In this document: piece after piece, positions 1 to 55,126 of the stretch | Position numbering within the stretch: the stretch's first letter is position 1 | Layout of the letters: each line of letters begins with the position of its first letter | Source: Metabacillus indicus LMG 22858 | GTDB lineage: Bacteria > Bacillota > Bacilli > Bacillales > Bacillaceae | Reading direction: 5' to 3' | DNA length: 55,126 bases | Assembly: GCF_000708755.2 (NCBI RefSeq) | Contig: NZ_JGVU02000003.1 | Span: 1 to 55,126 of the forward strand | Notes under the pieces: model-generated | Databases searched by the model: none | The model's input: the letters and a program-made list of their open reading frames with translations, nothing else | What the model was told of the DNA's origin: nothing | Made by a program: the position numbers and the translations under genes

Positions 1-13
1 CCAATTGCATATT

Positions 14-130
<117 letters not shown>

Positions 131-136
131 ACGCAG

Positions 137-168
137 AAAAAAGGACAGCAGAGATGCTGTCTTTTTTG
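137..168 (+). terminator. rRNA operon terminator
   Basis: GACAGCA (144-150) pairs with TGCTGTC (155-161) around a GAGA loop. An A-rich 5' flank and a T6 run flank the stem, so it probably works in both directions. Confidence 0.9.
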
Positions 169-211
169 TTGTTCTGAAGGAATGCAGGATTAATTAGTGC
201 AAACAAATGGG

Positions 212-578
212 GAATCGTACCCTGTGAAACTGTAAAACGATATCAGAGGGTAAGCAAACGCTCGAATCGTACCCTCCAAAACCGTAAAACGATATCAGAG
301 GGTAAGCAAACGCCCGAATCGTACCCTCCCAAACTGTAAATCGATATCAGAGGGTAAGCAAAAGCCTGAATCCTACCCAGCAAAGCCGAAAAAACGATAT
401 CAGAGGGTAAACAGAAGCCTGAATCCTACCCACCAAAACCGATAAAATGACATCAGAGGGTAAGCAAAGTCCCAAATCCTACCCAGCAAAGCCGAAAAAA
501 TGACATCCGAGGGTAAGAAACCGCCCGAATCGTACCCTCTAAAACCGTAAATCGATAACGGAGGGTAAGCAAAAGCCA
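212..578. repeat. Seven tandem 52/53-bp degenerate repeats with internal dyads
   Basis: Units begin near 212, 264, 316, 368, 421, 474 and 527, so the first three periods are 52 bp and the later ones 53 bp. Each unit has GAATC(G/C)TACCC near its start and GAGGGTAAGCAAA near its end. In units 2, 3 and 7 TACCCTC is the exact reverse complement of GAGGGTA, giving a 7-bp stem. In units 4-6 the left arm is TACCCA, leaving 5 bp. A partial match (GCAAAC) precedes unit 1. Open frames on the minus strand (400-603, 453-1046) arise because the period nearly keeps frame and show no recognisable protein. Confidence 0.93.
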
Positions 579-712
579 AAATGAAAGCAAGTAGACCCTG
601 CATGATCTATAAAAAATGAACGCCTCTCCCTGCAGCCCGGTTATTTTATATAGACATACACGATTTGGGCTCACCGGCATACAATGGGAGAGGGAATGAG
701 TATTCGAAATTT

Positions 713-742
713 TGTATACAACAGTGGATCTGTGGCAAAACT
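713..742 (+). promoter_or_regulatory. Sigma-F-type promoter of csfB
   Basis: TGTATA (713-718), a 15-bp spacer, then GGCAAAACT (734-742), which fits the sigma-F -10 pattern GGnnAnAnT at every fixed position. The expected start near 749 leaves a very short leader before the ribosome-binding site at 751. csfB is a known sigma-F gene in B. subtilis. Confidence 0.7.
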
Positions 743-764
743 GCTTGTATGGAGGTGGAGTACA

Positions 765-968
765 GTGAATTCGGAAGATGTGAAGAAACCGGCTGGGGAA
801 ACGTGTATTATATGCGATACAGAAAAGGCGAAGGGAATTCATCTCTATACAAGTTTTGTTTGTACAGATTGCGAGACTGATATGATTCAGACAGAAACGG
901 AAGATCCCAAGTACGCCTATTACGTTGATAAACTGCGGAGAGTGAAAACACCGCCGCTCTATTCTTAA
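765..968 (+). CDS. csfB: Anti-sigma factor Gin (CsfB)
   Basis: A 67-residue protein with the Gin zinc-binding pattern CIIC...CTDC and the conserved ending TPPLYS. In B. subtilis Gin is made in the forespore under sigma-F, holds sigma-G inactive until engulfment is complete, and can also bind sigma-E. I chose the GTG at 765 because GGAGGTGG (751-758) lies just upstream and the length then matches the family (about 64 residues). The in-frame ATG at 684 would add 27 residues lying upstream of the sigma-F promoter. The gene stands alone between a promoter and a terminator. In B. subtilis xpaC and yaaN follow; here yaaO follows directly. Confidence 0.92.
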   Translation: MNSEDVKKPAGETCIICDTEKAKGIHLYTSFVCTDCETDMIQTETEDPKYAYYVDKLRRVKTPPLYS

Positions 969-995
969 GCTGCCGTTACAGGCGGCTTTCTTTGT
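969..995 (+). terminator. csfB terminator
   Basis: GCTGCC and GGCGGC pair (one G·U) directly after the stop codon, followed by a T-rich tail. Confidence 0.7.
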
Positions 996-1031
996 TTTAT
1001 GCGAAAAGAAGTATATGTTTAGTTCTCTGGT

Positions 1032-1109
1032 GCAAGCGTCCGCCATACAGCCGGGACGAATCCGCCGGACAAGTCTGTCAGAACTGGCTCCGGCGCTTGC
1101 GCTTTTTTT
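1032..1109 (+). other. Structured terminator-like element, possible small RNA 3' end
   Basis: GCAAGCGTC (1032-1040) pairs with GGCGCTTGC (1092-1100) and is followed by T7 (1103-1109). The 51-base interior can form further short helices, e.g. GACA/UGUC around AGUC (1068-1079) and CCGG/CCGG (1051-1068). csfB already has its own terminator, so this is either a second, branched terminator or the end of a small RNA. No known RNA family was recognised. Confidence 0.45.
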
Positions 1110-1122
1110 GGCGGGCTTCTAT

Positions 1123-1131
1123 TGATATAAT
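1123..1131 (+). promoter_or_regulatory. Extended -10 sigma-A promoter of yaaO
   Basis: TGATATAAT is a consensus -10 hexamer with the TGn extension. The -35 position is only a T-run, as is common for extended -10 promoters. It lies 35 bp before the yaaO start. Confidence 0.55.
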
Positions 1132-1165
1132 GGCCATAAGACATAATAAAGGACGGTTTGGTTAG

Positions 1166-2590
1166 ATGGCAGCACCACTGTATGAAGCATTAAAGAAGCA
1201 TGAGCTTCAAAATCCGGTTTCGTTTCATGTGCCGGGGCATAAGTATGGAAAGGTTTTTCCGGAGGAGGCTGCAGGAGATTTCAGGAGCGTTCTCAGGCTT
1301 GATGCAACGGAGATCACGGGACTTGATGACCTTCATGATCCAAGCGGCCCTATATTGGAGGCGCAGAGGCTGGCTGCTGAGCTGTATCAGGCAGATGAAA
1401 CATTTTTCCTTGTTAACGGGTCAACTTCCGGGAATTTGGCGATGATCATGGCGTGCTGTGAGCCGGGAAAGCCTGTTTTGGTTCAGCGCAACAGCCATAA
1501 GTCGATCATTCATGCCATCAGGCTCTCCGGTGCAAAGCCGGTATTCCTTTCCCCTAAGATGGATGAAGCGTACGGTGTTCCTTCTTACGTGGAGATTGAG
1601 ACGGTTTCAGAAGCCGTAAGGAGGTACCCTGAGGCAAAGGCACTCATTTTGACAAATCCGAATTACTACGGTATCACTGCAGACCTCAGAGGAGCGGTGG
1701 AACTTGCTCACAGTGAAGGAATTCCTGTTCTTGTGGATGAAGCTCATGGCGCTCATTTTGTTCCCGGTCTGCCATTCCCTGCTTCTTCAATTAAAGCAGG
1801 GGCTGATGCTGTTGTTCAGTCCGCGCATAAAACGCTTCCTGCAATGACAATGGGTTCATTCCTCCATGTGAATGGCGGGCTAATTGATCGAGAGCGTCTG
1901 TCTTACTATCTGTCTGTTTTTCAAAGCAGCAGTCCTTCTTATCCCATTATGGCTTCGCTTGATTTGGCCAGAGAGTATATAGAGAATCTCATTTTGTCAA
2001 AAGAGGCGGATGCAATCCTGCGCGCTGTCGATGTCTTTAAAAAGAGCGTGGAGGCGAACAAGGAGGTTGAAATTGTCACGACAACAGATAAACGTGCAAT
2101 CATCGATCCTTTAAAACTGGCAATCAGGTCTGCAGCCGGGCTTTCAGGGTTTGAGCTTCAGCGCCGCCTTGAAAAACAGGGAGTCTTCACTGAGCTTGCA
2201 GATATCCAAAATGTTCTCCTTGTTTTGCCCCTCAGCAGCAATCAGGCAGATTCATTCCTCTTTTCTTCTGATAATAGCGGTGAGGGCAGTATTCCATTTG
2301 AGCCTTTATTATATAAGGAAGAAAATCAAAAAATCAGTATGCTTCCCCTATCGTACGGGGAATTAAATGGGTATAGTAAAGAAGCCGTATTATTTAAGGA
2401 TGCAGCCGGGCATTTAAGCGGAGAGGCTGTTATACCGTATCCGCCGGGTATTCCTCTTTTAATGGAAGGGGAAGTCATTACGGAGGAGCATGTTAGGCAG
2501 ATCAGAACATTATTGGCATGCAAAGCGCGCTTTCAGGGCGGACAGGCACTGAAAGACGGACAGCTTGCTGTTTATATACAGAAAAGGTGA
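1166..2590 (+). CDS. yaaO: Orn/Lys/Arg decarboxylase family protein YaaO
   Basis: A 474-residue fold-type I PLP enzyme of the Orn/Lys/Arg decarboxylase family. Visible PLP features are NGSTSGN (84-90), DEAHGAH (191-197) and SAHKTLPA, where Lys222 should form the Schiff base. A smaller C-terminal domain follows. The family removes the carboxyl group of basic amino acids in polyamine synthesis; B. subtilis SpeA is a relative, and the exact substrate of YaaO is not evident. The start follows AAAGGAC (1148-1154). It is first in a run with tmk, separated by 5 bp, so they are probably co-transcribed. Confidence 0.9.
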
Positions 2591-2595
2591 TTGTA

Positions 2596-3222
2596 TTGAA
2601 AGGGACGTTTATTACATTTGAAGGGCCGGAGGGTGCAGGGAAAACGACTGTTCTGCAAAAGATCCGTGAGGAGTTTGAACAAAAAGGCATCCAGGCTGTT
2701 TTCACAAGAGAACCCGGGGGAATCCGGATTGCCGAACAAATCCGTGAAGTGATTTTAAATAAAGAAAATACGGAAATGGATGCCAGAACAGAAGCGCTGC
2801 TTTATGCAGCAGCCAGAAGACAGCATATGGTCGAAAAAGTCATTCCGGCATTAAATGAAGGAAAGCTGATCATTTGCGACCGTTTTATTGACAGTTCTCT
2901 TGCTTATCAGGGATATGCGCGCGGGATTGGCACAGAAGAGGTATATTCCATCAATCTGTTTGCCATCGACGGGGTCATGCCTGACCTCACGATTTATTTT
3001 GATATCGCTCCTGAACGCGGTTTGATGAGGATCAGCGGCAATGACGGCCGTGAAGTGAACCGGCTTGATCTTGAAAAGATGGATTTTCATGAGAAAGTTC
3101 AGGAAGGGTATAAACAAACGATAGAAAGATTTCCGGACCGGATCAAAGTGATCAACGCCGATCAGAGTCTTGAAGATGTGTGCCGGGACGTAATGGAAGT
3201 TTTAATTCCTTATTTAAAGTGA
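2596..3222 (+). CDS. tmk: Thymidylate kinase
   Basis: A 208-residue P-loop kinase that phosphorylates dTMP to dTDP, needed for DNA synthesis. It has [11 protein letters not shown] (P-loop), TREPGG (dTMP-binding region) and [13 protein letters not shown] place the start at TTG 2596, giving [10 protein letters not shown] as in the family, with AAAAGGTGA just upstream. An open frame continues to 2518 but would overlap yaaO by 73 bp. The GTG at 2587 is a less likely alternative because it sits in the ribosome-binding site. It lies between yaaO and darA and upstream of holB, an arrangement conserved in Bacillus. Confidence 0.95.
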
Positions 3223-3226
3223 ACGC

Positions 3227-3235
3227 TGATATAAT
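3227..3235 (+). promoter_or_regulatory. Possible extended -10 promoter before darA
   Basis: TGATATAAT lies just after the tmk stop, with no good -35. It repeats the wording of the yaaO promoter (TGATATAATGG) and would start an mRNA about 65 bases before darA. Confidence 0.45.
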
Positions 3236-3288
3236 GGGAATACAATTACCATAAATGAAACAATGCTTTATAGAAAGATAGCTGTTAA

Positions 3289-3639
<351 letters not shown>

Positions 3640-3648
3640 GGTGACGAT

Positions 3649-4086
3649 ATGAAAATTAATCAGGAGCTCCGCACAGCGCCGGATAAACGAAATGCAGGCC
3701 CTTCGCCATCCGGTGCAAGCCGGCCGTTTTCCGAACTTGTGCAAAAACAGGAGACGAAGCTGCATCTGCATCAGCTGAACGGAATGCTTGCAAGTGTGGA
3801 GGAAGCCGGCCGCCGTGTGGCCAAGTCCCGTAATATGAGGGACCTTGCGCGGTACAAATCCCTTGTAAAGCGGATGATGAAAGAAGCTGTAGAATACGGA
3901 CTGCAGCTGAAACAGTCCTCAAGTTTTGACTTCACCGGCAGCAGCAGAAATCATATAACCGTATTGGAAATTGACCGGCAGCTGATTGAGCTGACAGAGG
4001 CTTTGCTTCAAGAGGAGCAGTCCTCCATTGACATACTGGCAAAAATAGGCGAAATTAAAGGCCTTTTAATGAACCTTTATACGTAA
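3649..4086 (+). CDS. yaaR: YaaR family protein (DUF327)
   Basis: A 145-residue, highly charged, mostly helical protein of the DUF327 family, found between darA and holB across Bacillus. No catalytic motif, membrane segment or signal is visible and its function is unknown. It begins at ATG 3649 after GGTGACGAT and ends 12 bp before the chosen start of holB, so it is part of the same transcription unit. Confidence 0.85.
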   Translation: MKINQELRTAPDKRNAGPSPSGASRPFSELVQKQETKLHLHQLNGMLASVEEAGRRVAKSRNMRDLARYKSLVKRMMKEAVEYGLQLKQSSSFDFTGSSRNHITVLEIDRQLIELTEALLQEEQSSIDILAKIGEIKGLLMNLYT

Positions 4087-4098
4087 AGAGTGATAGAA

Positions 4099-5094
4099 AT
4101 GACGATGAGCACGTGGAATGATTTAGAAGAGTACCAGCCCAGAGTCCTTAAACTTCTTGGAAACAGCTTTGAGAAGAACCGCCTTGCTCACGCGTACCTT
4201 TTTGAAGGGAAAAAAGGGACCGGGAAAAAGGAAGTCAGTCTTCTTCTCGCCAGAAGCTATTTTTGTGAAAAACCGGACGGACATAAGCCGTGTGAGACAT
4301 GCAGAAACTGCAAGCGCATCCATTCAGGAAACCATCCAGATCTGCATCTGGTGGAGCCGGACGGACTTTCGATAAAAAAATGGCAGATTCAAAGCCTTCA
4401 GGAAGAGTTTACAAAAACAGGGGTAGAATCACACAAAAAGCTGTATATCATCTCCCACGCTGATAAAATGACGGCAAATGCCGCAAACAGCCTGCTTAAA
4501 TTCCTGGAGGAGCCAAACGCAGACACGATGGCCATTCTTTTGACCGAACAAGTGCATCAAATGCTGAACACTATTCTCTCAAGATGCCAGACGCTGACTT
4601 TCATGCCTCTTCCCGTTTCAGCCATTGAAAAAGAGCTGCTAAAGCAGGATGTGCCTGCTAATTATGCAAGACTCGCTGCAAGAATGACCAACAGTTCTGA
4701 AAAAGCGCTCGAATTAAGTCGAGATGATTGGTTTGCACAGGCCAGACTTGTAGTGATAAAATTGTATGAAGTGATCTTTAAGCGAAATGGACAGGCGTTC
4801 GTCCAGGTTCAAACGCAATGGGTGCCTTTTTTCGCTGAAAAAGAACAGCAGGACATGGCTTTTGACTTGCTTTTATATGTATATAAAGACATTCTTTCCA
4901 TCCAAATAGGCAATACAGATCATGTTATCTATCAAGATCTGCTTCCACAGTTAGAACAGCATGCCATTCAAGTATCCAGACAAAAGATCCTTGAAAAAAT
5001 CACTTCTATTTTAGAAGCAAAAAAAAGACTCCAGATGAATGTGAGTCCACAATTACTGATGGAGCAATTGGTTTTATCTTTGCAGGAGGGATAG
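4099..5094 (+). CDS. holB: DNA polymerase III subunit delta'
   Basis: A 331-residue AAA+ clamp-loader subunit. It has a P-loop GKKGTGKK (about 37-44), a zinc module with Cys56, Cys65, Cys68 and Cys71, and the sensor-1 region NSLLKFLEEP. With tau and delta it opens the sliding clamp and loads it on primed DNA. Starts at GTG 4090, ATG 4099 and ATG 4105 are all in frame. I chose 4099 for its distance from AAAGAGTGAT. The neighbours are yaaR and ricT (2 bp gap). The next genes, ricT and yabA, link this cluster to control of replication and development. Confidence 0.95.
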   Translation: MTMSTWNDLEEYQPRVLKLLGNSFEKNRLAHAYLFEGKKGTGKKEVSLLLARSYFCEKPDGHKPCETCRNCKRIHSGNHPDLHLVEPDGLSIKKWQIQSLQEEFTKTGVESHKKLYIISHADKMTANAANSLLKFLEEPNADTMAILLTEQVHQMLNTILSRCQTLTFMPLPVSAIEKELLKQDVPANYARLAARMTNSSEKALELSRDDWFAQARLVVIKLYEVIFKRNGQAFVQVQTQWVPFFAEKEQQDMAFDLLLYVYKDILSIQIGNTDHVIYQDLLPQLEQHAIQVSRQKILEKITSILEAKKRLQMNVSPQLLMEQLVLSLQEG

Positions 5095-5096
5095 AA

Positions 5097-5924
5097 TTGT
5101 ACGATGTAGTGGGTGTCCGCTTTAAAAAAGCGGGTAAAATATATTATTTCGACCCTAATGGGCTTCAAATAGAAAACGAAGATTTTGTGATTGTCGAAAC
5201 AGTAAGAGGCGTCGAGTTCGGCAAAGTCGTCATTCATAAAAAGCAGGTTGGAGAGAATGACATCGTTCTTCCTCTGAAAAAAGTGCTGAGGGTGGCTGAT
5301 GCAAAAGACCGCTTGATCGTAGATGAAAACCATCATGCAGCTAAAGAGGCGTATGAGGTCTGTCAGCATAAAGTGACAGAGCACCGGCTTGATATGAAGC
5401 TTGTAGATGTTGAGTATACATTTGACCGGAACAAGGTTATTTTTTATTTCACAGCAGACGGCCGCGTCGACTTCAGGGAGCTTGTAAAAGATCTTGCGGC
5501 TATTTTCAAAACGCGCATTGAACTCCGCCAGATTGGCGTCAGGGATGAGGCGAAGATGCTTGGAGGCATCGGACCCTGCGGCAGAATGCTTTGCTGCTCC
5601 ACGTTCCTTGGAGATTTTGAACCGGTTTCCATTAAGATGGCAAAAGATCAGAACCTTTCACTCAATCCAACAAAAATCTCCGGCTTGTGCGGAAGGCTTA
5701 TGTGCTGCCTGAAATATGAAAATGACGAATATGAATCTGCCAAAGAACAGCTTCCTGATATCGGTGAGTCAATCGGCACGCCGATAGGAACAGGAAAAGT
5801 AGTCGGGTTAAATATATTGGAACGGGTTTTGCAGGTTGAACTTTCAGAAAAAGACCGCGTGGTTGAATTTACTTGGGAAGAATTAATGAAAGAAGGCGCT
5901 GTTCCAATGAAATCCACAGATTGA
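5097..5924 (+). CDS. ricT: Regulatory iron-sulfur-containing complex subunit RicT (YaaT)
   Basis: A 275-residue PSP1-domain protein. Cysteines recur in [15 protein letters not shown] and in [15 protein letters not shown]. In B. subtilis RicT forms a ternary complex with RicA (YmcA) and RicF (YlbF) that carries 4Fe-4S clusters, promotes mRNA maturation by RNase Y, and is needed for sporulation, competence and biofilm formation. The start is TTG 5097, 7 bases after AGGAGG (5084-5089); no ATG is available near the family start. It is 2 bp from holB. Confidence 0.95.
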
Positions 5925-5937
5925 TGAGGTGGAACAA

Positions 5938-6306
5938 GTGGATAAAAAAGAAATCTTTGAATCTGTAAGCAGCATGGAAGAACAAATCGGTTCCCTGTAC
6001 AGACAGCTTGGAGAGCTGAAGCATCACCTTGGCGGCCTGCTTGAGGAGAATCATCATCTTCAGATTGAAAATGATAACCTCCGCAGACGCCTGAATGCAA
6101 CAGCAGCTGCAGCAGATCAAAAGAAGCAGATGAAACAGCATACAGATAAACAGGGAATGGATTCAAAGATTGTGGACATTGGAGAGGGCTATGATAATCT
6201 TGCCCGTCTCTATCAGGAAGGTTTCCATATATGCAATGTTCACTATGGAAGTGTCCGCAAAGACGGAGACTGTTTGTTCTGTCTTTCCTTTCTTAATAAG
6301 AAATAA
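5938..6306 (+). CDS. yabA: Replication initiation control protein YabA
   Basis: A 122-residue protein with an N-terminal coiled coil (about 1-60, leucine-rich heptads such as [16 protein letters not shown]), a charged linker, and a C-terminal zinc module with HICNVH and CLFC. In B. subtilis YabA tetramers bridge DnaA and the clamp DnaN and stop DnaA from re-firing at the origin. The GTG at 5938 follows GAGGTGG (5927-5933); the upstream GTG 5929 lies inside that site. It ends the yaaO-yabA run, since a terminator follows at once. Confidence 0.94.
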
Positions 6307-6310
6307 CCGG

Positions 6311-6338
6311 GCTTTCCTGCGAGGGGAAAGCTTTTTTT
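6311..6338 (+). terminator. Terminator after yabA
   Basis: GCTTTCC (6311-6317) pairs with GGAAAGC (6325-6331), followed by T7. Confidence 0.9.
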
Positions 6339-6391
6339 AAGGTCTGAAACATTAAATTTTGTCCATATTTATAGAAAGAAAGGATTTTACG

Positions 6392-7135
6392 ATGGTCGAT
6401 TTAACAGGAGATGAGCGTTTGGATTACCTTCTGGCTGAGGATTTGAGGATTGTCCAGAGTCCGTCTGTATTTGCCTTCAGTTTAGATGCGGTTCTTCTTT
6501 CCAAATTTGCTTATATGCCGATTCAAAAAGGGAAAGTGCTTGATTTATGCTCCGGGAACGCGGTAATTCCGCTGCTGCTTTCGACAAGATCTAAGGCAGA
6601 CATTACTGGAGTTGAAATTCAGGAGCGGCTATTTCAAATGGCTGAAAAAAGCATTGCCTATAACAACCTCCAAAATCAAATCAAGATGATTCACGGTGAT
6701 TTAAAGGATATGCCTGACGTACTTGGCCACGGGAAGTTTGATGTGATCACGTGCAACCCTCCATATTTTAAAACACCGAAAAAGGATGAACAAAATCAGA
6801 ATGAGCATTTAGCGATTGCGCGGCATGAAATTCTCTGCACGCTTGAGGATGTTATTTGTGCAACCAGCAAGCTTGCCCGAATGGGGGCAAAGATCGCCTT
6901 TGTTCACCGGCCGGGAAGACTGCTTGAAATTACGGAGCTTATGAAAAAATACAAAATCGAGCCGAAACGGATTCAGCTCGTTTATCCTAAGCAGGGAAAA
7001 GAGGCAAATACCCTACTGATAGAAGGAATTAAAGGCGGGCAGCCAGATCTGAAAATTCTTCCTCCGCTTTTTGTTTATGATCAGAACAATGAATATACAG
7101 ATGAAGTGAAAGAAATCCTGTATGGAAAGCACTAG
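6392..7135 (+). CDS. trmN6: tRNA1(Val) adenine-N6-methyltransferase-like protein
   Basis: A 247-residue class I SAM-dependent methyltransferase (YabB in B. subtilis). It has [15 protein letters not shown] (SAM motif I) and the amino-N-methyltransferase signature NPPYF. The E. coli homologue methylates A37 of tRNA-Val; the substrate in Bacillus is inferred. The start ATG 6392 follows AAAGAAAGGA (6376-6385). An upstream in-frame start at 6359 lies before this site. Its end overlaps yazA by 14 bp. Confidence 0.9.
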
Positions 7136-7445
7136 CACTCATTTTTTCTATGTGCTCCAGTGCAGGGACGGCAGTTACTATGCAGGCTATACGAATGATC
7201 TTGCCGCCCGCCTTGAAAAGCATAATGCCGGAAAGGGTGCCAAGTATACACGGGCGAGAGGCCCTGTAAAGCTTCTGTACGCTAAGCAATTCTCCTCAAA
7301 AAGACCGGCAATGAGGGCGGAATATGCTTTTAAACAGCTGACGAGGAAAAAGAAGGAAGAGTTTCTCGCTGATCCTGAACGCTTTGCAGCTTGGGATTTC
7401 TGGCAGGGAGAGGATGATGGAAATGCAGGAACAGAAAAGCTTTAA
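7122..7445 (+). CDS. yazA: GIY-YIG nuclease superfamily protein
   Basis: A 107-residue protein of the UPF0213/YazA group. The GIY-YIG module appears as [18 protein letters not shown] near the N terminus, followed by the Arg and Glu residues typical of the fold ([13 protein letters not shown]). The biological role of these single-domain proteins is not settled; a nucleic acid nuclease activity is inferred from the fold. It overlaps trmN6 by 14 bp and rsmI by 29 bp, so all three are translated from one mRNA. Confidence 0.9.
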
Positions 7446-8295
7446 CAGAGACACAGAGTGGGGCTCGCTCTACCTTGTGCCAACGCCGATCGGCAATCTG
7501 GAGGATATGACCTTCCGCGCCGTTTCCATTTTGAAAGAAGTGGATGTGATTGCTGCAGAGGACACACGGGAGTCTAAAAAGCTCTGCAATCATTTTGAGA
7601 TTGGCACACAGCTGATCAGCTATCATGAACATAATAAAGAATCAAGCGGCTTTAAAATCCTGGAACTGATGAAACAGGGGAAAAATGTAGCGCTTGTCAG
7701 CGATGCGGGCATGCCGATTATCTCGGACCCTGGAAGCAAGCTTGTGGAGGATATTCTTGCTGAAGGCGGAAAGGTTATCCCTCTTCCTGGTGCAAATGCA
7801 GCACTTACAGCACTAGTAGCATCAGGCATAACTCCCCAGCCCTTTTACTTTTTCGGTTTTCTGGACAGGCAGAAAAAAGAAAAGAAAAAACAGCTGGAAG
7901 CTCTAGCAAACCGGACCGAAACCATGATTTTTTATGAATCTCCGCACAGGCTGAAAGAAACACTTGCAGCAATGGCGGAGATTCTGGGAGAACGCCGTAT
8001 CTGTCTTTCAAGAGAGCTCACAAAACGATTCGAAGAATTCATCAGAGGAACAATACCTGAAGCTGTGAAGTGGGCTGAGGAAAACCAGATCCGCGGAGAG
8101 TTCTGTCTGATTGTGGAAGGACAGGATGTAAACAACATCCCTGCAGAAGATGAGTGGTGGGATTCATTGTCGCTTGAAGAGCATGTTGCGCATTATGTGA
8201 ACGAAGGAATGTCATCGAAAGAGGCCATCAAACAGGTTTCAAAGGAGCGGAATGTTCCGAAGAGAGATGTGTATCAGTCTTATCACGTTGAATAG
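7417..8295 (+). CDS. rsmI: 16S rRNA (cytidine1402-2'-O)-methyltransferase
   Basis: A 292-residue tetrapyrrole-methylase-fold protein. It has [18 protein letters not shown] at the N terminus, the [10 protein letters not shown] segment and [13 protein letters not shown], all typical of RsmI. The enzyme adds the 2'-O-methyl group to C1402 in the ribosomal decoding centre; KsgA, also in this window, modifies nearby A1518/A1519. ATGs at 7414, 7417 and 7423 are all possible. I chose 7417 for its distance from AGGGAG (7405-7410). It ends the trmN6-yazA-rsmI run at a shared terminator. Confidence 0.94.
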
Positions 8296-8301
8296 GATAA
8301 A

Positions 8302-8333
8302 AAAAGACCTGGCGGATTTCCGCCAGGTCTTTC
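8302..8333. terminator. Bidirectional terminator between rsmI and abrB
   Basis: AAGACCTGGCGG (8304-8315) pairs perfectly with CCGCCAGGTCTT (8320-8331) around ATTT. An A-run precedes the stem, serving the minus-strand abrB transcript, and a short T-run follows it. Confidence 0.92.
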
Positions 8334-8337
8334 GTCA

Positions 8338-8616
8338 TTATTTCACTAAGTTGCTTTGGATTTCTTTAAGGATCTGCTCTGCACCTTCGCGGCTCAGGAC
8401 TAATTTTCCGTTGCCAAGAGTGAAGTTATCGTCAGATACTTCGCCAGTTACAGCGCAAGTCATGTTTGGTTTATATTTTTTAAGGATAATTCTTTCATCA
8501 TCCACATAGATTTCAAGAGCGTCTTTTTCAGCAATTCCAAGTGTACGGCGCAATTCGATCGGAATTACCACTCGGCCAAGCTCGTCAACTTTACGTACAA
8601 TACCTGTAGATTTCAT
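8338..8616 (-). CDS. abrB: Transition-state regulator AbrB
   Basis: A 92-residue DNA-binding protein, almost identical to B. subtilis AbrB. The N-terminal swapped-hairpin DNA-binding domain (STGIVRKVDELGRVVIPIEL) is followed by a C-terminal multimerisation region (SREGAEQILKEI). AbrB represses many stationary-phase genes during growth, including spoVG, which lies in this window. It starts at MKSTG; B. subtilis has two extra residues. It is the only minus-strand protein gene here. Its promoter and Spo0A boxes lie at 8667-8729. SpoVT in this window shares the same N-terminal domain. Confidence 0.97.
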   Translation of the reverse strand: MKSTGIVRKVDELGRVVIPIELRRTLGIAEKDALEIYVDDERIILKKYKPNMTCAVTGEVSDDNFTLGNGKLVLSREGAEQILKEIQSNLVK

Positions 8617-8666
8617 ATTTGTTCTCCTCCCAATAATAAAGGTTCTATATGTGTTTTTTCTTAAAC

Positions 8667-8684
8667 TTCGTCATAATTCGACAA
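8667..8684 (-). promoter_or_regulatory. Tandem Spo0A boxes in the abrB leader
   Basis: On the minus strand TTGTCGAA (8684-8677) is followed 10 bp on by TGACGAA (8673-8667), a one-mismatch copy. They lie just downstream of the expected abrB start, as in B. subtilis, where Spo0A~P blocks abrB transcription from this position. Confidence 0.8.
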
Positions 8685-8700
8685 AATCTTCATCCTCATA

Positions 8701-8729
8701 AGCATAACAGTGTTTCCAATAAACGTCAA
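8701..8729 (-). promoter_or_regulatory. Sigma-A promoter of abrB
   Basis: On the minus strand, TTGACG (8729-8724), a 17-bp spacer and TATGCT (8706-8701). This predicts a start near 8694, directly upstream of the Spo0A boxes. Confidence 0.75.
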
Positions 8730-8905
8730 TCAGAAACTATTCAATAGGCTGCGAAAATAAGTGAAATTTTCGTGAACCCCTACAGCCTTAGCGGTATTAA
8801 GATATATACCCGTCAAAAAAGGAAAATAAACGCATAAAAGGGAATATATAATTATACATAGAATAGTATTAATTCAAAATAATGTTAACTATATTATAAC
8901 GATTG

Positions 8906-8913
8906 TTCGACAA
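8906..8913 (-). promoter_or_regulatory. Additional Spo0A-box-like site
   Basis: TTCGACAA on the + strand is TTGTCGAA on the minus strand, a perfect 0A box about 180 bp upstream of the abrB promoter. It could serve abrB or the metS side; no promoter abuts it. Confidence 0.4.
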
Positions 8914-8946
8914 GAATCAACAAAAATTATTCATCAGGAAACATTT

Positions 8947-8960
8947 GGCATAAATATGCC
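8947..8960. promoter_or_regulatory. 14-bp palindrome in the abrB-metS gap
   Basis: GGCATA-AA-TATGCC is a perfect dyad in otherwise AT-rich sequence. It is compatible with a dimeric regulator, but no family was recognised. Confidence 0.3.
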
Positions 8961-9014
8961 ACTCATACTATTCATGGGGGTCTTTGTTTTTTTGTCCATA
9001 GAAGGTATATTTTC

Positions 9015-9042
9015 TTGATATTAAAGGCTAAGATGGTATCAT
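9015..9042 (+). promoter_or_regulatory. Candidate sigma-A promoter upstream of metS
   Basis: TTGATA (9015-9020), a 16-bp spacer, TATCAT (9037-9042). A second TATAAT at 9049-9054 has no -35. The transcript would run into the terminator at 9082. Confidence 0.5.
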
Positions 9043-9081
9043 AAAGAGTATAATTCGATTGGAAATCTATTGAGGATAATC

Positions 9082-9109
9082 GCTCTCGTCCATTGGGCGG
9101 GGGCTTTTT
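9082..9109 (+). terminator. Terminator or attenuator in the metS leader
   Basis: GCTCTCGTCC (9082-9091) pairs over 10 bp, including three G·U pairs, with GGGCGGGGGC (9095-9104) and is followed by T5. It lies between the only good promoter and metS. No T-box or S-box sequence was seen around it. Confidence 0.65.
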
Positions 9110-9131
9110 CCAGAAATAAGAATATATAGAT

Positions 9132-9163
9132 GCGCATTGCCGGCAACAGACGCCTGCGCTTTT
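9132..9163 (+). terminator. Second hairpin with T-run before metS
   Basis: GCGCA (9132-9136) pairs with TGCGC (9155-9159) and is followed by TTTTCTT. The interior holds the palindrome TTGCCGGCAA. The stem is weak, so this could be a secondary leader structure rather than a true terminator. Confidence 0.35.
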
Positions 9164-9179
9164 CTTATCTCTATCCTAG

Positions 9180-11168
<1,989 letters not shown>

Positions 11169-11175
11169 AAAAGAG

Positions 11176-11228
11176 AAAAAAAGAGGTGTTTCACGTGTAA
11201 CAATCGGGGATAACGCCTCTTTTTTTCT
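11176..11228 (+). terminator. metS terminator
   Basis: An A-run plus GAGGTGTT (11183-11190) pairs with AACGCCTC (11212-11219) plus a T-run, with a 21-base loop. Confidence 0.8.
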
Positions 11229-11259
11229 GTTTCAAATCGTGGCGAAAGGATGTCGAAAG

Positions 11260-12030
11260 ATGTTATTTGATACACATGCACACTTGAACGCCATCCAGTA
11301 TCAGGATGACCTTGAAGAAGTGATTGAAAGGGCGCTCCATGAAGGCGTGACCCATACTGTTGTCGTTGGCTTTGATACAGAAACGATTACAAAAGCGATT
11401 GAACTTGCTGAAGCATACGACTTTATTTATGCAGCAGTCGGCTGGCATCCAGTTGATGCGATTGATATGACGGATGCAGATTTAGAATGGATTAAAGAGC
11501 TTGCGTCTCATCCTAAAGTAGTTGCTATAGGGGAAATGGGCCTTGACTATTATTGGGACAAATCACCAAAGGATGTTCAAAAAGAGGTATTCAGAAAGCA
11601 GATTGCCCTCGCAAAGGAAGTAAATCTGCCGATTATTATCCATAACAGGGATGCAACAGCAGATGTGGTGGAGATTCTTCAGGAAGAAGGGGCGAGCGAA
11701 GTAGGCGGGATCATGCACTGCTTTACAGGAAGCCTTGAAGTGGCAAGACAGTGCATGGAGATGAATTTCTACATTTCATTCGGCGGGCCTGTCACTTTTA
11801 AAAATGCCAAAAAGCCAAAAGAGGTCGCAGCTGAAATTCCAATGGAAAGACTTTTAATTGAAACGGATTGTCCTTATTTGACACCTCATCCGTTCAGAGG
11901 AAAACGAAATGAACCAAGCTATGTAAAGTATGTAGCGGAGCAGATTGCGGAGCTTCGCGGCATGGATTACGCGGATTTTGTAAAACAAACGTCCGACAAT
12001 GCAAAAAGAATTTTCGGCATTTCTCGCTAA
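11260..12030 (+). CDS. tatD: TatD family metal-dependent hydrolase/deoxyribonuclease
   Basis: A 256-residue TIM-barrel amidohydrolase (YabD/DayD in B. subtilis). Metal ligands are visible as FDTHAHL at the N terminus, Glu in GEMGLDYYWD, His in IHNRDA, His in MHCFTG and Asp in IETDCPYLTPHP. The family cuts DNA 3'-5' and has been linked to DNA repair and quality control. The open frame extends upstream to 11092 through the metS terminator. I place the start at ATG 11260, after AAAGGA (11245-11250), which matches the family's MLFDTHAHL. Confidence 0.94.
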   Translation: MLFDTHAHLNAIQYQDDLEEVIERALHEGVTHTVVVGFDTETITKAIELAEAYDFIYAAVGWHPVDAIDMTDADLEWIKELASHPKVVAIGEMGLDYYWDKSPKDVQKEVFRKQIALAKEVNLPIIIHNRDATADVVEILQEEGASEVGGIMHCFTGSLEVARQCMEMNFYISFGGPVTFKNAKKPKEVAAEIPMERLLIETDCPYLTPHPFRGKRNEPSYVKYVAEQIAELRGMDYADFVKQTSDNAKRIFGISR

Positions 12031-12118
12031 GAGATTTTGTCATTTTTTGCGGGAGCCTGTCCAAAAACTCAATAGAAATATGAAGTTCTACCTGTCTTCT
12101 TTTCCTCATAGGATATAT

Positions 12119-12162
12119 TTGTCGACAAGAAATTCTTCACTTTTTGATCTTTTTTTAGCATA
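12119..12162 (-). promoter_or_regulatory. abrB-promoter-like block on the minus strand
   Basis: The minus strand reads AAACACTATTATGCT, matching AAACACTGTTATGCT at the abrB promoter with one change. Downstream lies the perfect palindrome TTGTCGACAA (12119-12128), close to a Spo0A box. The -35 position is only a T-run. A leftward transcript would run antisense toward tatD. Confidence 0.3.
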
Positions 12163-12205
12163 ATAGTGTTTACGATTAGAAAAAAATGAAAAAAGTGGGT
12201 GAGGG

Positions 12206-12234
12206 TTGACAGCAAGATCGTTACTCTATATAAT
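12206..12234 (+). promoter_or_regulatory. Consensus sigma-A promoter of yabE
   Basis: TTGACA (12206-12211), a 17-bp spacer and TATAAT (12229-12234), perfect to consensus. The leader is only about 20 bases. Confidence 0.88.
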
Positions 12235-12263
12235 CCTCGGAGGAGAAGGAGGCGTTTTTCATA

Positions 12264-13478
12264 GTGATAAATCTTATGAAAAAGCTGTTATCCGAAAGAC
12301 TAAGCATGAACAAGATTGTCCTCGCAATTGTCAGTTTAGTCGTTTTAGCTACGGGTACCGCGTTCGCTACATTTGAAGCGACGAAGAACACCGTAACTGT
12401 CACGATGAACGGCAAAAGCGAGAAGCTCAGGACACATGCACGTACAGTAGATGAATTACTCCAAGATTTGAACATAGATAGAAAAAAAGAAGATAATGTA
12501 TCACCGGAAGGCGATGCTGAAATCAAAAACAACCTGAACGTTGTTTATGAGGCTTCGAAACCTGTACACGTAACTGTGGATGATGAGAAAAGGACAATAA
12601 GGACAACAGCCAAAACCGTAGAAGAATTTTTGAAGGAACAGAAAATAAAGATTACCAAGCACGATAAGATGAATGCTTCAAAAGATACAAAGATCTCAGA
12701 TAATCTTAAGCTCAACATTGAGAAAGCCATACAGATTACACTAACAGTTGGAGATAAAAAACAACAAGTATGGTCAACTTCGACTACTGTCGCTGACTTT
12801 TTGAAAGACCAAAAAGTACAGGTAAATGAACTTGATAAGGTTGAACCCCAAATTCATGAAACATTGAGTGCAAATGATGCCGTAATCGTCACACGCGTAG
12901 AAAAAGTCACCGATGTAGTGGAAGAACCAGTTGCGTTTTCAGTTGTAACAAAGAATGACCAAGACATTCCTAAAGGAAAACAGGAAGTTATTAAACCTGG
13001 TTCAGAAGGCAAAGTTGCGAAACATTTTGAAGTTATGCTTGAAAATGGAAAAGAAGTGTCTAGAAAGCTGATCAAAGAAGAGACTGTAAAAGAAAGTCAG
13101 GATCGTGTAGTGGCACTTGGCACAAAAGCTGCGCCTAAACCGGCTGCAAGCAAACCGGAAACAGTGTCAAGGTCTAATGATTCTGTATCCAAGGAGTTTT
13201 ATGTAACATCAACCGCATACACAGCACACTGCAATGGATGTTCAGGTACAACGGCTACAGGCGTGGATTTGAGAGCAAATCCAAACGCCAAGGTTATTGC
13301 TGTTGATCCGAGCGTGATTCCGCTTGGCACAAAAGTGTATGTTGAAGGCTACGGGTATGCCGTTGCCTCTGATACAGGCGGCGCAATTAAAGGGAAAAAG
13401 ATTGATGTATTCTTCTCTGACAAGGGAGCAGCCTATCGCTGGGGAAGAAAGACCGTTAAAATAAGAGTACTGAACTGA
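12264..13478 (+). CDS. yabE: Cell-wall-binding/muralytic protein YabE (DUF348, G5, 3D domains)
   Basis: A 404-residue exported protein. A hydrophobic segment (about 18-35) serves as signal or anchor. Three DUF348 repeats follow, each with a pattern like 'RTHARTVDELLQDLN', then a G5 domain (about 205-285) and a C-terminal 3D domain with STAYT, VIAVDP, IPLGTKVYVEGYG and ASDTGGAIKG. The 3D barrel resembles the resuscitation-promoting/lytic transglycosylase fold, with Asp residues as likely catalysts, so it should remodel peptidoglycan. The GTG at 12264 lies 11 bases from AAGGAGG; an in-frame ATG at 12276 is farther away. Confidence 0.93.
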   Translation: MINLMKKLLSERLSMNKIVLAIVSLVVLATGTAFATFEATKNTVTVTMNGKSEKLRTHARTVDELLQDLNIDRKKEDNVSPEGDAEIKNNLNVVYEASKPVHVTVDDEKRTIRTTAKTVEEFLKEQKIKITKHDKMNASKDTKISDNLKLNIEKAIQITLTVGDKKQQVWSTSTTVADFLKDQKVQVNELDKVEPQIHETLSANDAVIVTRVEKVTDVVEEPVAFSVVTKNDQDIPKGKQEVIKPGSEGKVAKHFEVMLENGKEVSRKLIKEETVKESQDRVVALGTKAAPKPAASKPETVSRSNDSVSKEFYVTSTAYTAHCNGCSGTTATGVDLRANPNAKVIAVDPSVIPLGTKVYVEGYGYAVASDTGGAIKGKKIDVFFSDKGAAYRWGRKTVKIRVLN

Positions 13479-13487
13479 TTATATGAC

Positions 13488-13518
13488 GGCAGGGGGATGT
13501 AAGTCCCTCTGTCTTTTT
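13488..13518 (+). terminator. yabE terminator
   Basis: GGCAGGGGGA (13488-13497) pairs with TCCCTCTGTC (13504-13513) using two G·U pairs, followed by T5. Confidence 0.8.
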
Positions 13519-13629
13519 GTGTTTGAATGGGGTACAATTACGTTTTAACCGGACAGCGAAGCACAAAGCGCTATTTATAAATTAGACGTTTGACTACTCA
13601 TAAAAGTTTCACCTTTTTTGGAGGAAAAT

Positions 13630-15067
<1,438 letters not shown>

Positions 15068-15077
15068 CGGCAAGGTG

Positions 15078-15109
15078 AACCCTGCAGTCCATGAGGCTGC
15101 AGGGTTTTT
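15078..15109 (+). terminator. ksgA terminator
   Basis: AACCCTGCAG (15078-15087) pairs with CTGCAGGGTT (15097-15106), followed by a T-run. Confidence 0.92.
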
Positions 15110-15154
15110 CTATGTGCATGCAGCGGACTGAGGGAAGGAAGCTTCCAAATTATC

Positions 15155-15181
15155 ACACTTTTGCTGAAATGTCATAGGCTA
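15155..15181 (+). promoter_or_regulatory. Sigma-K-type promoter of yabG
   Basis: ACA (15155-15157) is followed, after about 16 bp, by CATAGGCTA (15173-15181), a full match to the sigma-K -10 pattern CATAnnnTA. yabG is a late mother-cell gene in B. subtilis. The predicted leader is about 110 bases. Confidence 0.7.
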
Positions 15182-15298
15182 GAAAAGGAGTTCTAAGCAC
15201 ACTGATGTTTACGGATCGGGCACAGCGAGTCCTCTCTTGGTCTGTGCAGTGTCCTGTATGGGAATGTTTCAGCGAATCGGTCATTTGGAGTGAAGAAC

Positions 15299-16189
15299 AT
15301 GCAAGTTAAAATAGGTGATATTGTAGCCCGCAAATCGTATCAGTGCGATGTCCTGTTCAGGGTCATAGATCTGAAGCAGACAGAAGACGGCAATTGGGCT
15401 GCTATTTTATACGGAGAAGAAGTACGTCTGATCGCTGATGCTCTCTGCGATGATTTAGCGGTGATCGATGACCGCGAGCGCATGGAGAGGAAAGTGCACG
15501 AAAAAGAAAAGCTTGAGCAGTCTCTCTATCTGCTGAAACAGGATTACCGGCTGCTGCAGGAAAAAAGGGAGTACCAGGCAACGGCAAACTACAGCCACAA
15601 TGAGGAGTTTTTTCATCTTCCGGGAAAGGTTCTTCACCTGGACGGAGATCCGACATACTTGCAAAAGTGCCTGTCGCTTTACGAACGGGTGGGCGTTCCT
15701 GTTTTTGGCGTTCACGTGAAAGAAACGGAAATGGAAAATGTTGTGGCAGAGCTGATTGAAGAATACCGGCCGAACATTCTGGTCATAACGGGTCATGATG
15801 CTTATTCAAAGCATAAAGGGCCGATCAATGACCTGAATGCGTACCGCCATTCAAAGCACTTTGTTCAGACCGTCAGAAATGCGCGGAAAGCGGTGCCGCA
15901 TCTAGATCAGCTGGTCATTTTTGCCGGTGCGTGCCAGTCGCATTTTGAGTCGATTATAAGAGCGGGAGCCAATTTTGCCAGTTCCCCGTCAAGAGTGAAT
16001 ATTCATGCGCTTGACCCTGTTTATATTGTAGCCAAAATCAGTTTTACGCCATTTTCAGAACGAATCAACGTCTGGGATGTGCTGCGCAATACCCTGACAA
16101 GGGAAAAGGGGCTTGGCGGCATTGAAACAAAGGGAGTACTCAGAACAGGAATGCCTTATCGCAGGCACGAAGACAACAGTTCTTCGTGA
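15299..16189 (+). CDS. yabG: Sporulation-specific protease YabG
   Basis: A 296-residue protein of the YabG peptidase family. It has an N-terminal SH3-like segment (IGDIVARKSY), a charged helical linker, and a core with LVITGHDAYSK, NAYRHSKHFV and FAGACQSHFES. The His and Cys residues in these motifs are candidate catalytic residues. In B. subtilis YabG trims coat proteins such as SpoIVA and prepares them for cross-linking. ATG 15299 follows GGAGTGA; GTG 15290 is in frame but overlaps that site. Confidence 0.94.
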   Translation: MQVKIGDIVARKSYQCDVLFRVIDLKQTEDGNWAAILYGEEVRLIADALCDDLAVIDDRERMERKVHEKEKLEQSLYLLKQDYRLLQEKREYQATANYSHNEEFFHLPGKVLHLDGDPTYLQKCLSLYERVGVPVFGVHVKETEMENVVAELIEEYRPNILVITGHDAYSKHKGPINDLNAYRHSKHFVQTVRNARKAVPHLDQLVIFAGACQSHFESIIRAGANFASSPSRVNIHALDPVYIVAKISFTPFSERINVWDVLRNTLTREKGLGGIETKGVLRTGMPYRRHEDNSSS

Positions 16190-16219
16190 GACCGCTTCTC
16201 GTGAGACAGCGGTCTTTTC
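16189..16219 (+). terminator. yabG terminator
   Basis: AGACCGCT (16189-16196) pairs with AGCGGTCT (16208-16215), followed by T-rich sequence. The stem starts inside the stop codon. Confidence 0.85.
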
Positions 16220-16328
16220 CCCCTTAAATCTCTTTATGAAAACAATTTTTCCTTTCTTTACATAAAACAAGAGAATTAGGTAAATCCTACATTGTAGAGA
16301 TAGAGGGAATTTTGTAGAAAATATTTTG

Positions 16329-16358
16329 TTGACAGTGATCTTTCATCACTGATATAAT
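16329..16358 (+). promoter_or_regulatory. veg promoter P1
   Basis: TTGACA (16329-16334), an 18-bp spacer and TATAAT (16353-16358). Its spacer is filled by a 19-bp dyad (separate entry). Confidence 0.85.
16333..16351. promoter_or_regulatory. Perfect 19-bp inverted repeat inside veg P1, candidate operator
   Basis: CAGTGAT-CTTTC-ATCACTG: seven-base arms around a five-base centre, starting in the -35 hexamer and ending just before the -10. A bound dimer would block RNA polymerase. No regulator is known to me for this sequence. Confidence 0.55.
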
Positions 16359-16369
16359 TTAAATTTTAT

Positions 16370-16398
16370 TTGACTTAATTTGGGCGGTAGTGTATACT
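16370..16398 (+). promoter_or_regulatory. veg promoter P2
   Basis: TTGACT (16370-16375), a 17-bp spacer and TATACT (16393-16398). It gives a leader of only about 15 bases. Confidence 0.8.
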
Positions 16399-16419
16399 GA
16401 ATGTAGTGAGGTGGTTGCA

Positions 16420-16689
16420 ATGGCAAAAACGTTAGGCGATATCAAAAACTCCCTGGAATCCAATCTTGGCAAGCGGCTTACGCTGAAAGCAAACGGCGGC
16501 CGAAGAAAAACGATTGAACGTTCAGGTGTTCTTACAGAGACGTACCCAGCTGTTTTCGTTGTACAACTAGATCAGGATGAAAATGCATTTGAACGCGTAT
16601 CATACAGTTATGCAGATGTCTTAACTGAAACCGTGCAATTAACTTTTTTTGAAGATACATCAGGTTCAGTAGCAGTTGCTGGGCAGTAG
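16420..16689 (+). CDS. veg: Veg protein
   Basis: An 89-residue protein almost identical to B. subtilis Veg in its core ([40 protein letters not shown]). It has a small SH3-like beta barrel. Veg is abundant in growing cells, has been reported to stimulate biofilm formation by interfering with SinR, and affects spore outgrowth; its molecular mechanism is unclear. ATG 16420 follows GAGGTGG (16408-16414). An upstream start in the same frame at 16390 falls inside promoter P2. Two promoters suggest strong constitutive expression, as in B. subtilis. Confidence 0.96.
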
Positions 16690-16711
16690 ACACTCGTTTG
16701 CTGCTTTTTTT
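16683..16711 (+). terminator. veg terminator
   Basis: GCAGTAGAC (16683-16691) pairs with GTTTGCTGC (16696-16704) using two G·U pairs, followed by T7. The stem includes the veg stop codon. Confidence 0.82.
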
Positions 16712-16741
16712 GTTGCCTTAAAAAGCTTGCAGGCAATTGAA

Positions 16742-16771
16742 GGATATACATACATGAAGCGGCACATACTA
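16742..16771 (+). promoter_or_regulatory. Sigma-G-type promoter of sspF
   Basis: CATACTA (16765-16771) is a good sigma-G -10. GGATATA (16742-16748) lies 16 bp upstream at the -35 position. sspF is a forespore sigma-G gene in B. subtilis. Confidence 0.55.
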
Positions 16772-16871
16772 ATGGTGCTGCTTTTTTATTTTCAGGTAAA
16801 GCAGACTGCCGTCCGGCCGGGCTTCGGTCTTTCCGGCTGCAGCAAAAGCCAGAGGATAGGAGTGTTCTGTG

Positions 16872-17057
16872 ATGGGAAGACGTCGTCAAGGAATTATGTC
16901 CGAAGAGTTTAAATACGAGCTGGCAAAGGATTTAGGGTTTTACGACACGGTCAAACAGGATGGCTGGGGGGCAATCAGATCCCGTGATGCAGGAAATATG
17001 GTAAAGCGGGCAATTGAATTTGCGGAACAGCATATGGCCGGTCAGGTGAAAAAGTAA
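16872..17057 (+). CDS. sspF: Small acid-soluble spore protein SspF
   Basis: A 61-residue alpha/beta-type SASP of the SspF group, with [20 protein letters not shown] and [14 protein letters not shown]. These proteins coat forespore DNA, push it toward an A-like form and protect it from UV and chemicals; they are degraded at germination. ATG 16872 follows GGAG (16859-16862); a GTG immediately before it is in frame. It is monocistronic between a sigma-G-type promoter and a terminator, as in B. subtilis (veg-sspF-ispE order). Confidence 0.95.
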
Positions 17058-17067
17058 CGAACTTATA

Positions 17068-17096
17068 AAGCCGGGGCGCATTCCGCTCCGGCTTTT
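17068..17096 (+). terminator. sspF terminator
   Basis: AGCCGGGGCG pairs with CGCTCCGGCT over 10 bp (one G·U), followed by T5. Confidence 0.9.
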
Positions 17097-17223
17097 TCTG
17101 CAAGAAAATCTTTTGAAATACTGAAATATCGCGCCTTATAGCGGTTTTGCCGGAAAAACCCGTTATATTCGCCTTTTTTGTGGTACAATGTGGATAATTT
17201 CAGTTCGTTAAAAGTAGGTGAAA

Positions 17224-18096
17224 ATGTTGCGTATTTTGGAAAAAGCGCCGGCTAAAATCAACCTTTCGCTTGATGTACTCCATAAAAGACCAGATGGATT
17301 TCATGAAGTCAAGATGATCATGACAACGATAGATTTAGCTGACCGCGTTGAACTTGTGGAACTGCCTGAAGATACGATTCAAATTATCTCCCACAACCGC
17401 TTTGTTCCGGATGATCAGCGGAACCTCGCGTATCAGGCCGCCCTGCTTCTGAAAAAGAGGTACGGGGTGAAAAAGGGCGTTTCCATCGCCATAACGAAAG
17501 TCATTCCGGTTGCTGCGGGACTTGCAGGAGGAAGCAGCGATGCAGCTGCCGCTCTCAGGGGGCTGAACCGGCTGTGGAAGCTTGGTTTAAGCCTGGATGA
17601 GCTTGCAGAGCTTGGAGCGGAAATTGGTTCCGACGTATCATTCTGTGTGTATGGAGGAACGGCCCTTGCTACCGGCCGCGGGGAAAAGATTCAGCATATT
17701 GATACTCCTCCGCACTGCTGGGTTGTGCTTGCCAAGCCGACAATCGGCGTATCAACGGCAGATGTATACCGGAACCTGAAACTTGATTCTGTTAAACATC
17801 CTGATGTTGACGGAATGGTAGAGGGAATTAAGGAACAGGATTTTGACAAAATCTGCGGCCTTCTCGGCAATGTGCTGGAAGATGTCACGCTGAATATGTA
17901 CCCTGAGGTTGCGAATATTAAAGATCAGATGAAACGCTTTGGTGCCGATGCCGTTCTGATGAGCGGAAGCGGGCCCACTGTTTTTGGGCTGGTCCGCTAT
18001 GAGTCAAGGCTGCACCGGGTGTATAACGGATTAAGAGGTTTCTGTGATCAGGTTTTTGCTGTAAGGTTGATTGGAGAACGGAATAGCCTTGATTAA
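17224..18096 (+). CDS. ispE: 4-diphosphocytidyl-2-C-methyl-D-erythritol kinase
   Basis: A 290-residue GHMP kinase of the MEP isoprenoid pathway; it phosphorylates CDP-ME at the 2-hydroxyl. Motifs are [10 protein letters not shown] at the N terminus, the glycine-rich ATP loop [15 protein letters not shown], and [10 protein letters not shown] near the C terminus. The start is uncertain within 9 bases. GTG 17218 overlaps the ribosome-binding site, ATG 17224 is chosen, and TTG 17227 would give the exact family start (MRILEKAP) with better spacing from AGGTG. It is followed by purR, whose promoter begins in its last codons. Confidence 0.95.
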
Positions 18097-18139
18097 ATCC
18101 GTATATTAAGTTATATTTACTTTAAAATATTCGGATTTT
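18089..18139 (+). promoter_or_regulatory. purR promoter with two inverted PurBoxes
   Basis: TTGATT (18089-18094), 17 bp and TATATT (18112-18117) form the promoter. TAAATCCGTATATT (18094-18107) and, on the opposite strand, AAAATCCGAATATT (18139-18126) are PurBox-like sites in inverted order, 18 bp apart. This is the arrangement to which B. subtilis PurR binds, so purR should repress itself. Confidence 0.72.
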
Positions 18140-18151
18140 GGAGGTTATTCC

Positions 18152-18985
18152 ATGAAATTTCGTCGCAGTGGACGGCTTGTTGATATGACTTATTACTTGC
18201 TACAACATCCACATGCACTTGTTCCTTTAACTTTTTTCTCTGATCAGTACCAATCTGCCAAATCGTCCATCAGTGAGGATTTGACTATTATAAAGCAAAC
18301 ATTTGAACAAAGAGGCATTGGTTCTCTTTTAACGGTGCCGGGAGCAGCCGGCGGGGTGAAGTTTATCCCGAGAATCGGAGCTTCAGAAGCAAGAGAGATC
18401 ATTGACGAGCTGTGCAGTCTCATGGCTAAACCGGAAAGACTGCTGCCTGGAGGATATTTATACTTAACAGATATTCTTGGCAACCCTTCCATTGTGAACC
18501 AGATTGGAAGACTTTTCGCGTCTGTTTTCGCGGACCGGAAAATTGACCTTGTCATGACGGTCGCTACGAAGGGGATTCCTGTTGCCTATGCTGTGGCTAA
18601 TCAGCTTGATGTGCCCGTTGTCATTGTCAGACGCGACAGCAAGGTTACAGAAGGTCCTACAGTCAGCATTAATTATGTCTCAGGCTCTTCAAAACGGATT
18701 CAAACGATGGTTCTCTCAAAGAGAAGCCTCAAAACAGGGTCAAATGTCCTGATCATTGATGACTTTATGAAAGCCGGCGGGACGATTAACGGAATGGTCA
18801 GCATGCTCGAGGAGTTCAATGCAAACCTTGCAGGCATTGGTGTACTGGTAGAATCAGAGGGCGTTGAAGAGCGTCTTGTTGATGAGTACATATCAGTAGT
18901 CAAACTGACAGACGTTGATGTAAAGGAAAAACAGATAGAAGTTTCGGACGGAAATTATTTCCGGTTTTTAAATAAAACGAACTGA
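18152..18985 (+). CDS. purR: Purine operon repressor PurR
   Basis: A 277-residue repressor with an N-terminal winged helix (about 1-73, starting [19 protein letters not shown]) and a phosphoribosyltransferase-like domain with the PRPP loop [17 protein letters not shown]. The domain binds PRPP but is not an active transferase; high PRPP releases PurR from pur operators. ATG 18152 follows TTGGAGG (18138-18144). ridA follows 16 bp later. prs, which makes the effector PRPP, lies 2.5 kb downstream. Confidence 0.97.
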
Positions 18986-19001
18986 CAGGGGAGAGGGTAA
19001 G

Positions 19002-19376
19002 ATGAGAACAATCGATACGAAAAAGGCGCCGGCTGCCATTGGTCCATACTGCCAGGGGATCGTCATCAACGGATTATTTTACAGCTCCGGCCAGATTCCG
19101 CTTACTCCAGAAGGAGAAATGGTTACAGGCACTGTTGAAGAGCAGACTCATCAGGTTTTCTCAAACCTGAAGGCTGTACTTGAAGAAGCTGGCGCTTCAC
19201 TTGAAAGTGTCATTAAAGCCACCGTTTTCTTGAAAGATATGAATTCATTCGCCGCTTTCAATGATGTCTATGCCCAGTACTTCAGCGGTCACAAGCCTGC
19301 ACGTTCATGCGTGGAGGTTGCCAGACTTCCGAAAGATGCGCTTGTGGAGATAGAAGTTATTGCTGCTGTAAGCTGA
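19002..19376 (+). CDS. ridA: 2-iminobutanoate/2-iminopropanoate deaminase RidA (YabJ)
   Basis: A 124-residue trimeric YjgF/YER057c/UK114 protein that hydrolyses reactive enamine/imine intermediates made by PLP enzymes. Conserved features are [16 protein letters not shown], the substrate-binding Arg in [12 protein letters not shown] and the terminal VEIEVIA. In B. subtilis it is co-transcribed with purR and is required for proper purine repression. It follows purR by 16 bp with GGGAGAGGG upstream. Confidence 0.95.
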
Positions 19377-19496
19377 TTTACGCGCTGCTGATCGGTCTGT
19401 AAACCTTTTGTACCATACAAACCTGCTGAAGAAATATGAAATGGTATACAAGACTCCATAAAATCACCTGATTTTTCAAAATATTTTTCTGTTCTT

Positions 19497-19525
19497 GCAG
19501 GAAATAGAAAGATTCCGTTGAATAA
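19497..19525 (+). promoter_or_regulatory. Sigma-H-type promoter of spoVG
   Basis: GCAGGAAAT (19497-19505), 11 bp, then GTTGAATAA (19517-19525), close to RnAGGAwww and RnnGAATww. The AT-rich stretch upstream (19460-19495) resembles the AbrB-bound region at B. subtilis spoVG. Confidence 0.75.
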
Positions 19526-19567
19526 CTTAACTAAAGTTTTTCATACAGGGAAAAGGTGGTGAACAGA

Positions 19568-19858
19568 ATGGAAGTTACTGACGTAAGATTACGCCGCGTA
19601 AACACCGAAGGCCGCATGAGAGCGATTGCATCCATCACACTTGATCATGAATTTGTTGTTCATGACATCCGCGTTATTGATGGCAACAACGGGCTGTTTG
19701 TTGCAATGCCCAGCAAAAGAACTCCTGATGGTGAGTTCCGTGATATCGCGCATCCGATCAATTCTGGAACTCGAGGGAAAATTCAGGAAGCTGTATTAAC
19801 AGAGTATCATCGTTTAGGTGAACTTGAAGTTGAATTTGAAGAAGCAGGTGCTTCTTGA
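19568..19858 (+). CDS. spoVG: Septation/RNA-binding regulator SpoVG
   Basis: A 96-residue protein nearly identical to B. subtilis SpoVG, with [31 protein letters not shown] and [13 protein letters not shown]. It is needed for timely asymmetric division and spore cortex formation, and homologues bind RNA and DNA. ATG 19568 follows AAAAGGTGGTG (19550-19560); the frame extends 4 codons upstream through that site. It is monocistronic, with a sigma-H promoter and a strong terminator. AbrB, encoded earlier in the window, is its known repressor in B. subtilis. Confidence 0.97.
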
Positions 19859-19872
19859 TTATATGAAGCTTA

Positions 19873-19910
19873 AAAAAGCCGGTCAGGACAAGATCCTGAC
19901 CGGCTTTTTA
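19873..19910 (+). terminator. spoVG terminator
   Basis: AAAAAGCCGGTCAGGA (19873-19888) pairs with TCCTGACCGGCTTTTT (19894-19909). The stem is long and perfect. Confidence 0.95.
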
Positions 19911-20009
19911 CGTAGTGCAAAGAAGATTTTTTAAAATAGGGAATGCTATAAATAAAGCTTGACAGATCATGACAATTTTATGAAATATTATGTACTTTCT
20001 CATGTTTTC

Positions 20010-20038
20010 TTGAAATAAAGGGTTATTTGAGATATATT
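20010..20038 (+). promoter_or_regulatory. Sigma-A promoter of glmU
   Basis: TTGAAA (20010-20015), a 17-bp spacer and TATATT (20033-20038). Another TTGACA at 19959 has no well-placed -10 (TATTAT is 21 bp away). Confidence 0.65.
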
Positions 20039-20075
20039 TTTCTATGGATAAAAAGGGATACTGGAGGCCTCGATA

Positions 20076-21431
20076 ATGGATAACCGATACGCAGTTATTT
20101 TAGCTGCAGGACAAGGCACAAGGATGAAATCAAAGCTTTATAAAGTGCTTCATCCAGTTGGCGGCAAGCCAATGGTTCAGCACGTAGCAGATGAAGTTTC
20201 AAAACTTGACTTAAGCAAAATCGTTGCTGTAGTTGGTCACGGTGCGGAGAAAGTAAAAGATCAGCTTGGCGATACAGCAGAATATGCCCTTCAAAGTGAA
20301 CAGCTTGGAACGGCTCATGCTGTTATGCAGGCTGCATCCCAGCTGGAAGGAAAAGAAGGGACAACCATTGTTATTTGCGGCGATACACCGTTAATTACGG
20401 CAGATACAATGGCATCCCTGCTTGCTCATCACGCAGAGACACATGCAAAAGCTACGATTCTTACAGCTAAAGCAGACGATCCTGCAGGCTATGGACGTGT
20501 TGTCAGAAACGCTGAAGGACATGTTGAGAAGATTGTTGAACACAAAGATTCAAACGAAGAGGAACTTCTTATTACAGAAATCAACACTGGAACATACTGC
20601 TTCGACAATAAGGCTCTTTTTGACACATTGAAGAAAGTGTCCAATGAAAATTCCCAAGGTGAATACTACCTTCCGGATGTTATTGAAATTTTAAAATCGG
20701 AAAATGAAATCATTTCGGCTTTTCAGACGGCATCTTTTGAAGAGACTCTAGGTGTTAATGACAGAGTGGCTCTTGCCCAGGCAGAGAAGTTCATGAAAAA
20801 GCGCGTTAATGCGTTCCATATGAAGAATGGTGTTTCTATCATTGATCCTGACAACACGTATATCTCAAGCGATGCAGTCATCGGAAGAGATACGGTTATC
20901 TATCCAGGTTCCGTCATTTCGGGGAAAACCGAAATCGGTGAAGATTCGGTTATCGGACCTCACACGGAAATTAAAAACTGCAAAATCGGAGACCGGACAA
21001 CAATCCGCCAGTCCGCTGCACACGACAGCGAAATTGGCCATGATGTAAACATCGGACCGTTTGCACATATCAGACCGGATTCTTCAATCGGTGACGAAGT
21101 TAAGATCGGAAACTTTGTTGAAATCAAGAAATCATCCATGGGCAAAGCGAGCAAAGCTTCACATCTGAGCTATATTGGAGATGCTGAAGTGGGTGCAGAC
21201 GTAAACCTGGGATGCGGATCGATTACAGTCAATTATGACGGCAAAAATAAATTCCTCACTAAGATTGAAGACGGAGCTTTCATCGGCTGCAATTCGAATT
21301 TAATCGCACCTGTAACAGTGGGCCAGGGAGCCTATGTTGCTGCAGGTTCTACGATTACAGATGATGTGCCAGGCAAAGCCCTTTCCATCGCACGTGCAAG
21401 ACAAGTCAATAAAGATGATTATTTAAAATAA
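20076..21431 (+). CDS. glmU: Bifunctional N-acetylglucosamine-1-phosphate uridyltransferase / glucosamine-1-phosphate acetyltransferase
   Basis: A 451-residue bifunctional enzyme (gcaD in B. subtilis) making UDP-GlcNAc for peptidoglycan and teichoic acid. The N-terminal pyrophosphorylase half has [11 protein letters not shown], the substrate loop QLGTAHAV and CGDTPLI. The C-terminal half (from about 250) is a left-handed hexapeptide-repeat helix ending with the acetyltransferase motif [11 protein letters not shown] and [19 protein letters not shown] 20076 follows CTGGAGG (20061-20067). prs follows 91 bp later. Confidence 0.97.
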
Positions 21432-21442
21432 AAAGGTTAAAG

Positions 21443-21472
21443 AGCAGCGGCAGGCATTCTGCTGCTGTTCAC
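21443..21472 (+). other. Intercistronic hairpin between glmU and prs
   Basis: CAGCGGCAG pairs with CTGCTGCTG around GCATT, extended by GAG/TTC. No T-run follows, so it is more likely an mRNA stability or processing element than a terminator. Confidence 0.45.
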
Positions 21473-21522
21473 CCGGCTTATACAGATTAACCAATAAAAC
21501 CCAGTGGAGGTCTCCTTTAAAA

Positions 21523-22476
21523 ATGTCAAATCGTTATGCAGATTCAAATTTAAAGATTTTTACATTAAACTCAAACACTGCTTTGGCTCAGGAAATTGCA
21601 GATGAAGTCGGTGTTGATTTAGGTAAATGTTCGGTAACACGCTTCAGTGACGGCGAAGTTCAGATCAACATTGAAGAAAGTATCCGCGGCTGTGATGTTT
21701 TTGTCATTCAGTCTACGAGTGCTCCGGTAAATGAGCACCTGATGGAAGTTCTGATCATGATTGATGCGTTAAAGCGTGCTTCTGCAAAAACAATCAACAT
21801 TGTTATGCCTTATTACGGATATGCTCGCCAGGACCGCAAAGCCCGTGCACGCGAACCGATTACAGCTAAGCTTGTTGCAAACCTCCTTGAGACAGCAGGA
21901 GCGGACCGAGTAATTACTCTTGACCTGCACGCTCCTCAAATTCAAGGTTTCTTTGACATTTTAATTGACCATTTAATGGGTGTTCCAATTCTTGCTGAGT
22001 ACTTCCAGGAGAAAGACCTTAAGGATATCGTCATTGTTTCTCCTGACCACGGCGGAGTAACCCGCGCCCGCAAACTTGCTGACCGTCTGAAAGCGCCGAT
22101 TGCCATTATTGATAAACGCCGCCCAAGACCGAATGTTGCGGAAGTCATGAACATTGTCGGTAACATCGAAGGCAAAACAGCCATTTTGATCGACGACATC
22201 ATCGACACAGCCGGAACAATCACTCTTGCTGCAAATGCACTAGTAGAAAACGGCGCGACAGATGTATACGCGTGCTGTACGCACCCTGTACTTTCAGGAC
22301 CGGCCATCGAACGCATTCAAAACTCAAATATTAAAGAACTTGTAGTAACAAACTCTATTGCTCTCGGCGAAGAGAAAAAGATCGACAAGCTTAAGCAGCT
22401 TTCTGTTGCACCGCTTATCGGTGAAGCCATCATTCGTGTACACGAAGAGCAATCTGTTTCTACTTTGTTTGATTGA
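21523..22476 (+). CDS. prs: Ribose-phosphate pyrophosphokinase
   Basis: A 317-residue class I PRPP synthetase. It transfers pyrophosphate from ATP to ribose-5-phosphate, feeding purine, pyrimidine, histidine, tryptophan and NAD synthesis. Visible are [16 protein letters not shown], the ATP/Mg region [12 protein letters not shown], the catalytic flexible loop [12 protein letters not shown] and the PRPP loop [14 protein letters not shown] 21523 lies 12 bases after GTGGAGG (21504-21510). It ends in a terminator and is probably co-transcribed with glmU, as in B. subtilis. Confidence 0.97.
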
Positions 22477-22485
22477 TCATTGCAG

Positions 22486-22516
22486 CCCCTTCTGCTTAGA
22501 GCAGGAGGGGTTTTTT
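22486..22516 (+). terminator. prs terminator
   Basis: CCCCTTCTGC (22486-22495) pairs with GCAGGAGGGG (22501-22510, one G·U), followed by T6. Confidence 0.93.
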
Positions 22517-22649
22517 ATTCAGCTGTACACTTACAAACCCGGAGCATTATAACTTGAAAAACACCTTGATCTTCGTTTAAAATACATACTGATCTTTGCT
22601 TAAGGGCTCATTTCAGCCAGGGGAAAACAATCCTTTTCATAAGAAAAAT

Positions 22650-22675
22650 GTTTAGACCCATTCAATAATGGGAAT
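22650..22675 (+). promoter_or_regulatory. Sigma-B-type promoter of ctc
   Basis: GTTTAG (22650-22655), a 14-bp spacer and GGGAAT (22670-22675), close to GTTTAA and GGGTAT. ctc is a classic sigma-B stress gene in B. subtilis. Confidence 0.75.
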
Positions 22676-22716
22676 TAAATAAGACATAACTTATCGTTAG
22701 GAAGGTGTTTTGGACT

Positions 22717-23367
22717 ATGACAACTCTAAAAGTAAAAGAACGTACAGTATTTACGAACTCGGCGAGAAGAAAGGTCCGCGAAGAAGGACAAGTTCCCGCT
22801 GTGATTTACGGTAAAACAACAGAACCTAAATCTATTTCATTAGATAGCATAGAATTAATTAAAACGCTGCGCGACGAAGGCCGCAACGCAATTATTAAAC
22901 TGGATCTTGACGGAAAGTCCCATTCTGTCATGCTGTATGAAATGCAGACGGATCCGCTTAAAAACGAAATCACTCATGCAGATTTCTACGTTGTTAACAT
23001 GAAAGAGGATGTAGAAGTCGATGTGCCGATCACTCTTACTGGAGATGCACAGGGAGTCAAGGACGGCGGCGTGCTGCAGCAGCCTCTGTACCAGGCTTCC
23101 ATCACAGCCAAACCGGGTGAAATCCCTCAGACAATTGAGGTTGATATTTCAGAGCTTGGCGTAAATGACACGCTGACAATCGGCGATGTGAAGATCTCGG
23201 GCAAATACTCATTCAACCATGAAAAGGACGAGGTCGTTGCTTCTATTCTTCCTCCTCAGCAGGAAGAGGAAATCGACAGCGGTGAGGAGCAGGAGCCTGG
23301 AGAGCCTGAGAATGCTGAAGGCAGAGAAAACGAAGAGGATGCTGCTGAAGGCGAAAAACAAGAGTAA
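22717..23367 (+). CDS. ctc: General stress protein Ctc, ribosomal protein bL25 (TL5 family)
   Basis: A 216-residue two-domain bL25 protein that binds 5S rRNA in the ribosome under stress. The N-terminal L25 barrel has RKVREEGQVPAVIYGK; the C-terminal TL5 domain includes PITLTGDAQGVKDGG. The last 35 or so residues are a very acidic Glu-rich tail (EEIDSGEEQEPGEPE), longer than I recall in B. subtilis (about 204 residues in total). ATG 22717 follows GGAAGGTG (22700-22707). Confidence 0.95.
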   Translation: MTTLKVKERTVFTNSARRKVREEGQVPAVIYGKTTEPKSISLDSIELIKTLRDEGRNAIIKLDLDGKSHSVMLYEMQTDPLKNEITHADFYVVNMKEDVEVDVPITLTGDAQGVKDGGVLQQPLYQASITAKPGEIPQTIEVDISELGVNDTLTIGDVKISGKYSFNHEKDEVVASILPPQQEEEIDSGEEQEPGEPENAEGRENEEDAAEGEKQE

Positions 23368-23371
23368 ATTA

Positions 23372-23402
23372 AAAACGCAGCCGTTTAATGGCTGCGTTTT
23401 TT
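23372..23402 (+). terminator. ctc terminator
   Basis: AAAACGCAGCC (23372-23382) pairs with GGCTGCGTTTT (23390-23400). Confidence 0.93.
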
Positions 23403-23559
23403 ATGGTATTGTTGAACTGAAGACACATTGAAAATGACGGCAGCCTGATCTTAGAAGCTCGGGGCTTCATTGGCGCCTGATTTTAAACATAAGGTCCTTC
23501 CGGATGGATGGGCATACTGACAAAGAGCCGTTTGGCTTAAAGAATGGGCAGGTACAATC

Positions 23560-24117
23560 ATGAAACTTTTCATTGGACTCGGAAATCCGGGAAAACAATA
23601 TGAAAACACACGTCATAACGTAGGCTTTATCGCGATTGACGAGCTTTCCAGACGGTTCGGCATCCCTCTTGACCGCACGAAATTTAACGGGATTTACGGA
23701 ATGGGGCATGTTTCGGGAGAGAAAGTCATATTATTAAAACCACTTACCTACATGAATCTCTCCGGTGAATGCATCAGGCCGTTAATGGACTATTATGAGA
23801 TCGATGACCAGGATCTCGCCGTCATCTATGATGACCTAGATCTGCCGGCAGGGAAGGTCAGACTGAGAACAAAAGGGAGTGCCGGGGGACATAACGGAAT
23901 CAAGTCGATGATCCAGCATTTGAATACACAGGAATTCAACCGCGTGAGAATCGGGATCGACCGTCCCTCAGGAGGGATGAGTGTATCCAATTACGTGCTT
24001 GGCTCTTTTGGAAAAGAAGAGTGGCCGAGCATTCAGGATGCAGTCGCTCTTTCTGCAGATGCATGCGAGAGTTTTATTAAAGAGCCTTTCCTTCAAGTGA
24101 TGAACAAATACAATTGA
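23560..24117 (+). CDS. pth: Peptidyl-tRNA hydrolase
   Basis: A 185-residue Pth (SpoVC in B. subtilis), which frees tRNA from peptides dropped by stalled ribosomes and is essential. Family motifs are [18 protein letters not shown] with catalytic His20, [24 protein letters not shown] and [14 protein letters not shown] 23560 gives the family start [11 protein letters not shown]; a weak GCAGGT lies upstream. Whether it is transcribed from its own promoter is unclear, since ctc ends in a strong terminator 160 bp before. Confidence 0.96.
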
Positions 24118-24121
24118 TTTA

Positions 24122-24150
24122 GTATAAGCGCCCCCCTGAAGGTTCATACT
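24122..24150 (+). promoter_or_regulatory. Sigma-F-type promoter of fin
   Basis: GTATA (24122-24126), a 15-bp spacer, then GTTCATACT (24142-24150), matching GnnnAnAnT with one deviation from GGnnAnAnT. The spacer equals that at csfB. fin is a known sigma-F gene in B. subtilis. The predicted start is near 24157. Confidence 0.55.
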
Positions 24151-24176
24151 GTAACTAAAACCTTTCCAGGAGGGGC
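24130..24176 (+). promoter_or_regulatory. Hairpin sequestering the fin ribosome-binding site
   Basis: Bases 24130-24144 pair with 24159-24176 over 15 bp (GCCCC/GGGGC, CCTG/CAGG, AAGGTT/AACCTT) with two small bulges and a 14-base loop. CCAGGAGGGG, the Shine-Dalgarno region of fin, lies wholly in the 3' arm. No T-run follows, so it is not a terminator. The 5' arm overlaps the promoter and is absent from mRNA started at about 24157. Confidence 0.6.
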
Positions 24177-24180
24177 TAAA

Positions 24181-24411
24181 ATGGCGCTACACTATACATG
24201 CCGCCATTGCGGCGTTAAGGTCGGAACAATTGAGAGCGTTTCAGTATACAGCGAGCAATTGGGTTTTCAGCACCTGTCGCAGGAAGAGAGACGAGAGATG
24301 ATCTCCTATGAACAAAATGGCGATATTCAAGTAAAAACCATCTGCGAGGATTGTCAGGAAGCGCTCGAACGCAATCCGGACTATCACCAGCTGCAGCGAT
24401 TTATTCAATAA
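24181..24411 (+). CDS. fin: Anti-sigma-F factor Fin
   Basis: A 76-residue zinc-binding protein (YabK). It has two Cys pairs, CRHC near the N terminus and CEDC about 50 residues later, which should bind zinc. In B. subtilis Fin is made in the forespore, binds sigma-F and helps switch to sigma-G. ATG 24181 follows CCAGGAGGGG at 7 bases. The upstream hairpin and sigma-F-like promoter imply that only forespore-initiated mRNA is translated well. It sits between pth and mfd, as in B. subtilis. Confidence 0.93.
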
Positions 24412-24549
24412 GCGACGCTTTGGCTTTGTTATGAAGTCAAGGCATTTTTCTGTTAGTTGGCAGGCAGGGAGAAAGACGGCAGAATCCCTGTCCTGCTTCA
24501 TTCGGATAGATAAACGGCTGAAACACTGCCGAACGGGGAGGTTCCACTT

Positions 24550-27500
24550 TTGCAAAGTTTGCAGCATTACTTTTATGAAAATGATGATTTTCAAACCATC
24601 TTACAGGGGATACAGGGAGGGTTAAAGGAGCAGCTTGTTGCAGGGCTCTCGGGGTCTGCACGCTCTTTGTTCACTTCTTCGCTCTTTAAGCATGCAGACA
24701 AACCGCTCCTTGTGATCACCCATAACCTTTTTCAGGCTCAGAAAATTTATGAGGACCTGACGAACCTTGCCGGCGATCAGGTGCTTCTCTACCCAGTTAA
24801 CGAACTCATTGCATCTGAGCTTGCGATAGCAAGCCCTGAGCTTAAAGCGCAGCGTATGGATGTTTTAAACCAGCTTTCAGAAGATAAAAAGAGAGTGGTT
24901 GTTGCACCGATTGCGGCACTGAGACGATTTTTGCCGCCAAAAGAAGAATGGAAAAGAAATCAGTTTCACCTAAAGCTCGGTCAGGATCTTGACCTGGATG
25001 AAATTCTCGCCTCTTTGGTGACAATGGGTTACGCGAGGGCCGGTATGGTTTCTTCGCCGGGTGAGTTCAGTCTGCGCGGAGGGATTATCGACATATATCC
25101 GCTGACAGAAGAGTATCCTGTCCGCATCGAGCTGTTTGATACAGAAATCGATTCAATCCGCACTTTTAACAGCGAAGATCAGCGTTCGATTGAAAAATTG
25201 AAAGAGATCCATATAGGACCAGCAGAAGAGCTTGTTGTTAACGGGGAGCGAATCAAGAAATGCATTGAAAAGCTGGAACAGGCGCTTGCATACAGCCTGA
25301 AACGCCTTAAAGACGATAAGCAAAAAGAAATACTTGCTGAAAATATCGGATATGAGCTTGAACAGCTCAGAAACGGTCAGTTTAATCAGGAAATGGTGAA
25401 ATATCTCACCTTCTTCTATGAGCAGCCTGCTAGTTTACTAGATTATTTTCCGGAGCAGACCATTGTTGTAATGGATGAGATCAGCCGGATACAGGAAATG
25501 TATGAGAGTCTTGAAAAAGAAGAGGCAGACTGGTATACAAGCCTGCTTGAGCACGGGAAGATCGTGAACAATATCAAGCTTTCGCACGACTATTCAGATG
25601 TGCTTACAAAGACGAAGCATCCGCTGGTCTATCTCTCTCTATTTGTGCGCCACGTCCCGCATACCAGCCCTCAGAACATTCTTAATGTCTCGTGCAAGCA
25701 GATGCAGAATTTCCACGGGCAGATGAATGTGCTGAGAAGTGAAATTGAACGCTGGAAGAAAGCGAATTTTTCCGTCGTTTTCCTTGGCGCAACAGAAGAG
25801 CGGGTCAAAAAGCTTGAAGCTGTTTTAGGTGACTACGAAATTAATGCTGCCTTTTTAAAGAAAAATGAGACACCCAAGCTTGGCAATCTGTACATGATGG
25901 AGGGCGACCTTCAGACAGGCTTTGAACTCCCGATGCAAAAACTTGCAGTCGTAACGGAGGAGGAGCTGTTTAAGAAGAGGGTCAAAAAGCAGCCGAGAAG
26001 CCAGAAAATCTCGAATGCTGAACGAATTAAAAGCTATTCAGAGCTTCAGGTCGGCGACCATGTCGTGCATGTCAATCACGGGATCGGGAAGTACCTCGGA
26101 ATTGAAACGCTTGTCATCAACGGCGTTCACAAGGATTATCTTCACATCCGCTATCAGGGAAGCGACAAGCTGTATGTTCCTGTTGAGCAAATTGACCTTA
26201 TCCAGAAATATGTTGGATCAGAAGGCAAAGAGCCTAAGATTTATAAACTTGGCGGCAGTGACTGGAAGCGTGTAAAACGGAAGGTTGAATCGTCTGTACA
26301 GGATATCGCAGATGATTTGATCAAGCTTTATGCTGAGCGTGAAGCAAGCGTTGGGTACGGATTTTCACCTGACAGCGAAATGCAGCGCGAGTTTGAAGCC
26401 GCTTTCCCTTATCAGGAAACCGATGATCAGCTTCGCTCCATTCATGAAATTAAACATGATATGGAACGGGAACGCCCGATGGACCGGCTGTTGTGCGGAG
26501 ACGTGGGCTATGGAAAGACGGAGGTTGCCATCAGGGCTGCCTTTAAAGCGGTTGCTGACGGCAAACAGGTCGCACTGCTTGTACCTACGACCATTCTTGC
26601 CCAGCAGCACTATGAAACAGTCCGTGAGCGTTTTCAGGACTATCCCATTAATATCGGTCTGTTAAGCAGATTCAAAACGAGAAAAGAGATGAATGAAACC
26701 GTAAAAGGTCTTAAAAACGGAACGGTGGATATGGTAATAGGTACCCACCGCCTTCTTTCAAAAGACGTGCTGTATAAAGAGCTTGGGCTCCTCATCATTG
26801 ACGAGGAACAGCGTTTTGGCGTGACGCATAAAGAAAAAATCAAGCAGATGAAAGCCAACATTGACGTACTTACGCTTACGGCTACACCAATTCCGCGGAC
26901 GCTTCACATGTCCATGCTCGGAGTGCGTGATTTGTCTGTAATTGAAACGCCGCCTGAAAACAGGTTTCCGGTTCAGACGTATGTCGTTGAATACAACGGC
27001 GGTTTTGTCCGCGAAGCCATCGAGCGGGAACTTGCACGCGGCGGACAGGTCTATTTCCTCTATAACAGAGTGGATGATATTGACCGTAAAGCAGATGAGA
27101 TTTCCATGCTTGTTCCTGACGCAAGGGTGACCTATGCACACGGGAAAATGACGGAAAATGAACTTGAGTCAACCATGCTTAATTTCCTTGACGGACAATT
27201 TGATGTGCTTGTCAGTACGACGATTATTGAAACCGGCGTTGATATTCCAAATGTAAATACGCTGATTGTCCATGATGCAGACAAGATGGGCCTCTCTCAG
27301 CTCTATCAGCTTAGAGGCCGGGTCGGACGTTCAAGCAGAATTGCCTATGCATATTTCACTTACCGGAAAGATAAAGTTCTGACAGAGGTGGCAGAGAAAC
27401 GTCTGCAGGCGATCAAAGAATTTACGGAGCTTGGTTCAGGCTTTAAAATTGCCATGCGGGACCTCTCCATCCGCGGAGCTGGAAATCTGCTTGGTGCCCA

Positions 27501-28086
27501 GCAGCATGGATTTATTGATTCCGTCGGATTTGACCTGTACTCTCAAATGCTGAAAGAAGCCATTGAAGAGCGACGTGTGGAAGGGCCGAAAGAAAAGCCG
27601 TTCCAGGTTGAAATCGATCTTGAAGTCGATGCGTACCTTCCTGAAACATACATTTCAGACGGCAGACAGAAAATCGACATCTACAAGCGCTTTAGAGCAA
27701 TCTCTTCTCTTGCCGATCTAGAAGAGCTGCAGGAGGAAATCATTGACCGCTTCGGGGACTATCCTCAGGAAGTAAATGACCTTATGCAGATTGCCAAGCT
27801 TAAAGTGTTCGCCGTTCAGGAAAAAGTGGAGATGATCAAGCAGGATAAGGACACGGTGTCCATCTATGTAAGCGAAGAGACAAGCGCGCAGGTAGACGGC
27901 CAGAAGCTGTTTGATCTGAGCAATCAATATGGACGCGCGGTCGGTCTTGGCATGGACGGGAAACGCCTGAAGATGACGATTCAGATTAAGGGAGTTAAGC
28001 CGGATAAATGGCTCAAGATCGCTGAAGGACTGCTGAACGGTCTTGGATCAGCAAAAAAAGAAGAGATTTCTGCAAAAGGGGTTTAG
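24550..28086 (+). CDS. mfd: Transcription-repair coupling factor Mfd
   Basis: A 1178-residue SF2 translocase that removes stalled RNA polymerase and recruits UvrA. Domains run from a UvrB-like N-terminal region (about 1-350, with LSGSARSLF and [16 protein letters not shown]), through the polymerase-interacting domain (about 490-560, [17 protein letters not shown]), to a RecG-like motor with P-loop GDVGYGKTE at about 650 and DEEQRFG box, and a C-terminal TRCF domain. The start is TTG 24550, 8 bases after GGGGAGG, and matches the family N terminus. It is also implicated in stationary-phase mutagenesis in B. subtilis. Confidence 0.97.
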
Positions 28087-28153
28087 ATCTGCCTCTGACT
28101 GTCAAAGCTGTAGAAGAAAATACTGCCTAATCAAGAAAATTTCACTGATGTTG

Positions 28154-28184
28154 TGTATATTGCGTGCAGGGCTGAAGGATACTA
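28154..28184 (+). promoter_or_regulatory. Sigma-G-type promoter of spoVT
   Basis: TGTATA (28154-28159), an 18-bp spacer and GATACTA (28178-28184), one mismatch from the sigma-G -10 CATACTA. Confidence 0.55.
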
Positions 28185-28274
28185 TCCGTAAGAAATGGTG
28201 GTTGTTGCAAAGAGTTCCTGCGAGCAAGCAATCATCAACTACTCAATCATCAAGTGAAAGTGAGGCAGCATTAG

Positions 28275-28811
28275 ATGAAAGCAACTGGTATAGTACGACG
28301 TATTGATGATTTAGGCCGCGTGGTGATTCCAAAGGAAATCCGCAGAACTCTGCGCATCCGTGAGGGAGATCCGCTTGAAATCTTTGTAGACCGCGACGGT
28401 GAAGTTATCTTAAAGAAATATTCCCCGATCAGTGAACTGAGTGACTTTGCAAAGGAATATGCAGACGCTCTGTATGACAGCCTTGGACATCCAGTCCTCA
28501 TTTGTGACCGTGATACCTACATAGCAGTATCAGGCGGTTCAAAGAAGGAATACATGAACAAAAACATCAGCGAGCAGGTTGAAAAAGCAATGGAGGACCG
28601 CAGCTCTTTGCTGAATACTGAGGGCGGCAGCATCGAGCTTATCGACGGCAATGCAGAGGAACTTAAATCGTTCACAGTCGGACCGATCGTTGCAAATGGA
28701 GATCCAATCGGGGCGGTTGTCATTTTCTCGAAGGATCAGTCTGTTGGGGAAGTAGAACATAAAGCAGTAGAAACAGCTGCAGGCTTTTTAGCCCGTCAGA
28801 TGGAACAATAG
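28275..28811 (+). CDS. spoVT: Stage V sporulation regulator SpoVT
   Basis: A 178-residue forespore regulator. Residues 1-50 form an AbrB-like swapped-hairpin DNA-binding domain (TGIVRRIDDLGRVVIPKEI), and about 55-178 form a GAF domain. In B. subtilis it tunes sigma-G genes up or down. ATG 28275 follows AAGTGAGG (28257-28264). The N-terminal domain resembles AbrB in this same window, so the two are paralogous DNA-binding modules used at different developmental stages. Confidence 0.97.
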   Translation: MKATGIVRRIDDLGRVVIPKEIRRTLRIREGDPLEIFVDRDGEVILKKYSPISELSDFAKEYADALYDSLGHPVLICDRDTYIAVSGGSKKEYMNKNISEQVEKAMEDRSSLLNTEGGSIELIDGNAEELKSFTVGPIVANGDPIGAVVIFSKDQSVGEVEHKAVETAAGFLARQMEQ

Positions 28812-28835
28812 TCTTTATTTATACCGTTTTAATCA

Positions 28836-28858
28836 GGCAGCAGCTTTTGCTGCCTTTT
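28836..28858 (+). terminator. spoVT terminator
   Basis: GGCAGCA (28836-28842) pairs with TGCTGCC (28848-28854), followed by TTTT. Confidence 0.85.
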
Positions 28859-28910
28859 CTTATGCCGTTTTAAAGTAAACAGTTGAATGAAATGGATGTA
28901 TTTAATTTTA

Positions 28911-28919
28911 TGTTATAAT
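28911..28919 (+). promoter_or_regulatory. Extended -10 promoter of yabM
   Basis: TGTTATAAT has a consensus -10 plus TGn. No matching -35 is seen. Confidence 0.5.
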
Positions 28920-28962
28920 GAAGCGGCAAATCTTAGTTTAAATTTGGAAGGGGAATAGGGCC

Positions 28963-30558
28963 ATGAACTTTCGTTCTGGACCGGCAAAACAAATCTTTCT
29001 GCAGGGAACAATAGTACTGACGTTAGCTGCTTTAATTATAAAAATAATGAGCGCGGCATATAGAATTCCTTATCAAAATATAGTTGGTGACATAGGATTT
29101 TACATATATCAGCAGGTATATCCCTTTTACGGCATAGCTATTATGCTTGCTACAACTGGATTTCCAGTTATTATTTCTAAAATGATCATTGAATTTGACG
29201 GGAAAGAAAATCAACTGGTCAATTCCAAAATCTTAAGAATCTCTTTCCTATTTTTAATAACTATCTGTACTCTTTTTTTCCTTGTTTTATATTTAGGTGC
29301 CGGTCGGATTTCATTTATAATGGGTGACAAAGAACTTGAACCGCTAGTAAAAATTATTTCATTTTCATTCCTGCTTGTGCCTTTTATTTCTTTATTAAGA
29401 GGTTACTTTCAGGGAAAGGAGAACATGCTTCCTACAGCCCTCTCCCAGGTAGTTGAGCAGGGAATAAGGGTAATCACCATCCTCTTTTTTTCGTATATTC
29501 TGATTACTAACGGTTACGGATTGTACGAAGCGGGAGGAGGGGCTCTTTTTGGCTCGCTTACAGGAGGATTAACTGCAGCTGTTATATTATTCATTTTCTT
29601 TTCAAGAGAAAAGAAAATGCTGACAGTTGGAAATGAAGAAGCAAAACGGAATCTAAAAACAACTGCCATTATTTCTTATCTGCTGAAACACTCTCTTACA
29701 ATCTGCATCACAAGCTTAATGATTATATTTATTCAACTTGTTGACGCAATGCATTTATATTCAGAGCTGCTGCAAGGCGGAATTGAAGCGAATGCAGCAA
29801 AGGCTTTGAAAGGGGTTTATGACCGCGGACAACCCCTTATCCAGCTTGGGACGGTTGTTGCCACGTCATTTTCACTGTCACTCGTGCCGCTTATTGCTTT
29901 TGCAAGAAAAAATAACAATGAAACGGTTATTGCTTCAAAGATAAAAATGTCGCTTAAAATTTGTACTGTAGTTGGAATTGGTGCATCCATAGGCCTGCTT
30001 ATGATAATGGAACCTGTAAATATCATGCTCTTTAGAAACAAGCTTGGAACGGAAGTATTATCAATTCTCAGTATTTCTGTCATTTTCACGTCATTCTCGC
30101 TGACATTGTCCGCGATACTCCAAGGTCTGCATCATACTGTTTTTCCTGCTGTCACTGTAGTCTTAGGGACAATTGTAAAGCTTGCTTTAAATATATATCT
30201 TGTGCCGCAATACAGTACGAGCGGAGCCGCGTATTCAACTGTTTTGGCCTATCTTTTTATTGCAGTATTGAATGCAGGATACCTAAAGTCAAAGGGTTAT
30301 CTGCTTTTAAGTGTACGGGATGTTATAAAGGTTATTTTTGCAACACTTATTATGATTGTCGGTCTATATCTTTTCTTAGAGGGATTTGAACAAATATGGG
30401 ATGGGAAAAACCGTCTGCTTGCAACGACAGCTTCACTTTCAGGAGCTTTATTCGGGGGAACAATCTACTTGATTGCCATCCTGAAATTATCTATATTTAC
30501 ACAAAAAGAACTTGAAGCTTTTCCGGGCGGAAAGAAGCTCGGAGCGTTTTTAAAATAA
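28963..30558 (+). CDS. yabM: MOP-superfamily flippase YabM (SpoVB/RfbX-like)
   Basis: A 531-residue polytopic membrane protein, with about 14 hydrophobic segments, of the MOP flippase group that includes SpoVB and Wzx. The N-terminal QIFLQGTIVLTLAALIIKI and the RIPYQNIVGDIGFYIYQQVYP region are typical. A lipid-linked sugar or wall precursor is a likely substrate, but which one cannot be told. ATG 28963 follows GGAAGGGG. By eye it is more AT-rich than its neighbours, as expected from its hydrophobic codons. It is followed by yabN at 20 bp. Confidence 0.9.
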   Translation: MNFRSGPAKQIFLQGTIVLTLAALIIKIMSAAYRIPYQNIVGDIGFYIYQQVYPFYGIAIMLATTGFPVIISKMIIEFDGKENQLVNSKILRISFLFLITICTLFFLVLYLGAGRISFIMGDKELEPLVKIISFSFLLVPFISLLRGYFQGKENMLPTALSQVVEQGIRVITILFFSYILITNGYGLYEAGGGALFGSLTGGLTAAVILFIFFSREKKMLTVGNEEAKRNLKTTAIISYLLKHSLTICITSLMIIFIQLVDAMHLYSELLQGGIEANAAKALKGVYDRGQPLIQLGTVVATSFSLSLVPLIAFARKNNNETVIASKIKMSLKICTVVGIGASIGLLMIMEPVNIMLFRNKLGTEVLSILSISVIFTSFSLTLSAILQGLHHTVFPAVTVVLGTIVKLALNIYLVPQYSTSGAAYSTVLAYLFIAVLNAGYLKSKGYLLLSVRDVIKVIFATLIMIVGLYLFLEGFEQIWDGKNRLLATTASLSGALFGGTIYLIAILKLSIFTQKELEAFPGGKKLGAFLK

Positions 30559-30578
30559 AGGAAACGGGGTATGAATAT

Positions 30579-32042
30579 ATGGCCAGGAAGATTACGGTTG
30601 TCGGACTTGGCGGCTCTGATGCAAGCCATATGCCGCTTGGGGTATACCGCAGACTCACTTCAGCATCTGCGCTGTACTTAAGAACAAAGGAGCATCCTGT
30701 TGTAGCAGAGCTTGGGGCAGAGCTTCCGGGCTATGTGTCCTTTGATTCTGTCTATGAAGAAAACAGCCAGTTCGGTGATGTATATAAAATAATTGAAGAA
30801 GAGCTTTATAAAGAAGCAAGTGACAAGGACATTGTTTATGCTGTACCCGGACATCCCCTCGTTGCAGAGCAAACCGTTCAATATCTTCTGCAAAACGGGA
30901 GAAAAAGAGGGTATGAGGTTGAGATTGCAGGAGGACAAAGCTTCCTGGATCCGACATTTACGGCACTTGGAATCGATCCGATTGACGGCTTTCAGATGGT
31001 GGACGGCCTCTCGATGAAAAGAGAGCAGCTGAACTACAGGCAGCACCTGATTATCTGCCAGGTCTATGATCAGATGGTTGCTTCTGAAGTAAAGCTGACG
31101 CTGATGGAAGATCTGCCTGATGAGTATGAAGTGATGATCGTCACTGCAGCCGGAGGACGGGACGAAAAGATTGTTAAAGTCCCTTTGTTTGAACTGGACA
31201 GAGCCGCGGCAGTGGATAATTTAACAAGTGTCTATGTTCCTCCGATAAAAGAAGAAGAGCAGCTGAATCATCAATTTCAGACTTTGCGTTCAGTCATTGC
31301 CGAGCTTCGGGGCCCAAACGGCTGTCCATGGGACAAAAAGCAGACACACAGCTCTCTTAAGCGGTACTTAATCGAAGAATGCTATGAGCTGATCGAAGCG
31401 ATTGACGAAGAGGACGACGACCACATGGTTGAAGAGCTCGGGGATGTCCTGCTGCAGGTTATGCTGCATGCCCAAATCGGATCTGATGAAGGCATGTTTT
31501 CCATAGATGATGTGATTCGGACGCTGACGGATAAAATGATCCGGAGACACCCTCACGTCTTTGGGACGGCAGAGGCCCGTGATGAAGGAGAAGTCCTTGC
31601 CAACTGGCAGGAGATTAAGCGCGCAGAAAAAGGCTCACAGCAGAAGGAGCCGTTCCTGAAATCTGTAGCAGCTTCACTGCCTGCCCTGTCAAAGGCCTTT
31701 CATCTTCAGAAAAAAGCGGCCAAGGCAGGTTTTGACTGGGATGATGTGAACCCTGCATGGGACAAGGTGCAGGAGGAAATACAGGAATTCAAACACGAGG
31801 CAAAAGGAGCGGATTCCAAAAAAGTGCTTGAAGAATTCGGGGACATCCTTTTTGCACTCGTGAATATCGGCAGATTTTATGACGTAGAGCCAGAAACAGC
31901 GCTGACGTCTACTAACCATAAATTCACAAGACGATTCGAATATATTGAAAAGCGGGCTGAAGAGCTGAACAAACCGCTTGAGGACATGTCTTTAGAAGAA
32001 ATGGACTCTTACTGGAATGAAGCGAAACAAAAGGGCCTGTAA
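30579..32042 (+). CDS. yabN: Tetrapyrrole-methylase/MazG fusion protein YabN
   Basis: A 487-residue two-domain fusion. The N-terminal 220 residues have the tetrapyrrole (SAM) methylase fold, starting ITVVGLGGSDASHMPLGVYR, with AVPGHPLVAEQT. The C-terminal part is a tandem MazG nucleoside triphosphate pyrophosphohydrolase, with LRGPNGCPWDKKQTH and EECYELIEAIDEEDDDHMVEELGD split over its acidic EExxE...ExxD metal sites. It probably cleans up abnormal NTPs; the methylase substrate is unknown. This fusion is typical of Firmicutes. Confidence 0.94.
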   Translation: MARKITVVGLGGSDASHMPLGVYRRLTSASALYLRTKEHPVVAELGAELPGYVSFDSVYEENSQFGDVYKIIEEELYKEASDKDIVYAVPGHPLVAEQTVQYLLQNGRKRGYEVEIAGGQSFLDPTFTALGIDPIDGFQMVDGLSMKREQLNYRQHLIICQVYDQMVASEVKLTLMEDLPDEYEVMIVTAAGGRDEKIVKVPLFELDRAAAVDNLTSVYVPPIKEEEQLNHQFQTLRSVIAELRGPNGCPWDKKQTHSSLKRYLIEECYELIEAIDEEDDDHMVEELGDVLLQVMLHAQIGSDEGMFSIDDVIRTLTDKMIRRHPHVFGTAEARDEGEVLANWQEIKRAEKGSQQKEPFLKSVAASLPALSKAFHLQKKAAKAGFDWDDVNPAWDKVQEEIQEFKHEAKGADSKKVLEEFGDILFALVNIGRFYDVEPETALTSTNHKFTRRFEYIEKRAEELNKPLEDMSLEEMDSYWNEAKQKGL

Positions 32043-32060
32043 AAGGGGAGTGCTTAAACC

Positions 32061-32324
32061 ATGAGACTGGATAAATTTTTAAAAGTATCAAGATTAATTA
32101 AACGCCGGACGCTTGCAAAGGAAGTATCCGACCAGGGCAGGATTACTGTGAACGGAACGGTTGCAAAAGCCAGTTCAACTGTTAAAGAAGGGGACGAGCT
32201 CGCAATCCGCTTCGGACAAAAACGCATTACGGCCAAGGTCGAAAAACTCCAGGATTCTTCTAAGAAAGAAGATGCAGCCGGCATGTTCACAATCATAAAG
32301 GAAGAAAAGCTAAGCGAAGAATAG
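32061..32324 (+). CDS. rqcP: RNA-binding S4 protein RqcP (YabO)
   Basis: An 87-residue S4-domain protein with [21 protein letters not shown] and [11 protein letters not shown], characteristic of the Hsp15/RqcP group. In B. subtilis RqcP works with RqcH on split 50S subunits to add alanine tails to stalled nascent chains. It starts 18 bp after yabN, with AAAGGGGAG upstream. Confidence 0.95.
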
Positions 32325-32338
32325 TCAGCAGGGGCTTG

Positions 32339-32367
32339 TTCTATTTTGCCTCCCTTTCTCATAGAAA
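32339..32367 (+). promoter_or_regulatory. Sigma-E-type promoter of yabP-yabQ
   Basis: TTCTATT (32339-32345), a 14-bp spacer and CATAGAAA (32360-32367) resemble the sigma-E elements kmATATT and CATACAnT with mismatches. yabP and yabQ are sigma-E genes in B. subtilis. Confidence 0.4.
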
Positions 32368-32406
32368 TAGATAAGAATATTTCTAAGAAGAATGCGGGGG
32401 CTGGCT

Positions 32407-32712
32407 ATGAATCAATATTATGACAATGGATCACAGTCTAAAGGAACCATCCAGGAGCATGACGTGATTATGAGAGGCCGCAAGCTGCTGGACATCACAG
32501 GCGTAACCCATGTAGAAAGTTTTGACAACGAAGAGTTTCTTCTTGAGACGGTCATGGGCGCACTTGCCATTCGCGGGGAAAATCTGCAAATGAAAAACCT
32601 GGATGTCGACAAAGGCATTGTCTCCATCAAAGGGAGAGTTTTTGACCTTGTCTACCTAGATGACCAACAGACGGAGAAAGCTAAAGGGCTCTTTAGCAAG
32701 TTGTTTAAATGA
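32407..32712 (+). CDS. yabP: Sporulation protein YabP
   Basis: A 101-residue YabP/YqfC-family protein with EHDVIMRGRKLLDITGV, VESFDNEEFLLET and KNLDVDKGIVSIKGRV. In B. subtilis it is made in the mother cell and is needed for spore formation, probably for the cortex, with unknown mechanism. ATG 32407 gives the family start MNQYY. The ribosome-binding site is poor (GCGGGGG). The frame extends 5 codons upstream to 32392. It overlaps yabQ by 4 bp (ATGA). Confidence 0.94.
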   Translation: MNQYYDNGSQSKGTIQEHDVIMRGRKLLDITGVTHVESFDNEEFLLETVMGALAIRGENLQMKNLDVDKGIVSIKGRVFDLVYLDDQQTEKAKGLFSKLFK

Positions 32713-33338
32713 CGCTGTCCGTTCAATTCCTTACCATGCTCAGCATGGTCGGATCCGGCTGTTTTATCGGAGTTTCCCTTGATACATACAGCCGTTTCCT
32801 CATGCGGTCAAAAAGAGCAAAATGGATTGTGTTTATAAACGACGTCTTTTTCTGGCTGTTTCAGGGCCTTCTTTTATTTTACGTTCTTCTCCAGGTTAAT
32901 GAAGGCGAGTTCAGGGTATACATTCTCCTTGCGCTGCTGTGCGGATATGCTGCCTACCAGAGTCTTTTGAAAAAAATGTACCTGGCTGTTTTGGAATGGA
33001 TGATAAGGTTTGCTGTCGGTCTGTACAGAACAGCTTTAAGAATTGGTGATTTCATGTTGGTCAAGCCTGTCACAGGGCTGACAAAATTGCTCATTGCCAT
33101 TGTCACCGGACTTGTCATCTTTTTATGGAAGTTGGTAAAATGGCTTTGCAGGCTGATATTCGGAACGCTTAAAGTGCTGATGGCTCCTGTCATTTGGATA
33201 CTGAAAGGATTGCTTAAACTTGTTCCTGTTCGCATACGGAAATTCTTTCACAATTATTTCAAAAAAGCGGCAGGATTTTGTTTGAAAATCTTGAATATGT
33301 GTGGTAACTTATGGATTTTACGGAAAAAGAAGAAGTAA
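32709..33338 (+). CDS. yabQ: Sporulation protein YabQ
   Basis: A 209-residue membrane protein with about five hydrophobic segments: LTMLSMVGSGCFIGVSL, VFFWLFQGLLLFYVLL, YILLALLCGYAAY, LLIAIVTGLVIFLWKLV and a weaker one after MAPVIW, then a basic tail ending in KKKK. In B. subtilis YabQ sits in the outer forespore membrane and is needed for cortex formation. Its start codon overlaps the yabP stop (ATGA), implying translational coupling. Confidence 0.93.
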   Translation: MTLSVQFLTMLSMVGSGCFIGVSLDTYSRFLMRSKRAKWIVFINDVFFWLFQGLLLFYVLLQVNEGEFRVYILLALLCGYAAYQSLLKKMYLAVLEWMIRFAVGLYRTALRIGDFMLVKPVTGLTKLLIAIVTGLVIFLWKLVKWLCRLIFGTLKVLMAPVIWILKGLLKLVPVRIRKFFHNYFKKAAGFCLKILNMCGNLWILRKKKK

Positions 33339-33350
33339 GGAGGCTAATGG

Positions 33351-33731
33351 ATGAGTCTCGCTAAAGAACGGAAAATTACCCAGCTTCAGTCACAGTACGT
33401 GCAGCAGCAGGAGCGAAAAGACCAGATCATGAAACGGCGGAAACGCGGCCTTATCAGACGGCTGACGTTATTTGGATTAATTGCAGCTGTAACTTCTGTT
33501 ATTGTGCTTTCGACCCTGATTTCCCAATCAAGCGCCATTGAAGAAAAGGCAGAAGAAAAGAAAAAGCTTGAGAGTCAGCTTGCTGAGCTTGAGAAAGAAG
33601 AAAAGGTGCTCGAAGAAGAAATTGTGAAGCTGAACGACGATGATTATATTGCAAAAATCGCCCGCCGCGACTATTTTTTATCGGATGAGAACGAAATTAT
33701 CTTCTCTTTGCCAAAAAAAGGTAAAGAGTAG
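33351..33731 (+). CDS. divIC: Cell division protein DivIC
   Basis: A 126-residue bitopic protein of the FtsB/DivIC family: a basic cytoplasmic N terminus, one membrane segment (about 39-58, LTLFGLIAAVTSVIVLSTLI), a Glu/Lys-rich extracellular coiled coil and a C-terminal DYIAKIARRDYFLSDENE motif. It forms a complex with FtsL and DivIB that activates septal wall synthesis. ATG 33351 follows GTAAGGAGG (33334-33342). Mother-cell genes yabP-yabQ precede it, and it probably also has its own upstream transcript. Confidence 0.95.
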   Translation: MSLAKERKITQLQSQYVQQQERKDQIMKRRKRGLIRRLTLFGLIAAVTSVIVLSTLISQSSAIEEKAEEKKKLESQLAELEKEEKVLEEEIVKLNDDDYIAKIARRDYFLSDENEIIFSLPKKGKE

Positions 33732-33736
33732 TGTTG

Positions 33737-33766
33737 TTGACACTTGATTTTTACATTATGTATAAT
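33737..33766 (+). promoter_or_regulatory. Sigma-A promoter of yabR
   Basis: TTGACA (33737-33742), an 18-bp spacer and TATAAT (33761-33766), six bases after the divIC stop. Confidence 0.85.
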
Positions 33767-33812
33767 TAACTATAATGAGTTTTTATGTTTATTAAGGAGG
33801 AGCATTTTTTTT

Positions 33813-34265
33813 ATGTCGATAGAAGTTGGCAGCAAGCTGCAAGGTAAGGTAACGGGCATTACAAATTTCGGAGCGTTCGTAGAGCTTTCTGGCGGCACTA
33901 CAGGACTAGTCCATATCAGTGAAGTCGCTGATAATTACGTGAAGGATATTAACGATCACTTAAAAGTAGGTGACGAAGTTACTGTAAAAGTCATCAACGT
34001 AGAGAAAGACGGAAAAATCGGTTTATCCATCAAGAAAGCTATTGATCGTCCTGAGCGCCCAGAACGTCCAGACCGCCCGAACCGCTCAGACCGTCCAAAC
34101 CGCCCAGATCGTCCAAGAGGAAGATCAAATACAAATGAGTTCCGTCCTAAAGAGAATTTCGAGCAAAAAATGAGCAGATTCCTTAAAGACAGCGAGGATC
34201 GCTTATCATCTCTAAAACGCAACACGGAATCAAAACGCGGCGGTCGCGGAGCAAGAAGAGGTTAA
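33813..34265 (+). CDS. yabR: S1-domain RNA-binding protein YabR
   Basis: A 150-residue protein with one S1 RNA-binding domain (about 3-72, VGSKLQGKVTGITNFGAFVEL; LKVGDEVTVKVINVEKDGKIGLSIKK). This is followed by a low-complexity stretch of RP-(E/D/N)-R repeats (about 77-104) and a basic, Gly/Arg-rich C terminus. The family (YabR/Gsp13) probably binds ribosomes or mRNA. ATG 33813 follows AAGGAGGAG (33794-33802); an upstream in-frame start at 33744 lies in the promoter. Confidence 0.94.
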   Translation: MSIEVGSKLQGKVTGITNFGAFVELSGGTTGLVHISEVADNYVKDINDHLKVGDEVTVKVINVEKDGKIGLSIKKAIDRPERPERPDRPNRSDRPNRPDRPRGRSNTNEFRPKENFEQKMSRFLKDSEDRLSSLKRNTESKRGGRGARRG

Positions 34266-34300
34266 CTTGCTGCTATCTGATATAAATGCTTAATCGTCAG

Positions 34301-34332
34301 GAGAGCACATGCGCGTGTGCTTTCTTTTTTTT
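34301..34332 (+). terminator. yabR terminator
   Basis: GAGAGCACA (34301-34309) pairs with TGTGCTTTC (34316-34324), followed by a long T-run. Confidence 0.88.
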
Positions 34333-34372
34333 ATGGAAAAAATGGATCCTGAAAACTTTTTTAAACTTTTTG

Positions 34373-34401
34373 TTGACGAAAGGGACAATCCTTTGTATTA
34401 T
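34373..34401 (+). promoter_or_regulatory. Promoter of the tRNA-Met/tRNA-Glu unit
   Basis: TTGACG (34373-34378), a 17-bp spacer and TATTAT (34396-34401), about 35 bp before the first tRNA. Confidence 0.7.
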
Positions 34402-34436
34402 ATATCTTGTGCCTAACACAAATGGCTTATAAAAAT

Positions 34437-34513
34437 GGCGGTGTAGCTCAGCTGGCTAGAGCGTACGGTTCATACCCGTGAGGTCGTGGGTTCGACTCCC
34501 TCCGCCGCTACCA
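34437..34513 (+). tRNA. tRNA-Met (CAT), elongator type
   Basis: 77 bases with encoded CCA. The acceptor GGCGGTG pairs with CGCCGCT (G1·U72), the D arm is GCTC/GAGC, and the anticodon loop is TTCATAC. The T stem GTGGG/CCCTC has a U·U mismatch at 50:64. It lacks the initiator C1-A72 mismatch and is an elongator Met tRNA by sequence; a CAT anticodon modified for Ile is less likely. Confidence 0.93.
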
Positions 34514-34522
34514 TTTTTAACT

Positions 34523-34594
34523 GGCCCGTTGGTCAAGCGGTTAAGACACCGCCCTTTCACGGCGGTAACACGGGTTCGAATCCCGTACGGGTCA
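34523..34594 (+). tRNA. tRNA-Glu (TTC)
   Basis: 72 bases. The acceptor GGCCCGT pairs with ACGGGTC, the anticodon loop is CTTTCAC and the T arm is CGGGTTCGAATCCCG. CCA is not encoded (TCATCTTG follows), so it must be added after transcription. Confidence 0.95.
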
Positions 34595-34601
34595 TCTTGT
34601 A

Positions 34602-34637
34602 AACCCCGGTTCTCATATTGAGAGCCGGGGTTTTTTG
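34602..34637 (+). terminator. tRNA unit terminator
   Basis: AACCCCGGTTCTC pairs with GAGAGCCGGGGTT around ATATT, followed by T6. Confidence 0.93.
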
Positions 34638-34743
34638 TATGGATTTTTTCCTATCAGTTTCCTGCCATTTCCCCCGGTTGCGACTCATTTCTCAGACTGC
34701 TTACCCCCTTTTCCTGTAAAATGACCCTGTTTTTCGTGCATTT

Positions 34744-34828
34744 TGTCGCTATTCAAAAAAACAGTCGAACGTTTCTTGGTATACCGGCCCCTCGTTTGAC
34801 AAATTCTTTTTTGAGCCTTTTATATAAT
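34744..34828 (+). promoter_or_regulatory. Spo0A-dependent sigma-A promoter of spoIIE
   Basis: TTGACA (34796-34801) and TATAAT (34823-34828) are both perfect but separated by 21 bp, as at B. subtilis spoIIE, where Spo0A~P corrects the poor spacing. Candidate 0A boxes are TGTCGCT (34744-34750) and AGTCGAA (34763-34769). Confidence 0.8.
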
Positions 34829-34861
34829 AGCCGTAATATCAAAAAACGGGGGAATGAAAAT

Positions 34862-37342
34862 ATGGAAAAGGTAGAAAGAAGGGTAATCGAGCCGATGACC
34901 GAAGTCAGCCTTGAAAGAACGCATCAGTGGTTCAATCGTTCTTTGAACCGTTTTGGGACAAGAATGCAGCTTCTTTTTTTACATAGAGGCCTGCTGTTTG
35001 TGCTGATTGGCTTTCTTCTTGGACGGGCTTTAATTCTGACAGAGGTGCTTCCGTTTGCATTGCCTTTTTTCGGAGCCGTTCTGCTGATGAAAAAAGATAA
35101 AGCGCTTTTTGCTTCGCTTGCTCTGATCGGAGGAGCAGCCACCATCTCCTGGCAAACCTCTCTCTTTGTCACCGCCTCAATCTTCGTCTTCCTGGTGATG
35201 AAAAAGCTGACATCTATTCTTTACAAAGACAAGATGAAGGCACTGCCATTTGTTGTCTTTGCTTCTATGATGCTTACACGGATCGGGTACTTTTATCTTC
35301 AGGGCCCGCTTACTCTTTACGATTATATGATGGCAGGAGTCGAGTCCGGTCTTGCCTTTATTCTGTCGCTCATTTTCCTTCAGAGTCTGCCTCTTCTTAC
35401 TGCAAAGAAGCACAAGCAGTCACTTAAAATAGAAGAAATTATCTGCATCATGATTCTTCTGGCTTCTGTCCTGACAGGGTTTGTCGGCGTCACTTATCAG
35501 GAGCTTCAGGCCGAGCACATCTTTTCTCGCTATATTGTCCTGCTGTTTGCCTTCATCGGGGGCTCAAGCATCGGCTGTACGGTCGGTGTAGTAACGGGAT
35601 TGATTTTGAGTCTGGCAAACGTAGGGAATTTATATCAGATGAGCCTCCTTGCGTTTTCGGGGCTTCTTGGAGGCCTGCTGAAAGAAGGGCAGAAGTTTGG
35701 AGCGGCAATCGGCCTCCTGATTGGATCGCTGCTTATTACCCTGTACGGAGAGGGTTCAACAGATCTGATGAAAAACCTGACAGAGTCCGTTATTGCCATC
35801 GGCCTGTTTTTGCTGACCCCGAAGGCGATCACCAATAAGCTTGCCAAGCACATTCCGGGTACGAACGAACACACCCAGGAGCAGCAGCAGTATGTGCGGA
35901 AAATCAGGGACGTGACCGCGCACAGAGTCGATCAGTTCTCCCAGGTTTTTTATGCTCTTTCTGAAAGCTTTGCCACCTTCTATGAAAAAAGCGAAGAATC
36001 AGAAGACCAGCGGGGAACAGATTTGTTCTTGAGCACGATTACCGAAAAAACGTGCCAGACCTGCTTTAAAAAAGAAAGGTGCTGGGTACAGAATTTTGAT
36101 ACAACCTATGAGTTTATGAAGGCCATTATGGATGAAAGCAAAGAAAATACGTATCACAGCAACCGCAAGCTGAAAAAAGAGTTTGAAAAGTACTGCTCCA
36201 AACCGAAAAAGGTGGAAGAGGCTATTGAGCAGGAAATCAACTATTATGATGCGAACGAAAAACTGAAGCAGCAAGTGCAGGAAAGCAGGCGGCTTGTAGC
36301 TGAACAGCTGCTTGGCGTGTCTCAGGTCATGGAGGATTTTTCAAAAGAAATCAAGCGTGAGCGTGAGAATCATTTTGTGCAGGAGGAGCAGATTCTTGAA
36401 GCGCTTCAGAGCTTTGGCATTGAGATAGGGCACGTTGATATATACAGTCTTGAACAGGGAAATGTCGATATTGAAATGAGCATCCCGTTTTGCAACGGCC
36501 ACGGGGAGTGCGAAAAAATCATAGCTCCGATGCTTTCTGATATTCTGGAGGAATCCGTCATTGTGAAACATGAGGAATGCTCAAGCTATCCGAATGGCTA
36601 CTGTCATGTATCGTTCGGGTCTTCAAGAACGTATCGGGTTGATTCGGGTGTCGCCCATGCGGCAAAAGGCGGAGGTCTCGTTTCGGGAGACAGCTACTCA
36701 ACTATTGAGCTTGGTTTCGGCAAATATGCGATTGCCATCAGCGACGGTATGGGAAACGGAGTAAGAGCCCATTTTGAGAGCAATGAAACCATCAAGCTGC
36801 TTCAGAAAATTCTTCAGTCCGGAATTGAAGAAAAGGTAGCGATTAAAACGATCAATTCCATCCTGTCCCTGAGGACGACAGATGAAATTTTTTCCACGCT
36901 TGACCTTGCGATTGTCGATCTGCAGGATGCTACGTGCAAGTTTCTTAAAATCGGTTCTACGCCAAGCTTTATTAAACGCGGAGACCAGATCATGAAGATA
37001 CAGGCAAGCAATCTTCCGATGGGCATCATTGATGAGTTTGATGTGGAAGTTGTGGGAGAGCAGCTGAAAGCGGGAGATCTGCTGATTATGATGAGCGACG
37101 GCATCTTTGAAGGGCCAAAGCATGTAGAGAATCACGATCTTTGGATGAAACGGAAGATTAAAGAGCTTGAGACAATGGATCCTCAGGAGGTCGCAGATTT
37201 AATTATGGAGGAGGTTATCCGGACTCGGGGCGGGAAAATTGAGGACGATATGACCGTTGTCGTTGCTAAAGTCGACCACAATACACCGAAATGGGCATCC
37301 ATTCCGACTGCAAAACATATTAAAAAGCAAGGGGCGGTTTAA
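34862..37342 (+). CDS. spoIIE: Stage II sporulation protein E (SpoIIAA-P phosphatase)
   Basis: An 826-residue protein. About ten membrane helices (about 40-320) are followed by an FtsZ/oligomerisation region with paired Cys (TCQTCFKKERCW) and a C-terminal PP2C phosphatase domain (about 590-826, with SGDSYSTIE, AISDGMGNG, MMSDGIFEG and EDDMTVVVAKV). It dephosphorylates SpoIIAA, freeing sigma-F in the forespore, and affects polar septation. ATG 34862 follows CGGGGGAATG; the open frame extends upstream to 34721 through the promoter and should be trimmed. It is followed by yabS and yabT. Confidence 0.97.
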   Translation: MEKVERRVIEPMTEVSLERTHQWFNRSLNRFGTRMQLLFLHRGLLFVLIGFLLGRALILTEVLPFALPFFGAVLLMKKDKALFASLALIGGAATISWQTSLFVTASIFVFLVMKKLTSILYKDKMKALPFVVFASMMLTRIGYFYLQGPLTLYDYMMAGVESGLAFILSLIFLQSLPLLTAKKHKQSLKIEEIICIMILLASVLTGFVGVTYQELQAEHIFSRYIVLLFAFIGGSSIGCTVGVVTGLILSLANVGNLYQMSLLAFSGLLGGLLKEGQKFGAAIGLLIGSLLITLYGEGSTDLMKNLTESVIAIGLFLLTPKAITNKLAKHIPGTNEHTQEQQQYVRKIRDVTAHRVDQFSQVFYALSESFATFYEKSEESEDQRGTDLFLSTITEKTCQTCFKKERCWVQNFDTTYEFMKAIMDESKENTYHSNRKLKKEFEKYCSKPKKVEEAIEQEINYYDANEKLKQQVQESRRLVAEQLLGVSQVMEDFSKEIKRERENHFVQEEQILEALQSFGIEIGHVDIYSLEQGNVDIEMSIPFCNGHGECEKIIAPMLSDILEESVIVKHEECSSYPNGYCHVSFGSSRTYRVDSGVAHAAKGGGLVSGDSYSTIELGFGKYAIAISDGMGNGVRAHFESNETIKLLQKILQSGIEEKVAIKTINSILSLRTTDEIFSTLDLAIVDLQDATCKFLKIGSTPSFIKRGDQIMKIQASNLPMGIIDEFDVEVVGEQLKAGDLLIMMSDGIFEGPKHVENHDLWMKRKIKELETMDPQEVADLIMEEVIRTRGGKIEDDMTVVVAKVDHNTPKWASIPTAKHIKKQGAV

Positions 37343-37445
37343 AGCTTTAAAGCCTTCTTTCAGAGTATAAAACTCTTTATTACTGGCGAGGATGATACTA
37401 CATTATTTCCTTGGTGATAAGAGGATACCTGGAGGGGCTGAACCA

Positions 37446-38183
37446 ATGAATAAAGGGAAACTGAAACAAATACTGCTGATAACAGACGGATGTTCCAATC
37501 ATGGCGAAGATCCGGTCGCGATGGCTGCTCTTGCAAAAGAACAGGGGATTACCGTTAACGTCATTGGAATACTGGAAGAAAACATTGTTGACCAGGATGC
37601 GATAAATGAAATCGAAGGAATTGCGATGTCCGGGGGCGGAGTGAGCCAGGTGGTGTATGCTGAACAGCTGTCACAGACGGTTCAAATGGTCACCAGACAG
37701 GCGATGACTCAAACTCTGCAGGGTGTTGTGAACTCCGAACTGCAGCAGATTCTGGGCAAAAAAGTGACAATGGAGGAGCTCTCCCCCGAAAAACGGGGCG
37801 AGGTCATGGAAGTAGTCGATGAGCTTGGAGAAACAATCGGCATGGAGATCCTGATTCTTGTTGATACAAGCGGAAGCATGAAACCCAAGCTTCCGACCGT
37901 TAAAGAATCGCTGCTTGATTTATCAATCAGCCTGAATTCGAGAATAGGAGAAAATCAATTTTCAGTGTCTGTATTTCCTGGGAAAAAGGAAGAAGTCGAA
38001 ACGGTCCTTGAGTGGACGCCGAAACTTGAATCTCTCTCTTCTATTTTCCCAAAGCTGACAACAGGCGGCATTACGCCTACGGGACCTGCCATTCGCGATG
38101 GCATTCATTCGTTTAAGAAAAAGCGTTCGTTAAGGAGCCTGCTTTCAGATGATGAACAATACTTCAATGAATCAAACATGTAA
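37446..38183 (+). CDS. yabS: VWA-like protein YabS with permuted MIDAS halves
   Basis: A 245-residue protein whose two halves each resemble part of a von Willebrand A domain, but in swapped order. Residues 8-80 look like the C-terminal half of a VWA (LITDG 11-15, then AKEQGITVNVIGI and AMSGGG). Residues 132-225 look like the N-terminal half (VDTSGSM 139-145; GGITPTGPAI 207-216). The metal-binding DxSxS, T and D are therefore all present. ATG 37446 follows GGAGGGGC (37432-37439); the upstream frame to 37392 is excluded. It overlaps the yabT kinase gene by 35 bp and follows spoIIE. Function unknown. Confidence 0.88.
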   Translation: MNKGKLKQILLITDGCSNHGEDPVAMAALAKEQGITVNVIGILEENIVDQDAINEIEGIAMSGGGVSQVVYAEQLSQTVQMVTRQAMTQTLQGVVNSELQQILGKKVTMEELSPEKRGEVMEVVDELGETIGMEILILVDTSGSMKPKLPTVKESLLDLSISLNSRIGENQFSVSVFPGKKEEVETVLEWTPKLESLSSIFPKLTTGGITPTGPAIRDGIHSFKKKRSLRSLLSDDEQYFNESNM

Positions 38184-39231
38184 TCTTCTGCCCGGCACTG
38201 TCGTTGAAGGAAAGTGGCATCATAACAAGTACCGCATCGTAAAGCCGCTTGGACAGGGTGCTACAGGGATCGTTTACTTGGCAGAAGGGAGAAGTGGACT
38301 TGCCGCTTTGAAGGTAAGCGGGAACAGCATGTCCATTACGTCTGAAGTGAATGTTCTTAAGCACTTTTCAAAGGTCCAGGGGAGTTCCCTTGGGCCTGCT
38401 TTAGTTGATGTAGATGACTGGATCCATCCAAGAACGGGGGAGCGGGTTCCGTTCTATGTGATGGAATATATCAGCGGAAAGCAGTACCTGGATTTCATCA
38501 GCAATCAGGGAATGGAATGGATAGGAGTCCTGACGGTTCAGCTGCTGTCGAATTTAGAGGAGCTGCACAGGGCCGGATGGGTATTCGGCGACTTGAAGCC
38601 TGAAAATCTGATGGTGGCAGAACGGCCGGTAAAGCTGCGGTTTATTGACGTCGGGGGCACAACTCTGAATGGAAGGTCGATCAAAGAGTTTACCGATTTT
38701 TTTGACAGAGGGTACTGGGGTCTCGGCACCCGCAGGGCTGAGCCGTCCTACGATTTGTTTGCAGCTGCCATGATCGTCATTAACTCTGTCCATCCCAAAC
38801 GGTTTAAAAAGCAGGATGAGGGCGGCAGACAGCTCCTCGAAGTCATTCAGGACCACCCCTATTTAAGAAAGCATTCAGCTGTTTTGAAAAAAGCGTTATT
38901 GGGAAAATACCAATATGCCGCTGATATGAAAAAAGACTTTCTGACGTCGCTCTATGAGCAGGGTTCAGCAGCGCAAAAACAGCAGAAGAGCCGCGTGCAG
39001 ACAGGACAGGCTCAAGCGGCAAAACCGTCTCAGGTGCATGGACGCCAAAGCAGAACGTCCAAACAGGCGAAAGCGGGGAGGCCGGTGCCGTCAGGCAATG
39101 CCGCAAGTCACGGGCCGGTCCGTGTAAAAGCAAAAAAGAGAAGCAGGGCAGGAGGATGGGTTGAAACCATCATGATCCTTGCCGCACTTTGCATTATCTA
39201 CTCGTTTTACGTCTATCACTATCTGATGTAG
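38149..39231 (+). CDS. yabT: Serine/threonine protein kinase YabT
   Basis: A 360-residue Hanks-type kinase with a single C-terminal membrane segment (ETIMILAALCIIYSFYVYHYL). Seen are the glycine loop LGQGATGIVYLAE, the ATP-binding Lys in AALKVSG, and a catalytic loop GDLKPENL that lacks the usual HR before D. The metal loop is DVG in place of DFG. A basic Gln/Lys/Arg-rich stretch (about 265-335) precedes the membrane segment and fits the DNA-binding role described for B. subtilis YabT, which is DNA-activated and phosphorylates RecA during sporulation. It overlaps yabS by 35 bp. Confidence 0.93.
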   Translation: MMNNTSMNQTCNLLPGTVVEGKWHHNKYRIVKPLGQGATGIVYLAEGRSGLAALKVSGNSMSITSEVNVLKHFSKVQGSSLGPALVDVDDWIHPRTGERVPFYVMEYISGKQYLDFISNQGMEWIGVLTVQLLSNLEELHRAGWVFGDLKPENLMVAERPVKLRFIDVGGTTLNGRSIKEFTDFFDRGYWGLGTRRAEPSYDLFAAAMIVINSVHPKRFKKQDEGGRQLLEVIQDHPYLRKHSAVLKKALLGKYQYAADMKKDFLTSLYEQGSAAQKQQKSRVQTGQAQAAKPSQVHGRQSRTSKQAKAGRPVPSGNAASHGPVRVKAKKRSRAGGWVETIMILAALCIIYSFYVYHYLM

Positions 39232-39339
39232 CGTGAATTTATGGTAAATATGTGAACGGGGGACTTCTTTTTTGCAGGGCTGAAAGCTGTCATGATAGTA
39301 TGAAGGTACGCAAAGACTATGCTATAAAAGAGGAATGCC

Positions 39340-40728
39340 ATGCTAGAACGTTTCAGACGTTTTCTTACACACTATGGAGTGAAAGACACAGCAGTCGTCA
39401 TAGGTGTATCAGGAGGTCCTGATTCACTCGCCCTGCTTCATTTATTTATCCGGCTTAGGTCCGAATTCGGCCTGAGTCTTGCTGTCGCTCATGTTGATCA
39501 CATGTTCCGGGGAGCTGAATCCGCTCTTGAAATGGAATTTGTAAAGGACTTTTGCAGGAACCATGATGTTCTGTGCGAAGCTGTTCAGATCGATGTCCCG
39601 AAGTATGCGGAGGAAAACCCTGAAATGAGCCTTCAGAGCGCGGCAAGAGAATGCCGCTATTCCTTCTTCGAAAGTGTCATGAAGAAGCATCATGCCCCGT
39701 TCATAGCTTTAGGCCATCATGGCGATGATCAGATTGAGACGATTCTGATGAGAATGACAAGGGGCAGCGCGGGAACAGCGCTTGCCGGGATACCGGAACA
39801 AAGGGAGTTTACAGGCGGAAGCATTATCCGGCCCCTGCTTTCAGCTGATAAAAGGGAAATCCTCGAATACTGCAGCCTGAACCATCTGGCTCCAAGGTTT
39901 GACCCAAGCAACGAAAAGCTTGATTACACCCGAAACCGCTTCCGTAAACAGGTTCTTCCATTCCTTAAGGAAGAGAACCCGAAAGTGCACGGGAGATTTC
40001 AGTATTTCAGCAGGACTTTCAAAGAAGATGAAGAGTTCTTACAGGAATTATCGAAAGAAAAGTTGAATACAGTATTGAAAAGGAAAGAAAAGCACGAAGC
40101 CGAACTCGATATCGATTTGTTCAACACCCTGCCTATGCCTTTACAAAGAAGATGTATTCAACTAATATTAAACTATCTTTATGAAGACCAACCATCTTCC
40201 CTTTCTTCTATACATATTGAGAGTCTACAATCCTTACTCTCGCATACACATCCTTCCGGTTCACTAGATTATCCAGACGGCCTTAAAGTAATCAAATCCT
40301 ACCAAACGTGTTTGTTTACTTTTGAACAAATAAAGGACCAGTCATTTTCAAGGACAGTGCAGATCCCGTCAAGCACAATACTTCCAAACGGGCATCTCCT
40401 CACTTGTGAGATCATCAGCGGAAAGCCTGATGAATGGATAGCTGGAAACGATGTGTTCGTCATGCCGGCCAAGTCTTTGACCAAGCCTCTGCTTATCCGT
40501 ACCAGAAGGCAGGGCGATAAAATCAAACTCAAGGGCATGAACGGTACGAAAAAAGTAAAAGATATATTTATTGATGCAAAAGTACCGGTCCATAGAAGGA
40601 ACAGCTGGCCTGTTTTAGAAGATGGCAGCGGCAAGATCCTTTGGCTTCCCGGCCTTAAAAAGTCTTCATTTGAAGATGCCGGGTGCGGCGCAGGTGACTA
40701 CGTTGTTTTGCAATATAAAGAGCAATGA
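39340..40728 (+). CDS. tilS: tRNA(Ile)-lysidine synthetase
   Basis: A 462-residue PP-loop ATPase that converts C34 of tRNA-Ile(CAU) to lysidine, changing its codon from AUG to AUA and its charging from Met to Ile; essential. The PP-loop SGGPDS is at 24-29, with HVDHMFRG and GHHGDDQIET in the catalytic domain. The C-terminal TilS domain includes IRTRRQGDKIKLKGM and PVHRRNSWPVL. ATG 39340 follows AAAGAGGA. hpt follows at 21 bp. This tilS-hpt-ftsH order is widely conserved. Confidence 0.96.
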   Translation: MLERFRRFLTHYGVKDTAVVIGVSGGPDSLALLHLFIRLRSEFGLSLAVAHVDHMFRGAESALEMEFVKDFCRNHDVLCEAVQIDVPKYAEENPEMSLQSAARECRYSFFESVMKKHHAPFIALGHHGDDQIETILMRMTRGSAGTALAGIPEQREFTGGSIIRPLLSADKREILEYCSLNHLAPRFDPSNEKLDYTRNRFRKQVLPFLKEENPKVHGRFQYFSRTFKEDEEFLQELSKEKLNTVLKRKEKHEAELDIDLFNTLPMPLQRRCIQLILNYLYEDQPSSLSSIHIESLQSLLSHTHPSGSLDYPDGLKVIKSYQTCLFTFEQIKDQSFSRTVQIPSSTILPNGHLLTCEIISGKPDEWIAGNDVFVMPAKSLTKPLLIRTRRQGDKIKLKGMNGTKKVKDIFIDAKVPVHRRNSWPVLEDGSGKILWLPGLKKSSFEDAGCGAGDYVVLQYKEQ

Positions 40729-40749
40729 TTTTGTAGGGGGCAACTTGTA

Positions 40750-41292
40750 ATGAAGCAGGATATCGAAAAAGTATTAATAACAGAAGAAGAAATCAGCCGC
40801 AAGGTAAAGGAACTTGGAGCGCAGCTTACTGAAGAGTACAATGACCGCTTCCCTCTTGCTATCGGAGTGCTGAAAGGCGCTATGCCGTTTATGGCAGATC
40901 TGCTGAAGAACATTGATACATACTTGGAAATGGACTTTATGGATGTTTCGAGTTATGGTACTTCTACAGTATCTTCCGGTGAAGTGAAAATCCTGAAAGA
41001 CCTTGACACTTCAGTAGAAGGCAGAGACATCCTGATTATTGAAGATATCATCGACAGCGGGCTTACACTGAGCTACCTTGTAGAGCTTTTCCGCTACCGC
41101 AAGGCAAAAACGATCAGCATTGTGACGCTTCTTGATAAGCCAACAGGACGCAAAGCGGATATTCAGGCTGATTATGTGGGCTTTGAAGTGCCGGATGCTT
41201 TTGTTGTAGGATATGGACTTGACTACATCGAACGCTACCGCAACCTTCCTTATATTGGAGTTCTGAAGCCTGAAATTTACGAAAATAAGTAA
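40750..41292 (+). CDS. hpt: Hypoxanthine-guanine phosphoribosyltransferase
   Basis: A 180-residue purine salvage enzyme (hprT) that makes IMP and GMP from PRPP. It shows [13 protein letters not shown], the PRPP loop [12 protein letters not shown], the base-binding region LLDKPTGRK and [18 protein letters not shown] at the C terminus. ATG 40750 follows GTAGGGGG (40734-40741). In B. subtilis TilS and HprT form a complex that activates ftsH transcription, and ftsH is the next gene here. Confidence 0.96.
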
Positions 41293-41328
41293 TTGCTGCA
41301 TTTGTCAAGTACCAAAACGGCCAATCAG

Positions 41329-41358
41329 TTGTATTGGAATGATTTTCTATGATACTAT
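41329..41358 (+). promoter_or_regulatory. Promoter of ftsH
   Basis: TTGTAT (41329-41334) with TACTAT (41353-41358) at 18 bp; GATACT (41351-41356) at 16 bp is an overlapping alternative. Confidence 0.45.
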
Positions 41359-41395
41359 TTAAAATAGTTGTGTTTACTGTGGGAGGAGGTAAGGA

Positions 41396-43327
<1,932 letters not shown>

Positions 43328-43336
43328 CCATACATC

Positions 43337-43372
43337 AAAACCGCATGTTCACATTGAACATGCGGTTTTTTA
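43337..43372 (+). terminator. ftsH terminator
   Basis: A 15-bp perfect stem (AAAACCGCATGTTCA / TGAACATGCGGTTTT) around CAT, ending in T6. Confidence 0.95.
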
Positions 43373-43481
43373 ACGCCGTTTCAGGTTCTTCCTTTTGCAT
43401 TCCGCTGTCTAAAAAGACTAAAATGAGTGAGGGAAGACAGGGCTGCACACATAAATTTTGCATAAATTTAAGTTGGCTTCA

Positions 43482-43490
43482 TGATATGAT
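43482..43490 (+). promoter_or_regulatory. Extended -10 promoter of coaX
   Basis: TGATATGAT, about 52 bp before coaX, with a poor -35. Confidence 0.45.
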
Positions 43491-43541
43491 GAAAGAGTAT
43501 TGAATACAGAGAAAAAGAATTTGGATAAAGTGGTGATACAT

Positions 43542-44309
43542 ATGTTTTTAGTGCTGGATGTAGGGAATACAAATACCGTTTTAGGCGTTTTTGAAGGAGA
43601 TGCTCTCAAGCATCACTGGCGCATTGAGACGACGCGCAACAAAACAGAAGATGAATTTGGCATGCTCATCAAATCCCTCTTTGAACATGAAGGCATTCAT
43701 CTGACCGATATTAAAGGAATCATTATCTCCTCTGTTGTTCCGCCGATTATGTTCTCGCTTGAGCGGATGTGCACGAAATATTTCAAACAAAAGCCCCTCG
43801 TTGTCGGACCTGGCATCAAGACAGGCTTGAACATTAAATATGAGAATCCCCGTGAAGTAGGTGCAGACCGGATTGTAAATGCGGTGGCAGGCATCCATTT
43901 ATACGGCGGTCCTCTGATTATTGTTGATTTTGGCACAGCGACGACCTACTGCTATATTAACGAGGAAAAACAATATATGGGCGGCGCCATTGCTCCGGGC
44001 ATCAATATCTCAACCGAGGCTCTCTATTCGAGGGCAGCCAAGCTTCCAAGAATCGAAATTGCACGACCTGATGATATTATCGGCAAAAATACGGTCAGCG
44101 CTATGCAGGCGGGCATTCTTTATGGGTATGTCGGACAGGTTGAAGGTATTGTCGGGAGAATGAAACAGCAGTCTAAAGCAGAGCCTAAGGTTATTGCAAC
44201 AGGAGGACTTTCAACGCTGATCGCTTCTGAGTCGAAGGTGATTGACATCGTTGATCCGTTCCTCACATTAAAAGGGCTTCAGCTGATTTTTGAACGAAAC
44301 AGCATTTAA
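43542..44309 (+). CDS. coaX: Type III pantothenate kinase
   Basis: A 255-residue ASKHA-fold kinase for the first step of coenzyme A synthesis. Signature motifs are [14 protein letters not shown] (phosphate 1), [12 protein letters not shown] (phosphate 2), the pantothenate-binding [10 protein letters not shown] and GGAIAPGI, and VIATGGLS (adenosine). ATG 43542 matches the family start and follows AAGTGGTGAT; the frame to 43500 has no better start. Type III kinases are not inhibited by CoA. hslO follows at 18 bp. Confidence 0.96.
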
Positions 44310-44327
44310 TTGGAAAGGTGATAAAAC

Positions 44328-45203
44328 ATGGATTATCTTGTAAAGGCACTTGCGTTTGACGGACAAGTGCGTGCATACGCAGCCAAAACAACAGACACAG
44401 TTGGAGAGGCGCAAAGAAGGCATCAGACATGGCCGACTGCATCTGCAGCCCTCGGCCGTTCAATGACGGCTGGTGTCCTGATGGGCTCAATGCTTAAAGG
44501 CGAAAGCAAAATGACGATTAAAGTGGAGGGAGGCGGGCCTATAGGCGTGATTGTCGTTGACAGCAATGCAAAAGGCGAGGTTCGCGGCTATGTGACAAAC
44601 CCTCAAACACACTTTGACCTGAATGCAAAAGGAAAGCTTGATGTAGCAAGAGCGGTTGGAACATCCGGAACGCTTTCCGTTGTAAAGGATCTTGGCATGA
44701 AAGAACATTTCACCGGTTCTGTTGAACTTGTGTCGGGTGAACTTGGCGAAGACTTTACCTATTATCTTGTCAGCTCTGAACAGGTTCCATCATCCGTTGG
44801 GGTAGGCGTACTCGTTAACCCTGACAACTCAATTCTTGCGGCAGGCGGCTTCATCATTCAGCTTATGCCCGGCACGGACGACTCAACGATTGCGGAAATT
44901 GAAAAACGGCTTGGTAGTGTAGAGCCAATCTCGAAACTGATCCAAAAAGGGCTAACGCCGGAAGAAATTCTGTTTGAGGTTCTCGGCAACGATCAAGTGA
45001 AGATTCTTGATCAGCACCCAGTTGCTTTTCACTGCCCTTGCTCACGCGAGAGAATTTCAAATGCGATTATCAGTCTTGGAGCGGATGAAATCCAAAGCAT
45101 GATTGAAGAGGACGGGAAAGCTGAAGCAGAGTGTCACTTCTGTAATGAACGGTATCATTTTTCAAAAGAAGAACTGACAGAGCTGAAAGAAGAAGCGCGC
45201 TGA
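44328..45203 (+). CDS. hslO: Redox-regulated chaperone Hsp33
   Basis: A 291-residue holdase chaperone (YacC in B. subtilis) activated by oxidation and mild unfolding. The N-terminal domain has [14 protein letters not shown] and [13 protein letters not shown]. The C-terminal zinc switch has CPC at about 235-237 and CHFC at about 270-273, the four reactive cysteines. ATG 44328 follows GGAAAGGTGAT. It lies between coaX and the foldase gene, with 23 bp to the latter. Confidence 0.96.
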
Positions 45204-45226
45204 ACATGCGGTCAGGAGATGGAGAG

Positions 45227-46135
45227 ATGAACAGAAAAGCGGTCTGGCTGATTATCTTCGGACTCGTGATTATCAACTGTTTTACTCTGGCATATTTTCT
45301 AACAAAGGATGACAGCATCGCTGCAATCGGACCTGCTTCAAACGGAAGCTCAGAATCCATTGCATCTGTCGGAGGTAAGGAAATAACAAGAGAGCAGTGG
45401 ATGGCAGAGCTTGAAGATCGTTTCGGCAGGGAAACACTTGAAGAAATGATTAACTTTACGGTTGTTGAGGAGCTTGCTGAAAAACATGACATCAGCATCC
45501 CTGATGAGGAGCTTGAACGTGAGCTTACCATGTATAAATCCATGTACAATGCACTCGACAACGAGCAGCTTTCAGAAGACGGAGAGCTGCGCGAACAGAT
45601 CAGGTACAGCATGCTGCTTGAAGAGCTGCTGACAAAAGATGTTGAAATACCGGAGAAGGAATTGAAGGCTTATTACGAGTCCAATCAAGATCTCTATTCC
45701 ATTAAAGATACGTATCACCTTTTTCACATCGTGACAAAGACAGAAGCGGAAGCGAAAAAGGTAATCGAAGAGCTTGAGGGCGGATCGAGCTTTGAAGCGC
45801 TTGCTGCGGAAAAATCAATCGATGAGTTTTCTGCAAACGAGGGCGGAGACCTTGGTTATGTTTCATCAGAAAACGATTATCTGCCTGTTCAATATATCGA
45901 AGAAGCTGAAAAGTTGAAAAAAGATAAGTGGAGCAAGCCGATCAAAAGTGAAAACGGCTATTCTGTCATCCTTCTGAAAGAGAAGGTTAATGGCGTGCAG
46001 TACTCATTTGAAGAAGCCAAGAACCAGATCAGACGGCAAATTGCCCTTGAGCAGATGGAATCAGCCGTTTCTGTAAAGCCTTTATGGGAAGAAGCGGGAG
46101 TAACGTGGTTTTACGGCAGCGGCACATCTGAATAA
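45227..46135 (+). CDS. PpiC-type peptidyl-prolyl isomerase, membrane-anchored foldase
   Basis: A 302-residue PrsA/SurA-like protein (YacD in B. subtilis). One N-terminal membrane segment (about 6-25, VWLIIFGLVIINCFTLAYF) anchors it. The single Cys lies in INCF, which does not fit a good lipobox, unlike PrsA. A helical N-terminal region is followed by a parvulin domain (about 155-250, with YHLFHIVTKTEAEA, GDLGYVS and ENGYSVILLKEK). It should help exported proteins fold outside the membrane. ATG 45227 follows GGAGATGGAGAG; the frame begins 7 codons earlier. Confidence 0.88.
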   Translation: MNRKAVWLIIFGLVIINCFTLAYFLTKDDSIAAIGPASNGSSESIASVGGKEITREQWMAELEDRFGRETLEEMINFTVVEELAEKHDISIPDEELERELTMYKSMYNALDNEQLSEDGELREQIRYSMLLEELLTKDVEIPEKELKAYYESNQDLYSIKDTYHLFHIVTKTEAEAKKVIEELEGGSSFEALAAEKSIDEFSANEGGDLGYVSSENDYLPVQYIEEAEKLKKDKWSKPIKSENGYSVILLKEKVNGVQYSFEEAKNQIRRQIALEQMESAVSVKPLWEEAGVTWFYGSGTSE

Positions 46136-46180
46136 GAAACAGAATTGAGTATTTTGCCCTATCCGAGAAGTAAGAAAAGA

Positions 46181-46210
46181 TTGACAATTCAGACTGAGGT
46201 TTGGTACATT
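46181..46210 (+). promoter_or_regulatory. Sigma-A promoter of cysK with possible CymR site downstream
   Basis: TTGACA (46181-46186), an 18-bp spacer and TACATT (46205-46210). ATACTCGGAAATA (46230-46242), between the start site and the gene, resembles CymR-type sites of sulfur genes, but I could not confirm the consensus. Confidence 0.6.
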
Positions 46211-46254
46211 CTTTTTAAAGCCAATAAAAATACTCGGAAATAGAGGTGGTCAGA

Positions 46255-47178
46255 TTGACGCGTGTAGCAAATTCTATACACGAACTGGTTGGGGAAACAC
46301 CTATTGTCAAATTAAACCGCATTGTAGATGAAAACAGTGCAGATGTATATTTAAAGCTTGAGTTCATGAACCCTGGAAGCAGTGTAAAAGACCGCATAGC
46401 ACTTGCGATGATTGAAGCTGCCGAAGAAAAAGGTCTTCTTAAGGAAGGCGATACAATCATTGAACCGACAAGCGGAAATACAGGCATCGGGCTTGCAATG
46501 GTTGCAGCTGCAAAAGGGATTAAGGCAATTCTTGTTATGCCTGAAACAATGAGCATGGAGCGCCGCAACCTTCTTCGGGCGTATGGTGCCGAGCTTGTTC
46601 TTACTCCTGGTCCTGAGGGCATGGGCGGAGCTATCAGAAAAGCGGAAGAACTTTCAAAAGAGCATGGCTATTTCATGCCTCAGCAGTTCAAAAATGAAGC
46701 AAATCCTGAAGTTCACCGCCGTACGACAGGTCCTGAGATTGTCAGTCAGATGGGCGGCCAGCTTGATGCATTCATAGCAGGAATCGGAACGGGCGGAACC
46801 ATTACGGGTGCCGGCGAGGTCCTTAAAGAAGCTTATCCTGATATAAAAATCTATGCGGTGGAGCCTGCTGACTCACCTGTCCTTTCTGGAGGAAAACCGG
46901 GTCCTCATAAAATCCAGGGCATCGGAGCAGGATTTGTTCCGGATATCTTAAAAACGGATATTTACGACGGTGTCATTCAAGTGAAAAATGAAGAAGCTTT
47001 TGAAGTGGCGCGGAAAGCGGCAAGAGAAGAGGGTCTTCTTGGAGGCATTTCTTCCGGTGCAGCGATTAAAGCAGCCCTTCAAGTAGCGAAAGAGCTTGGT
47101 AAAGGCAAAAAGGTTCTTGCCATTATCCCAAGTAACGGGGAAAGATACTTAAGCACGCCGCTTTACCAATTTGATTAA
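46255..47178 (+). CDS. cysK: Cysteine synthase (O-acetylserine sulfhydrylase)
   Basis: A 307-residue fold-type II PLP enzyme that makes cysteine from O-acetylserine and sulfide. The PLP lysine is in [12 protein letters not shown], the substrate loop is [11 protein letters not shown], and the phosphate-binding loop is [10 protein letters not shown]. In B. subtilis CysK also partners the CymR repressor. The start is TTG 46255, 5 bases after GAGGTGG; GTG 46246 lies inside that site. It is a single-gene unit between its own promoter and terminator. Confidence 0.96.
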
Positions 47179-47183
47179 TCAAG

Positions 47184-47207
47184 AAACAGCCCTTGGGCTG
47201 TTTTTTT
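47184..47207 (+). terminator. cysK terminator
   Basis: AAACAGCC pairs with GGCTGTTT around CTTG, followed by T-run. Confidence 0.88.
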
Positions 47208-47290
47208 GTTTATGGGAGAAATTTTCAACATGTATTCTTCCGCCCTTTTATGTAAAATGAACATATGAGTTTTTAAGGAGAGGGTTAAGC

Positions 47291-48709
47291 ATGCACCTTG
47301 AGAGAAAACCGCTTGCAAAGAAAGCGGCTTACAATCTTGATTTCTTCAGACAATATCAGCATCTATCCAGAAACGAGGAGCGTCACGCGATCCTTGAAAG
47401 CGGAAGGGGCGGCCGGTACAGCATCGCGGGTCTTCACCCGGCAGCGGTCATTAAAGGGAAAGATTCGGTCCTTTCAATCCAGACAAAGAGCGGAACTGAA
47501 CAGCGGACAGGAAATATTCTTGATGAGTTTAGGAGCTGGTTCAGTCAGTTTAACACCGTTAAGAATGATGAGCTTCCGGATTTTCAGGGAGGGGCAATCG
47601 GTTTTTTCAGCTATGATTGTGTAAGGGCGTTTGAGAAGCTTGAAAGCCGTTCGATCGACGATCTTGAAACACCGGATTTAAATTTTCTGCTTTTTGATGA
47701 TCTGGCCGTTTATGATCACCAGACAAAGGAAATCTGGTTCATTACCCACTATTCATCTGATACTGACCAAAAAGAGGCGCGAAACAGAATAGCTGAAATG
47801 GAAAAGAGCTGGTTTGAAAAACAGACAGCTGCATTTGTTCATAAGCCAGCAGGCGGAACCGGAAATCCTGCATCCCCGCACCGGTTTACAAAAGAGTCGT
47901 TTATGGATGCTGTTGAGACGATAAAGGAATATATCGCAAACGGTGATGTTTTTCAGGTGAACCTGTCTGTCAGGCAGACTGAACCTCTGAAGGTGCATCC
48001 GCTTAAAGTGTATGAAACCCTGAGGGAAGTAAATCCATCGCCGTATATGGCTTACCTGGATCTGCTGGATTTCCAGATTGTCAGCGGCTCGCCTGAGCTA
48101 TTGGTAAAAATAGACGGCGAACACGCAAGCACAAGGCCGATTGCGGGAACAAGGTCAAGAGGGGAAAGTGAAGAAGAAGATCAAAAGCTTGCCTCAGAAC
48201 TGATTGAGAATGAGAAAGAACGTGCTGAGCACGTCATGCTTGTGGATCTTGAACGGAATGACCTTGGAAGAGTGTGCAAATACGGAACAGTTGAAGTAAA
48301 CGAGTTTATGGTCATCGAAAAATATTCACATGTGATGCACATCGTTTCAAATGTCCGCGGCCTGCTTGCAGAAGGAAAAGATTATATGGACGTCCTTAAA
48401 GGTGTTTTTCCGGGAGGGACGATTACGGGAGCTCCCAAAATCAGAACGATGGAAATTATTGAGGAGCTTGAGCCGACAAGAAGAGGCATTTATACAGGAT
48501 CGATCGGCTGGATTGGGTATAATGGAGATATGGAAATGAACATTGTCATCCGCACGCTGCTTGCGAAGGAAGGGCATGCCTATATCCAATCTGGAGCCGG
48601 AATTGTCATCGATTCCAATCCTAAACACGAATATAAAGAATCGCTTAAGAAGGCGCAGGCCTTGCTTAGGGCGAAAGAGCTGAGCGAAGAAGAGACTATG
48701 ACAGTATGA
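47291..48709 (+). CDS. pabB: Aminodeoxychorismate synthase component I
   Basis: A 472-residue chorismate-binding enzyme making 4-amino-4-deoxychorismate with ammonia from PabA. The C-terminal two thirds carry the family motifs GDVFQVNLSVRQ, SPELLVKI, RPIAGTRSRG, ENEKERAEHVMLVDLERND (read as two adjoining parts) and GTITGAPKIRTMEII. ATG 47291 follows AAGGAGAGGG. It opens the folate cluster; pabA follows 11 bp later. Confidence 0.95.
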   Translation: MHLERKPLAKKAAYNLDFFRQYQHLSRNEERHAILESGRGGRYSIAGLHPAAVIKGKDSVLSIQTKSGTEQRTGNILDEFRSWFSQFNTVKNDELPDFQGGAIGFFSYDCVRAFEKLESRSIDDLETPDLNFLLFDDLAVYDHQTKEIWFITHYSSDTDQKEARNRIAEMEKSWFEKQTAAFVHKPAGGTGNPASPHRFTKESFMDAVETIKEYIANGDVFQVNLSVRQTEPLKVHPLKVYETLREVNPSPYMAYLDLLDFQIVSGSPELLVKIDGEHASTRPIAGTRSRGESEEEDQKLASELIENEKERAEHVMLVDLERNDLGRVCKYGTVEVNEFMVIEKYSHVMHIVSNVRGLLAEGKDYMDVLKGVFPGGTITGAPKIRTMEIIEELEPTRRGIYTGSIGWIGYNGDMEMNIVIRTLLAKEGHAYIQSGAGIVIDSNPKHEYKESLKKAQALLRAKELSEEETMTV

Positions 48710-48720
48710 GGTGAGAGAGA

Positions 48721-49305
48721 ATGATTTTAATGATTGATAACTATGATTCGTTTACGTTTAACCTGGTGCAGTATTTAGGGGAGCTTGGGGAGGAGCTTAC
48801 CGTTCGCAGGAACGATGAGATCACGCTCGATGAAATTGAAGAGATGGCTCCAGATTTCCTCATGATATCTCCTGGCCCGTGCAGTCCGAATGAAGCTGGA
48901 ATCAGCATGGCGGCCATTGAGCGCTTTGCGGGAAAAATTCCGATTTTCGGAGTTTGTCTTGGACATCAATCCATCGCGCAGGTTTTCGGGGGAGATGTCG
49001 TCCGCGCAGAACGCCTGATGCACGGAAAAACATCCGAAATGCACCACGACGGCAAAACGATCTTTCAAGATATTGAAAATCCATTTACAGCTACCCGCTA
49101 TCATTCACTTATTGTGAAAAAAGAAACACTGCCTGACTGCTTTGATATCACAGCCTGGACCGAAGAAGGCGAAATCATGGCAATCCGCCATAAAACACTG
49201 CCGGTTGAAGGCGTGCAGTTCCACCCGGAGTCAATCATGACATCCTTTGGGAAAAATCTGCTCGGCAACTTCATTAAAACGCACCGGCCTGCTGAAAAAA
49301 TCTGA
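48721..49305 (+). CDS. pabA: Glutamine amidotransferase, component II of aminodeoxychorismate/anthranilate synthase
   Basis: A 194-residue class I glutamine amidotransferase. Catalytic Cys79 is in [12 protein letters not shown], and the His-Glu pair is in GVQFHPESI. It provides ammonia to PabB. In B. subtilis the single protein also serves TrpE in tryptophan synthesis and is called trpG/pabA; no separate trpG is in this window. ATG 48721 follows GAGGTGAGAGAG. Its stop codon overlaps the pabC start by one base. Confidence 0.95.
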
Positions 49306-50165
49306 TGTATATTTACCTGAACTCCGAATTCATTCAGGCAGAGGATGCCAGGATCTCTCCCTTTGACCACGGGTATTTATATGGTCTTGGGGTGTTTGAA
49401 ACGTTCAGAGTCTATAAGGGGCATCCATTTTTGCTGAATGATCACATGAGCAGGCTGCAAAAAGCCATGAGAGAGCTGAATATTCAGTTGGATGATTCCA
49501 GCCTGAATATAGAAGAGGTCATTCAGCGTCTGCTTCTGCTTAACGATCTGCAGGATGAGGATGTATCGGTGCGCCTTAACGTATCAGCGGGAGACGGCGG
49601 ACTGATGTTCGGTGCACTGGAATATCGTGAGCCCACTGTCATGATGTTTATGAGGAAACTGCCTGAGCTGCCGGCTGACCTTGAAAAACGAGGGGTGCTT
49701 CTGTCTGTTCCGAGAAATACCCCTGAGGGAAAAGAACGGATCAAGTCCCATCATTATCTGAACAATGTTCTGGCGAAGCGTGAAGCGGGAAATGATCCTT
49801 CGGTCGAAGGGATTTTTCTTACGAAAGACGGGTTTGTGGCAGAAGGGATTGTCTCAAATCTCTTCTGGGTAAAAGATGAGTGTGTGTATACACCTTCTCT
49901 GGATACAGGGATCTTGAACGGCATCACCCGGCAGTTTGTCATCCGCTGTCTGGAAAAAGAGGGAATGAGATGGGTGGAAGGCAGGTTTACAGCAGATGAG
50001 CTGCTTCAGGCTGATGAAGTATTTGCCGTGAACTCTGTTCAGGAAATCATTCCGCTGAAAGAAATTGGCTCTAGCGTTTTTTCAGGAAAGAATGGCGCTG
50101 TAACGCAAACACTAAAAAGGATTTATAAGCAAAGCAGAATGCTGAAAAGCAGAGAAGAGCTGTAA
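49305..50165 (+). CDS. pabC: 4-amino-4-deoxychorismate lyase
   Basis: A 286-residue class IV PLP enzyme that releases pyruvate from aminodeoxychorismate to give 4-aminobenzoate. The PLP lysine is probably in IKSHHYLNNVLAKREA. DHGYLYGLGVFETFRV and EGIVSNLFWV are family motifs. Branched-chain or D-amino acid aminotransferases share the fold, but position between pabA and folP supports PabC. TGATG overlaps the pabA stop. Confidence 0.94.
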   Translation: MYIYLNSEFIQAEDARISPFDHGYLYGLGVFETFRVYKGHPFLLNDHMSRLQKAMRELNIQLDDSSLNIEEVIQRLLLLNDLQDEDVSVRLNVSAGDGGLMFGALEYREPTVMMFMRKLPELPADLEKRGVLLSVPRNTPEGKERIKSHHYLNNVLAKREAGNDPSVEGIFLTKDGFVAEGIVSNLFWVKDECVYTPSLDTGILNGITRQFVIRCLEKEGMRWVEGRFTADELLQADEVFAVNSVQEIIPLKEIGSSVFSGKNGAVTQTLKRIYKQSRMLKSREEL

Positions 50166-50179
50166 AGGATTGATGATAA

Positions 50180-51037
50180 ATGGACACCATTTTAGCTGAT
50201 GATAAAAAGGATCTGATCTGCGGACCGTACCGATTAAATCCTTATGAAAAGACATTGATTATGGGGATTTTGAATCTGACGCCTGACTCCTTTTCGGATG
50301 GAGGCAGGTTCAACCGCATAGAAACGGCGCTTGCCCACGCGAAGGAAATGATTGCAGACGGAGCGGATATCATTGATGTCGGGGGAGAGTCCACACGCCC
50401 AGGCGCGGATTTTGTCCCTGCTGAAGAAGAAATCCGGAGAGTTGTTCCAATTATTAAAGAGCTTTCTAAAGAAATCAGTGTTCCAATCTCCATTGATACT
50501 TACAAAGCAGAAGTGGCAGAGCAGGCTGTTCTTGCCGGAGCAACGATTCTAAACGATGTATGGGGGGCAAAAGCAGATCCTGAGATGGCTGCTGTTGCGG
50601 CAAAATACGATGTGCCGATTATCCTCATGCATAACCGGCCGGAACGGAATTATACCGCGCTGATTCCGGACATGATCTCGGATTTGAATGAAAGTGTCTC
50701 AATCGCCAAACGTGCAGGTGTCAAGGACAGCAAAATTATTCTTGACCCGGGCATCGGGTTTGCGAAGACGATGGAGGATAATCTTGAGGTCATGAGAAAC
50801 CTGGAGACTTTCACTCAATTGGGGTATCCGGTCCTGCTCGGAACGTCAAGAAAATCCTTCATCGGCCGCATACTTGATCTCCCGCCTTCTGATAGAATGG
50901 AGGGTACAGGGGCTACAGTTTGCCTCGGAATCGAAAAAGGATGCAGCATTGTGAGGGTGCATGATGTGAAAGGAATTGCAAGAATGGCAAAAATGATGGA
51001 TGCCATGATTGGAAAAGGAGCGGCTGAGCTTGGATAA
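50180..51037 (+). CDS. folP: Dihydropteroate synthase
   Basis: A 285-residue TIM-barrel enzyme (sul) joining 4-aminobenzoate to 6-hydroxymethyl-dihydropterin pyrophosphate; the sulfonamide target. Motifs are MGILNLTPDSFSDGG (loop 1), DVGGESTRPGA (loop 2), PISIDTYKAEVA, ILMHN, LDPGIGFAKT, GTSRKSFIG and VHDVKG. ATG 50180 lies 14 bp after pabC. Its end overlaps folB by 8 bp. Confidence 0.96.
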   Translation: MDTILADDKKDLICGPYRLNPYEKTLIMGILNLTPDSFSDGGRFNRIETALAHAKEMIADGADIIDVGGESTRPGADFVPAEEEIRRVVPIIKELSKEISVPISIDTYKAEVAEQAVLAGATILNDVWGAKADPEMAAVAAKYDVPIILMHNRPERNYTALIPDMISDLNESVSIAKRAGVKDSKIILDPGIGFAKTMEDNLEVMRNLETFTQLGYPVLLGTSRKSFIGRILDLPPSDRMEGTGATVCLGIEKGCSIVRVHDVKGIARMAKMMDAMIGKGAAELG

Positions 51038-51392
51038 AATTTTTGTGAACGGGATGGAGTTTTACGGGTATCATGGTGTTTTTCCTGAAGAGACGAAGCT
51101 CGGCCAGCGTTTTCGGGCTGACATGACCATTGAGCTTGATTTAAAGCAGGCAGGGCAGACAGATGATCTGCAGCATACGGTCAATTATGCTTCGCTTTAT
51201 AAAATTTGCAGGGGTGTTGCTGAAGGAAAGCCGTTCAAGCTTGTAGAAGCTGTCGCCGAGAAAATTGCGGCGGAGGTTCTTGAAGAATTTCAGCAGGTAA
51301 GCTTCTGCACAGTAAAACTCTACAAGCCGGACCCGCCTATACCCGGCCATTACGACTATGTGGCCGTGGAGATCAGGAGAGGACGCTCATGA
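51030..51392 (+). CDS. folB: Dihydroneopterin aldolase
   Basis: A 120-residue T-fold enzyme that splits dihydroneopterin to 6-hydroxymethyl-dihydropterin. It has MEFYGYHGVFPEETKLGQRF, VNYASLYK, LVEAVAEKIA and KPDPPIPGHYDYVAVEI. I chose TTG 51030 (M-DKIFVNG), 9 bases after AAAGGAG (51014-51020). The frame extends 7 codons upstream through that site. It overlaps folP by 8 bp and folK by 4 bp (ATGA). Confidence 0.95.
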   Translation: MDKIFVNGMEFYGYHGVFPEETKLGQRFRADMTIELDLKQAGQTDDLQHTVNYASLYKICRGVAEGKPFKLVEAVAEKIAAEVLEEFQQVSFCTVKLYKPDPPIPGHYDYVAVEIRRGRS

Positions 51393-51916
51393 ACAGAGCC
51401 TTTCTTGCGCTTGGCAGCAACATCGGAGACAGAGAGCGCTATTTAAAAGATGCGATCCTGAGCTTGAATGAACATTCTTCTATTAAGGTGGAGGAAATTT
51501 CCTCTATTTATGAGACAGATCCGGTGGGTTATGAGAATCAGGATGCATTTTTAAATATGGTGCTCTCCGTCCGCACAGATCTGACAGCGTTTGAGCTGCT
51601 GTCTGTCATGCAGGGAATTGAACAGAGTCTCGGAAGAAAAAGGGACATCAGGTGGGGTCCCCGGACTTTGGACCTTGACATTTTACTCTATAATCATGAA
51701 AATATTGAAACAGAGCAACTAATTATTCCACACCCTAGGATGTTAGAGCGTTCGTTCGTATTAATCCCGTTATATGAGATAGACCAGAATATTCATATAC
51801 AAGCAAGCAATCAGCCGCTTTCAGTCATAATCGATCAACTACCGGACAAAGAAGGGGTACGAATATGGAAGCAGCAGAAAAATGGGGAAGACGTATTCGC
51901 GCTTTTCGAAAATTAA
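51389..51916 (+). CDS. folK: 2-amino-4-hydroxy-6-hydroxymethyldihydropteridine diphosphokinase
   Basis: A 175-residue HPPK that pyrophosphorylates 6-hydroxymethyl-dihydropterin, the step between FolB and FolP. Seen are FLALGSNIGDRERYL, ETDPVGYENQDAFLNMV, RWGPRTLDLDILLY and IPHPRMLERSFVLIPL. It overlaps folB by 4 bp and, at its end, yazB by 52 bp in another frame. Confidence 0.96.
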   Translation: MNRAFLALGSNIGDRERYLKDAILSLNEHSSIKVEEISSIYETDPVGYENQDAFLNMVLSVRTDLTAFELLSVMQGIEQSLGRKRDIRWGPRTLDLDILLYNHENIETEQLIIPHPRMLERSFVLIPLYEIDQNIHIQASNQPLSVIIDQLPDKEGVRIWKQQKNGEDVFALFEN

Positions 51917-52074
51917 AAGGATTTACCCAGGAAGGGTTTGCAAAAGACCTTGGCATATCCGTGTCTGTTTTAGGCGAGGTTGAACGCGGGAACAGGCTTC
52001 CGAATGATCAGCTTATTGAAGAAGTAGCGGCCGCGCTGAACGTCACGGTAGAAGAGCTTTCACCGAGAGAGTAA
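51865..52074 (+). CDS. yazB: XRE-family helix-turn-helix protein YazB
   Basis: A 69-residue protein that is essentially one Xre/Cro-type HTH (about 8-62, IRAFRKLKGFTQEGFAKDL; SVSVLGEVERGNRLPND). No effector domain is present. It overlaps the end of folK by 52 bp, so it is translated from the folate mRNA and may regulate a local or distant target; none is known to me. The arrangement is conserved in Bacillus. Confidence 0.88.
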   Translation: MEAAEKWGRRIRAFRKLKGFTQEGFAKDLGISVSVLGEVERGNRLPNDQLIEEVAAALNVTVEELSPRE

Positions 52075-52096
52075 GGCCCTGAAAGGAGGTAACCCG

Positions 52097-53098
52097 ATGT
52101 TTAATATCGGCGATATCCAATTGAAAAACCGCGTTGTCCTTGCGCCTATGGCCGGAGTCTGCAACTCGGCATTCCGCCTTACGGTGAAGGAATTCGGAGC
52201 GGGACTTGTCTGCGCTGAAATGGTCAGTGATAAAGCCATCCTTCTTAACAACGCAAGAACGATGGACATGCTCTACATTGATGAGCGTGAAAAGCCGCTC
52301 AGCCTCCAGATCTTCGGAGGAGAAAAAGAAACACTTGTAGAAGCTGCCAAGTTCGTTGATAAAAACACTACGGCCGATATCATTGATATCAATATGGGCT
52401 GTCCTGTTCCGAAAATCACAAAATGTGATGCAGGGGCTAGGTGGCTGCTTGATCCGGATAAAATCTATGACATGGTTTCTGCCGTTACAGATGCAGTAGA
52501 TAAACCGGTTACCGTGAAAATGCGCATTGGATGGGACGACCAGCATATCTTTGCTGTCAAGAATGCGCAGGCTGTAGAAAAAGCCGGAGGCAAGGCAGTA
52601 GCTGTTCACGGGCGTACAAGAGTTCAAATGTATGAAGGAACGGCAGATTGGGCTATCATTAAAGAAGTAAAAGAATCTGTCGGCATTCCGGTTATTGGAA
52701 ACGGGGATGTAGAAACACCTCAGGATGCCCAGAGAATGCTTGATGAAACAGGTGTTGACGGCGTGATGATCGGCCGTGCCGCACTGGGGAACCCCTGGAT
52801 GATTTACCGTACGGTTCACTATCTTGAAACGGGTGAACTGATCAGCGAACCTTCAGTACGCGAAAAAATGGATGTATGCAAACTGCATCTCGACCGTCTG
52901 GTTGCCCTTAAAGGCGAAAAAACAGCTGTCAGAGAAATGAGGAAGCATGCTGCGTGGTACTTGAAAGGGATCAGAGGGCACGCCATTGTAAGAAATGCCG
53001 TAAATACGACAGAAACAAGAGACGAGATTGTGAACCTGCTTGATGAATTTACATTGCAGGCAGAATCGAAAGAACAAAGCAGCATACAGGCAGGCTGA
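52097..53098 (+). CDS. dusB: tRNA-dihydrouridine synthase
   Basis: A 333-residue FMN TIM-barrel enzyme (YacF in B. subtilis) reducing uridines in the tRNA D-loop. It has VVLAPMAGVCNSAFR, the catalytic Cys in NMGCPVPKI, VHGRTRVQMYEG and GNGDVETPQDAQ. ATG 52097 follows AAAGGAGGTAACCC. It ends the folate run at a terminator; the same position before lysS is conserved in many Firmicutes. Confidence 0.95.
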   Translation: MFNIGDIQLKNRVVLAPMAGVCNSAFRLTVKEFGAGLVCAEMVSDKAILLNNARTMDMLYIDEREKPLSLQIFGGEKETLVEAAKFVDKNTTADIIDINMGCPVPKITKCDAGARWLLDPDKIYDMVSAVTDAVDKPVTVKMRIGWDDQHIFAVKNAQAVEKAGGKAVAVHGRTRVQMYEGTADWAIIKEVKESVGIPVIGNGDVETPQDAQRMLDETGVDGVMIGRAALGNPWMIYRTVHYLETGELISEPSVREKMDVCKLHLDRLVALKGEKTAVREMRKHAAWYLKGIRGHAIVRNAVNTTETRDEIVNLLDEFTLQAESKEQSSIQAG

Positions 53099-53124
53099 AC
53101 TGCCTTTCCCCGCAGCGATTGCAC

Positions 53125-53151
53125 ACTGCCAGTTTGAACTGGCAGTTTTTC
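53125..53151 (+). terminator. dusB terminator
   Basis: ACTGCCAG (53125-53132) pairs with CTGGCAGT (53139-53146), followed by T5. Confidence 0.9.
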
Positions 53152-53163
53152 TGCATTCGCCGG

Positions 53164-54707
<1,544 letters not shown>

Positions 54708-54716
54708 ATACACATG

Positions 54717-54747
54717 AAAACCTCCGCTGTTTCGGCGGAGGTTTTTT
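54717..54747 (+). terminator. lysS terminator
   Basis: AAAACCTCCGC (54717-54727) pairs with GCGGAGGTTTT (54735-54745). Confidence 0.95.
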
Positions 54748-54772
54748 ATTTTTATTTTTTATAAAAAAAGCC

Positions 54773-54801
54773 TTGCTTAATAGTGTCTGCGGTGATATAT
54801 T
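54773..54801 (+). promoter_or_regulatory. rRNA operon promoter P1
   Basis: TTGCTT (54773-54778), a 17-bp spacer and TATATT (54796-54801). Confidence 0.65.
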
Positions 54802-54859
54802 ATTAAACGTTGCCGCAAAAAACGGCGACGGCGAGAAATAAAAAAAGTGAAAAAAGTGC

Positions 54860-54888
54860 TTGACTTAATAACTGAGATTTGATATTAT
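54860..54888 (+). promoter_or_regulatory. rRNA operon promoter P2
   Basis: TTGACT (54860-54865), a 17-bp spacer and TATTAT (54883-54888), with an A-rich upstream block (54840-54856) that could act as an UP element. Confidence 0.8.
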
Positions 54889-54911
54889 TATAAAGCTGCT
54901 CTTGAAGCAAA

Positions 54912-54926
54912 TGATCTTTGAAAACT
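54912..54926 (+). promoter_or_regulatory. boxA-like antitermination site
   Basis: TGATCTTTGAAAACT in the leader resembles the boxA region (TGCTCTTTGAAAACT) found upstream of Bacillus 16S genes, bound by NusB/NusE. Confidence 0.6.
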
Positions 54927-54995
54927 AAACAAAACCAAAAGCGTACCAAACGTTTAAAATTTTTTAAGTCAGCAACATTTATGAGTCACAAATTT

Positions 54996-55126
54996 TCTTC
55001 GGAGAGTTTGATCCTGGCTCAGGACGAACGCTGGCGGCGTGCCTAATACATGCAAGTCGAGCGGACCTCTTCGGAGGTCAGCGGCGGACGGGTGAGTAAC
55101 ACGTGGGCAACCTGCCTGTAAGACTG
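54996..55126 (+). rRNA. rrs: 16S ribosomal RNA, 5' part
   Basis: GGAGAGTTTGATCCTGGCTC (55001-55020) and the following AGGACGAACGCTGGCGGCGT are the universal 16S start. The mature 5' end is placed a few bases earlier by analogy with Bacillus. The gene runs off the right edge. Confidence 0.95.

Follow-up and report, generated by a model that had tools for sequence, protein, structure and literature searches.

Promoter-derived RNA as a probable insulator of fin translation from pth read-through in Bacillales

Introduction

Genes for sporulation and stress responses are often embedded in housekeeping operons, yet the question why leaky transcription from the upstream genes yields none of their products is rarely raised. 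In phage T4, the ribosome binding site (RBS) of the lysozyme gene (gene e) is closed as long as the RNA stems from early read-through, whereas RNA from the late promoter leaves it open. In yeast, the long undecoded transcript isoforms (LUTIs), i.e., 5'-extended mRNAs from an upstream promoter, remain untranslated. The closest described system is sigG (spoIIIG) of B. subtilis, for which a hairpin of at least 20 bp has been proposed to stop translation of read-through RNA; this hairpin cannot form when transcription begins at the sigma-F/G promoter of sigG itself (PMC5942855).

Here, a candidate mask of this kind is described for fin, the gene of the anti-sigma-F factor Fin. A full-text literature search, whose coverage leaves most subscription journals outside, returned no read-through hairpin for fin, ctc or yabP in the titles or abstract openings among the matches listed. 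The fin mask is new here, and its recurrence beyond fin and sigG is a novel possibility.

Organization of the pth-fin locus

The window, i.e., the whole stretch of DNA that was analyzed, comprises 55,126 nt of Metabacillus indicus LMG 22858 and carries the gene order ctc-pth-fin-mfd-spoVT on its + strand. The pth-fin region exhibits the following features:

23560..24117, + strand: pth (spoVC), peptidyl-tRNA hydrolase (PF01195, E 7.1e-71; TIGR00447)
24122..24126, + strand: promoter -35 element of sigma-F/G type, GTATA (from the window sequence)
24130..24144, + strand: predicted 5' arm of the mask, within the promoter spacer and present in read-through RNA only (from the fold)
24145..24150, + strand: promoter -10 hexamer CATACT, 18 nt after the -35 element, with GGTT (24141-24144) just before it
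24157, + strand: site at which the sporulation mRNA is predicted to start (by convention, 12 nt from the start of the -10 hexamer)
24159..24176, + strand: predicted 3' arm of the mask, including the Shine-Dalgarno sequence (from the fold)
24168..24175, + strand: fin Shine-Dalgarno sequence AGGAGGGG (its core has a probability of 0.71 of pairing with bases 5' of the predicted start)
24181..24411, + strand: fin, anti-sigma-F factor Fin, 76 aa (PF10955, E 9.6e-37; NF053765)
24417..24443, + strand: terminator-like site 3' of fin (terminator call)

The fin product scores 125.5 bits against PF10955, for which the cut-off is 23.7, and its gene is flanked by pth and mfd. An Rfam scan of positions 22400-24600 returned two matches, both below the gathering score and neither within 24122-24184. 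A reading of the fin hairpin as a terminator or attenuator was dropped because the stem is followed by UAAAAUGG rather than by a U run, and no terminator was called there.

In the proposed mechanism, the stretch between pth and fin would act twice. As DNA, it would be the sigma-F/sigma-G promoter of fin. As part of the read-through RNA that the housekeeping gene pth would supply into fin, its promoter spacer and -10 region would pair with the fin Shine-Dalgarno sequence, or with the start codon in some clades, and ribosomes would be kept off. The forespore transcript would start inside the loop of the hairpin and hence lack the 5' arm, so that fin would be translated. In this way Fin, an antagonist of early sigma factors that binds RNA polymerase and whose presence would be harmful during growth, would not be produced from housekeeping read-through. 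We infer that the read-through RNA is abundant, that the sporulation mRNA starts near 24157 and that the two RNAs differ in translation in vivo, and the mask may confine Fin to the forespore, as the first-pass annotation of the window had proposed.

Pairing potential of the fin leader in the window

Folding reproduced the 15-bp hairpin that had been described from the sequence, with positions 24130-24144 pairing with 24159-24176 and an energy of -19.7 kcal/mol for the hairpin alone. On the 3' side, the pairing falls into the blocks 24159-24164, 24167-24170 and 24172-24176, with bulges at 24165-24166 and 24171, and the loop of 14 nt extends from 24145 to 24158. The initial description of the whole Shine-Dalgarno sequence as buried was slightly too strong: its core pairs with pre-start bases, i.e., bases upstream of the predicted transcription start, with a probability of 0.71, and in longer stretches the minimum free energy structure takes an alternative pairing that leaves the sequence partly in a bulge. 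Likewise, the 5' arm was thought to overlap the -10 element. This applies to the upstream GG (24141-24142), which we take to be part of the sigma-F -10 motif, while the hexamer itself lies in the loop just past the arm. As the arm is situated 5' of the -10 box, with its last base (24144) 13 nt short of the predicted start, it would be excluded from mRNA of fin's own promoter, and no such pairing would form there.

The expectation of a closed long and an open short RNA is borne out in energy only. Opening the region from the Shine-Dalgarno sequence to the AUG costs 13.4 kcal/mol in the long and 7.7 kcal/mol in the short RNA, but the mean probability of the Shine-Dalgarno core being unpaired is alike in both (0.29 and 0.28, respectively). 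Consequently, only the opening cost differs, and the difference is not all or none. With the RNA 5' end placed at 24100, 24118 or 24122, the cost is 13.4 kcal/mol; it amounts to 14.4 kcal/mol at 24060, 17.3 at 24130 and 10.2 at 24134, and ranges from 6.4 to 8.2 kcal/mol for nine further 5' ends spread over 24138-24163. Since the cost is low for all nine, the contrast between long and short RNA is independent of the exact start.

Taken as a lone sequence, the fin hairpin gives a modest signal. When a 73-nt stretch was shuffled 200 times, 13 versions folded equally well, as did 4 of 200 for a 131-nt stretch. Of 60 candidate gene starts across the window, ranked by how much the opening cost rises, fin is seventh. 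A start at 43921, which outranks fin, sits within a longer reading frame according to our own reading of the sequence. The decision rests on cross-species tests rather than on the lone fold.

Conservation of gene order and promoter

A total of 235 fin loci were gathered from the window, the best 80 of 182 genome matches, 30 family-level and 24 new order-level loci and 100 chosen stretches, and yielded 180 distinct upstream regions. The family-level search found fin in 79 of 80 genomes and the order-level search in 363 of 397. The sole genome without a Fin match among the 80 of the family, G047, belongs to the genus of the window and is 93% complete.

In all 180 distinct loci, pth is located immediately 5' of fin and a sigma-F/G-type promoter lies upstream of fin, and a terminator-like site separates the two genes in only three. 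The promoter score threshold was reached by 6 of 900 shuffles. The promoter is near fin in 177 loci, all of which fit GnATA-N17-19-nAnAnT; the spacer is 18 nt long in 173 of them and the -10 hexamer reads CATACT or TATACT in 134. The remaining three loci, whose promoter is situated 151-197 nt upstream, were excluded from the folding set, and the 177 regions were grouped into 83 sequence clusters. A promoter pattern search in the window's genome was not selective (10 matches vs. 16 in a reversed control), and its pattern does not fit the window's own fin promoter, which ends in CATACTG.

Two outcomes that would speak against the proposed mask were looked for. The first was a transcript start 5' of 24130; the sigma-F/G-type promoters conserved in all 180 loci place predicted initiation 3' of the 5' arm. 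The second was the absence of pairing among close relatives; the members of the window's cluster that were folded singly (L002, L135, L138 and L139; L003 is not among these) all retain the hairpin. In the literature, yabK is listed in the SigF regulon table of one study (PMC13118988), Fin is described as being under partial sigma-G control in another (PMC5942855), and the available portion of a third does not mention yabK (PMC9931155).

Complementarity beyond the shared motifs

Across the 83 clusters, the mean cost of opening the region from the Shine-Dalgarno sequence to the AUG is 12.92 kcal/mol in native read-through RNA and 6.49 kcal/mol in RNA from the predicted start. Replacing the upstream half by that of another cluster lowers the mean cost to 8.89 kcal/mol, and shuffling the spacer with the promoter boxes kept lowers it to 9.25 kcal/mol. 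In 76 of 83 clusters, the native cost is above the chimera average (p = 3.5e-14), though it exceeds 90% of the cluster's own chimeras in only 45 and all of them in 15. The arms themselves behave alike: the duplex energy is -17.98 kcal/mol for native and -12.67 kcal/mol for swapped arms, with none of 20,000 permutations equaling the native set, and for ten window-like clusters the values are -19.2 and -15.9 kcal/mol, again with none of 20,000 permutations as good. Hence, pre-start and start regions are complementary in a species-specific manner that goes beyond the shared motifs. Per alignment column, the pairing excess between spacer and Shine-Dalgarno sequence is small, with 0.051 on the top antidiagonal but 0.04 on two shorter antidiagonals as well; this analysis used 129 of 177 rows, as 44 of the 173 rows with an 18-nt spacer were too short in the leader.

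The register of the pairing slides between clades. Consistent with retention across the order, 76 of 83 clusters pair the Shine-Dalgarno sequence or the AUG with pre-start bases at a probability above 0.5 (the Shine-Dalgarno core in 68, the AUG in 32), and neither is masked to this degree in seven. Eight Bacillus loci, which we label subtilis-, pumilus- or licheniformis-like partly on our own account, pair the AUG with pre-start bases (probability at least 0.98 in seven, 0.49 in one). In the subtilis- and pumilus-like loci displayed, the partner is the -10 box, and in L027 (B. sonorensis) it is the promoter spacer. Geobacillus-type loci (L007-L015 in part) and L026 carry a self-folding insert between the start site and the Shine-Dalgarno sequence with the mask arms still paired. 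For the promoter arm of L037, the only partners are bases past the Shine-Dalgarno core, which itself pairs inside the insert. Of 12 duplexes displayed, that of L213 is the stablest at -27.5 kcal/mol; its promoter, from the -35 element onward, forms 20 pairs with the leader and start region.

The fin mask is not one conserved structure. The compensatory changes that had been suggested as a check were scarcely seen: RNAalifold found no consensus pairs in MAFFT alignments of 24 and 66 rows, and eight pairs with one double change in an alignment of 13 rows. From alignment A1, 17 of the 83 clusters were omitted owing to spacer or leader length. We think that RNAalifold fails because the register slides, and still count the outcome as negative. 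As column covariation is missing, the claim rests on the swap and shuffle tests. Selection appears to preserve the logic of masking rather than individual pairs.

Predicted masking at sigG and at neighboring genes

For sigG, 28 of 30 loci were used (one start was not found and one locus had no promoter score). The opening cost is 15.2 kcal/mol in the long, 5.6 in the short and 9.5 in shuffled RNA, and lies above the shuffles in 27 of 28 loci. In the sigG loci (L246-L275), the 5' arm is located in the promoter spacer, often as TTTTTCCCTCC and alike across genera; the spacer is 17 nt long in 29 loci listed.

As controls, the starts of pth and mfd in the same genomes showed no masking excess (28 and 29 clusters), with mfd slightly reversed (p = 0.046). 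The ctc gene, in contrast, did show an excess, with 19 of 26 clusters above the chimera (p = 6e-4), and a survey of neighboring genes was therefore carried out. It covered 21 consecutive genes of the window in the window and 40 further 20-kb stretches, and 20 genes with at least eight orthologues were tested, the rsmA-like gene having exactly eight; yabR (n = 5, mean excess 2.3) was omitted. Apart from ctc, pth, fin, mfd, spoVT and yabP, the gene labels are assumed from synteny.

Among the 20 genes, in up to 41 genomes, three stand out. Relative to shuffled upstream sequence, the excess is 3.66 kcal/mol for fin (n = 41, p = 2.9e-8; over chimeras p = 7e-8), 3.47 kcal/mol for ctc (n = 41, p = 2.4e-7; 34 of 41 above; over chimeras p = 7e-6) and 4.22 kcal/mol for yabP (n = 41, p = 3.2e-8; 36 of 41 above; over chimeras p = 6e-5). 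The excess of yabQ over shuffles (1.33 kcal/mol, p = 2e-4) does not extend to chimeras (p = 0.58), and the other sixteen genes range from -0.68 to +0.62 kcal/mol. In the 41 genomes, the starts of spoVT (p = 1e-4) and mfd (p = 0.015) are slightly more open than shuffled, opposite to fin.

A terminator-like site is found upstream of fin in none, of yabP in two, of ctc in nine and of mfd in 36 of 41 genomes. For ctc, the mask is weaker where such a site is present (mean excess 1.67 vs. 3.97 kcal/mol; one-sided p = 0.043, uncorrected for phylogeny). The window's own ctc (leader 22600-22740) is unmasked, and a terminator-like site follows prs at 22484-22512. A sigma-B-like GTTTA...GGG pattern was identified 5' of ctc in 59 of the 91 loci with a ctc match; the ctc locus analysis used only these 59. 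In ctc folds, the arms lie around a sigma-B-like promoter. We take the promoters of ctc and yabP to be recognized by sigma-B and sigma-E, respectively.

The yabP gene was chosen for its third rank in the window and was then tested in other genomes. In a separate set of 30 loci, the window included, the excess was again observed over both shuffles (p = 1.6e-5) and chimeras (p = 5e-4). Its candidate mask arms in the window pair about 32348-32354 with 32395-32401, upstream of the yabP start at 32407, and many of 14 folds displayed have differing arms against the Shine-Dalgarno sequence, e.g., CCGAATTCTAAT with ATTAGAATTCGG in L370.

No masking of spoVT, presumably a forespore gene, was detected in the survey or in the set accompanying yabP, despite a terminator-like site upstream in just 2 of 41 genomes. 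For gin (csfB), of which 20 of 30 loci passed the promoter filter, the native cost of 6.8 kcal/mol compares with 6.6 for shuffled (p = 0.55) and 5.6 for chimeric sequence (native higher, p = 0.033), and the gene was counted as unmasked. Both spoVT and gin, which is not above its shuffles, speak against a simple masking rule.

Discussion

The comparison across genomes argues that the pairing of pre-start bases with the fin Shine-Dalgarno sequence is probably a selected insulation of fin translation from pth read-through, and we hold this reading with good confidence. It has to be weighed against three others. First, the hairpin could be an element for RNase processing or stability that splits the pth and fin mRNAs, with masking being incidental. 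It does lie between cistrons that mostly lack a terminator, and cleavage in its loop, which holds the start region, would unmask fin as well. However, the excess cost of opening the Shine-Dalgarno-to-AUG region and the shift of the target from Shine-Dalgarno sequence to start codon between clades fit selection on translation rather than on cleavage, and the closely spaced purR-, prs- and divIC-like neighbors show no excess, which makes this explanation unlikely. Second, the hairpin might merely damp Fin translation in every transcript, as the small RBS hairpin of sigG would, with read-through being irrelevant. In keeping with this, the short RNA of the window retains the 7.7 kcal/mol given above; yet the 5' arm is absent from the promoter's own mRNA as predicted, and the short-form cost of fin in the survey (6.3 kcal/mol) falls within the range of 3.8-6.8 kcal/mol of yabQ and the 16 unmasked genes, so that damping is very improbable. 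Third, a by-product of DNA constraint, i.e., chance pairing of promoter box, pyrimidine-rich spacer and purine-rich Shine-Dalgarno sequence or an inverted repeat for a DNA-binding protein, would suit two strongly conserved and partly complementary motifs, the weak single-sequence signal and the small per-column excess, but is equally hard to credit, as chimeras retain both motifs and lose 4 kcal/mol on average, no swap in 20,000 equals the native arms, and the arms, unlike a site bound by a protein, have sequences that vary freely from clade to clade.

Selected insulation may extend beyond fin. In the general form, genes of alternative sigma factors behind terminator-less housekeeping genes throughout the Bacillales would carry an anti-Shine-Dalgarno arm inside their promoter. 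Read-through mRNA would thereby be silent from the outset, and translation would be reserved for mRNA with the correct start. Such a device, with a sliding register and a tendency to fade at genes preceded by a terminator, would recur at fin, sigG, ctc and yabP, and the balance of our judgment tips slightly in its favor. Provided that its recurrence at ctc, yabP and sigG has a function, bacterial operons could be read with a simple rule that lends itself to searching, and mRNA abundance across such genes would not imply protein. The masking of fin, ctc and yabP is open to reporter tests in B. subtilis.

The arrangement proposed for sigG is found again at fin: an internal promoter of its own behind a gene without terminator (promoter in 180/180 loci, terminator-like site in 3/180), a Shine-Dalgarno sequence or AUG that pairs upstream of the start site (76/83 clusters), and a 5' arm that lies within the promoter spacer, as in the two sigG folds displayed. 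These likenesses support the view that fin would join sigG as a read-through-masked gene, a logic with a direct precedent in the same regulatory network. The two genes differ in that the sigG arms are similar enough across genera for chimeras to be masked still (13.6 kcal/mol), whereas the fin arms diverge and their register slides. Moreover, the upstream unit is a sporulation operon (spoIIGA-sigE) for sigG and a housekeeping gene for fin, and the mRNA of sigG itself has a second, small RBS hairpin. Gene e of T4, unlike fin, is a phage gene under a different polymerase program. In yeast LUTIs, silencing is exerted by uORFs, whereas fin would use pairing with promoter-derived RNA.
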